Source: Mesaphorura yosii (taxonomy: Eukaryota > Arthropoda > Collembola > Poduromorpha > Tullbergiidae). From it: a DNA stretch of 64,000 bases. The position numbers were made by a program, and so were the translations under genes. The notes beneath the pieces are model-generated. The model was not told where the DNA came from and did not search any database. It worked only from the letters and a program-made list of their open reading frames with translations. The stretch covers positions 124,001-188,000 of the forward strand of contig WIXG01000115.1 in the NCBI GenBank assembly GCA_009869945.1, written 5' to 3'. Of the stretch, positions 1 to 64,000 are shown in pieces; the stretch's first letter is position 1, and each line of letters begins with the position of its first letter.

Positions 1-3000
1 CTGGACGACTGGAGTCTGGTGCCAAAACGTGTATTTTTCAATATGTGCGTTAAGAGAGTTAAGAGAACGGACTTGCACGGTCATTTTTCTTTTCCTTTTC
101 CTGTGTCCAAACACTACACTTCAGAGCGTTGAACAAAACCAGTCAACTTAAGAAATAAATGGTTCCGGAAATACAAGATTAATAGCAATCCAGGCCTTCT
201 TCGAAGCTTCTCGGCTCAATTTTGGATTCCCTCAATTATGAGACTGCTTGCTTCTTCAACGTCATTTGCTGATAAATACGTTTGCTCCATATAGTCAATA
301 CAAGAAAAAGCTCGGCAGCCGTGCAGTTTGCAGTTCGCAACCTCATAATTTGACATTGAACTTGAATCCATCGTTTCAATCAAACCAAGTACAAAGTCAG
401 CGGGCCGTATTTCAACCGCAGTGCAGCACAGAAACAACGAAAACGCCCAACTTGGCTTGACTTTCAAAGTCTATCTTTGTCTCCAACATTTATAGCCATC
501 CTAGTCCTGGCAGTGGAGGGTGAATGCATTTTTCTGATATATTAAATACATTCTCGTGAAGCTCAGTTGGGTTTCAGCTCAGCACGTTTAACTCCACATT
601 AAATTATTGCCATTGCATTGGTACGCCACAAGCCGAGCCCCGCCAAGCTAACAGACGTGGATTACTACAATACCAAAGAAAATTGAAAAAGAAGACATAA
701 CACAAAACATATGCCTGCTCATTCGAAATACGCACGCATCATGTTCATGTGGCTTCACTCCCACATTAACTCAACATTTAAAAGTGCCATTCCATAACTT
801 ACAGTTATAAAATACAACGATCACGAAATACGAAGCGAACGCACTGCGAGCGTACCCAACTACTTTCTCCCATCCGGTATCATCGCATCTTGTATCATTG
901 TAGCTTAAGATGGCTTATGGCTTTCGTGGTTGTGGTTGTCATGTTCGTGAACAATACAAATAAATACTGCGCTTATGTTCTTTAGAAAATATTAAGCATT
1001 TACTTCCATGTTTCCATTTATACGAGGCGCAGGCGTACGCACTGCTTAGCGTGCGGATGCTCGTACCTCGTTACATTGTCATTTGAGGGTTTAATGCTGC
1101 GTAGTCCTTCGAGCACTTCGACATCGTCGAGTCGACTTTCTCTTATTCCCATTGTGCAAGGAATGGAATGATAAGGCAATGCAATGGGTGAAGGATTATT
1201 CGATGTTCGAATTCGATGTTAGTTTCAGTTGTTCCGTTGCTCGCTGTGCTGGTAGCCTGCGGCGAGAATTTTCTTGGGAGATTCGTACTTGTACAACAAA
1301 TGCAATGCAAGTTTGTGCTATGCGCTTTGTAATGTGTACATTGTACTGATGAAATATGATGGAAAACCGAGGAGAAGCACGAGTATTGGATGTGTTTACT
1401 TTTCGGATTGGATCTTGGATCGCGTCCTCGAGATTATGTAAACCAAGAATATAGAATACTCGGAGTCTGGATATTCGCATTCAATATTTGCATTGCGTGA
1501 TACAAGGCAAGGACGTAGGAAGGTTGCACGCATGGAGCACTCTGTATAGCTTTTTGTAGAAGTCGTAATAATCGAAGAAAACAACAGCAGGGAGGAAGGA
1601 GAAAGGAAAAGAAAGCAGAGTAGAGAACTTGACAATGCTACAAAGAATGAGGAAAAGAGTGAAAGGGAACAAAATATGGAATAAAGATGAAGATGATTAT
1701 GACGAACTCGTCTTCATATTTTTCTACATCATTTCCTATTTCTTTACGTTTTGGCTTGGATAATCCATTGTCTTGCATTCGAATTCGCAGTTCACAGACG
1801 GGAAAGTAATAACGCATGTACACGTTCAAAACCCAAATATGAGAAGACAAATACAGTCTGTTGTCCTGTTGCTACTGCACTGTGGCTGCTTTTGAAAAAT
1901 GACGACGGAATATGAAGAAGACAGAAGATAATGGAAAATGAAGTGCAGTACTTGAGAGCCCTGTGTACCAACTGCGTGTGTAAGAAAGTTGATGGTTTTG
2001 TCGTTACTCGTTCTTAATGCATCCCAACATAACGCAAAGAATATCGTAATGACAAGATTATTTTCGTGCTCCGTCTCGTCTTTCGTGCCATACCGTGCTC
2101 GTGTTACTTGGCAATGATTTAAGATGATTCACTAGGAAAATAAGAGATACATTAACATAATATTAAGAGCACGGAGCATGAGTTCAAATACGCCTGATTA
2201 ATTCAGTCTTGAAGATCGTTACACTCACTGCTCGCGGTACTGGTTAATTTATGAGACAATTATACGATATATTACATGTACACGCCAAGCACACGTTGGA
2301 ATTAGAACCTGAATCATTTGAGTAGTAGAAATGTCCTCGAGACAAGATAATCAGAGTTTAATTATGTAAGGGAGTGATGTACGGAGACGGAGATAGCGAC
2401 AGTCCGACACATAATAATCGTATGCATGCAATATGCAATCATGTGTTAATGTCAGCACATATTTGATTTGACAAGGCAGACGTTCTTCATGAAATTACAT
2501 CGCATACGCTAATAATGATCCTTCTCCATTCGAGCGCATTCTGCCTTACGAACACTTTCTCCAATATGCTTCTTTCATCGTGTACACGAGCTCCGCGTTC
2601 ACGCATTTTGTTGCCTGCAACACAATACTTTGAGGTTCTGTTTAGTTTCATATCCATTGTCATTGTCATTGCCGTACTCGAATTGCCTCAAAAACAAATA
2701 AACCAGCCCCTCGTACGTGTACGTACGCGTGCCATGGCGCGGCACAAGACTTTATCTTTTCTCTGCTTCCAAGACATGCTCATTCGCATTTATTCGTTGC
2801 ACTCACAATTTGCATACATTTTCATAGCTTTCTTTGTGTACTCTCGTCATTATTAGGATTTCTTTGATTGTAAACATACTCATTCGAGCATGGCATTATT
2901 TAGTGCAAGATACGGCCCCAGTCGTTAGTCTGCTCGTTATTATCGTCTGAAAATTGTCTCCCCGCCCGCTGACTGCTTTCTCGTTTTTCCTTCATTTCAT

Positions 3001-5470
3001 TTCTGTCTTGTCTCTGTGTCTTGTCTTGTCATTGATTAGCATAAACAAATAAAACAGCAACACAACGTGATCAATAAAGTGCATGCAGACAGAAAGTGAA
3101 AGTAGAAGAGATCCATGTTTGCTTTGCGGTTCCCCATATGCAATTCTCTAGGCGCTATTCGTGTATCGTGAAGTGTATGTTTAATTAATTATTGAGGCTG
3201 GGAGCAGAAACCACTTCAACCGAGTCTCAACCCTCCTGCGTTAATTAATAAGGCAGGGTAAGCACAGGCGTTCACATTCTTGATTAACTCTGTTTTCGAT
3301 TTACACAATCGCAAGCAATGGATTCCGCCTGGTACAAAGAAAGAGCGCGGACCATGTAACAAATTGGAGAAAATCTGTCATTCAACCGGGAAACCGGAAA
3401 GGCCAAGCTTATGATTGCCGTCTCCGGATACTGGCTGGGTTATAGCTATAAATGCTCAATTCCTCAAATTCGGACAGCAACACGGTATTACAAAACCAAT
3501 AACCAGGCGTAATTCCAAGGAGCTCAACGTTAAGCTTCTTGTCCTTGTCCAGACTTCCGTTCCGTTCTCCTTCCGTGCCTGGTAAATTGGCTGCCGTATC
3601 ATGCTATATCAACGGAGCCCAGGCAAGTTTTGCAAGGAGGGTTGACAATGGCATTGGAAATACGAAATAGAATTCTCTCTGCAGAGGCAATGGCAATGGC
3701 TCTTATTATCAACTCTATGTGGCCCGTCTATCCGTCCATCCATCCGTGCCATTAATTCTATTCCATTCCAAGTCCAAGTCCAAGTCCACGTCCAACTCAA
3801 ACTAAACGCAAAGGGCAAAATGCATTCGAACTTTCTCCCCTTCTTCGAACTGAACTTCAACTCCAACGTGAACCATCTTTCTGCTATTCCTCATGAATTC
3901 ACACTATACTGCGATACGTTCGCCACTCGCAATGGAAATACGACTAGTTAGCAATGAGAATGGTGTAGTGTGGCGTGGAGAAAAGTATAAAAATATATTA
4001 AAATAGAAAAATCTATAAAATACACACAAAGGCCAGCATGAAACGCTCTAACAGCGCAGTGAAAGTGGAAGATAGGGCGAACACGGACGTCTAACATGAG
4101 TATTGCATTTACCGTACGCACGCTTACGCTGCTGCTGCAGTGGCTGCTGTTTTACTTTTCTCACATGAATGATCATCAAGCACTCGAGCGATATGCCATG
4201 GCAGGCAACGCCACGCCGCTATTTTTACTTTACTTTTCCAAGGGCAGACGAAAAACTTCACCGTGCCATACCATGCTTTAGATTTGACCCTAACTTCGAC
4301 CAGCATTGATGAAGGTACTTGTATTATTAGACCGACAAGGTACACCGTGTGGTAGGCGAAAAGTGGATGAGCAGAGTCAAAGCAACCGACCACGGCTACC
4401 CTCACAATGGCAATGGCAAGATGCACGTGATTGTGATTTGATTCGAAGAAGGTGCAATGCAGTGCTGCAAGATTCGGAGAAATGCCCATTGAAAAATTGG
4501 AGAGAAAGCAGGAAACCGAAACCGGAGCGGCGCGGAAGAGAAAAGTGAGAAAAATCTTACTCCCACGTTACGCCACGCCAACTGCTACAAGAAGCAAGGC
4601 AAGGCAAAGGAGAATGCCGCTGCCGAAAATGACAAAGGGAATATTAGAAGAATCACATTCACTTCGCATCATAGTGCTAGTAAAAATAGTGCGTACGCGT
4701 ACGGTAAATGGAAAGAAGCGGAGGAGAAAGTGACGGTGAAAGCAAACCAGCACCGACGCGCGCTCTAATAATATAAAAATTGGCATCAAGTTAGCATTGC
4801 CTTGTACTGCATTGTGGAGAGTAAAAGTGTATGAAGCACTTAACGACAGCGACGCAATGGCCCTGCCAAAGGAAAGGCAATGTGTGGGTACGCATATGAG
4901 TATTGACACTCTTCTCGTACGCGTACTAATAATGTCTTATGATACCTGATATACTCATCGATTCAAGTGGAAGGCTATTGTCATCCATATCCACTTTCCA
5001 CAAAAAGTGCGTGCTTTGTACGTTTAAGCGTAAGCATAAGGCAACGCAGATGATGGCGAGTTTTTTTTACAATATTCATGTTCACATACGCGTCGTCAGA
5101 AAAATTGAAACTAAATATCGTCAACCGAGCTGTGTTGTACAATACGCCCAGGTTTATTTCCCTTGCTTTCACTCGCGAATGAATTCAGAACACGGACGCG
5201 AACACACGCATAAAAGCCAGCACGAAATGCATGGAGAGAAGAGTTTACTTATGTGCCTGTGTGCATTTACCGTGAAAATATAACTTTAGACTTTCATTCT
5301 CATCTTCACTTTTTATACAAAGTACAATTTTGCAGATAGTAATCATTTATGATCATTATCATGATCACAACGTGCGAGGAAATATTTTCGCCTTTCGTGA
5401 ACAAAAAAATGTGTGCACTGTGACTTACTACTCGAAGTTTTGGCTCAACCAATCACAATTTGTTACCGTT
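1..5470. other. Long non-coding stretch, no gene recognised
   Basis: About 5.5 kb with only short, overlapping ORFs on both strands. None shows a family motif, a signal peptide or a coherent chain of splice sites. The base composition looks like that of introns elsewhere in the window. It may hold distal regulatory sequence or 3' exons of the minus-strand gene to its right, but nothing visible proves either. Confidence 0.5.
3768..3791. repeat. Short (CCAAGT)n hexanucleotide microsatellite
   Basis: Three exact CCAAGT units followed by one variant unit (CCACGT). It lies in non-coding DNA. Confidence 0.8.
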
Positions 5471-5476
5471 TACAGT

Positions 5477-7933
5477 TTAGCATGAGGGAATGAAGTTTGA
5501 GTGGTCTAACCTCAGAATGCCTGCAGGAAACGAGCGATGATTGTCTTGCTGTCCTTGACCCTGTTGGTTATGGTTCTGATTATGTGCAGAAGCCGAGGAT
5601 TTCAAATGCGGGAGGAGGAGTCCATGATGGTGCGAATGTGACGAGGACAAGTATGGGCTATTGTTGTGATGCGAGTTGCTGTTGTAATTGCTGCTTCCAC
5701 TTCCAGCCGGACCCGAAGGATGTGTGATCGGTGTGCTCATAAAATTACCCCCAGCACTGTTACTGTTGTATGGCTGCGAAAATTGGCGCCCGGAGAGTAA
5801 ATGTCTTTTGGGGAACATTTGGTGGCTTGGCAGCTCGCCGTAGTCAAACGAAGACTGCTGCTGGCCGCCGTGGCCACCGCCGCCATGACCGTGGCCATGA
5901 TGCGATGAATTATTGTATCGTCCTTGCCTCTCATTACCAAAGAGCAGTCCACCTCCGCCGCCACTGAAACGATTGCTATTACTGTATTTCTTGCTAATCA
6001 TCATTAGTCGACTATTGTTACTGTTATGATTGGATGACGAGGAGTGGGAACTGCTGTGATGATGGTTCAGCCATTCAGCACCAGTTTCAAGATCAGTGGT
6101 TCCGTACGGAGACTCGCAGCCGGGGATGAGCCCGCGGTATTTTTTGTTCTCCTGCAGTTTTTGGTGTTGGGAATTTGGGTGGCGATGTAGGCTGATCGGG
6201 GATGCGGCCGCGGCCAAGCTGGTTGACCCCAGCGCGGCGAGCCCACGATGCGACGACGACTGATGGCCTCCGCCACGTGAAGGTGACGGCACCGCCAAGT
6301 AATTGTTAAAAATTTGCCCGCCTCCGCCACCGGTGCCTGTGGAGCTCAGTTGAAACGAATTGTCTTCCACCGCGTACTTTTGCCGTACAAGCCTTTCTCT
6401 TCTGTTGCTCATGCCGTTGCTCTGCTTTCTGCTGCTCGGATGATGGTGGCTGCTGCTTCCATCGCTGTTGCTATTACTGTTGTTATTAGGATTTCCATTC
6501 CCACCACCATTCCGTTTGCTGTACGAGCTGTACGAATGTGCAGGAGATGAAATGTTGTACGTCAAGTTAGGGTCCATTAAACTTTCATTGCGAAAAATCG
6601 AAACAATTCCTTGCTGCTGCTGCTGGGAGCCCGTCTGGCGTGAAGTGCTCGTCCCGCTTCCATTGCCATTCCCACCGCCCATGTTTTTGGAACTTTGATT
6701 GGAATGATTCGAGTTGCTGCCAGGATCGCCGTCAAAGCTGAGACTTTCTCTGCCGCTGTCAACCCACGAAGATCTCGAAGGTGGTCCGCCGCCACCGCCT
6801 CCGTTGCCATTTCCACTGCCGCTTCCGCCGCTGCTCAAGAAATCTGTAACGTTAAGAAAATCTCCGGCCGTAACATGCTGATGCGCCGACGAAGAAGAAG
6901 ATTGTCTGATGGGCGTGAGCTGCTGGAGCTGCTGTGCAAATTGCTGGTTGAATTGCTGGCGATTTACATTTGTACTATTCGTTTCGCCAAAGTAGGAACC
7001 GCTTGGATGAAGTATTAAATGCTCAGCGGACGAGTGGAGTGGATGCTGCATAAAAAGCCCACCGCTGCTGCTAACTAATGATGATGAGGGTTCAAATCCG
7101 ACGCTATGGGTTCTAGGAACATTTTCATAAAGTCTTGTTTCACGGGTTGCGAGCTGTGATGAGACTGAGAAAGGTGGCAAGTGGTGGAGCGGGAGATGGC
7201 GAGGTGGTTCGTGGTGCGTGTGCGGAAGATGAAGCCTGTCGTCAGCATCGTCGTCTTCTAATGGGTACTCTGCGTCGTGCAGCTGCTGTGTGTAAGAATC
7301 CATATCTCTAGCATAACCAAACTTACGCCTTAATTGACTCAAATCTGGACTATCGTCCAGCGCCGGGCTTGATGAGTCAAACGGGGAGCTCTGAATGACA
7401 TCATCTTCGACTGTCCATGTGGACATGTCTTTGTACTCGACTCGACTGCTCGGTCTGACGTCACTCCCACTGCCACTATCTTCATTGTCTTCGAGCACTG
7501 ACAAAATAGCCTTAGCCTTACTCTTATCAGTGTTTCTACCAGCTTTGCCTGCGTCCTTTGTCTTTAGCTCTGGCCGCACTTTGCCGTCTCCTTTCGATTT
7601 CGATTCATCTTCTTCCTCCTCACTGTCATTGTCGTCATGATTGTCCGATTCAATTGTCTCCTTTGCTTTCTGATCGATTGTCTTCTTGTTCTGACTTTCT
7701 TCGGCCTTCTGATCACTTGACTTCCCACTCAACTTTTTACTGTCACCATATTTTTCAATGTCACTGTTCTTGTAATAGTATGCAATGCTCTCCTTTGAGT
7801 CATCTTTCAAATCCAACCCTTGCCCCACTCCAATAATCAGTTCACTCCGCTCACTTTTCCTGGCACTGCCACTAGCATTAGCACTGCTGCTACATTCCTT
7901 TTCGAGATTGTCCATGGAGCCTTTCTTCTCCAT
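5477..7933 (-). CDS. Large low-complexity, probably disordered protein (818 aa), function unknown
   Basis: A single 2.46-kb open frame starts at an ATG and ends in TAA, far longer than chance allows. Residues about 45-145 are rich in Lys, Glu and Asp. The rest is dominated by Ser, Asn, Gly, His and Gln runs. Several non-repetitive islands look conserved: around residues 165-228 (STWTVEDDVIQSSPFD, LRRKFGYARDMDSY), 262-282 (TRLYENVPRTHSVGF) and about 597-625 (KYRGLIPGCESPYGTT). There is no signal peptide or membrane segment, so it is probably intracellular. A weak donor (CTGAG/GTTAGA, near 5505) lies just before the stop, so the true C-terminus may sit in a further exon to the left. I do not recognise the family. 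A scaffold or regulatory role would be a guess. Confidence 0.7.
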   Translation of the reverse strand: MEKKGSMDNLEKECSSSANASGSARKSERSELIIGVGQGLDLKDDSKESIAYYYKNSDIEKYGDSKKLSGKSSDQKAEESQNKKTIDQKAKETIESDNHDDNDSEEEEDESKSKGDGKVRPELKTKDAGKAGRNTDKSKAKAILSVLEDNEDSGSGSDVRPSSRVEYKDMSTWTVEDDVIQSSPFDSSSPALDDSPDLSQLRRKFGYARDMDSYTQQLHDAEYPLEDDDADDRLHLPHTHHEPPRHLPLHHLPPFSVSSQLATRETRLYENVPRTHSVGFEPSSSLVSSSGGLFMQHPLHSSAEHLILHPSGSYFGETNSTNVNRQQFNQQFAQQLQQLTPIRQSSSSSAHQHVTAGDFLNVTDFLSSGGSGSGNGNGGGGGGPPSRSSWVDSGRESLSFDGDPGSNSNHSNQSSKNMGGGNGNGSGTSTSRQTGSQQQQQGIVSIFRNESLMDPNLTYNISSPAHSYSSYSKRNGGGNGNPNNNSNSNSDGSSSHHHPSSRKQSNGMSNRRERLVRQKYAVEDNSFQLSSTGTGGGGGQIFNNYLAVPSPSRGGGHQSSSHRGLAALGSTSLAAAASPISLHRHPNSQHQKLQENKKYRGLIPGCESPYGTTDLETGAEWLNHHHSSSHSSSSNHNSNNSRLMMISKKYSNSNRFSGGGGGLLFGNERQGRYNNSSHHGHGHGGGGHGGQQQSSFDYGELPSHQMFPKRHLLSGRQFSQPYNSNSAGGNFMSTPITHPSGPAGSGSSNYNSNSHHNNSPYLSSSHSHHHGLLLPHLKSSASAHNQNHNQQGQGQQDNHRSFPAGILRLDHSNFIPSC

Positions 7934-10900
7934 ACTCTGCGACCAGCGACTACATTATTCTAGTTACGGAACGTAAAACAACGTGTTCAGATTGGAAATT
8001 TGGCACAAAAGCGTGTTAACTTAAAATCGAGCTCATATTTCTATACCTCAAAATCTCAATTGAACACTTATACCTTGTTAAAAGCAATCGAGACTCGCGA
8101 GACAAGTGAACCTTTCTCTGTCGCGTCCTTGTCAGTGCTCTAGTCAAAAGCTCTGCGACGCGTAGGCCGCACTGATTTGTAATTTTTCAAGGCGACACAG
8201 ACCAGAGCCACAGCACAGCACTGTGCGCTGACGGCTGGAAAACTACTGCCATTCCACACCGAGACGAGGACAAGTAACGACTGTTGCTGTACTGCACTGA
8301 AGTGAACTGTTGAACCGTCTCCAGTTTATTACGGAACGAGAACGGGAACAATGTTACACGAGCGGTCGGGTCGGTACGACGATGATGACGTACAAAGTAA
8401 GAGCCAAGTGAAAGAAGAACTCGGCACCGCTCCTGGGAAAGCAAAAGCGAGGCTTGAACTTGCACCGAAGCAGTAGTGAGAAGAAGCCCTGCATGGGTTC
8501 CAGTTCTAGAAAGTTGGAGTGGAACAACAAAGTCAGAGGCATTTGTACAAGCGGCTCGTGGAAATGAGATCCAGCTCCAAGATGCTATTCAATACTTCTG
8601 GCTGCTGCTGTGCAGGTCGATGGCAACTCTTTTTACTGACTCTGGAGCATCGTATGAAATTCAACCTGACACCGTGCATGCACGAAGTACACGTACGCTT
8701 GGCTACGGCACTTGTAAGTCCACGGCTGCCATACTCGTGGGTTCTTGCTTTTGTGTGTCCGTAAAATCGGAACACGTGTATGGGGCCCATGAACCAGAGG
8801 CGGCACACGATTCAAAGCTGAGGAGAAAGCTGCGTTGCACGGCTGCAGCATCTCAAGTTTAGCCTTGGCTTTCATTTCTCGTGTTATTTACTTGTGTTGC
8901 TTCTGTTTTCTCTTCCCAGTATCTTGGCTCTGTGTTCGGTTCACGGAAATTGATTGGTGATTCAGACATTGTAGAGGACAGGTAAGGTAATTGTGGACAG
9001 AAAAACGCTCCACCTTGCTCAAATAACCTCGAAATCGAGGCAATTAAAATGTTGAATGGCACTGACTTTTACCTTAAGCATTTGCGGCAGAAACCAAGTG
9101 TAAGTATGAACACGTGTTTGGATTAACTTTTACCACATCAATCGGACATGAAGTCTGACCAAAACAGATGTCACATGTTTTGGTTTACCATTTCAAAAGA
9201 TTATTTGCGTGACCTGGAAATCTGTCTAATCTGTTCAATTTCGCTTGTACTTAGCACAGCAATGACGAATGGTGCGCATACGTATTTTCATTCCCCATTT
9301 GTATCGGTGTAAATAAATGCCAGTCCCAGTAAAGTGGGACAAAAATAATTGATATTTGATGTGATTTGTGGTCGTTTGTCAAACTTCAGCAAAATGCACA
9401 ACCACAACTCAATAGCAAACAGCTTCTGGTCAGCTGCCATAAAATATGGGATTTAAATTAAATTATAAAGACTGACCGGACCACGACGGAAAGGAAATGA
9501 ATGCAAAGGGCAAAATCAAATAGCAAACAAGACGTGTTCGCTTTTCATTGTATAACGATAACGAACTATTGCAAGGTCCATTTGAGTCTGTCGTCATGAA
9601 TGAATGACCAAAGCCTTAAATCTTATTTTTCTGCTAATGCGGAGGTCCAAGTGCCCGTACGGCCAGTAGAATAAAAAACCATGCATGACATTTAATAGCC
9701 CATTATATTTTGATGAATGAGGCATTCGTAGAGAAGGAAGGAGGTCTACGAGCAATTTAGAGCCGACGGTACAGAAAAAGTTCAAAAGCTACTATGAAAT
9801 ATATGTAGAAGAAGGAACGGCACGGTGAGAGCAGAATTGTAGAACGAATTCATTTGTGCAAAGAACATTTCTGGACTGTTAACCCTTTGAATCCATAATA
9901 AAAGAATGTAATCTCCTCGTGCTTTCTGTTTTTCCCTGTGCGTAGGTTGCTTTTCATACATTCGTTTCGAAATTATGATTCGCTAGAAATACGGCCATTA
10001 TGATTCATCAAACATGCCTTCCAGCAGGTAATCATCTCAATTTCATTTGATAATGAACAAGATAATAATAAATGTGAACGTGACCTTTCTTATTCATCTT
10101 CATTGACCTTAACACAAGTTTCATGCCGTAATTCAAAAAGCGAAGCGAACTGAGTCGTGTGTGAAGCAAGAAGCAATGAAAGCTTCATTATGGAGGCAAT
10201 TTCATCGTTGTGGATGCATTATTTAGTCTCGCTGCTGCTACGCATTGCATCCAGATTCATGAATCATGAAAAATGTGAACTGATTATCGTATATTTCCTC
10301 CAAAACAGGAATGCGAGTGCTTTATTGCCATCAACTATCACAATGATAGATCGACAGAACATGATAGGCCAGATACGATAGGCATATCTAAATGTGCGTT
10401 TGTGCTGTGCACGTGCTCGTTTATTGATCAAACATAATTATAAATAGAACATCAACAAAAACTCAAATGCAAATTGCTCAAAATGCATGAAAAAGCAGCG
10501 TTGAATCCGAGCCTTGTTCTCTGAATTCCTTTCCTTGCTGTCTGTTACTGAATACCAAACGTATGCACGCAGCATTTTCTCCTCGTTGAACTGGTGACGT
10601 GAACTGGAAGAAATCAATGCACTTAATTTCTTTTCATCGCAGTTCAGAGATTGAAGATAACAATACAGAGAGGTGTGAGTATGAGCTGAGAGGCAACGCC
10701 CCGGAAGGCATTAGCGAACAAAAGAAATGTGGGACTCGAGCCTTGCTTGGAATTTTGCGTAGATTTGGTTCGGTTCGAATTTATGTGCGAAAATAAAATG
10801 TGACGCGGCCGTTCGCGTTCCAATCATGACAAACTCTGCAAAGCAAGAGGCCGAAACCGCATAGAAAAAGATAAAGTGTGTTAATGACGTGTCTCTGCCT

Positions 10901-13841
10901 TAGCCGTCATATAAATTGCATAGATTAAAGCCGACTGCTGGCGCGAATCGGAGAAACGCGAGTTGCGAATGCTATCCTTTCAAAATATTACATTGTCTAT
11001 CTTACTCTCCAGGGAGTCTGCATTAATAAACTAAATTCACGGAGCAATGGCAAATGCAACACAATGGCCGCTCCTCTGCCGTTACTTAGCGTAATAATGT
11101 CTATTTTTGCACACAAACAATTCAGACTCAGGACTCATCTCATTACTCGGGATTTGTAGCGTAAATTTTTCAAATGAGGTGAAAGCACGGAGAGAAAGTG
11201 TGAAAAAGCTCATTAAGAAAGTGAAAAGTAAGTTATTTTAAATTCCTGCGTATTTTTGCATAATCTTTCTACGTAAAACAGTGCTGGCGCGGATACGCAG
11301 TGCTATTACAATGAGAAATGCGAGCAAGAGAGCATCGGACGTGCTTAAGCAGCAAAATTCCATGTTGCGAACATTTTAATATCTGAAACTTTGTGAAAGT
11401 AGGTTAAAATAATGCTGCGTCTATGAAAGTATAAAGTTGTAGCAACTTCCGTGCTTTTACTTCTGCCTTGTGCCGGCCTGGCTCAACTGTCTTACTTTCG
11501 TACTGCTTACAACTTCCTTTATTATTGAAATGAATGCCGACGTACCTTAAAGCCGGGTAGCAGAGAAAAGTCAGTCAGCCTCACTGTCGGCTTAATGCGG
11601 GCTTTAGTTCAATGTGCGTATATTTTAGTTTTTGTTATTATTTAATTTTCCGTGGTTCTTATCTACACCAGGCCGTCCACGTCCAACTTTTCTTGACTTT
11701 ACTTTCGCCTTCATCTTTATTAACCTGAGAAAAGTTTCCTCGTGTGCTCGTGTTTAATGGAAAGGTAAATAACCGCAAATTCAACCGCATGTTTCTCTGC
11801 TCCTGTCTCGTACGGAACGGGTTATCTAAATAGCTCGCTCACGCTAACGTGTCACGCACAAAGCCAATTAGACGCACTCATTTGCATTGCATTTATGCAG
11901 ACCTCACATCAGTCAGTCAAACGTCAGATTTTCGTCTCGGCTGGCCTTGCCTTTGTGTTCTTACTTACACAAGTTGCGAAGCCAAATTTTGACTTTATTC
12001 ACACGCTTTCCCGAATTCTGAAGATTAGATTGTGAGCTCTAGATCAGGCATTAACTTTCACTTTCTTTCGGCCAACTTTTGCGGTTCGCCTTCCCACGCT
12101 TTCTGATGCCACGTTAATTTTAATGCACGCCATAAAAAATTCATAAGAAAAGTTGCTAGTTGGTAAAATGCAAAGTGTCACGCTGAATGCCGAATGCTGA
12201 TCTTAAAATATAATGGAACACAAACACGGGTCCATAATAATATGTACAATCTTCGCAACATTCGAAAGTGTAAACTTCAGGCAGGCAGGCAGGCAGTCGC
12301 ATCATGAGCTGGAGCCATAATTTTGGTACAAGTAAAATGGATCCAATTTGTTCTACTCTAGTTACGTTCTTGAATATGAAACTTTCTCTTCTGCTGTTGC
12401 TGCCGCGAATCGCACTTCGCATTCGTAGCCTCATACCGAAGCGGGCGAGATAAACATTTCGTAATTCGATATAAAATTACAGGAGGAGTAGTCAAGAGGC
12501 AAACAACAACAATGATGGTGACAATGACAGTGGGATGTAAAATTATTTTATGCGAGCACTTATTTTAAAATATGCAAATACATTTTTCGGTATAAAGTTT
12601 ACGATTCCCTCCACAGCAGCAGTATCTCGAGGATCGAATTTCCGAGCTTCGAAGGTAATCTCAATAGTAATAGGCCAATGTTCACAACGTCATCATCGTA
12701 TTAAGTGCAGCATTTTCTTAAGCACACTTGGGCACTTGCTGTAGGGGATTACTTTCGGCGTTCCGGCTTCACTCTACACGTCATGGCGCTCGAGTACATA
12801 AAATACGAGTTTATTATTCTCAAGAATGGGAGGCAAATGATTAAAAGCAGTGCGGGCTGGAACTTGGACTTGGAGACATTGTTCAAAAAAATTCCCCTAA
12901 AATTAATCTTGAAACTTGTGACTTGTCTCCCAAACAAATGCCATAAATTACAGAATGAAGTGAATTGCATTATTTTATGCGACTGTCTCCTGTCCGGGGA
13001 ATCCCTGCGCCTTGCGCCACGTTCTGTGGCTGACAGGAGTGCATTGCATCATCTCACGTTCTGAACATGGTGGTGCCAGCAAAGGAAGTGGAAAGTTTTG
13101 CCTGGTGGTCATTCCATGACTCGAACGTTGGCATTCGAAAACCATCCATGGGTAAGCGTAATCGCAGACGCCAATTTCATTGGATGCGCAATGAATACTC
13201 ATAAACGTAATTAATGAAGATGAGTCATCAACCTTCAACCTTTGCCGATCTGAATCCACGTGTGGATGGTGGATTAATGGATTTTTAATTAAACGGTTGT
13301 AATTACGAGTCATTAGGGTATTCTTTCGACAGTAAACACATTAGCGTACGATTCCATTTACTACATTGCGCATTTGTTGAGCGCACGAGCGGGTTTATAC
13401 AGAGAGCAGATGGAGTAAAAACTGGTCAAACCAGATTCGATTCTCATTAACGACCAGATTCATGTTCCTGTGGAATTCTCAGAAATTCGTAGATATCGCG
13501 AGATAGCGACACATTTAGCAAGACGTGAACGTGACCATTGCCACGCTTATTCACCTGCAACGCAGGCTTTTCAGTATGAATGTGAGTTGGTGGAGTTTAT
13601 AACTTCAGAAGATAACTTGTAACACCGCAGCAAATTTATTTCCTTTTGCAACGCAGCAGGAAGAACAATATTTTTTTACTTCGTTCTAAGTCGTGATTCA
13701 CCTTAGAATTTAGAAAAACAGTGATTCAGCCATTCATTCAATTACCACTTGTTGTGATTGTTCCTATTCTAAAAAGGTTATATCTACATGCAGCTTCATT
13801 TAGTATTTTATCAGCAGTTGTACAGTTAACAAGCGCTCAAA
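7934..13841. other. Intergenic stretch, no certain gene
   Basis: About 5.9 kb without a supportable gene. The part next to 7933 is presumably promoter and 5' UTR of the minus-strand 818-aa gene. A possible plus-strand exon at 13037-13151 has an acceptor-like TGACAG before it, 38 open codons and a GTAAGC donor, but no partner exon was found. Another splice-like pair at about 8921-8981 (strong pyrimidine tract, GTAAGG donor) is also isolated. Both are short enough to be open by chance. Confidence 0.4.
12280..12295. repeat. Short (GGCA)4 microsatellite
   Basis: Four exact GGCA units in non-coding DNA. Confidence 0.7.
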
Positions 13842-14801
13842 ATGGCACATTTATCGTCGCAGCTCATCTTCTCCGTGTTAACCATCGTAGCTCTAAGCTA
13901 TTTCACTCAAAAAACCTCCGCAGTGGTAATAAAACGATCAGCAGACAAAGGAAATATTTATTTCGAGACGGATGAGGTTGTGAAAGTTGTGAACCACAAG
14001 CCTCCCTCGATCCAACAGCCAGACGTCAGTATTAGATTTGCGGGTCCGACAACTATGACAGCTTCCACTGAGTCCCCTGTCAAGTAAGTCGCTCGTCGAG
14101 TCGAAAAGTCAAAATTTTTACATCGTTCAACAGTTGGTGATTGAAAACACTTTTAACTTTCAGATCAAAAGAATCACATCAATGCTCTAAGTCCAAAGAA
14201 CGCTATCACGTGGAGACTGGTCGTTGTTACGAAACTGGGCGTGTAGGCGGGCCATGTGGACGCAACATGTTATTTCTGCCGGAGAGTGGCAACAACATTT
14301 ATGGAGACTGCGACTGCAAGTCAACAAAGCACGGAGTTCCATATGTGTATCATAAAGGCACGGGCCAGTGCTACGCAACCTACGACCAGGTAAGCTTGTA
14401 ATCACTAAAACCATAAAGTATTATGTGTATTTCTAATTCCTTGAATTTGGCATTATTCAACATAGGCTTACTGCTCTTCTGAAAAAGAATGGTTGGTCTT
14501 CGACGCAGATAGCAACCCCGTATGTGAACCACGAAAATGCGGCAAGCATCCCAATTCAGACAAGACAATAATCTACTTTCAAGACAAGTGCCTTGTTCTG
14601 AACGCACGGAAACCGGATCTCTGCGCAGATCCTGAAAAACAAAATGTCGGCTTTCCTGATGGAGACGTACATGTGAAATGCATACACTACAATGACTCTT
14701 CTGACTTCACCATTGGAGTCGGGTCCCTACGCTGTGCTCCGGGGTCGAAACGCGATATCGTCGGAAAGTGCCGTGTGGTCAAGAATGTAAATACGGGTTA
14801 A
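13842..14801 (+). CDS. Secreted cysteine-rich protein, DUF4789-like (267 aa)
   Basis: Exons 13842-14083, 14164-14389 and 14466-14801 join in phase over GTAAGT/CAG and GTAAGC/TAG borders, giving 267 residues. The N-terminus is a signal peptide (hydrophobic about residues 8-20, likely cut near TSA/V). The mature part has 14 cysteines, an even number that suggests disulfide pairing. The spacing pattern, with GRCYETG, GGPCG, GQCYATYDQAYC and WLVFDADSNPVCEPRKC, matches my recollection of arthropod DUF4789 proteins, whose function is unknown. The only upstream pairs of basic residues are near the N-terminus (IKRS). The AATAAA lies 360 bp downstream, and a further exon may be used (see 14984). The gene could be extracellular or cuticle-associated. 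The DUF4789 assignment needs a profile search. Confidence 0.8.
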
Positions 14802-14983
14802 TTATTACTCATTATGAACCATTAATTAGAGCCACGGTCTGTCTATTTTTGTACTTTGTATATTTACGTAATGCATGGACCCACATTCAGGTAGTATTAA
14901 ATGACTAATTTATTCAGCGAAATGCTAATGCGCTTTCGATACTGCGAACTGATTCTATTCTTTCTGCTCTGATTTGATTGCAG

Positions 14984-15166
14984 AATCAAGAATGACAACC
15001 CCTTCCACTTCAACAACACCAATTTCGTTTCCAACCAGACGACCAAGGCCAACCAGGCGCCCAAGGCCAACTGTGATGATTAGCACGATTAACGGAAATG
15101 CAAAAAGCGATGATTTTATTGTGATGCCTTTTTTTTAGCAGTTGTGTTTTTGATCCATTTAATAAA
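14984..15166 (+). other. Possible fourth (alternative 3') exon of the DUF4789-like gene
   Basis: A good acceptor (TTTGATTGCAG) precedes 14984. An AATAAA lies at 15161-15166, so this stretch is probably in the mature transcript. A matching donor (AAGAAT/GTAAAT, about 14787) lies just upstream of the stop codon of exon 3. Spliced in phase it adds only NQE and a stop. One other frame reads through a Thr/Arg/Pro-rich tail with a repeated RRPRPT motif, but I see no donor that gives that frame convincingly. Confidence 0.4.
15161..15166 (+). terminator. Poly(A) signal AATAAA for the DUF4789-like gene
   Basis: Canonical AATAAA downstream of 14801 on the gene's strand, with no other gene on that strand nearby. 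Confidence 0.55.
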
Positions 15167-15846
15167 TATGATAACATGAGACTTGACTATGACCTGTGCC
15201 ATGCGTTTGCCGGAGTCTTCTTGCCACTACCTTCAAACCGAAGCACAATCTCATTAGCTGGCTCTCCCTCCATCTCTTTTCCGAAATTCCAAATAATAGA
15301 ACCAAAGCACAAACTAAAGAAGAGCCTCTAGTTTTCGAGCTGTCTCCGTTTTGCCGTGGTGTCAGTGCCTTGCCGGCTCCACGAAGCACGATCGTTTTGG
15401 TTTGGGAATTTCTCGCGTTTCAAGCTTCATGGAAAAACTTTTACCGCTTGCAGCCACGATCATGATACTTTGAGCGCGTTTGGAACCACTTTGCTTCGTT
15501 CTCACTACCCATTCTACATATTTGATTGCCATTCACAACTTTCCTTTCAACACTTTGATCGTGGTGGTCGAGGTCGTGATCGCGTACACAAATTAATCAA
15601 TTAACCTCAATTTCAGCCCACATTCGCATTCCAGATGTGGAAGAAACGCAAGCACCTGCAGAATATTAGCGATACGACGTGCTATCGTTATCTGCTTGAT
15701 GCATTAGACAAACTGCTCTTTCATTGCACTAATGCAGAATTTTCGCATTTGGTTCAAAGCCTTGGCCTGCGAAGCAGCAAATCGACACAAGGAAACAAGC
15801 AGCAAGCAGAAAGGCAAAGCACGGAAAGATAAAATTCTGTACTTAC

Positions 15847-18800
15847 ACATTTCGTCAATTTTGGGTGTCATTTTCAAAGTGACAGCAATGAGGATGAATG
15901 CGAGGAGAAAAATGAACGCAGTTGCAGCGCCAACAATGTATGCAACTCGTTTATTGTCTTGATCCGCTTCGCTGCTGTCGTGTTGAGCATTTGCATTTGC
16001 ATGTGCCTTAGCACCTGTGCCAGCACCAACACCCGGGATGGTGGTACCAGCGCCGCCAGCGCCAGCAGAAGATGCTCCCATCGTTGTATTGTTCGCACTG
16101 TTCATGATGACCATTAAGGCTTCGCTGCTGTCCCGCCTCGCAGACGCCTTCCTTCGACCCACAGCGACCTTGTACTCTCCGCCTCCTCCATTTGCAGCCT
16201 GAGAGGCAATAGTAGATGTCCTTCTGCCACCTGCCGAGTTTGTATCCGAGCTGTAATGGGAGAAATTCGAGTATTTCAACGTTCAGCCGTGTTTATTGTC
16301 TGATCTCGAGAGTGAGAACCAGGTCAAATGTATGCTAAACGTCATTAGGCATCCGAAAATCAAATTAATCATTCGGGAAGTTAGGTCGATATTTCTATTT
16401 GGTCAGACACTGGAGTAATTTGCATATTTTTTGAAGAAGGCAATTCGGACGTCAGCCGTGAAAATGCAATGCCAAACTACTTCGATACGAGAAATGGAAG
16501 CACCAAGCTATGTAATGTAAGGGTAACCTGTGAGAGATTTCGAAATCTCAAACGGCGCACTCACCTCTCCCGTGGCCTAGGCCTAATTACGAAACTAAAG
16601 CCATAAATTCAAGAATCGAATAACCAATTAGCCAGAAACGGAGCAAATGGCTCAATTATGTCAAAACCATTTGACGCCATAATTTGTTCGCCCAACTCGC
16701 ACGATTTCAGGCTAATTGAAGCCGCGCGAAGTGGAATCTTGAATGAGGATAACAAATTCCTACGCTCAGATTTCTGGGAAGCACAAAGGCTTCATTACGA
16801 TAATCACTTAAGGATCGTGGAGACCTTAACTTTCCCCATTAAAATCAATTCAATTACTCTCATCCCACCATAATTACTTTGAACTCGAGTATTGTGAAGA
16901 CGAAAAGATGCTAACTAGCTCTGCTGAGCCCCGTTTCAAAAGTTTTGTCTGCGTTTGGCATACGAAGGAATGACTGGCTTCAGTGCGCCAGACGTTTAGC
17001 ACGTTTCTTCGCAGAACTCTTAAACTGATCGCCAATCGCATGACAGCAGAACAATTTATCTGACTACCACCATTGGCCAGATGAGATAATTGATTTGTGT
17101 TGTACTAAACCTTGACCTAACTCCAGGCCACTCAGGCATGCCAGACGTATTTTTATCTAGAATTTCAATGGAGAACACTTGCGTTTCTGCTTTGTGATGG
17201 ACAGGTCTGGAATTTGAGGTATTTTGTATTCAAAGTGAGTTTCTATTCTCGCACTCGAGCAATGACGATAGACGCTAGAGGATAGTGCCCTGCAAAGAAG
17301 CGTAACTTGTTTCTGTTCCTGCAAGCAAGACAAACGCCACAGGCCGACGCCGGATTCGACTACTGGCGAGGTTCGTGGCATTGGGCTGCTAGATCATGCA
17401 TTATTTACCTGCGCTACGGCACGACACGCTACGCGAAAACCCGCAACTGCGCTTGTGGCTTGAAACTTGTATTCAAGTCTACGCTACAACTACGCTGCAG
17501 TTCATTACTTATTCACGTTGTACCTGGAATGATAGCCCACACAAAATAATGCAATATTCATTCATCATATAATACGTGTAAGTGTAATGGAATTCGGTGG
17601 ACGACATGATGGTCTGAATACGGCGAAGGGGCAAGGCAGAGGAATTGAAATAATTTAAATATGAACTCTTGACCTTCTCTATTTTGATGCGTAGTTTGGA
17701 AAAGGACTTCAATTCATCACTGACTGAGTATGGAGGTATTTAACTTCATTTCGGAACGTTTAGCGTAATCGTTTTAAGTTTAAAGTGAAAGGCACCTGCC
17801 TTGTTCTGCCCACATAATACATTAAGGCATGAGTTGGGTGCAAAATTAGTTTCTAGTTTCTTTTTTCCTAACCGGCAACCAGGAAAATTTCCACTCTTCT
17901 AAACTTTATTGTTTCCATTTCAATTTTAAACTTCCATTATTTTTCTACATCAAGTTGACATGTTCTTCATGATGTTCCAGGTTTTAACTGACGGAATTGT
18001 TTAAACAGATTTAAGATATGCTTCACTGCCAAGACTGTCATGTTCGTTGAAGTGAATGCGGTTAAGATCTTTGGAAGAATGAAAGAAACGGGAGGATGGG
18101 AGTTTGTCTTCTCAATTCCTGCAGATCGCGGGCCACAGTTCAAAGAACTGATTTCAATATCACTCCACTCGAGATTTCGCCCGAGATTACATCTCTGCTC
18201 ATATGAACACGATCCTTCGGATTTATTGCCTTTCTAATTCATTGGACAATAGCAAGAACGGCGGTGCAGCGCAAGCATGTTTTTGACCTTAACTGAAACT
18301 GACATTTGTCCAGTCCATGCGAATATTCCGCGTCTCGGTTTTGGTTTTTGCATCGTTGCCAAAAAGAAAGAACTTTATTCGAAAGTCGTAAAAACTTGTA
18401 TGAAGGAGAAAGCCAATGAGGCAACTAATTTCTTATCCAACTCTTTAGCATTATTATTACGATTGTCATGAATGAATGAATATCGTCCCGACCAACTTCT
18501 TTTTAAGGGCGGACGCTGCTCGGCTGTCGACTCGATCCCTGTGCAGTAGCAGCCATGCCATTGCCATTGCCATTGCCATTGCCAAGTTCAATATTATTTA
18601 TATGCGCTATTCGCTGCCTGGCGTAGCGGGCCGGATTGTAAATTCTTGCGGTACATTTCACTCGTCCCGGCCGCGGCCCGAGGAATCTACCTCAATCATG
18701 TACGCTCAATCCCAGACACAGACTCCAGAAAGTCGCGCCAGTCACGGCATGTGGCATGATTACTATTGTTCTGTGAATGTGAATAAAACTAAAAAATCCT

Positions 18801-21800
18801 TCAGCCAAACCCTTTGTCTGTTCTGTACTGTATGGGTTTGACGATTGGTTTGTCCTTACTTGACGCTAGCTGAGTACTGACTGCAGCACCGTAACCGATT
18901 TTCGGATTTCTTTTCTGAATGAAGTAGTAGACACAAACTACAAACTGTAAATGAGAATCGGTGCAGTAAAAAGTTGTACGACTCATAAAAACTCTTTTTT
19001 GTGAAAATGCCTCCTCGTCTGCAACTGCACCTGACATCACCCAAATTGAAATCATACGAGCGATAACGGAGCCAGAGTCATGATGAACTGAGTGCACAAC
19101 GCTTTGAGGAATGGGCGATGCGAAGGTTCTAGTCTCTTGTCGTTCCGACTCCGACACGAGTGCCATTAAAGAAGACATTCATTTGCCTGTCGTCTATTCT
19201 TCGTCTTTCTTTCCGCTGAAAGAAGTGCCATCATTTCTCGTTGCGCGTCGTGCATGTGAGAGAACGCAGGAAGTCAAGCCAAGATTTTCGCAAGGGAAAG
19301 TCACTCTAGAAGAGTCCAGACTCTCAGTCCCAAGACGCAGGACACTCATAATTGAATCTTATTGCTATAAATTATTCAAGTAGTCGAACATTGAGCTTAA
19401 ATGAAGATTGAATTGAAGAAGGTTGAGGTTAGCCCTGAATATTGCAAACATAATTATGTAAATTGACTCTTGGTTACATTAAACCTGAACGCTTGTATCG
19501 TCTTGCATGTTTCCCTTCGGAGTTCTTGACTGTGATGTTTGCTTGCTCTTGTCTTATTCTTAAACTTGTATCGTAAAATGAGCCGCCTGTGCATGCGCCT
19601 TGTCGAATTACAGCATTATAATGCAGTGGCACAAAGAGAAATCAATGTGCAAAAGTTTCGAGCACTGGCTCGTAATAAATGCTATTAAGCCCGCGATCGC
19701 CGTGATTTGTGGGGTATCATATCGAGAGCGGAGGAAGGAAAGAGGAAATGGACGCAGAAAGTTCTCCGTTTCCATTTCCGTGACAAGCGAGTTCCCGAAA
19801 CCGATACTCACATGATGCGAACTTTGTGTTCAGATTCATTTGCTGCTACTGCAACTTCAGTTACATAACAAGCACAACTTTCTGTTTTTCTTTGGTGCAC
19901 AACAAGTATGTGGAGCTGGACTCGAACGTGGATTAATTGCTGATTCTCGTTCTCACTAATTCAAAGTAGAAACAAATCTCTTGCTCTGCTTTGTCCGGCC
20001 TTTCGTTGTGAAGTGAAATTCCAAAATTAGCAAATGAAATGGCAGAAACGGCGAGTGAAAATGCAACAAGTAAACGAAAACGAACAAGAGGAAGTTCAAC
20101 AAGCGAGCCAGACGAGTTCTCAGTCATGTCGGCAAAACCTTTCAAGTCTCAACGCTTGAGAACTATGAGCGAGCATTTGTAAAATATGACGCACTTTACA
20201 ACAATTCTAAAACTATTACGAATATTGGCGCACATAAATATGAGACACCGGCCCGCCAAGTGCATGACACGAAGACGACGACAGGACCTGCAGGGTAATA
20301 ATAATAAGCGTCTTGCCAAGTTTTCAAAATGTTGCGGAGCAAGACCGGCAGACTGGCTGATGTGGAATTGAGACATGAATGAATGTGTTCACGAAGACGC
20401 AGACGGTGAGTACTACACTTAAAACAATTGCTACTTACAACTACGACGGACTGCGACGCGACTTGTCTTCTGCCTTAGTTTGCCGAAAAGTCTTTCTCGT
20501 TATCAATTACAAGTCACAACTGCGTTCTATTTTGCAGCGGAGCCTGGCCAGTCGACCATGCACGGGGAAGCAAAGGAAAGCACGCATCGTGATGCAAGAG
20601 AAGCCAGGAAGAAGAGAAAGTAAAGTAAAAGCCACATCAACGTCAACTGGCAAACAAAAGTGCAGTGTTCAAATATTTAGCCTTTTGTAACAAATGGATT
20701 AATGCTCAACCACTTGCTCGTCCACTCTTCTCTGCTCTGAGCGCACAAGATCAGAAAATGAAGGCTTCCGATTTAGATACTATTTGTCTACACACTACAC
20801 GAAATGATACTTGAATTAGAACGCTAACCCGAGCGCAATTTGATGTTATTGCCATTCAATCTTCCCTTCGCTCACTGAAAAAGTGAAAGACGTGATGCAA
20901 TGAATGCGAATGCGAATTTGTTGTCGATCAGTCGATCGAAAATGAAATACAGCGCACTTCATTGCTGCAATTTCCGAAAAGCGAAAACTGCAAGTTTGCT
21001 GGTTGATGACTTTGTGGGAGTTCGTTGTGATGTGGTTGTGGGAGATTGATGATTGTCAGCGAGACGATAGGCTAAGCTATTGTGAATTGACTCAATGCGG
21101 TAATGCATCTTGTTTTGTGAATTCTCTCCCGTCAGCGTCGGCAGTCTGCATCCTGCATCACTTAATTCCGTCTGTATTTCGCAATGCCGTCTTCGTAAGT
21201 CTCAATATTTGATACAAAGCCATTGCTTTTGCCGTCATGAAGGAACAACATTATGAATTGCAGCGCTATGATCTTCCACCACTGCGTATCTGACATACAA
21301 AGCGACGGCGCGCAGCACAGCGCGGCGAAAGAAAGATGAATTCAGTTCACTTCCAGTTCTTTCTTTCCAGTTACTTCCACTTGGCTGAATTTCTTAGATT
21401 TAAGACAGAAGTTGGTCTAGCTCATTCGACTGGGATTTGGGACAGAAATGAAGAGAAGCACGCACGGCACGACGACGGCGAAGAGTCTGTGAGCGAGTTA
21501 ATGTGCAGATTGTACGGCACGGAAGGCGTGACTCGCGACGCAAATACAAAGACAAAAGTGAAAGAAAGAAGAAAGTAAAGAAAGATCTTAAGGAATATTT
21601 ATATATTGCACAGTTTAGATTTAATTTATGCATATTTTTTTGCCTGCTGTGTCTAGCGACAGCGAGTCTATCTAGTTGGTAGCTGTACGAAAGAAAGTTT
21701 ATCCTTCTACCTCAAGCGAATCCATTTTTCTAGTAGTGCAGTGCCATAATTTCACAAGTTTGCATAACTTGGCCACGCGTTGGCTGGCTGGCGTGCAGCA

Positions 21801-22594
21801 TGAAGGCGAGACGAGACTGCAGACAGACCGCAGAGAGATCATGATTCGTTACGGAAAAATTAGGAATCTGTGTGCACGCGATATAAATTGAAAAATATCC
21901 TCCAGCTATTGTGTACAAAAGTCCACAGCATCATGTTAAGTAAAATTCAATTTCTTCGTAGTCGTTTCTTGCGCAAGTAAAAGCTTTAAACTTTGCACTG
22001 CACACGCAGTGATTTACGCTGTTATTCGCTCGTCGAGCAATTTCGTTAGGTTGATAAATTATGCGCTAACACCAACAGGAAATGTATGGCTGGCCAGGAC
22101 GATACGCTTGTATGGACGAAGTTGGAGCATACAGTATGCCTGAATAGATTATAATTTGTAAACATCTTGAATCAAAGATGAGGTCGAGGTGAATGAAAAC
22201 CGTGGAACCGTCGTAATTGAAGTGTCCTGTGTCCCCTTTTTGACGTACAACTGAAGTACGTAATTATACAGCCCGTGCTGACCCACCTCCTTGAAGTGAC
22301 CCAGCCTGGCCAATTTGTCATTCTCAATCAACTTCAAATTAGAAATGTCCACATGACACTTGAACATAATCGATGCTGGACTCACCTGTATTTCCTGGCA
22401 GCAAGAGAGAAATCAATTTTGTCTCTGCTCGTGCTCACGCTTGCTCTGGTGGGCGACTCCTTTCTGCTGTTAATTAAAGCAGAAATCTCATCACTGGCGG
22501 TGGACGCCGGCCCTGTCGTATCGTCGTGCCCGATGGAGAGCGGGTTCAAATGCTGCAACTCTGAAGGTTTCTCATGGCTCGGATCCTGAGACAT
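15847..22594 (-). CDS. Single-pass membrane protein, 5' two coding exons (incomplete)
   Basis: Exon 1 (22386-22594) starts at an ATG and encodes 69 residues of polar sequence ending at AARKY, with a GTGAGT donor. Exon 2 (15847-16250) follows a TTACAG acceptor. The AG/C split codon joins them in frame, giving KYSSDTNSAGG. Exon 2 holds a Gly/Ala-rich linker and one strong membrane segment (RVAYIVGAATAFIFLLAFILI...), then KMTPKIDEM and a GTAAGT donor. About 180 polar residues precede the membrane segment and no signal peptide is visible, so a type II orientation is likely. The intron is 6.1 kb. Later exons were not found to the left, so the extracellular part and function are unknown. The link between the two exons rests on phase and strand only. 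Confidence 0.5.
16251..22385 (-). other. 6.1-kb intron without recognised genes
   Basis: Short ORFs on both strands (for example 18801-19178 minus and 20379-20690 plus) show no motif or splice-consistent partners. If the two flanking exons belong to one gene, this is its first coding intron. Confidence 0.4.
18558..18583. repeat. (CCATTG)4 hexanucleotide microsatellite
   Basis: Four exact CCATTG units plus a partial one, inside the long intron of the minus-strand membrane protein gene. Confidence 0.8.
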
Positions 22595-23660
22595 AATTCA
22601 ACACGAATCCGAATCTGAATATTGGCTACATTTTCTCAAGTCGGAGGCGTTGAGATGTTCGCATTTGCGTGAGATTTCACACGTCTTCGATCAGTTCACG
22701 CAAGTTTCAGACACTCAGCTGGCCAATGCACAGCAAGACAATGCGAAATAGCGAAATGGTCACAAATCAAGGTACAATTCAATGGAGCAGCAGGCCAACA
22801 AGGTTCTTTTAGATTTCGTAATTACAGGTTTGCACGATAATTGCACAGCTTCTGTACGCGTACATACAGTTACGTCTTCTTTTGCACAAACAATCCTCAA
22901 AAACGTGAAACAACGTGTAGCGCGCGCTTGGACTGCGAAATTCCAGCACAAACTCGTGCTCTTGCTTCCGCGTGAGCAAGAAGACGGAGCGAAAGTAAAA
23001 TCAGAGCTCAAGATCTCCAAACAAGTTTGTTTTCCCTCGTTTTACTGTTACTGCTCACCGCTTTCTCTGCATGCCAGCTGCAAGTCTAAGCGTAGTTTCG
23101 CTTATGGAGAGCAACGTGCGTGTTTCGGCTCGAGAGCTTGGTGCTTTGGCGTCAGTATTGTTTCGGTTTCAGGCTCGCACTGCCTTCTCATGATCATGGA
23201 CTCCGGCCTGAGTGCACACAATGCAATAAGAAAGGGTGACAAAACTTTCAACTTACTTTCTCCTGGCAGTTTGTGTGGTTTAGTTTTCCAATAGTATTTT
23301 AGCGCTGCAAGACTTGAAAAGTACTGCGTCGCGTCTTGTCGCGTGTCGCCATTTCACTGGTGAGTCTCCCCACTGGTTTCCAAGCCCAAATCCCAGTTGG
23401 CAATTATGAGCGTCGTATACGTCAACACGCCAATGCAATGGTCCTTTTGCAGTTCAAAATGTTTTTGATCGTTAAGTGCTCAGCATGAATGTGACATGAG
23501 AAAAAGTATTGAAGCGTGGCCGGGCGAGAAAATGATGTGTTAAAAGAACCATATGCCATATGTCGATTAATTGAAAATGAATAAATCGTCAAAATTGTTC
23601 TGATATTATAAGAATGCAATGTGAATTCTTCTTGGATGGTTTGCACTGTACAAAAAGTTG

Positions 23661-23666
23661 TTTATT
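23661..23666 (-). terminator. Poly(A) signal for MCM6
   Basis: TTTATT on the plus strand reads AATAAA on the minus strand, about 130 bp beyond the MCM6 stop codon. Confidence 0.6.
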
Positions 23667-23790
23667 TAAAAAACTTGACCTTTAGCAGAAAATGGCTGAT
23701 CAATGTCATCAAAGTGGTTCAAGAGTCATACATAAAAATGAAATACAGGTATTCTATCAGAAATACAGTCAAAATTGAAAAAGTGTACAT

Positions 23791-27283
<3,493 letters not shown>

Positions 27284-28496
27284 TTCTTACACGATTACGA
27301 TGAACGACTTGACCAAAGAATTCCAATAGAGCACGACCTAAGTACGAACTTTAAAATAAAAGAGGTTGTTAAATTCTGCTTAGATAGATACACATTTCGT
27401 AATTCAATTCTATCAATAAATAAAGCAAAAGCACGACCACGAAAGTCCAGTTTCTAAACAGCGAAACTTGCGGATTTGCGGCACAAAAGGTTTGCACTTA
27501 CGCACACTCGAAGTTCCAAGTTTCTGCTCTTTCCACCGATACCGATGTTTCAAACCTGGATATCGGAGAAGGGTTTAATGGGTTTAACCACTGATGCAAT
27601 CACCACACCAGTTAAAGAAAGACTCTCAGTAGATGCGTGTTTATGAACTCGACTTGACACAATGCACAAGACAAAGAGTGCTTCCCGGCATTGCACCTTA
27701 AAAGTAGTTCCCGGTTGTATTTGGTGAGCATGCGAGGTTTTGAGGACTCACGTAGTCAAAGACCAAAACAAAGATGTGCACGAATTCATGATGACGAGAT
27801 GACGCTGAGTGGTTCTCTGCTAAAGTTCTTAGCAGAATGACAGTTCTTGCCTGGTCAACAGCAGAAGACTGGTAGCCTGCAAAAAAAGTTACGAAAAATG
27901 AGTGGGAAAAGAATTTGGCTGGGATGACGTGCAATTGCTGGCAGAACACATGAAACTCGTCTCAATAAAAGTGAAAGCAAGTGAACGACCTGGTCCGCTG
28001 GCCTAAGCCCGACTGGATTTCATGCAAAGCACAGTTAAAATTCGTAACAATACCAAAAATGGATCGAACAATTTCTCCAATTACCTGTAACTGTAAGAGT
28101 TGAATACGGTAAATTCGTAATTTATTTACCGGCATCAAGCCCAGTGGCAAGCCGCACGCATAAAGAAGAGGCAGGACCGCCGTTAAATCATTCAGGTAAA
28201 TGCCATTACAAGAAAGATTTCCAGGTAGTTCGTATGTGATATTGTTAGGTTCTCGGATATAAAGTACGTTTGTTTACATATTACACAGGCGCAGATGATT
28301 CGAGTTTTGGAATTTTTGAGGAATGCGAACCAAGAGCCACGCGCTGAGAGTGTATGATTGACAAGAACATCAAGGCCTACGATTTTCCCAACTAGATTGT
28401 AGACGCAGATCATTGATGAGCCAAGTCCTAACCCTAAGCCTATTATTAATTTATCATACCAGGACACACCGCTCCTCACCGGTCTCAAAGAGAAAG
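27284..28496. other. Divergent promoter region between MCM6 and the PDIA5-like gene
   Basis: The two genes are head to head with 1.2 kb between start codons. On the minus strand a possible untranslated MCM6 exon ends at a GTAAGT donor near 27502. A stretch at 27752-27876 is also flanked by a strong acceptor (TTTTTTGCAG) and a GTGAGT donor. Neither joins in frame to coding sequence, so they are best seen as 5' UTR exons or chance. Confidence 0.4.
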
Positions 28497-31400
28497 ATGG
28501 AGCATGCCCCCAACGTGATGAACCGGACAAAGACAAGTTTTCGAACCCCGTCACTAAATTCAATGATTATAATTCTACTGCTCAGTGCACTATGCATTAC
28601 GCAGTTCAGTGAAGCCACTTCTAGTGTTAGTAATCGAAACGGTGGTACGAGAACAAGGAACAGTAAATCGAAGCTTGATGAGCTGGCTGACATCAAAGAA
28701 TGGAAGAAACTTATCAAAACGAAAACTAATGTGCTCGTGCTGTTTATAAGTGAAGGAAGTGGAAGTAATAAGCGGTTTAGTGATACTACGACAATTCTAA
28801 TCAAAGTTCTAGGGCAAGTAAATGATGCAGTTCGGGGAATCGGCACGGTGGCATTTGTTAATTGCGCAAGTTCAAGGTGAGTGATATCCCAAACCTTACT
28901 TGGAAATTGTGGCTATACGCTTTTCATAAATTATCCAACGTCTGTTTTTATGCATCACTCCATTTGCGAATTTCGCACTGCAGAGTAGCATCGGCATGAG
29001 ACAAGGAAATGGAAGTAAAGTCGCAAGCGCGTGTTATCCTTCAGGAATTTCTCCACGTCGCATCTCATGGAACTGAAACATGGAACTCGTGTTGTTTTCT
29101 AAAGCTTGATACCGATTTCTGTATTCGAGTCATTAATTTGTATTTCCCATAATAATTAAAGCAGATTCCATGCGATCTTTGTAATAATGATAGGTTTTGC
29201 GTTTTGCTCAGTACTCGAATTCGTACACGCCTGAATTCGCTGTACTCATTTTGAATTTGCTACAGCTAGTTTGCTTCGCTCGGATCTCGTCAGAAGTTCA
29301 GCTATGGGTGTGACGCAAAATTGACATGGATTCACCACTTGGCATTTGGCAATAATTCCGTGTGCTGCTCCTGAATCATGTTATTTTGTACTTCTTCGCC
29401 GTGAGCGTTTGCCGAGATAAATTCACTCCCGCATGTTTATTTACGGATACAATTTCACTTACTAACGCTTGATTTAGGAGGGAGTGAAATTGAGTTTCCT
29501 TAAATTGATTCATTTTCCGTGACTTCTGTCATACTGTCTTCTGTTTAGCCACAAGGGAAAGAGAATTTTCATGGAGAAGGCATAATGCATGCAGACATCA
29601 CGCGTTTGATAATGTAGATTGAGATATAAGTGAACTGTAAAAATCAAACTGAAAGATCCACCTAGGAAATTTGAATCAATTTTGTTATAGTTGGATTCCA
29701 GGAACATCCTGAGGCATCTAGAATCTTAATTTAATTTTTCTGAATGCTGCGCAAGCACTTTCTGACTCCTTTTGATTGAATGAACTTTGATCACGCAATT
29801 CAGAGTTCCAGAGATCAACTCGTTCGGATTGCATGCTAAGAAATATGTGCAGGGTAGGAAAATTGCCCGGGGAAGCCTAAAGCTAAAGCAAAACATCGAT
29901 GAAATATAAACTACTGTTTTTGTTCCTATTTCGCAGTGAAACGAAGAAATTATGCAAGAAGGTAAAAATCAGCGAGAACTCTGGTGCAATCATGAAGCAT
30001 TATCACAACGGAGAATTCAACAAAGATTATGATCGAGCCGAGAAATTATCATCGTTAGTTAATTTTATGGAGGATCCGACTGGTGACTTGCCGTGGGAAG
30101 AAGATGAGAGTGCGTCACACGTACTTCATATTCCAGACATGCAGGTAAACTTGAAGCTTCACTTTATTTACACACGCCTTATAAGCTAAGCTTTGAAGTA
30201 TAACGATTCGCTTCGATTGAACTTGATTCAAAAATTTGTTCTACGAGATAGTGAAATGTTTGCAACTTCAATAGCTTCATGGCATTTTGTTTTTAAAACC
30301 TAAGTAGGCCCAGTTAGGCCCTTTTGTTGACCTGTCGTATTCAGAGTTATGTTGCTGTTTATGTGCGAGTGATTTTATTAGCGAAATTTTCAGAAGAGAG
30401 CAAACACACAAGTAAATCAAGCTCTGCGTTTGTGATGGCGAAATTCTACCTTTGAGGTCATGTAGAAAGCGAATGCGCGACCGAAACGGCCTAGGGCATT
30501 GTTTCGGTTCATATTACGAGAAGAGACAGAATTTCTAAAGTGCTGATACATAAATTGAATAAATAACATCACAGAAGCAGAAGTCTAGAACTGATTTTAC
30601 TGTTTTCCCGTTTTTCGCATTATGACATTTATTAATATGTAACTAAATACTAGCATAAGCAGAAATATGCATTCTGCATTCCACTCTTCTTTCGAATGTG
30701 CATAGACCGAAAATTTAGAGAGCACTTAGCGGAGCGTTTATGGTTCTTGAACTAATTGAATTTGTTTATTTGCTCAATTTATTCCTCTCGTAGAACGTAA
30801 AACGAAGCGATTATTAAGCGTGCAATATAAAATAGGCAAAGGATTAAATGTAAGTGCCACTGCATTTTCATAAACCGTGGCATTCTACTCCAGATAAATT
30901 CCAGCAGTGCGTCCTGTCCGATGGCTTGTCGAGCTTCTGGATACCCGATCGCCGACTAGTTTAATTGCAATCAACTTGTACAAATGTATGAGTTCAAAAA
31001 GTGAGTTAACCATCCGTGTACAAGTGGCCTCGCGTGAGTTAGACGAAATATAACTTTAACTAATGCGATTATTCAGACTTTTATGACCCTTATGGCTAAA
31101 GGTTGGTCCAATTATACAAGGACTGATTCAGTGGTTGTGTCAGATCGTCCTAAGTGTTCCGAAAAACTGCGTTTAAGCTTGCCGCTTGCTAAGATGCGTT
31201 TTGATTGTCCAACTGAAATCATAAATTCGTTCTGAACATTTTAGATCTGAAGCAAAACGTTGAAATGATGAATCGTTCGTTTGTTAAATTCTTCAGCCGG
31301 AATTTCACAAAGTGGGTGTCCATAAAATAGAATTGTCTGATGTCTGAATTTCTTTGACATTGACATCGCACCATGCACTTAATTAAACTAGTCTCACAGT

Positions 31401-34400
31401 CTACTGAATCGCTGTCTTTTGATGCACTAATTGATAAAAATTGACCTACGTCATCCTGGCCCTTTGTTAAATGACGGCATGGCTGAGCGTAGCGTAGGCT
31501 GAGTTTCAGTTTCTGGGCTTTGGAGCTTCTTACGTTTCATTTCGCTTGCGCCGTTCCATGCCGTGGTTATAAATTTAATTTAAGTAATTAACTTATGGAA
31601 GGAAAATTTACTCAGTCGCTTAGTCGCTCGCTCAGCTTGGTAAATGCTACCTTGACTTGGCTTCTCGTGTCAGAGTTCCAGATTTATTGTCTTCCCCTTG
31701 AGAATTGACCAGGATTCATGCAGCATGCTCTCTAAAGCTATTCATCGCATTCGCAAACCGGGGTTGCTCATGCTCACTTTTGCCGCTGCAAAATTGCACA
31801 CTTTACTTCAAGAACGTATACATTATGCAATGAAGAATTACAACAAACTTACAAGCGCTTCTGCACTCGACGGGTGACTGGGTCGTTTGAAGTCGCGATG
31901 AGATGATGATGAGATCATTCTCAAAATGGGCTTCAAGGGTAAAGGATGTAATAACAATATAAATGCAATTTGCATTTTTATTATCTCGTCGTATCGCAGA
32001 CGCTTTGTTTCTTGCAGCCTTCGCTCGTGAGTGCCCTTGCCCTTGTCTTGTTAAAGTCATGTTTAAGAAAGTGAAATCTGCTTTTATTAACCATATTGTA
32101 TCCGAATGACATATTTACATCATCAGTTAAATGGTGATGAATTGCTGTTTGCTATTCTTACTGCTTATTGCATATTGCTAGCACAGAAGTTGGCAGATTG
32201 GCATAATTTGACATGACATGACGCATGACGCGTGGCTATTCTGTTATGATAACTAATGTGTAATAGCTGCAGGCTAGTCTCGACTTATTAAGTCAGAACG
32301 TAAATTTAGAACTGTTCAGATTCGGAATTCAGAATTAGGCTGCGGTAAGCGGTAGAGTAAAAAGACTCAAAAGATTGAAGGAAAGAAGCTCTTCGGGTAC
32401 ATTCGTCTCAATGTTTTAATTAATCACTTATGGTAGAAGAAATGTAGAAAATGTGGCTTGAATAAAGATGAAATTACTGTACAAGTAAACTACTTGAGGT
32501 CAGGCTCAGAATTACAATTTACATGATGGTACATTTTCCACCGCAGCATCCTTTCTTTCCCGAGGTGCTTGTTGTCTTCACTTCTTCCGTGCCATCTGAA
32601 TATCCAATCACTGTCGTTGTTTCTGTTGTTGTCTTGCCCTGTGCATGGAATGCCATCAATGATTTATGAACTTTTGCAATATAAATTAAAAAAGTTTGGG
32701 AATTTCGGGGCCCGCGTCTGTCGTGGCTAATTTAATTTCGTACTTACGTTAACTGTCTTGGAGTTTGACGTCGTCTTCTTGTACGTAATCACTCGATTCT
32801 CGTTAGCCATCGTGCCGGAACTGGGAATTCTGCGATTCTGTGATCCGGAAGTAAACTCAGAAAGAGTGCAATGCAAAACTGAATGAATACTGAACTGAAT
32901 AAGATTCAAATGCCAACTGTTTGCCTGTTTTGATCATTCATGCGTGCCAAAGATAAGATCGGATCTCTCCTATTTTTCTAGGTACTTCACTCATTGCAGA
33001 ATGCAGATTGTGGTAAACAAATACCATCACATCACATTTGCGACGCGTAGTCGCGTTGCTATTTCTGACAGAGTCATACGCCAAAGCCAAGCAAATAAGT
33101 GTTTATCGCTGCTAGAAGCTTAGAGCAAGACATGATCTCACATCTCAACATCGTGTCCTGCCCATGTTCACGTTCATGACTTTAACCTTACCTTTCAGTA
33201 GTGTAGTCATTCATTGTACATTCTCGGTGATTTGTGTTTGTTTTTATAATGTGCAAATACCTGTGAGATAGCCGACTGTATGTCCATATTACACGTGCGT
33301 ATGGCTGTATAGAGAATTAATATGCCAAGCCGCCAAGTGTAATAAAAACGAAGGTGAGGTGGTGGTACCTATGCGAATGCGAATATGAACAATTGTTACA
33401 TTGTAGCACTAAAACAAGGAAATAGCCATATTTGTCATACTGAATTATGCAAAGGCGAGTGGGCCGGGGCGAGGGTCTGACTCGTCTGACCTGGCCCGAA
33501 TACGCTTGCTGGAATGGAATGATGTGACGCAACACTAAATCTCTGAAACACAAAAATATTCAATTAGATATCAAATTGATTTCGCAGCTCGGGCCGTCGC
33601 CGGGCTAACCACGGAATTAAAATAGGGAAAATCTTACATTGGTGTACACATTCGACTTGTACTGAGTTTCGACGCTGGTTTCAGCGTTTGCGTCGATTCT
33701 TGCAACGTTAAGTCTTAATTGTGCCAATAAGACGCGTTATTAATTTCATACACTCATTAAAATGCGCAAAGTGCTTTTAATATCACTTTAATTAACACCA
33801 TCGTGTTGGAAATACTGGAAATTTCTGCCGTGCGCAGAAGTTAATTGCCAAGATCATTTCATTATCATTCATCCTTTATTGCTTTAAGATGAGGCAAGCG
33901 AAACCTCAAGTATCTGCCATCGAACTCGGCTCTCAAATTTCGAATATGACCCGTAGTAATGATGCTGCGTATTCATTTACAACTCTCATTACTCCTTTGC
34001 TTTTGCTAAGCCTGAATTTTGAATCATTCGTGCATAATTACGACCCACACAGAAAATCTTCTTTGCACCAAAATAGTGAGTAATGTTGAATCATTTATTA
34101 TGAACTAAATACCAGGAAAGAGGCAGGGCTGTGGTATATTTTGCTATTTGCTCTTTGTCTATGCACAATAATATGCTAATAAAATATATTCTCGAAACTC
34201 TATTCTACAGCGAGAGCTTTGGCCGTGGCAAATTCTTTAGTGAAACCCAAGCAAATATGCCGAGTCTAAAATGGGTCATGCATGCGTGTATTTGTGTTGT
34301 GGCCAAACTGACTTCTAAACTTCTAACGACTTTGTTCGTTGCCAATGCGCTGCTGCAGTTACATTCGACTACTCACATGTGACATGTTCTCGTTAGTATC

Positions 34401-37400
34401 ATCTTCCTCATTGCCTTAATTTCTCCAAGTCCGAGTTTCATGCAAGCTGCATGCATTGAGCTTGAATTCGTATTTATATTATGCTTAACCAGATAAATAT
34501 TGATAATGATATGACAGTCGTTGTGGAATATGTGAGCATTTATTACCAGAGGATGTTGCTTTCTTTCCTCGTACGGAAGGAAAGCAGTCTACGTAGTATT
34601 TCACACTTGAAACGCTGAAGTTGAAGTTCACTGCGAACACGTCCAGTTTCATTCAATTTGCATATTTTTCTTTGAATGAAATGACTGACTGCTCCTTTTC
34701 GAGCTTCAAAAGAAACGATCACTTTGTCTTTACTTTGAAACTCCAGCCTGCGTAGCACCTTTTCAAGGCTAACTTTGAATTTATAATTGAATCAAATGAA
34801 ACACAGCAATGTGCAATAAATTCTACCATTTTCACGTTTTGTTTTGCATTTCAGACACTGCAAAAGACAATCAAGAAAGAAAGCGGACGTGGAATGATGG
34901 TGATGTTTTATGCTCCTTGGTGTGGGTTCTGCAAGAAGATGAAGCCAGACTATGCCGCGCTAGCAGAAGAACTAGGAGAGGAGGGAGTCATTGCAGCCAT
35001 GGATGTTAACCGCCCCGAAAATAATGCTGTCCGACAAAAGTACAATATCACAGGATTCCCAACATTATTGTATTTCAGGTAACTTAACTCATGCAGTGGT
35101 AACAGTTAAATTAATCAAAGAAATCGAAAAACTTTGTGTAAAATAGGAATGAATTTAAAGACAAGAAAGTAATTAACCTATATAATGTTTTTCATAAGGC
35201 CTGGTTTCAACGTCAGCCTTCAGTCTTTCTGTGTGCCTTTGTCGCTGTTAAGGCAGTGCTTTACTTTTCTTGTTCCCTATCACCTTCACCTTCGGTTGGC
35301 TGAGCCAAGTCGGACACACTTCCGCAAGTGCTCGCATCGAACGTTATGGATAACCTTGATCGGTAGTTTTCCAGCTCAATGCGATAAGCGTCGCAAATCA
35401 TGTTCACGATCGCTGTGCGGTCTTCCTTGCAAGAGTCAGTGCGCACCTTTCCAGTCGGATCGCCAATTTTTTTTCTAAATATGTAGATGAATTACAATAA
35501 CTATGGACGTTCTAACCACCTATCAGGTACTGAATTGTCTCGACTTACGATGGTGCTGCTTGACAGTCTGCTGCAGCCATAGCCAATTTCTCAACTCCAG
35601 AAAACAATTCTGGGCAGTTGCAAACGTAGCGGTTGTCATTTCCGACACCCGCCACGCGATCCAAGAAGCGCAAATGAATTTGCAGTGCGTCGTCCATTTT
35701 CATCATTAGGAAGCGGTAATTCTTGGCCATTTCCTCAAAATGACGCAGATATTTCTTCACATCGTTCATAGTTTCTTCCGTGTTCTGGCGAACTGCTTCG
35801 TTCTTGTGATCAATGGCATTCGGACCTGATACTCAAGCCATTCAAGTTGAAGTGGGCTCGAGTCCATTAAAATGGGGCGAACTTACTTTTAATAGCAGCG
35901 TTCAAATCATCAAGTGCTGCATCGTAAAGGTTCCGAGCCCTTTGCTTGTACACGATGTCTCGTGAATCTTGAAAATTGCAGTGGCGCTCCAGCTTCATGG
36001 CCAGTTGAATGTTTCTGTGAGCCATCTGAAAGTAGGCATCATGAAAGTATTTCTTCATATTTGAAATGCCAACGGTTAAGCCAGGAAACCGAAATCCATT
36101 ATATCACGATATTTTAAAGTTAAAAGTGACTAACCGCTTTGAGAAAGCATGGATCGGTTGCACGTTGGTACATTTTAAAATTTCTTCCGAGATAAGTCTT
36201 CAAGCAGAAAGGTGCGATACAAATGCAAATGGTACAAATCCCAGACTAATGAGACTTGAACTGTGAAATCAGAATCGAGTTAAGCTGATTACAAGTTGTG
36301 ATACGACCTCACCACTGCGAAATATAAAATGCAAGTGAACTTGTAACTGTTGATTGTTACTAGCGTTGAAAAATATTATGCCCGTTCAATTTCATCGAGA
36401 AAATCAAAAGTATCAACCATGACATTCGCGAAATCACCAGCCTCTTCCTTGCCATAAAAATATTATTATGAAAACAGTTTTATGTCAGATCACCAGCCGT
36501 CGATGTTTCGCCCTAAATACATTAATGAAAGACGGAATCCAATTACAAAGAATTTTATGTTCTCTTCAATTTGCATTTCGTTTCGGGGCTGCTTCATTGT
36601 TCTAGAAGGTTTGCCACAAGCTGACTGTTGACTTGCAGGTGGCTCGGTTCTTACGTCAGCGAATATCCGCTTGCGGAAAAGTTTAAAGGGCTGCTGACCT
36701 TCCGAATGGGTAGATTCCAGTGGCTTCAATTCATTTGATTATTGACTACCTCCTGAAACTGTTGAGACTGAAATTATGTGGATGAAAAGTATGGCTTTAA
36801 TGTTATGAAGGGAATATTGCTGCCAATTGTAAAGGGGCAAGCCCAGATTCTAGAAACCACCGCCTACGCTTCACTTATTGAGTTACGTTACACGTGGATC
36901 GTGCAGAAACAATAAACGTATTTTGCTTGACTAATTCAGAACTTGTTGAGTAGGATTTCAGATCCGTCAGTCCGCCATGCATTCTCATTAATTAGACGAC
37001 AATGACTTTTGTTTTGCTTGAACTTTGTGCTACGCTTTCCTAGCATCCTCCATTTATAAATAGTTTATAATATACATAATTGTTTGAATTTTAAGCTCGG
37101 ACTTTTACTTCTCTGGCTTTCACCAGACTCTATACTTGTGTATTCTAGTGAGGCACTTCATTCATTTGGAGCGTGAATAAGTCGTTCCATTCCAATTTAG
37201 ATCATTTTGTGCTGATTGGTATTTGGTCTTTGAAATGTGTACAGAAATGGCGCATTGAAGTCTCATTACGAAGGCGAGAATAACAAGGCTGCGTTGCTGG
37301 CGTTCATGCGAAATCCTGACGCACCTCCCGTCGAGAAGCCGAAGGAAATTGACTGGGCGGACGAGCCGGACAGCAAGGACGTGGTTCATCTGACTTCGGG

Positions 37401-40400
37401 AACTTTCCACTCGACATTGAAAGTAAGTTGGCAAGACGGCCATAGGCGGCGAGCCTCGTGTGTGTGTACATGTCGTATGTAGCAAAGTTTTCCTAGAAGG
37501 GACACGATAAACCAAACATTTTTATTACTATTGCTGAAGTAAATTACAACTAATTGCATTTAATTTTTAGCAACATAAGTCTGCGCTCGTGATGTTCTAT
37601 GCACCATGTAAGTCGTGTACTTGTGGTCTGGCCTGAATGTCTGAATTCCAGGCCGAACCGGTTATGCTTTGATATCCGACGTTTTATTTCTGTAATTTGG
37701 AATATTATAGGGTGTGGACACTGCAAGCGAATGAAGCCAACCTACGCTTCAGCTGCGACCAGATTGAAAACGCTGGAGGTAAGAGCACGGCTGTAAAAGC
37801 CATGACGTACAACACACGAATGCACTCAATATGGAGAAATATGCTCTCATTCAAGTGCATTTCTGCGATAAATTAGTTTTTTGCAATTTTTACGATTTGT
37901 TTCATAAAATCGAGAAAGATTGGGATTGAGGTTATGAGGATGACTCATGACTCATGACGTGGTAACTTTGATGATGATTAAAGACATTTGTGACCATGAA
38001 ACCATGATTTACGATTTACGCCCTTCGTTCCAGATTGACGGCATTTTGGCGGCCGTGGACGCTACGAAAGAGCCCAGCATCGCAAAGGAGTTCAGCATAA
38101 ATGGCTATCCCACCGTGAAACACTTCAAGGACGGTGAATTTAACTTTGATGTGAACCTCAGAGAAGAGGAACCGATTATCGAGTTCATGAAGAATCCCAC
38201 CGAACCGCCTCCGCCACCACCACCTGAAAAATCCTGGAGTGAGGAAGAATCGGCCGTTGTTCATTTGGATGAAGAGAATTTCAAATCCATACTAAAACGA
38301 AAGAAGCACGCTCTGGTCATGTTCTATGCACCATGTAAGCTAAACGCAATTCATTTCTACTAATTGTATGAGGTAGCCTTTGATGTGCTAATGGAAATTA
38401 TGCAACAATTAATTTAATAATCGTATTCACTTCAAAATGTCGTGTCGTGAAAGTTTGTTTCGGTACACTTTCCTGCTAAAACTTTATTCGGTGGCCGCAT
38501 GCTTTGGGAAATTATAACACATTGCTTAACGTTTACTCTTTACCCTCTCTCTACCACACATTAAATGAATATCACCAAAGCTAAAGCTTGTCTTGTTTAT
38601 GAAGTTATCTGACTTCTGCGTTCAATTCTCCCCATTTGGCACGGCTTTGTTTCACGGCTAAAATTAGCTTCTAATAAAATGCCACGACGAGTAGTTTAGC
38701 TGAGCGCGGCTGGCTTCAGCTTAATGAATGAGTAACTGAGAATGAGATCGCAATATCGCAATCGTGCATCACGACGCGGCACGACAGGTGATGCCGATGC
38801 CGACTAATGATTAATCCTACTCTCAGCTAAGCGCTAACTTGTGCCTTATCATTATTGCCATTGCAGGGTGTGGTCACTGTAAACAAACGAAACCCGAGTT
38901 CACAGCTGCCGCGGAAGAGTTGAAGGACGATCCGAAAATTCTCTTCGGGGCTGTCGACTGTACGGCGCCAAATAATGAGAAGCTCTGTTCCAAGTATAAT
39001 GTCCAAGGATTTCCAACAATCAAGCATTTCTACTATTATGACAAAGAGGAGCCGACCACGTACGACGGTGGCAGAACGGTAAGGAAAGAAAGTGACTTCC
39101 GACGTGTGCCAATGTCAGGCTTCGGAATTTTATGGCGTGTGTCTCCTCAGCAACTAAATTAAGGCGCACGATTTATTGCCGAATTCCTCGAATTACGAAC
39201 AGCATCGAGTTATTTGGGACAATGTATAGGAATTTTTATTAGTTTTGGTCCGCGGCCGCCTTGTATGTGTAAACCTTCCTTCAGTTTGAACTTTGGTCAA
39301 AGTTGCACTTACGTTTGTTCCTTTCTCGTTAAATTTATCTCCATCTTCAAATTCAATCACTCCGGACCTGACGCCATGCTTCCTTTCGGTATGCTCATCC
39401 GTTTCTTCGGAATCTTCGTAAGTTTCACTTCCCACTGACGCAATCTTATTTTGACTTTCCATCCGTGAGAGGTTACATCACGAAGGCGGTCTGTTTAATG
39501 GATTAACGAAATAAAGGTTTATTAGGGCGCACTGTGTAGGTTTTAGTTGCAGGTTGCTTTCCCGAATTTTCCAAAAGATTTCAGTAGCCAGTAGCGAGCA
39601 ACCTGGCAGCGCGGTTGGTCTACTAGAACGGTACCTCAGTTAAGGTTAGTTTATGGTTCACTATTACTTTAATAATGATATTACGAACTACGACAGGGTA
39701 CGACCACCAGTGAAAGAATTGGCTTTGATGCCTAACAAGATTAGTCCAAATTGAAATGAAAAGCAGGACTATTGGTCCTTTACTCTGACGATGCTCTGGA
39801 ATACGACATTGGCATTCTTCGGACTGTCATTTCAAGTTTATTTCAATTCAACCTGCGAAGCGCAGTAGTTTTCGTAGAAAGGGGAAGATTTTATTAGATC
39901 AGGCTTTGAGATATTTGAGAAGTGGAAGCAGAAACTGAAGGTCATCTTCATCAAATATTCATTACTGGGAAAAGCCATCTTGAGTCTTTCATTCTGATCC
40001 TATTAGTCCTTGGGTCAACATATCCATTAAGAAAATATCACTGCACTACTGCGTTCTAAAAAGGGCTCAAATTCATTTAGCGAGAGAACTTATGGCAGAA
40101 GTTTATTAGAGAGCGCGCGTGCCAGTTGGGTGAGTTCCTAAGGGCAATGCTCACGCGTCGCTAATTATTTTGTCCTATTTAGACAACTAAACATAATACT
40201 AATTGAACGTAACATAACATAACATGATGTTGACAATAATTTCCCACAGATTTCCGAGCTAATTTGAGCGATTTAACATTTCGTTTTCTTTCATGCTATT
40301 TTTGGAACTCGGCGACCCGTCAATACTTCGTGACTCTACTTGGATTGTAAACAACGCAAATCTCTTTCTCTTGGTCGTGCTCGGGCACGAAATGCGGCTG

Positions 40401-41026
40401 TTCAAACGCAAACCGAGCAGAAGCAAGACCTGAGCAATGAAGTCACTACAAACCCAAGCGAAAGTGGTCGACGTATGTATACTGATTGGGATGGTCTTCC
40501 AGGATCAGAGCACATTCACAAGCTGACCGATGAGAACTTGACCGAATTTCTCAAGTCCAGAGAAGCTGTTCTGCTCATGTTTTATGCTCCATGTAAGTAA
40601 ACTTGGCTTAATATCAGATGACATGACATGTTACTTGTGACCATCTCAAAATTATGTGCCCGGGCTATTTTTTCAGGGTGTGGACACTGCAAGGCTATGA
40701 AGCCAGATTTCGCTCGAGCAGCCGCTTCCTTGGCTCACGATGAATCGTCTGGAGTTTTGGCTGCAATTGACTGCGTTCAGTATCCTCGAGTGAGTGATTG
40801 CTTCACGTCATGCCTTTCTGATTAGTACTGACTAGTCTTCGGTGTCGCTACTTATCCGCCTACTGCCTTTCCTTTGCAGGTCATGGAACGCCATCAGATT
40901 CAAGGCTATCCTACCATCAAGTATTACCGTCATGGAACATTCGTCGGTGAATACAGTCGTCAGCGTCGCGCCGGAGATTTCATCGCTTTCATGCAACGCC
41001 TGCCAAAAACACGTGATGAACTTTAA
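28497..41026 (+). CDS. PDIA5-like protein disulfide isomerase with four CxxC thioredoxin domains (about 679 aa)
   Basis: An ER oxidoreductase that makes and shuffles disulfides in secretory proteins. Exons: 28497-28876, 29937-30144, 34855-35078, 37245-37422, 37571-37607, 37711-37778, 38034-38334, 38867-39078, 40421-40592, 40677-40789 and 40880-41026. They are in phase throughout. A signal peptide (hydrophobic IIILLLSALCI) is followed by a PDIA5-type redox-inactive N-terminal domain. Four thioredoxin domains follow with CGFC, CGHC, CGHC and CGHC, each with a cis-proline motif (GFPT or GYPT). The protein ends in RDEL, an ER retrieval signal. Typical PDIA5 has three such domains and about 519 residues. 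Exon 9's acceptor is weak, and domain three lacks its usual last helix in this model, so an exon between 39079 and 40420 may be missing. A start at 28518 is also possible; 28497 has the better context. Two genes and one doubtful ORF lie antisense in its introns. Confidence 0.9.
32519..32810 (-). CDS. Tiny nested gene: 60-aa protein with C-terminal CaaX-like box
   Basis: Exon 1 (32748-32810) encodes 21 residues from MANENRVITYKK and ends at a GTAAGT donor. Exon 2 (32519-32638) follows a CACAG acceptor and encodes 39 more. The join is phase 0. The protein is rich in Thr and Lys and ends GCCGGKCTIM. The last four residues, CTIM, fit a CaaX prenylation signal; Met at the end favours farnesyl transfer by the usual rule. 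The two cysteines just upstream could be palmitoylated, as in membrane-anchored small GTPases. It has no signal peptide. An in-frame upstream ATG at 32909 would add 33 residues. It sits antisense in the 4.7-kb second intron of the disulfide isomerase. I know no family for it. Membrane anchoring is inference. Confidence 0.6.
35261..36173 (-). CDS. Nested four-exon gene, helical protein of unknown function (231 aa)
   Basis: Exons 36135-36173, 35887-36052, 35549-35825 and 35261-35474 join in phase to 231 residues. The inner junctions have good sites (GTAAGT with CAG; GTAAGT with TTTAG). The first donor (GTTAGT) and acceptor (ATGAAG) are weaker, and translation could instead start at the ATG at 36058. 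The product starts MYQRATDPCFLKA and is mostly charged, helix-forming sequence (for example KKYLRHFEEMAKNYRFLMMKM). Several cysteines lie in the second half (RYVCNCPEL, AAADCQ, TDSCKED, MICDAYR). It lacks a signal peptide or membrane segment. It lies antisense in the third intron (35079-37244) of the disulfide isomerase. I do not recognise the family. A short open stretch further right (36384-36460) ending FDFLDEIERA plus stop could belong to another nested transcript. Confidence 0.65.
39193..39462 (-). CDS. Possible third nested antisense ORF (89 aa or spliced)
   Basis: An ATG-started frame encodes an acidic protein (MESQNKIASVGSETYEDSEE...). After GTN lies a perfect donor GTAAGT (about 39307-39312), so the exon may be spliced. 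No clear second exon was found. Read straight through, the ORF stops at 39193 with TRCCS at the end. An AATAAA follows on the same strand near 39185. It sits in intron 8 of the disulfide isomerase. Because that intron may hold a missing isomerase exon on the other strand, this call is weak. Confidence 0.3.
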   Translation of the reverse strand: MESQNKIASVGSETYEDSEETDEHTERKHGVRSGVIEFEDGDKFNEKGTNVSATLTKVQTEGRFTHTRRPRTKTNKNSYTLSQITRCCS

Positions 41027-41228
41027 CCGTCCAGCCTTCAACTTCTGACCTGGCCGCAGGACATACTTAATTTCTTCCATACTAACCTCAAACCGCTTTT
41101 AACAAAATTTTATAGATCTTATGTGCTTTTCTACTTTTATAATAACGAGCTAACTCGCTATGCGAGTGCCCCATATTTCAACATGGTACTAAAATTGTAA
41201 TACTCGCAAATGAGTGAAATGAGGGATT

Positions 41229-41234
41229 AATAAA
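41229..41234 (+). terminator. Poly(A) signal AATAAA for the PDIA5-like gene
   Basis: Canonical AATAAA about 200 bp beyond the stop codon of the isomerase. Confidence 0.6.
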
Positions 41235-43069
41235 CGAAATGGCAAACATTATCAATTTCGTATTCTGCAGAATGCCATTGATTCTCAAGCATAACAACCT
41301 GTGGGACGTGGGAAAGGAAAACAACCAGTTGCTCGTTGTTCTTGAGCCGCACCGCGCCACGGAGGTGAACGCAGCGCAGTGAAGTACGAAAACTCACGCG
41401 AGGCCAAGCTGTTGCTTGACGTTTTGTACGAGTCTCCGGGGAAAGTTCTCCACGAAAAGAGAAAGATTACAGCTACGGTTACGGCCTTCCTGTCATTCAT
41501 TCCATTCCATGCACTCGTAATACTCGTACGCGCTCGGTGTTCTTTCCCGGTCTTGCTTCTTGCGCAACCAACAGTAGTAATACTAGTAATCTAATCCAGA
41601 CTAATTGCTGTAAAATGTCAATCCCGCAAAGCGAAAAGACCATGCCATCAATTCACTAAAGGAAATGATACCACCGAGACTTTACTTAATGACATTTAAT
41701 GAGAGGGAAGACAACTGCCACTCGCTGCCACCGTGAAATGGCGTTGATACGTGTACTTTGAGACAAATGACAATGACTACGAAGCTGGTTTAACTTTCTC
41801 TATATGTGGAAGGATAGCATGAGCAATGAACAGCCTTCAAAATGGAAAAAAGTCGCGAATCAACACAAGCAACGTAAGAGATCTGCATAATGAAGTATTT
41901 TGGTTTTAACCATGATTCGAATGAATTATCGACCTTCAACTTTTGTTTACTGAATAATCTCGTGATTTCTGACGAACCAGTCATTTGAGTCATGTCTGGC
42001 GAAGCAATTATGTAAGCATTAATTTGTCCATCACGATTCAGAATTCACTATTTTAATGATGCAATAACCGATTCAGTTTCACGTTTCATGGTTTTCTGCC
42101 GTACCGCAATAAGTTGGCAGTGTAAATTCTTTCGGATATTCGGATTCGATATCATGATCGCAATTCTTCACACGCAGGCGGACAGCAATCAGCAGACACA
42201 CAGTAAACTCGACTGCCGTTAATGTGCAACATGATAACAACAAAATAATTTGGGTTGATTTATTCAAATATGAATTATTACATTTTTTCATGAAACAAAG
42301 CGTGTACGTGTATTGTAAATGTAGGAAATGATTGTGTGTGGTTGTGGTGTTCTGTTCGTGGTTCTCGTCATTTACATTCTATATGCACATGCCTTGTGTA
42401 TTGTATTTTGTAGATCAGTTTATGACTTTGTGGTCTATAAATATTTAATATTCCTGAATATAATCTTGACTAGGATAGGTGGGAATGGAATCGGGAACTA
42501 GAAAGCTATAAATGCTCAATCTAAATAACATGCATGCTATATCACATATTACAACCTCATTCGTCCATTTTTAGTACCAACGGGCCAGAGTCAGAAAGAT
42601 TTGAAATCACAGCTGAACAAGTTAGAACTTTCAAAATGAATAATTGTGGCCGGTCATATTACATGCACAGAGCATTCCGCAAGATTCCAGGGTTGCAGAA
42701 GGACAGAAAGCGAAGTAAGAAACAGATTCTTGAACTTAAACAGTTGCCTTCATGACTCTAAAATATCACCAACTCACCTAATACTTAAAGCATTAACAAC
42801 ATTAACACTATGCCAGAAAATCCAGTTCTACTTACACTTGTGCATGAAACGGAAGCGTGATGGTGGAAGGTGACGCATAAAATTAGTCAAGTTCTGACGG
42901 CATTCATTCAGGAACAAAAATAGCCTACACAGCAATAAAGATAGCTTATCAATTCTTGATTCATAGAACCAATTCCAACGGTCAGGTATTTTGTTACAGC
43001 TATGATGTAATTATTGAGACTAGAATTTAGCACTGTCCATCGTTCAGCTCAGCAACTCAGCGCCCGTTT
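41235..43069. other. Intergenic stretch, nothing recognised
   Basis: About 1.8 kb between the isomerase 3' end and the neuropeptide gene, which converge here. Only short ORFs without motifs. It should contain the 3' UTR of the minus-strand neuropeptide gene. Confidence 0.5.
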
Positions 43070-45073
43070 CTACTCAGCACCCTGAAATGGAAGAATGACT
43101 TAGAATAGAATTTCTATTAGACTCGGGAGCATATCGTACCTTGTTGAGCCCGCCGGCTTGGCTGCTCATCGACGCCTCAGCCATTTTCGGTTCAAAGAAA
43201 CGCTGTGGTTGAAACTGCATGCTGACTGGCTCGGGCTGATCTTGAAACTGGCCCATATCTGCCTCCGCACTTCGTTTGCCAAATCTTAGCCTTAGAGTAT
43301 TCGACCGCTGGGATTTCCTCATCATCTGATGGTTGGGGTTTGTCCGGTACATGTACGCACGGGGAACCATCGGTGCTGTTAGACCGCCTTGTCGTTCTAA
43401 TTCTGCTAGAATTTCTCGCATGCCTGCGGAGAAAAAGGACAAGGGAATGTGTTACTCGGTTTTATCATGAGCCTATGAAGCCAATTCGCAGTATCCGATT
43501 TTAATTTTACAACAAGAAGGCGACATATTTCTAATTATCTTAGTGCTTAAAGCTTGACGAGCCTCAGCTTTGGGTCAATGGTATTAATTTTCGTAAGTGC
43601 ATTGCGAGGTGTATATTTTGACACGATGGCGATGATGGCTGCATTCGAGTAAATTCTTTCTCAGATGAAAGGTTCAGAAGTCATAATCTCATGATGCTGA
43701 TGGAGAACTGGAACGACAAAGAAGTCAAAGACAGCGAATTTCGTAAAGAAGAAAAGAAAACGAGGAAGCAGAAAAATAATTACGAAGAAAGTAAAAAATG
43801 ACAGGTTATGCTTGACAGACATTTTAATGCATGGTGCATGTAATTTTGACATTAAGACAAGTGCCAACGAAGTGAAACGCAAAAGGCACTGACAACGTCA
43901 ACGAATCTATTATCTGAACGATCTAAATGACAAATTAAAAATTCAAAGTTGTGGCCGCATATCCTACGTGATCCCATTTCATTATGTTAATGAGGTAGTC
44001 GGGTTTAAAGCGATATTTCACTGTGCGCGTGTGCTACGAGCCGCTGAAACGCGATACTCACTTTTCACTAATATATTATTGAATTTCGTCAGAGGCGGCC
44101 GTAAACGTTGCGGTGCGACACACCCTTTGATCGATGACGACAATACTTGTCAAATCTAATCTCGATCCGTCTTAAACAAAGACAAAACGCTCTTCCTTTC
44201 TGCTGTTTTCTGATGGTCGTCGTAGTATGCTTCCTAAATGCCAAGCGACGTGGGTGTCTTGTGACTAGTACAAAATCGGTCGAACAAACTTAAATTGGGT
44301 GCAATTACAACTATACAATGCGATAATTGTATGTTGTAATTTCAATTTCCAATGCAGTGCATGCCAATTTACATCTTAACGGTACCGTCTCTTTGCTCGA
44401 AACTGCACATTACGTCAATTCAGCACAGGAATTGCTGTCGTCGTTTCCAGAAAACTGTGCGACAAGTCTATTAAGGTTAAGGAATATTGACCTACACGTG
44501 GAAATGCCTTGCGAAATGCGAAATACGTTGACCATACTTTACTTTCTTTGCTCTGCTCTATTTTGCTTAGTTGAACTTAGCATGTTGTGCCCGGTTTTCC
44601 TGTGTACTTTTCTATTTATAATTAAGATTGAACTAGATTGAGTTTACATTTTGAAATAATGCAAGCGAAAGCGTCAACTGCGATGTTTACTCGTTCGCTA
44701 CTCGCTTTCTTATTTTTTGTCGTCATTCGACGATACTGAGACTCCTTTTTCCATGTATCATATTAGAAATTGTTTATGCAACTTGCAATTACGTCCACTT
44801 AGCCTGGGGGAATTTGAGACGTATGCGATGCAATGCATCAATATTTCCATATACGCTTTGCGCTGAGCGAATAGAGAAAGTTTCGGGAAAAGCCTTCGCC
44901 TTAGCCTGAACTCGACCCGTAACTATAATTTTAGATGCAAATGAAAGCTGACCTTGGTCATGTTGCTCGTAATCTTCTGGCACCGGGTAGGCGACGGTGA
45001 GCTGACAGACAACCAAAATTACGCACGAAAAGCACACAATTGCCTGCACTGACAAAGATGATTTCCACTCCAT
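43070..45073 (-). CDS. sNPF: Short neuropeptide F (sNPF) precursor (138 aa)
   Basis: Exons 44953-45073, 43140-43423 and 43070-43081 join in phase to 138 residues. Exon 1 holds a signal peptide (hydrophobic IVCFSCVILVVCQLTVA, likely cut before YPVPED). Exon 2 carries one amidated peptide: after the dibasic site R76-K77 comes SQRSNTLRLRF followed by GKR, so the predicted product is SQRSNTLRLRF-amide. The RLRF-amide end defines arthropod sNPF, which acts on a G-protein-coupled receptor and is linked to feeding and growth in insects. Only one copy is present, as in crustacean precursors and unlike Drosophila with several. The first donor (GTCAGC) is not consensus but gives the right phase (Q-G-M-R). 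The last exon encodes only GAE and the stop. Confidence 0.9.
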
Positions 45074-48000
45074 TGCAAGTTTTGTGAGAAAATATTGAAT
45101 GGGTTAACTAAATTTTAGGTAAAAATGTAGTACAGTTTTGTGCTTCAATAGGGCGTACGCGTCTATTATCAACAAACCAGCAGTCTATAATTTGCGAGTG
45201 GTGCGTTGTTGCGCTGGGGACTGTGAAGCACTGATTAAGAGGGAAGTTGAGAACTGTAGCGCATTTTATTGTGTTGGCTGCTGCTTCTCGGCTTGGCGTG
45301 GCGTCAGGTCTGCTTTCCCCGTCCCAAGCTGCGAGTGCTTTCTTTCTCTTTCTCCCTTTGCCCAAGACTTGCGTTATTCTTTGTGTGTGCTTATGCTTAG
45401 CAGCGTACAAGTAACCTACCTCTGCGATGACGAACCAACAAGCGACCGCCGCCACCGCACCATGAGTAGGTGGATGAAACATTTTGAACGCGGAAAGCAC
45501 TTTATGCAAGTTGTTTCTTCTCGTAGTTGTAACGGTGGTCGAAATATTAGGTTATGCAATCTCAAGTTACCTGTTTACCCCAGACCGGCCACAATTGTTT
45601 GCATGTCAGCTTTGTTTTAAGCATTAAAACGGTTCAGCTGCAGCATCTTCGTGCATATCGAAACGTAATCTGGTTTATTCACCGAAGAGGACAAAATGAG
45701 ACTTTATTCAAGCATATCTGTACTCAAGACTTTGACTTTGGACTTTGGACTCCAAAGGAACTTCTCTCTTCACGAAACAATGGCCAAATATGTAACGCCA
45801 GATTATTCCGGATTCGTCTTGGTTGCTTGCGCAAATGTAGAGAAGGCGAATAATGCATGAATCATGTCAGTACAGCAAATTACACGGATGAACCATTAAC
45901 CCATATGAGAATCGAACGACCGGCATGCGTCACCTTTCCAGGTTTCATTCTTTCCTTGCTTGACAACAGGTGCTTTCGCTCGTACCGAAAATATCTTCAC
46001 ACATGAATTATTATTGAAACGCGGAACACAATGGAACGACAAAACCTGGGTGACTAGTGACCTTTCGCCTTTCATTGTGCAAATACGCACTTAATCAGTT
46101 TAATTCCTTCGCGAAGAGGAAAAAAACGAACAAATCGACTATTTTCGTATTTTCGTTTCGGACTTATGACAAGAATCAATCATTTCAATTTTACTAATGA
46201 AGCCAGGCGCGATTTATTGCTGTCACATTGTCCAATTCGTCCAAATTGATGCGTAGGGCTAAATTATCTCGAGGAGTATCGCCAAAATTGGCATTGGCTT
46301 TTCCACGAAGCTTTTCTTGAGGTCTTTACAAAATGAAGCAAAATGTGTTTCGTTTATGTGATGAGTTGCGTCGAATTTAGCGACACGTGTACAACGTGAA
46401 CAAGTTTCACAAACACTTCACGAAACCAGAAGGGCTTAGGGTCAGGCACCGCAATTTGACTATTCCGACAGTATTTCACGGAATTTTAATTTGATAGGCT
46501 TAAGAATCTGAATTCCCGGTTGACTTAACCCGGAAATTAACAGCGTGGTTCCAGACAAATGTGACTGCCTAGAAACAGACAGTTTGAACAAAACTACAGA
46601 AAATTGGCGTTTGTTGCAATTTTTGTAAACTCATGAAGGGAATACAAATACTACACAGCAGTGCCCTTCCATGAATAATTGACTATGTATTTATCATGAA
46701 GCAATTTATTTTAGTTTACAGGCTTTGACATTTTGCCGTTCCCAAAGTATAGCGTATAGAGTGAGCTATCAACTTTCGACTTGTAAATTAATTCTGACTC
46801 ACTTCTGATGTTGCAAATTGTGGCAGAGCCCAAAGCTGTGAATCGCTTTTGTCTTGTCAGTCTGGAAATTGGAACTGGACCATTCTATTCGCTTCCATAA
46901 TTACAACATGCAGGGTGTAGGCGGGTGGTGGATTATTGTAATGCTGTTACAAAACTAATCTTTCGGTAATCCGATCATACGCTTCGCTCACCGTGCTCGC
47001 TTACTAGCGTTTGATCGTTTCAATGGTAGTACCAATCAATTTAAACTGAACTCTCCGTAATTCGTCGTAATATGAGATTTTATATTTCCTACCAAATTTA
47101 AACGAAAGTGATGTGGAATTAATTGTTTATTACGCCGCGGGTAAACAAAAAGTTAAAGTAGGAGCGCCACGACTGGATTCACAGAATCCGGGGAATTTAT
47201 TGGCAAGCCGCAGGTGCGGGTAAATCGAGAATCGAGTAGGAGGAAAGCTGAAGGTAGAAGGAACACTATTATCTTTCATTCTTTTCGTTGTAACATTTCA
47301 TTTCGTTTGCTAAGTATTTTGTGCTAACAATATTTGCCCTTTATTAAGGAATTATTTTTATGGGTGCCACCACCTGAGTAACTTTCTTCTGAAAACAACT
47401 GCACAGAGATCAACATCAAATCATCTTCAACAAAGGCAATCGTTAGACTATCCAATTATCGGTCATTATAATTTGACATTTGCTGGTGACGCGGACGAGA
47501 TCAAATGAAGCCCCGACCTTGTAGAACATGTTATGAATAGACGAATACACCTCCTCACCCTCTCATCCATAAGCTATCTGAACTCGAATGCTTGTCGCGG
47601 CTGTCTGAAATTACAATTAAGTCAGCATGCAGCAATTTGGAAGGTCAGCCATTAAATTTTGGAATGGGCTGCCCGTCTAGCCTTCCAGCATGACCTACGC
47701 TTACGCACTGGTCGCTTTTCGCTCGCTCAGCGAATTTCTTTAAACTTCCATCATTTATAATTTGCCATTTAATCATGCAGCCTATTACTTATTTCGCTTA
47801 ATTCGTCCAGCGTGCAATTACACTGTGGTCTTTTCGAGACTAATTCTCGCGGTCAGTTTCTTCACCACCTGTGGACATCTTTTCCGTTGAGTGCGACCTA
47901 TGGTGCTGAATGTTCAGGAAACAATCTTGAAGAGCACCGCATTTCAAGGTTTGGTCGTCAGACTGTTTTTACAGTGGTGCTTGAGTGTGTGTGGGTGGAA

Positions 48001-51000
48001 CGTGTGGCTGAACTCCAGTTGATTAACTGCGGTGTTGCGTGAGCATAAAGCGGAAACTTTCCAGTCACTGGTGCATTTCGGGTAAATAGCCTGAGGTGCG
48101 AAACGTAGACTACGCTACTCGACTATTCTAGTAGCATAGTACTAGATTGGATTACGCAATGCAAGGGCACAAAAGGAAATGGTAACAGGAAACCACTTAA
48201 CTCAAGTATCAGCGATTCATTCATGTAATCTAATGTGATGTGATGTAAATTCATTCATTCTCAATTGGCTCATTTCCACAGGTATATTTTCATTAGAGTA
48301 GTTCATTACACAATTTCATGTCCGACCTTAACCTCTTTCCCCCCAATTCCAATAAAATGTATCAGTCTACTGTCTCGTAAAACGGGCTTCACTTTTTCCT
48401 GGTGCGTGCGTTAGAAACGACTACTTTCAATTACTGACTTTATTGAAATCACAAAATCAGGCATGAAACTAGGCGCTAAGGCTGAAAGGGGAAGTACATT
48501 CCAGATTTTCGTTGGAACTGGCACAAATGAGAACGGAACTTAATGAACTACGGCCTCATTCTTTTTCCCATTGGTAGAACTAACTTTTTCTGTTAAACGA
48601 CCATGTTGGATAATTTCATATGTCAAAACCTGGGTTTATTATATTGATTCTTTTCTCAATACTCCGAAAGCTAAAATAAAAGCTGTCCGCCTCCGACACA
48701 CTTCGCATGCAAATAAAGGATTTTCGGGTTGCGTAATTTATTTCGGCAACCAGCCACTCGAACGCTGCTGAGAGTCGCGATTGCTCTCGAAATCACTGAA
48801 CAAACAGGAAATGCTTATTGATATAGTGGGTTCGAGAAAACCACTAGAAAACATTCCAAATTGCTCTATTTGACATTTATTGTTTATGGCAATTGACTTC
48901 GGGGTAGCTTCAGTTTAAAATTCCCAACTGGGTGCACTTTGATGACAGCTTTTGAGAATAATTTGTTTACTGCTGTGTCGTCAACCATGTTGAAACTAAA
49001 AATAGGCTTTCAGCACCAAATTGTTGGAGTAGTTTTTATTTTCGTCAGCACTTTGGAGAATTACGATTGAATGACAATGCCAGTTGAGGGATTGCATTAT
49101 TTATTAATGCTGCAAACAATGTAAAGGAGCCAGCCAAGTCATGTTTATACAGCGAGGAAGGGATTATATCTCCAAATTCTGGTATTGTGTTTCTGATTCA
49201 AGTATCACATCTCAGGACAAGAAAAGTCATGCGAAGTGAATTGAGCCTGTTTTCTTTCTTTCAGCAGGAATTCTTCCAGGAGTAAGTCGTAATCCTAAAT
49301 TTTACGAATGGAGGCATCTGTTAAAATATTCAATTAAAGGAAGCTGCCCAATCATGATTCACCTTCGCAGCATGTCAGCGTCTGCTATACGATCCAGAGC
49401 ATTCTCAATAACAAATAGATTTAAAATGTCTAAATGTCAATATGAAAATTCAATCAATTACAGGAACAAGGCTTGACAGATTGAAATGATGAGGTCAAAG
49501 GGACTTCTTTTCCTTCTCTCATTGTCATTGCTGGTTTCGTGGAAGGTAGAACTCATTATTGAACAACCAGCCCACGAAAATCTTGAATAATCTTTTTATT
49601 GTGTGCCATATGTTGCAAGTATTGCCATTCATTTGACACTTCCTTTCACAACTGCACATTCTTTCTGTTCTGTGGTGTGGGTGTTGGACTGACTAGACCA
49701 GGAGTTCCGTGAAGCTCATGAGGTACTGGAAATAGAAACTGGTCTTCGTCCAATCTGATTGATTTGAGACCTTTTTAGACACTTACTCAAGACTCCGGTC
49801 GATTGAATCAGTACCGTGTGTGGTATCAACTCAATTCCCAGCACGAAACAGGAAATCTCTACCGGCTCTTTCCTTTGATCGCATGCATTTCTTTCCAGGT
49901 TATTCAAATACAGCATGCATGCGCTTCGGCCAAGATGAAGCGATGAGGGCTTGACGTCTATCGTAGATTAGATTGTATGATGAACCGTGAAATGCTACGA
50001 AATCCCAAGTATAGCTATGATCCGGAATATTGATGCAGGCGTTGTCGTGTATGTATCAATAACAATGTCACGAAAATTCTCGCTAAAAGCTAAAGTAAGC
50101 CCAGGGGATTCTCCTGCTTCCACGTCGGCCCATCGCCGTCGCATTCATCTCGTTTGGCCGTTCATGCGTGGTGCGCCTCAGCCCACGACAACGACTCTAC
50201 AAGTTGCTTGGTACCTGAACCAGGCCAAGCGAGCACCTGAACAATATCAACAAATCTCAATTTTGATGAAAGTGGAAATAGAAATCTTACAAATGAATGG
50301 ATAATCGGTGTTCTCCCTTGAATGAAGATGACATAACAGATGCTCCAGTCCAAAATTTACTTCATACTTGCACGCTGCACCGTGTCTCGATGTAACCTAA
50401 CATAACCACAGAGCTTGAGCTATCCACCTGCGAAATTGCATAGTGGTTTCTGAGGTTTTGGAGTACGAAAACGAATTGAAGCGAAGATTGTATGCATTAT
50501 TAATGTAGGTAGCGAAATAAACGAAGTGACAGGGCCAGGCAGCCAGGCTAGAGGACGAAATTGCGCCATTGCGCTCTGTGCCCACGCCGTGAGGTGATGG
50601 AAGATTCCATTCCAAGATGGAATGATAGGGTTAATTTTTCCGGGCGTAATGTATTGTTGTTGTCGTAATTGAGTGTGAAGTGACTGCCACGCGCGAACAA
50701 TACCGAACCGAAAAATTATTCTCTGGAGAAATCTGGCAGAGCACTTTTCAAATTTTGCGACGCAGCGCTGAGAAGTCGCATCTGGGGTTCATGATCAAGG
50801 CTCGGTTCGCGCAGGACGCCGTCGCGGCCATTTGCACACTGGATGATTGGATGCGGTCAGGACGCGATGGTGCAGTGCAAATTGCGTGAAGCACTTTCAT
50901 ATCTTTTGCGCGGTTGGTTTACATATACTGGAGAATTCTCGTTCTCTCCACCCGATTACTTCGACTTTTCGAAGCGAAAGTGATTGCACTGGCATTTCAA

Positions 51001-51462
51001 ATGCGCCGTCACCAAACAGCTACACGCGTCAGCATTCAGTAAAGGCATTACAGCTACGCTGTATATTATAATTGAAGTCGTTCAGGCTTTCAGGGCATGT
51101 GATTATGAACCCTGCTTAAATATTCGTAATTTCGAATTCCGACCTCAATTAAACGAATGCCCTGCTCCGCAGTGAATTATAAAATGTGAAACCAATTGCA
51201 CTTTGTAAATAAATAATGCAAAGTAGTTGAATTGATAGAATTCGCTTCGTAAACAGCAAAATGCAGAGCGGGGCAACCAAATACGGCTGACACGGAGAGA
51301 ATGAATTCTCAAAACTGTACGCAACACAGTTGGGAGTACGAGCAGAAGTGCAGGAGCAAGATAGCAACAAAGAGGAAGGAAGCGACCTTGCTGTGGCTTC
51401 TTTCAGAGCTTTCTCTCTTTGTATTGACGTATTTCGCCGGTAATCTCCAAACGAACGCCGAA
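45074..51462. other. 6.4-kb gene-poor stretch
   Basis: No convincing coding exon, RNA gene or repeat array. ORFs at 45108-45509 (minus), 45138-45620 (plus) and 47812-48042 (plus) have no motif or splice partner. The left end is the promoter region of the sNPF gene and the right end that of malectin. Long flanking non-coding DNA is common beside neuropeptide genes, so enhancers are plausible here but not shown. Confidence 0.45.
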
Positions 51463-52495
51463 ATGCGGCTCCTTGCCATCCTCCTTTTCCAGTTTCTGCA
51501 GGCTACCTCCACCCGTCCCCCAAACGTCATCTTCGCAGTGAACTGTGGAGGTGACGCACACACCGACCGTCATGGAATCCGTTATACTAAAGACCCGCTC
51601 AAGATCGGAATCAGCTCCGACTACGGTAAACAGCTGCAGCGGATAGGACGCGTAGCGCCGGGGGATGAAATCCTATACCAGACGGAGCGGTACCACCACA
51701 CCAGCTTCGGGTATGATATCCCAGTCGACCAGGATGGAGAGTACGTCATGGTACTCAAGTTTTGTGAAGTCTACTTCCAGGCCGATAACATGAAGGTAAA
51801 ACTGTCAATAAACCAATACACTTGTCAAGTTACCGATGTCACATTGAGTTGTTCAATCTACGGTGTATTGTTCTCTTGCAGGTTTTCGACGTTGTCCTAA
51901 ATGGCGACCATACGATCGTATCGGACCTGGACATCCATGACCGTGTCGGGCATGGGGTAGCCTACGACGAAATTGTGCCCTTTGAAGTTCGACGTACGAC
52001 TCTAATTTACAATGGACAGGAGTCGGAGATTCGCGGTGGCAAGATTAGAGTCGAATTTATCAAGGTACACCACAGACCACAACACCAATTGTCTTAAGAT
52101 TAGATGCAAGCTTGAAATTAATTCAGTTCTACTTCTGTTGTGTTAAAAGGGATATCGGGACAACCCAAAGATAAATGCGATCTATGTCATCAAAGGAGGT
52201 GTCGATGGTACGCTTAGTTGCTTCAATCTTCAGTCTTAAATTGGACCATGCTTTAAGAGGTTCATTCTTGATTTCAGAAATTCCAGATCTTGAACCAATC
52301 CAAGTCCCGACTCCACCTCCAACAACAACCTATCCACCTAGTCAAGCGGAGGACGAGCATCCTTCAAGAGCTCGAACATCAGGACCCCGAGCCGTGGATC
52401 CGTATGAAGATGCGAGTCTCTCCCAAACGATCTTCCCCGTCTTCTTGGCCATCGGGGCATTCATTCCTATCCTGTTTTGTCTTTGCCGACTCTGA
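51463..52495 (+). CDS. Malectin, ER carbohydrate-binding protein (263 aa)
   Basis: Malectin binds Glc2-high-mannose N-glycans in the ER and works with ribophorin I in quality control. Exons 51463-51795, 51882-52064, 52150-52207 and 52278-52495 join in phase to 263 residues (human 292). The start ATG precedes a signal peptide (MRLLAILLFQFLQATSTRP). The lectin domain contains VIFAVNCGGDAHTD, YGKQLQRIG, YHHTSFGYDIPV, the core motif YVMVLKFCEVYF, VFDVVLNGDHTI and FEVRRTTLIYNGQE. A Pro/Thr-rich linker follows, then one C-terminal membrane segment (TIFPVFLAIGAFIPILFCLC). An upstream in-frame ATG (51301) would add 54 residues but would bury the signal peptide, so it was not chosen. Confidence 0.93.
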
Positions 52496-52497
52496 AG

Positions 52498-52516
52498 AAT
52501 AAAGATACGTAATAAA
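52498..52516 (+). terminator. Tandem poly(A) signals for malectin
   Basis: Two AATAAA motifs (52498-52503 and 52511-52516) start three bases after the malectin stop codon, so the 3' UTR is very short. Confidence 0.75.
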
Positions 52517-52674
52517 GGCAGTGTTTATTGTGTAGCACCATTGAAAGGTCGCAGCGCACCGGCTGGAATTCATTCATTTTTGTTCTTCGTGGGGGACTAA
52601 ACCATCGCTCATTACTGCTAATGTGGGCATCCTATGACTGGACCTTATGAATTATTGATCTTGCAAATACATCT

Positions 52675-52793
52675 TCAAGTTTGAACTGTTTCATCACTTT
52701 CATTCTTTCCTTGCATTGCATTCTTGAGTGTGGTATCAGTTTGGATCTCCGGAGCCTTGTTCTTGATGACATCCACCACCCATGTCCAACTGT
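52675..52793 (-). CDS. Possible last coding exon of an unrecognised minus-strand gene
   Basis: Read on the minus strand, an acceptor-like TTTATTTTAGGTGAG leads into an open frame WTWVVDVIKNKAPEI... of about 39 codons ending in TGA. The residue mix (VVDVIKNKAPEIQTD) looks coding. There is no ATG in this frame at the start, so an upstream exon is needed. A GTAAGT donor near 52846 lies upstream, but that exon has a stop in the required phase. The piece could be chance. Confidence 0.25.
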
Positions 52794-53616
52794 CTCACCT
52801 AAAATAAATGCTTGACCGTAATTCACTCCGTTCCGTACTTACGATACGATTAAATACATAAAGGATTAAATTCAATGGCACGTTAACTAACCTTAGCGTT
52901 GTTGGTATGTATGTGAAGTCACAGTGTTAAACTCACGCTACCGGCTTCTCGTTTATTTAGTCCACGTAAGTTTTGCTTGTTCAATTCGTATTCACACTCT
53001 AGCATAAGTCAAGAAGTAGAGTAGAGATGAATCATACAAAGCGTGCGAAATGAAATGCGAAGTACAAAAGTGGTAAATTACCAGCCAGCTACGCTACGAG
53101 TCAAAAAGCACGTGAGGCTGAGACCTATTCCCACTGGCATTGACCTATTCATGACTCATTCTGTGTACATACACGTACGTATATTCATTGCATGTGCATT
53201 GCGGTTTTGCGAATTAATAATATTTACAGCCACGTTTATTATTGTATCATTCGACTTTACTGCGTTCCTGCTTATGTTAGTAACATTTACCCGCATTTCA
53301 TTGGGCCACATAATGACAGCAGTTTCACAACACAAATGGTATGGCACAAAGGAACGATTCATGTTCATATTCGTCATGGATCCGACGACATAATCAAGCT
53401 ACGTTAAACCGTTGAATAGGAAAGACGAAACTCATTTACGCACTTATTTCAGTTGTTATCCAACTTCCGTCCAATTCAAATCGTTCAAACAATACCCAGA
53501 ATTTTTTGTCAGGCTAAACCAACTCACTTTCAATCGGCTTTCGGGAGAAGGTCGCTTTGTTTTAGTGTGGCAGTGTGATAATAACCATTTGACTCGTTTG
53601 AGACTCAGCCGTAACA

Positions 53617-55566
53617 ATGGAACCGCGTACGCCAGGATACAGAAGGAAGACGACCAACCAAGTAAGGTCAAACTTGGAGACAAGAGCTAGAAGTGTTCGC
53701 GAACTCATCCAATCTCTTCACGGTGACTTGGGCTCGGATTGCTGGAGCTGGATTGCTGGGCCCAAAATGCTGCTCTCATCGCTGCACTCGTCAGTCAAGC
53801 AAATTTTGTCATATAAGCTAGAAAAAATTCTCGTCTTGAGCTTGACGGCAGTTTTGCTCGCAATTCTTCCTTTCGTCTTATTCTTGATCGCCTGCATGTT
53901 CGTCATTCGTCATGCTGTATCAATTCTTGCAAAGCACTTTCGACCGGATTTGGGAACAATTATTCCCACACGAAGTGCTGGTTTCGCTACCGATTTGGTG
54001 TACAACAAAATTCCCAAATACTCGGTCGTCGTGCCTCTATACGTGAAAGGGCATTTGGGCGTCGGTGATCTCCGCGCACGACTGAGAGAAGTGCTTGACA
54101 AGAAGGACGCAATCAAGGAGCCACGTGCCGGTACAAGTACAAACCCTGAAGATCTGGACACGATATCAGCTCTGAGATATCCGGAACTGAAGCAATTTGT
54201 ATACTCGTGGTTTGGAATCCTGTTTTGGAGGTGGGAACAAAATTTCAAGATTGAAGACCATGTAAACCTTCTCAACGACCGAAGATACGTCGCCAATTCT
54301 GGAACCACGTTAAACGAAGAAGATCTGGCAAGAATCGGGCAAGATTTTACGACGAAGCCTTACAGAAAAGGACGCAGCCACTGGGAAATATTGTTACAGC
54401 ATCATACGTGTACAGTCACTGGCGAGCCACGCACATTGGTCATTTTCCGTATTCATCACGCTCTCGGCGACGGATTCTCGATACTCAAGTTCTGCTTGGG
54501 AGATTTGTCACAACAGAGCAATCTGCAAGTGCAGGAGACCAAGACACGCTACCCAGAAGTGGTACCATGGCCGTCCGAGCGTGAGTCCGCCGAAGGATTC
54601 CTCAGAACCTTCCAGCGCGAGCTGACGGGAATAAAAATTTACAAGATGGCAACCTTCACAATTATGGCCATGTACGATTTCGCCAGCGCAGTTATAAACA
54701 CATGGGATTTCAATTCTTGGAAACTGCCAGAGAGGAAACTGAGGCACAGAATGAAGCTGGGCGTGACAGAACCGATACCATTGACGAACCTGAAGAGGAT
54801 AAAGAATCAGAACCAAATTGCACTCACATCGTTGTTGCTGGCTGCATATGCTGGAGCCTTGAGAAATTATATGGAGGAGAGAAATCGGAGCAGACACTCC
54901 CAAATACCAATTCCAGATCATGTTCATTGTATGGTCACTCTGCCATTTCCTGGACACTCTGGCAGATTAACAAATCACATGTAAGGATTCATTATGCAGA
55001 CCCGTAGATCTTGATTACTTAACTACGAATATTTCTAGGACCGGAACCTTTGTCAAGCTTCCCCTGAATCTCCAGTCGTCGCCAAGAGCTCGACTACTAG
55101 CCATCAGCCGTGAATTAGAAGCAGCGAAAAGAAGCACATTCCCGACCCTGATATTTTACGGAATCCAAGTCAGTGGGATAGCGCCAGCACCGATTACATG
55201 GCTTTACTTTGGGAATATTGCACATTCTTGCGCACTGAGTAATTTTCCTGGCCCCGAACATCCCGTAAACTTTGTTGGACATGAAATTCTGGATGGAAGC
55301 TTCACTGCTCGTGTTGGAAATATGCGTAAGTTCAATGGTCATTTTCCATTTTCCATCTTCGACTTCACTATGATTATTATATCAGATTCTTCTGTGCTTT
55401 GATTTCAGCTTTTGTTTTCACTGCGTTGAGCTACAATGGAAATATTCGCCTGGCATTCGGACTAGATGAAGCAATTACCGTAGGCGGGAATGATGGAGAG
55501 TTGGGGAGCAAAATGATGCAAGAGTTGCAGTCATTAGATAAGAATCTCGAAATTGGTAGTCAATAA
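53617..55566 (+). CDS. WS/DGAT-type O-acyltransferase (wax ester synthase-like, 602 aa)
   Basis: This family moves an acyl group from acyl-CoA to a long-chain alcohol or diacylglycerol, making wax esters or triacylglycerol. Exons 53617-54980, 55039-55325 and 55409-55566 join in phase to 602 residues. The catalytic HHxxxDG motif is intact as HHALGDG at residues 280-286. The N-terminal half has WEQNFKIEDHVNL and HWEILLQHH, as in the condensation-like fold. The C-terminal DUF1298 (WSD1) part has NFPGPEHPVNFVGHEI and ALSYNGNIRLAFGLDEAIT. A strong membrane segment (residues 71-97) precedes the enzyme, so it is probably ER-anchored. A cuticular wax or storage-lipid role is inference. The start ATG has a good context (ACAATGG). 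Poly(A) signals overlap and follow the stop. Confidence 0.92.
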
Positions 55567-55574
55567 ATATTGCC

Positions 55575-55580
55575 AATAAA
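55575..55580 (+). terminator. Poly(A) signal for the WS/DGAT gene
   Basis: AATAAA nine bases after the stop codon; another AATAAA overlaps the stop itself at 55562-55567. Confidence 0.65.
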
Positions 55581-56864
55581 ATTAGTTATGCAATAAATGC
55601 AAGACCAAGTTTTGCATAAGTTCATGCTGTGCAACAGTCAATCGTCAAAAATAAATTGCGTACTAGCTGATATTTCAATTAATTGTGCTCCTGACTCTTG
55701 ACCTCAGTCGAATTACGAATTTCGCTTTTGCTAAGAACCAAGTGGAATTTTACAGACAATTTGTTGCTTGCTACAGATTAAGAACTTGAAAGTTCTGACT
55801 GAAGAGATAGTCAACTTAATCACTGGCTAGACGGTATAATTTCTTGTGAACGTGTTAATCATTGCCGTGTGCCATGTACCATTTTCGTTTCCTCAAGGAC
55901 TGCATGTATGGATGTCTATGAGACTTTTGACGGAAAACTCAACCTCAATTTCAGAATCTTCTGCCGGTGAGCTACAAGGCAAGCATGGTCTTAATTTAGC
56001 TCTAGCGGGAATTATGTCATCCAGAATCAGACTAAATATAAACGAGCGGACCAGAAAGTTCATATATTGTTGGTGTCGCGCGCAAGTTTCATGTTTTAAT
56101 GTGGCAAACTCTCGGCGCGTCTCGAGCCATTAATTATTTAAGACACACGTGCAAATTAATGACTTGGTTAGAACAAGGTCCATCATGCGTGTGCTAAGTT
56201 GCGCTATAATCTACATTTAGCATGTCTGTTGTTCTGCGTTCAAGTGCGCGCACATGCAATGAACATTTTCAAACTTTTATGGCTCAAGTCACTGCTTTTA
56301 ATTGCTCCTAATGTTGTTGCTCGAAAATTTTCCAATTTGTTCATTAGGCATACTTATGCAGCCTTGGGATTTGGAATGAATTCAGATCATGTGAGGACCG
56401 ACGTGTTAATACGTTCTTGTTTTTTTCTAAACTTGTCTTGATGGAATTTGATTAAATGTGGGCTGTGGTTCGATTTCTCCAGAACTTCTCTTCAGATTGG
56501 CATTTGGGACTGAGCGATATTTGCTTCATGAATATTTTAAAGATTTATTTTTCAGTATCATAGAAAGTGTTAATTGAGTATTTTTTCTCTTTGCACACGG
56601 CATAACGCCTTGCGTTGGAGTGAACATTTTCACCACGGGGCCAAATGCTGATTGTTGATATTGTCATGCAAAGAAGGTGAGGATGGAGCGACCAAAATCC
56701 AATCCGAATCCAGAAAAAATTAGTGCAGACATTTCACAAAAGAAACACACAATGGGCCAATTAGCACCGATATCATCGTGTGCAAAAAATTGACTGCGGC
56801 GTTTTATTTTCTGTCTGAGATTCCACAATAGCTTAGCAAGTCCAGAGTAGAAATTAAAGATCCA
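55581..56864. other. Intergenic stretch, nothing recognised
   Basis: About 1.3 kb between the acyltransferase and the next promoter. Short ORFs at 55846-56133 and 56199-56441 have no motif. Confidence 0.5.
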
Positions 56865-56900
56865 TATAAAAACAGAAGACCGGGAGAGACGTCTTCAGTT
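56865..56900 (+). promoter_or_regulatory. TATA box and initiator of the small secreted-protein gene
   Basis: TATAAAA at 56865-56871 is followed by TCAGTT at 56895-56900, the arthropod initiator consensus. The initiator A (56897) is 32 bp from the TATA box, the classic distance. It gives a 5' UTR of about 136 bases before the ATG at 57033. Confidence 0.7.
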
Positions 56901-57032
56901 TCTTCAACCTTCCAGATTGTAAACATTTTGGAACCTTACTCCGAAGAAACACAGAAGCTTTGTCTTTATCGATCAAACAAAACGTTAAGACACCACTTAA
57001 CAGACGTCTAAGATTTTCAACCGACGTCGTCA

Positions 57033-57404
57033 ATGTCCCGTTTCAAAATGGTAAGTTTTTACGACGAGACATAATTAAATGTCAATCCCCCGCTTGTCTT
57101 CTAACACGTTTTGTACTTATTCAAGGTCACAGCACAAGGAATCGTACTCATTTCGCTTTTGCTCGTCGCCTCGACGTGGAGCGCCGCAATTCCCACCAAG
57201 GAAATTGACAGCTTCCAGGGCGTTCCTCTGATCAGCGCCTCGTCATTCCGTGACACGAAGCCTGTGGGGATAGAAGCAAGCGACATGGACAATGATCTGG
57301 ATACGGCAGCGGACACGATTGTGATTGGCTACCCCGTCCGGCCACCAATGTATAGGCATCCATGGTATGACGCATTCCGGGGAAGCAGGTTCTACCTTGA
57401 CTAA
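57033..57404 (+). CDS. Small secreted protein (98 aa), function unknown
   Basis: Exon 1 (57033-57050) encodes only MSRFKM and ends at GTAAGT. Exon 2 (57126-57404) follows TTCAAG and starts with VTAQG. Together they give 98 residues with a clear signal peptide (GIVLISLLLVASTWSAA, likely cut before IPTKE). The mature peptide of about 71 residues is acidic in the middle (EASDMDNDLD) and aromatic at the end (YRHPWYDAFRGSRFYLD), with no cysteine and no dibasic site. The small first exon splitting the signal peptide is common in arthropod secreted proteins. A secreted or cuticle-associated role is possible. I do not recognise a family. The promoter at 56865 and AATAAA at 57638 frame the transcript. 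Confidence 0.75.
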
Positions 57405-57637
57405 ACTTCGGCATGACCGTGGCTTCGTGTTCGTGGCTCGTCAATCGTAAGACGAATCAACACCGACATGATCAGTGAGTGATCAGGCATGATTGTGATC
57501 AAGGTTTAAGACTTTCCGAGAATTGTTTCACCCTCATATCTTATTTTGCTATATTTTTTCAAGTTGTGCTTTAGTCCTTATGCTTTACTCATTCCATTAT
57601 GATTATGACTCCAGGACTCTAGTATCGTTACGTAATT

Positions 57638-57643
57638 AATAAA
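57638..57643 (+). terminator. Poly(A) signal for the 98-aa secreted protein gene
   Basis: AATAAA about 235 bp after the stop codon, before the next gene on the same strand. Confidence 0.6.
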
Positions 57644-58114
57644 ATACTCGCCCATTCTTCCTTCACAATTGCGTCATAGTCATTCCTCTCTTAATCATCG
57701 CACCTGAGAGCTGAGTGTCCATTATGAATCAGAGAATAGGACCTATTCCGAGATAGCTTAGCTTATGATTGCGCAATGGACGCTTTGAAACACTGTGCAG
57801 GCAAAAGGCAGAGTAAATTAAGTGTTTTAAACCATGGCACGATGACTCACACTGCAATATAAAGACTCACAATTCACAAATAGCAACCGAACAATTTTTG
57901 TTGTGCGATTTTTTGCTGAGCCATCACAGCAAGTTCCACTTGTATCGATCGCAAGTCAATGATGCAGGATTTGACGAAGGTCGCTGCGGAATGAAGTATT
58001 TATTTTCACGGCCAGACTCAAATCTGACTCCATATGCGCTTCACGACTTAAAGAAAGGTGATCGAGAGTGATATTTTGTCATTTGTATTTCTAAAATCTG
58101 CCTCACGCTGAAAA
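57644..58114. other. Short intergenic region upstream of the RING gene
   Basis: Nothing coding is seen. It should hold the promoter of the RING gene, but no clear TATA/initiator pair was found. Confidence 0.4.
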
Positions 58115-58864
58115 ATGGCATCGAACGGTCAGCAGCAAGAAAACTTCTCTGGCAATCTGAAACCACTGACACTCGAGAGTCACCGGAATTACAAGATTAA
58201 CAACAACTGCAGCGAGGTCAAGGTTGACAGTAATTGTACGGTGAGCTGCGATAATAATTGCGGCAAGATTGAGCTGGGCCCCAACACAGTAGTGACGAGC
58301 TCGAACAACAACTGTGGACACATTGTCATCGGAGAGAATTCTACTCTCACGAAAGCCAAGCGGAACTGTGGCAGCATAACAATCGGAGCGAACTCCATCG
58401 TAAAAAACGTGAACGGCAACTTTGGGAAGATTGACATAGGAGGCCAGTCAGTCGTGCCGGAAATAATCGGGAACTTTGGCCAGATCAAAGTAGGGCCAAA
58501 CTGTGACGCGGCGACAAGTCGGAGTAAGACCAATTTTGGACAAATTATGATCGCTGAAGGGGTCGTCGTTCCCTCTGCTACGTCAGTCCAATCGCCGACA
58601 GCACCTGCTCCTGAGGACGGCTTTCAGTTTGGAAAAGGCAATCAAAATGTAAATGGAGTACCAGCTACAGTTGCAACCGGTGATGAGGAGTATCCAGATC
58701 TTGGGACATTCAGTGGAAAGTCAACTTGCTCAATCTGCATGGAGAGGGGTCGCAATATCGCCTTTCTTTGCGGTCACACTTGCTGCTCGACCTGTGCTGA
58801 GGGCATGGTCCTGTGTCACATGTGCAGAGTTCCAATTGAACGCAAAATCAGACTCTACGATTAA
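58115..58864 (+). CDS. Intronless RING-finger protein with 18-residue solenoid-like repeats (249 aa)
   Basis: The C-terminal RING is complete C3HC4: C205, C208, C219, H221, C224, C227, C234 and C237, in the spacing used by MIB and IAP proteins, and ends IERKIRLYD. Such RINGs recruit E2 enzymes and act as ubiquitin ligases. The N-terminal part (residues about 31-150) is a tandem repeat with the core N-[CF]-G-x-[IV]-x-[IV]-G, at residues 48, 66, 84, 102 and 120, exactly 18 apart, then 140. A less exact unit starts at 31. Short beta strands on this period point to a beta-solenoid, with rungs like those of bactofilins. A flexible linker (about 153-200) joins the halves. It has no intron, unlike most neighbours. 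Ligase activity is inferred from the RING. The repeat's role is unknown; self-assembly or ligand binding is possible. Confidence 0.88.
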   Translation: MASNGQQQENFSGNLKPLTLESHRNYKINNNCSEVKVDSNCTVSCDNNCGKIELGPNTVVTSSNNNCGHIVIGENSTLTKAKRNCGSITIGANSIVKNVNGNFGKIDIGGQSVVPEIIGNFGQIKVGPNCDAATSRSKTNFGQIMIAEGVVVPSATSVQSPTAPAPEDGFQFGKGNQNVNGVPATVATGDEEYPDLGTFSGKSTCSICMERGRNIAFLCGHTCCSTCAEGMVLCHMCRVPIERKIRLYD

Positions 58865-58953
58865 GAACTCAGAATGGAAAAAGGAAGTAGATGTTACCCC
58901 TGAACAAATGAATTGCTATTGTCACAAGTTACCAATACTTTATTGTTTCACAT

Positions 58954-59331
58954 CTAAATATTTTGTAGCACACCTTCGTCTGAAATATAACCGTGATCTT
59001 TCGCCAGTTGCTCCTTTTTCTCGTACAAGAAGTATTGCATGAGTTTGTCCAGTCCGCTGTCTTTCAGTCCGGAGCTGTACCCTCGCAGAAATGCACGGAC
59101 ACACCCATGTGAGCGCTGCTCCTCCTTGGTGACATTCTTCGGTGCATTCTCCGACACCCACCGTTTGTCCGGACGCTCCAGGCCCAGTATTCCAAGTTTC
59201 CTTCCGAATTCGGTGATTTTCCTTCGCTTAGGGCACTCGTAGCCTTCCTGTGCTCCTTGTGCGAGCCAGATAAATGTGAACACAGTAAAAACTAACAGAC
59301 TCAAAGGGGTCGCAATCTTGTGGACCTTCAT
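58954..59331 (-). CDS. Small secreted protein (125 aa), function unknown
   Basis: A single-exon frame from ATG to stop. The signal peptide is clear (MKVHKI, then hydrophobic SLLVFTVFTFIWLAQG, likely cut before AQEGYEC). The mature part is basic and charged, with two cysteines (YECPKRR and HGCVRAF) that could pair, and one N-glycosylation site (NVT). It ends DEGVLQNI. Its stop is 90 bp from the stop of the RING gene, so the two transcripts converge and their 3' ends probably overlap. No family recognised. Confidence 0.7.
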   Translation of the reverse strand: MKVHKIATPLSLLVFTVFTFIWLAQGAQEGYECPKRRKITEFGRKLGILGLERPDKRWVSENAPKNVTKEEQRSHGCVRAFLRGYSSGLKDSGLDKLMQYFLYEKKEQLAKDHGYISDEGVLQNI

Positions 59332-59874
59332 TTGTCAACTTTTGATGCTTCTGCTTTATTGAGGAAGGTAACAACGCTTTCGGGGCTTATGCTGAACCAG
59401 CACGTGTACACTATGCACATGAATTAAGATTTCAGCCATAATTTGATTAGCTAATGAAAGTAGAAATTCTACGCAGTAGGCCACTAGTTCTCGTAATGCC
59501 TGATTGTGCGGCAACCGGTTTGCTGAATGAATTGCGTGATTAGTTAGAGTTGTCAACATTTTTTTTGATTAATTTCAATCTCAATGTACTCGTCTGAAGT
59601 CTCACCCTTCCCCTTTGTGAGCACGAATGTTTCGTTTCGTAGTTTATCTTTGTGCGGTAAAATCGTGCCTGATTTTCGTTCAATTCAGCAACAGCAAAAT
59701 GTAAATGTAACTAAACGTCTCAAAGCCGAGTACGGAAAGTTACTAACGTTACATTAATTGCAAGGGATTGAGCAGCATAGATTCGTTAGTAATCAAGTGT
59801 ATAACCGCTTGAAACCTTTGGACCAGACGCCTTTGCTGAATTAATATCGACGTGGTAAATTGTCTCCGTCAAAC
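59332..59874. other. Divergent promoter region
   Basis: About 540 bp between the start of the minus-strand secreted protein gene and the start of NDC1. It presumably holds both promoters. No clear core element was seen. Confidence 0.45.
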
Positions 59875-62793
59875 ATGTACCTTTATGAAGGGCCCGATCC
59901 CTCCAAGCCTCGCTTTGGAGCGGGACCAACGGTGGCTGACCACGACCAACATGGTGGATATGGCTCAATCCATTCACAGCAGCAGCATTTTCCTCAAATC
60001 CAGCAGCAGCAATATTTTCGGCCACAGCAGCAGCCCCAACAACCGTTCAGAATTCCATACTCGGAGCCTCTCGACGATCCATTTTTGTCGTCACTTGATC
60101 CGGCCAAATACCACGACGGTAGCCCTAGCGTGACATCCCTAAGAGATCGATTTAGAGTTACCAGTGCCATCGCATTCTCCGTATTCTTTCACTGGTGTGT
60201 TATTTACACGATCTCATTTGTTTCTAACTTATGGAACTTTGGTATTCCGCAATTTGTGCCTGAACTCACGGCGTCGTTAGTTTGGCGTGCGGGCATCATC
60301 AGCGTCTGTGCTGGTTTCACCACGTTCTTACACTTTATGCAGATACAATGTAAGTGCTATTATACAACGGTTACTGGGAATTATTCCTGGATAATTTGTT
60401 TCAAGCATTCGTTCCCATGCAATAAATTATTGCTGGCAAATTATTCTCAGAGAATTGTTCCCAGTAAATTGTCCCAAGAACTTGTTCCAGATAAGTTATT
60501 CCTGAACTTGCTCTTGTTCTAGGGTCAAGACCATACTCATTGGAAGAGATGAACAAACAAGTTGCTGTATATTGCAAGTTATCCACAGCTTGGTACTTCA
60601 TCTACTATCTTGTTATTGGAGCATTTCTAACCACAGCTTATCAAGGAATTTACAATGGAGGATTTACGAGCAAACTAGAGTGGTAGGTCATTCTAGAAGA
60701 CAGAAATAGCACTTGCATCCTGAGATTCTTTACTTGCAATTGCATTTTCTTAGTGATGGGACTGAAGGATGTTTAAACGACAAGTATCTGTTCATCTTAT
60801 TCTCGTCAATCTTTTGCTTGGGAAAAGTATTCATTAATTTCCGCCGATCTCACCAGTACAGAGTCGAGTTTCCTGACATCACTCAATCAATTCATGGAAG
60901 AGTTCGATACTTTTGCTCCATTTATTTTGCTGAAAGCTCGAAACACGTCTTGCGGAACCTGCCAGCAGTCTATTGCATCTACTATTTCATGGGTATGGTC
61001 TCGACACGTGCGTCCAGAAACTGGGGCATCAAAAACATAAAATACCGTTCCGGTATCCTATTTTAGGGGCGACATTTCGGATTTGGGCATCTCAGTCCAC
61101 AAAAATGAATCTAGGAGTAAATCTACTGCAAACATTCTCTCAATTCCTTAGCATTGAATTGTTTTGGTACGTGCTGTTGACATCAACGTTCACGGTTGGA
61201 ACTTTTAAAGTGTGTTGGGAGTTTCTGTACTTGTGTTTGACTAAGGTATGATGGCGTATATGTCTGAGTCAAATTTTCCACGAAAGGGCGAAGTATGAAT
61301 CAAACTTGATCTTGATCAATATTCTGATACCTCAACAGAGGCGAGTATTTCCATTGGACGTCGATCCATTGCTAGACATGGGTGAAGGCACTGGGTCCGT
61401 GCTATTGACCGATGCTCTTCGAACCCCAGAAACTGACTATATGAGAGTGTTGGCGTTCTACGATACTTTATGTATGACTGATAATGCTGAGAAACGCGTT
61501 CAAGACTTGTTCAAAGTTGGGTACAAAGGTGAGTTGAAATAGACCATCTTTCGACCAAACCCTGAATTCCAAGAAAAATATTGTCCAATTTCAGGTGACC
61601 GGACTTTGTTGTGGACGACAATATTGGAAGAGTGCTTAAAATCTTTTAAGAACGCTTCCGATTTAATAAAACGCTTTATTAAGGAGGAGGAGGCTTCTCA
61701 AAAGAAAAATGTTTCGAACAAAGCCCCCCAAAAGACGGAGAATATTACTTCACCAAAGACACCCAGCGCCAACGTGACTCTGCTGACTGATTTTAATCAC
61801 GGCCACGGCTCAACTGCTGCAAATTCTTTGAATGTTCGACGGAGGGGAGTTTATGCGATGAGACAGTTGTAAGAACAGCTAGCCTAAGGTTGAAATTCTT
61901 TTAAGAACTCGAAATATAAAGGGTCATTCTCTTAACAGGGAATCACCAATAGGACAGAAAGTTGAAAAAATTCGTGTCCCACTGACACCGGTTCAAGTCC
62001 TCTTGCGTGGAACGTTTAATAGTGAGAAAGTCGCAACCACCGTAAGTACCATAAGTCATAATACCACAGATCTAGGTTACGTTGGCTCTGGCTTTGATTG
62101 ATTCTGGTTTTCACAAACAGCTTTCATCCCTCTTCCGAAGCTTTCAGTGGACTGGATTCTATTTCAATAAGAAACTGGAGGGGCAAGTGTCAATGCTCAT
62201 GGCAGACTCGCAAGTTATGATCATGTCACTTCGTATTCTCATGAACGTTGTCAACCTTTACGTGAAGGAAAGCTATGCGGATGTCGTTCAACGTGATTTG
62301 GCGACCATCATAATCACTTTGATTGAGACTCACGATGTACGATACGGAAAGACAATTTTTCTGCCGCAATGGTGAGATGAGGGCTAATTTGCTCTTCGGG
62401 TTTTTACGCGCAGGCTATCGGACTACTGACGAAAATAGAAAAGCGTAGGCAGACCACACCCACGCTGATTATTGGAGACCTCAAGTCAGAAACCGTTGTC
62501 GGTTCGAGTAAAAGGTTGTTCCAAATACAGTCTTACCTGAACACAAGTTTGACAAATGCCTTGCTGGAGTTGGACTATCATTTTCGGCCTTACGTCGAGT
62601 AAGTCAAACCAAACGTCAATGAATCTTTTGCCAATTGGCATTGAATTCGGCTTTCTTGAAATGTGATGTTTTTCTTCCTTCCTGGTGCAATTTTAGGTTC
62701 ATGCCGATATCCTTCGACGTCCGTGACAAACTGAAGAATATCGTCAGCAGCAATAACTTTTTGGCTGAATGTGGCTCCAAAACTTCCAAGTGA
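59875..62793 (+). CDS. Ndc1: Transmembrane nucleoporin NDC1 (720 aa)
   Basis: NDC1 anchors the nuclear pore complex in the nuclear membrane. Ten exons join in phase: 59875-60349, 60523-60682, 60754-60992, 61067-61245, 61339-61528, 61595-61868, 61939-62041, 62076-62336, 62414-62598 and 62697-62793. They give 720 residues (human 674). A Gln-rich N-terminal extension (residues about 35-62) precedes six membrane segments, including IAFSVFFHWCVIYTISFV and YLFILFSSIFCLGKVFI. Family landmarks are DGTEGCLNDKYLF, HVLRNLPAVYCIYYFMG and LRTPETDYMRVLAFYDTLC. The C-terminal domain ends with LNTSLTNALLELDYHF. The start is the first ATG; a TTG upstream is not used. The acceptor of exon 8 is taken as TCTAG at 62071-62075, because the one before it breaks the frame. 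Confidence 0.9.
60350..60522 (+). repeat. Degenerate short repeats in NDC1 intron 1
   Basis: The intron holds several imperfect copies of a motif of about 14-15 bp around AATTGTTCCCAGTAAATT (for example near 60388, 60452, 60467 and 60483), some inverted. It is minisatellite-like. Confidence 0.45.
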
Positions 62794-62846
62794 TTTGATT
62801 CAAGACTCACAAATGTTCATTCTCTCTTGATAACAAGTTTGGCAAA

Positions 62847-62852
62847 AATAAA
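62847..62852 (+). terminator. Poly(A) signal for NDC1
   Basis: AATAAA 54 bp after the NDC1 stop codon. Confidence 0.65.
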
Positions 62853-62995
62853 ATGTCATCACCGTCAAACGTATCAGTTACCATTTTTTAATCAAAATTC
62901 ATTTACACACATCAAAATTATAATGAGAGATAAACTTGACAAGCCAATTTAGAAAGCCAACATTTAAATTCAAAATGAACTCATAGAAGGAGATT

Positions 62996-63992
62996 CTACT
63001 TCTTTGAGATTCGAAGCGGAGTACATTTGGGGCAATACCACTTGCCTTTTGGAATAGAACTGAGCCCCATGCAGCCAATATGGAACCACTCAATTGGGCA
63101 ATCAGGATTATCACACGCAATCATTTGACCAAATGAAACTTGATGGCAAATGCAGTAGGTAGGCTCGTTGGGATCCACTGGCATGTCCAGAACTTCACCA
63201 GAACTTCCTGTGGCAGCAGCAACTTGCTCGGCCACAAGCTGAATTTCTGTCTTCTGCTTTTTGCGTGCGATTGCTGCACCGGGACTCTTGCCACCTTTGC
63301 CTGCTGCCTGTCCACCTTTTCCGGTCTTGGGAACTTTTTCGTCGGGCTCATTCTTTGTCGCGGCTTTCGATTTCTTCGTGGGCTCCTTTTCTCGCTTTCT
63401 GCCCTCTGACAATGGGAAAGTACTCAACTTAGTGTCGGGGTTTCGCGACCCAATTAACCAATGATACGAAAAGAACAGAGTCAAGGTGTGGCTTACTTTT
63501 ATTGGCCTTGTCCGCTGCTTCTGCTGCCTCCGCCGCGGCTAAAGCACTCGCTGACGCAAGTCGAGGGGACATGAGAGTAGCGACTGACCCAGCCGGTCCA
63601 ATGTTCACAGTTCCGTTTTTAATTTCACTTTCAAATCTTGCGAGATCAGAATCGAGCCGACGAATGTGTTTATCTACCAGTTCATAGGTTTGGATAGCAA
63701 GTTGAACTTTGTCGTCAGCATACTCTTTGGCCTTCCCGAAGAGCCTCTGTACAGAAATCAGCTCTGGGTAGCACAACAGAATCTCCAGCACCGTGCTAGG
63801 ACAGTATAGTCTGAATAATTACCTGCAACTTTCCGTCTAATTCTTTCTTCTTCTCCCTCGTTGTCGCCTGAGCGTTAGCGAGGAAGTCATTACTAATCGA
63901 ATCTATTTCTCTCATCATCACCTGCCCTCGGCCATCCAGGTCACGCATCAAAGTGAAGTTTCTCTGCAGCTCGACAGGAAGACTCTCCAAAC
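62996..63992 (-). CDS. ING4/ING5-like PHD-finger chromatin reader, 3' part
   Basis: ING4 and ING5 are subunits of HBO1-type histone acetyltransferase complexes. Their PHD finger reads H3K4me3. Three exons are visible: 63823-63992, 63497-63746 and 62996-63405. The N-terminal ING domain ([39 protein letters not shown]) is followed by an Ala-rich segment, a Lys-rich nuclear-localisation region ([12 protein letters not shown]) and the PHD finger. The PHD has C4HC3 ligands (YCICHQ, CDNPDC, WFHIGC, WYCPKC) and the trp of the aromatic cage. About 275 codons are seen against some 250 for whole human proteins, so the linker is longer. The first exon, with the start codon, lies beyond the window edge. 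The stop is 203 bp from that of NDC1, tail to tail. Confidence 0.92.
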
Positions 63993-64000
63993 CTGGTATA

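Follow-up and report, generated by a model that had tools for sequence, protein, structure and literature searches.

A collembolan reading frame joining a predicted β-solenoid repeat to a C-terminal RING of the MIB/IAP type

A single uninterrupted reading frame of Mesaphorura yosii encodes, in one chain of 249 residues, an N-terminal repeat domain that is likely to fold as a β-solenoid and a C-terminal C3HC4 RING of the type present in the MIB and IAP proteins. With its stop codon, the frame occupies positions 58115–58864 on the plus strand of the window, that is, of the whole stretch of 64,000 nucleotides from contig WIXG01000115.1 that was analysed. We think that there is about an even chance that the protein works as a dimeric single-chain RING E3, in which the solenoid, carried on a flexible tether, recruits a substrate or a partner complex. 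The protein would then be a RING E3 with a solenoid module, and its novelty is judged here from the literature.

The frame is preceded directly by an in-frame TGA at 58109, and its ATG stands in a favourable context (AAAATGG). A previous reading, made from the letters alone and called here the sequence-only reading, had placed the gene at 58205–58864. The uninterrupted character of that frame holds, but its start has to be corrected to 58115, since 58205 is codon 31; the residue numbers given at that time are those of the full 249-residue frame. The GC content at the three codon positions (0.48, 0.45, and 0.55) is broadly as in four other frames of the window. A TATAAA at 57858–57863 (+), 257 nt 5' of the ATG, is a possible promoter element by consensus match only.

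The repeat domain covers residues 31–156 (58205–58582, +) and is delimited by self-identity, rung pattern, and structural model. Seven rungs of the N-[CF]-G type are counted, at residues 31, 48, 66, 84, 102, 120, and 140, with spacings of 17, 18, 18, 18, 18, and 20, which agrees with the at least six tandem units claimed before, the rungs at 31 and 140 being degenerate. In order along the plus strand, the rungs begin with NCSEVKVD (rung 1, 17 residues, 58205–58255), NCGKIELG (rung 2, 58256–58309), NCGHIVIG (rung 3, 58310–58363), NCGSITIG (rung 4, 58364–58417), NFGKIDIG (rung 5, the first of three Phe rungs, 58418–58471), NFGQIKVG (rung 6, 20 residues, 58472–58531), and NFGQIMIA (rung 7, 58532–58582). 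The exact 18-residue spacing of the core sites at 48, 66, 84, 102, and 120 is confirmed. The core proposed for them, N[CF]G.[IV].[IV]G, is followed strictly by the four rungs at 66, 84, 102, and 120, but not by the rung at 48, which has Leu for the second [IV]. Asn is found at rung position 1 in all seven rungs and Gly at position 3 in six of the seven; positions 2, 5, 7, and 13 are hydrophobic throughout, terminal rungs 1 and 7 included, and positions 4, 6, 9, and 14–18 are variable. Position 2 is Cys in rungs 1–4 and Phe in rungs 5–7, as if the solenoid had been made from two blocks. Residues 1–158 contain seven Cys.

When residues 20–155 are compared with themselves at lags of 4 to 40, identity peaks at lag 18 (0.271), with lag 36 coming next (0.240). 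The mean for shuffled sequences at lag 18 is 0.076, and none of 10,000 shuffles reached 0.271 at any of these lags. When the whole protein was shuffled 10,000 times, the strict motif was absent from 9,996 of the resulting sequences and occurred once in each of the other 4. Over the 21 rung pairs, 33% of the residues and 47% of the bases are identical. At matched residues, the codons agree in 44 of 118 cells, where the codon usage of the gene itself predicts 42.8; Met and Trp were left out, and the cells are non-independent, so that the figures serve as a comparison and not as a formal test. Since this agreement is no better than expected, the repeat looks old at the DNA level and was apparently kept by selection on the protein, as for a folded solenoid. 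A loose two-rung DNA pattern has three matches in the window, all of them within this gene.

These results bear directly on the view that we are dealing with a tandem array of recent origin or without meaning, or with a frame that is no gene. Such a view can point to a protein known from one sequence read alone and to the plus strand between 57,700 and 59,600, where there is no AATAAA or ATTAAA and only the variant AATATA is present, at 57856 and, downstream of the gene, at 58984. It is opposed by the codon figures, by Tandem Repeats Finder, which detects no DNA array in the gene, and by the complete RING that follows downstream in frame. We regard it as already largely refuted and extremely improbable.

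The fold of residues 1–158 was predicted with AlphaFold2 run without an alignment, a mode in which the program often fails, and a model of the full-length protein was made as well. The model of residues 1–158 has a mean pLDDT of 75.1, a pTM of 0.70, and 12 strands; no helix is listed for it, and one three-residue helical turn appears in the per-residue string. This almost all-β repeated fold, together with the rung pattern, supports the solenoid-like repeat that had been proposed from the letters. Residues 1–30 (58115–58204, +) form a polar N-terminal stretch with short modelled strands at residues 8–11, 18–20, and 25–28 and mean pLDDT of 52 (residues 1–10), 73 (11–20), and 78 (21–30), and they may correspond to a degenerate rung or a cap. 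In the full-length model, the block means within residues 1–158 reach a pLDDT of up to 86, and residues 142–249 remain below 50, which means that the RING is unfolded there despite its clear sequence match. The Gly/Thr/Pro-rich linker of residues 157–204 (58583–58726, +) is probably flexible, as judged by its composition; the low pLDDT over 142–249 takes in the RING too and is hence weak evidence on this point.

With neither model did Foldseek find a PDB entry at E ≤ 0.001 (best 50 of 89 and best 50 of 96, E to 10), nor did the full-length model give a BFVD match at that threshold (best 50 of 248, E to 10). It is therefore the model together with the rung pattern that assigns the repeat to the solenoid class. 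Among the PDB matches listed, the top TMq was 0.62, for the C-terminal domain of tapirin at E 1.3. The matches listed comprise many β-helices and ice-binding proteins, and also leucine-rich-repeat and other proteins, so that the fold search adds little to the class assignment. The ice-binding proteins raised an antifreeze role, which we rejected because of the RING in the same chain and of a protein start unlike a signal peptide by eye. A period of the pentapeptide type was not found, the best lag among 4–40 being 18 and Pfam giving no match of this type; besides, no β-helix repeat family of Pfam was matched by the whole protein or by the solenoid alone. Weak matches to AVR-Pik_HID (0.05–0.15), eL8 (0.15), three PHROGs (0.07–0.6), and a 36-residue PDB peptide (0.92) were taken as chance.

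The C3HC4 RING lies at residues 205–237 (58727–58825, +). All eight zinc ligands are present with MIB spacing (C205, C208, C219, H221, C224, C227, C234, and C237), and PF13920 is matched in Pfam at 3.7e-7 with 30.3 bits versus a cut-off of 27. The best two PDB sequence matches, which extend over the RING and the tail, are MIB1 RING3 (8v0d, 1.3e-9, with identity at 21 of 44 aligned residues) and BIRC7 (4auq, 1.6e-9), the cIAP and XIAP RINGs being next. The MIB/IAP type recognised by the sequence-only reading is thus well founded, and the protein has the trait of this subgroup, namely a RING near the C-terminus and, after it, a short tail that includes an aromatic residue. Residues 238–249 (58826–58861, +), as aligned with MIB1 RING3 and BIRC7, begin with Arg238 at the 'linchpin' position, and the chain ends in Arg246-Leu-Tyr248-Asp.

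MIB1 RING3 and BIRC7/cIAP1 have in common with the M. yosii protein the RING type, the ligand spacing, and a tail close to the protein end. The Arg-x-aromatic tail of cIAP1 and BIRC7 is that of the M. yosii protein, whereas MIB1 RING3 keeps the tail Tyr but has Leu in the place of Arg246. The difference lies in the rest of the chain, which in M. yosii is the solenoid. Members of the MIB family carry MIB/HERC2 domains, ankyrin repeats, and several RINGs, and an IAP has one BIR domain or more. We found one RING in 249 residues, no MIB or ankyrin families in the Pfam scan (E to 10), and no BIR domain in that scan, which places the protein outside both families.

For the working of such a RING there is a model in cIAP1, in which one RING uses Arg614 and Phe616 to touch the ubiquitin that its partner's E2 carries and the F616H variant is defective; this trans-tail mechanism is common to dimeric RINGs with a tail Phe or Tyr (PMC6349121). 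By analogy, the C-terminal RING of the M. yosii protein would dimerise as in the IAP and MIB RINGs, and the dimer would bind E2~ubiquitin, the E2 being probably of the UbcH5/UBE2D class. The Arg246-x-Tyr248 tail of each partner would then press on the ubiquitin of the opposite partner and so activate its transfer. A helix preceding the RING aids dimerisation of the IAP RINGs (PMC6349121), and the linker of the M. yosii protein shows no evident helix of this kind in its sequence. A dimeric and active RING is, in our opinion, what the ligands and the tail suggest.

In the recruitment reading, the seven-rung solenoid would reach out through the linker of ~48 residues and hold the substrate or the partner complex. 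All rungs keep the Asn of the first turn and the four hydrophobic positions, presumably inward, and the positions that presumably point outward are variable, which would give a surface that is long and rigid but can change its side chains. Since the prokaryote, viral, phage, and plasmid scans returned no solenoid relative, neither a conserved patch nor an orthologue points to the binding face. The same architecture could also serve another purpose, with the solenoid acting chiefly as a rigid spacer or an autoinhibitory arm that controls RING dimerisation, and not as a substrate selector. The length of the linker would let the solenoid fold back, and in cIAP1 the N-terminal part (BIR3-UBA-CARD) keeps the RING inactive (PMC6349121). 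However, there is no sign of a contact between solenoid and RING, the full-length model being poor over the latter, and we consider this use of the solenoid distinctly unlikely.

Bactofilins have a right-handed triangular β-helix and polymerise without a nucleotide. Bactofilin is named as a prominent member of a group of polymer-forming proteins that eukaryotes typically lack (PMC12448750), and its repeats have 16–18 residues, six of them in the M. xanthus bactofilins (PMC4372379). The five rungs spaced by 18 fall within this range, so that the bactofilin-type rung length noticed from the letters is correct. Kinship is another matter. PF04519 was matched in Pfam neither by the whole protein nor by the solenoid alone, no bactofilin model was matched in NCBIfam, and the PDB sequence search matched no solved bactofilin. 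A bactofilin profile was built from nine plasmid segments, taken from 40 listed of 89 records that match an approximate core; six carry the annotation 'polymer-forming cytoskeletal protein', and the other three are unannotated at that place. The solenoid scored 2.7 bits against it and the reversed sequence 0.4, with 67 of 492 scored shuffles (500 made) equalling or beating the solenoid, whereas the nine bactofilins, each compared with a profile built without it, scored 47.2–111.7 bits. Profile comparison with hhalign gave a probability of 0.12 per cent, and N[CF]G occurs in none of the nine segments. The structural match is also weak: the bactofilins 6rib, 6ria, and 2n3d are found by Foldseek with the solenoid model at E 0.85–4.6, TMq 0.16–0.21, and TMt 0.23–0.28, and TMt rises up to 0.38 with the full-length model among the matches listed. 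Bactofilin homology is thus rejected on sequence. We keep bactofilins as an analogy only, as small proteins with flexible tails whose repeat length and stacked hydrophobic positions are like those of the M. yosii protein.

This analogy underlies the main rival to recruitment, which makes the solenoid a self-assembly module. End-to-end stacking of uncapped ends, as in bactofilin filaments, would cluster the RINGs, so that ligase activity climbs sharply as the concentration increases or where a template is present. Both the rung length and the stacked hydrophobic positions are of the bactofilin kind (PMC4372379), the terminal rungs 1 and 7 are hydrophobic at all four core positions, and RING proximity raises activity in TRIM5alpha (PMC9675739). 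Nevertheless, the sequence kinship is missing and the TM scores with the solenoid model are those low values given above; both end rungs are degenerate, moreover, and the polar tails could cap the ends. We think that self-assembly is unlikely. In a bolder form, the lineage would have built a filament- or patch-forming solenoid from its own material and fused it to a trans-tail dimeric RING, so that polymerisation switches the ligase on and the protein is a convergent counterpart of the bactofilins; to this we give a rather slim chance. If the polymer reading were true, the end stacking of solenoids would set the spacing of the RINGs, a eukaryotic parallel to bactofilin scaffolding.

The sequence-only reading also spoke of retroposition or of a transferred repeat domain. 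An uninterrupted frame is what one would expect if the repeat domain or the whole gene had a bacterial or viral source, or if the gene were a retrocopy. Nevertheless, scans of prokaryote, viral, phage, and plasmid collections, of which those based on patterns detect close relatives only, yielded no credible relative. For the solenoid, GTDB contigs gave 43 pattern stretches with none confirmed; the whole protein had no relative in IMG/VR and none in plasmids, and its one phage match (PQ006093.1, 39.5% over 43 residues, E 0.8) lacks significance. In the prokaryotic genome contigs, the two-rung DNA pattern in its strict form is found at one locus (L011), which we dismissed as low complexity; the match lies in a 153-residue minus-strand frame that is built of 9-residue repeats and overlapped by other open frames. 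A looser two-rung pattern marks nine loci in viral contigs, and Cys or Phe stands at position 2 of the matched rungs in none of the nine. At one of them (L002), a tandem repeat of 18 residues makes up a 51-codon frame, the loose motif occurs more than twice only in L004 (five times), and five of the nine (L005, L006, and L008–L010) have one near-identical stretch in common. The frames of these five measure 1,084–2,971 codons in the stretches seen, and what they share reads NGGGVIMGAGR.NAVPNLN.GNIFIG.

The signs of retroposition are likewise missing at the locus. There is no A-rich tail after the stop, the longest run of A being 5 in 400 nt, and no direct repeat of at least 12 nt that spares the gene, the sole one around it having one copy inside the RING region. 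The GC content by codon position, as said, resembles that of the neighbouring frames, and the adjoining gene likewise reads as one exon. On these signs and on the prokaryote, viral, phage, and plasmid collections scanned, we hold both retroposition and transfer to be very unlikely. As to the contrast once drawn between an intronless gene and intron-rich neighbours, it is true in part: two MCM6/MCM domain pieces stand in separate frames, which suggests introns there, but the adjoining gene on the minus strand is one uninterrupted frame.

Among animal proteins, KCTD9 partners cullin-3. It carries a pentapeptide β-solenoid (PMC8699099, PMC13361646), and in it a solenoid is joined to a ubiquitin-ligase adaptor domain; this solenoid may act as a receptor. 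FBXO11 is an animal ubiquitin-ligase component with parallel β-helices, and its CASH domains, right-handed β-helices, are described as important for substrate recognition (PMC8825234). In the literature surveyed, these are the nearest animal cases, and both differ from the M. yosii protein in having no RING in the same chain: FBXO11 is an F-box protein of a multi-subunit SCF, and KCTD9 has BTB and ubiquitin-like domains and a solenoid repeat of the pentapeptide type. No RING joined to such a solenoid in one chain appears in the titles and abstract starts of the literature matches listed, a search with most subscription journals outside it that is no proof of absence.

β-Helix and solenoid modules in animal ubiquitin-ligase components have so far come from multi-subunit complexes, as in FBXO11 and KCTD9. 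A compact single chain of ~250 residues would offer a simple system for asking whether such a rigid surface of repeats serves to select substrates or to bring RINGs together. The convergence on 18-residue rungs, with no detectable bactofilin ancestry, would be instructive as well. Should this be only the orphan ligase of one lineage, its importance would be smaller.

The surroundings of the gene are animal-like by their MCM6, malectin, thioredoxin-domain, and PHD frames. The convergent neighbour is an uninterrupted frame of 125 residues at 58954–59331 (−), with a stop just 5' of its ATG; ~90 bases lie between its own stop and the point where the RING gene ends, its start looks like a signal peptide by eye, and it has no Pfam match at 0.01. 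Other frames likewise have no Pfam match at 0.01. One of 455 residues at 53617–54984 (+) contains HHALGDG, which we take to resemble the wax ester synthase/DGAT motif. The frame at 43074–43442 (−), with RLRFGKR, is presumably an exon of a short neuropeptide F precursor, and a single frame of 818 residues at 5477–7933 (−), rich in Ser, His, Gly, and Asn, is probably an exon of a largely disordered protein. The malectin-domain exon is situated at 51301–51900 (+), with a match at 1.8e-24.
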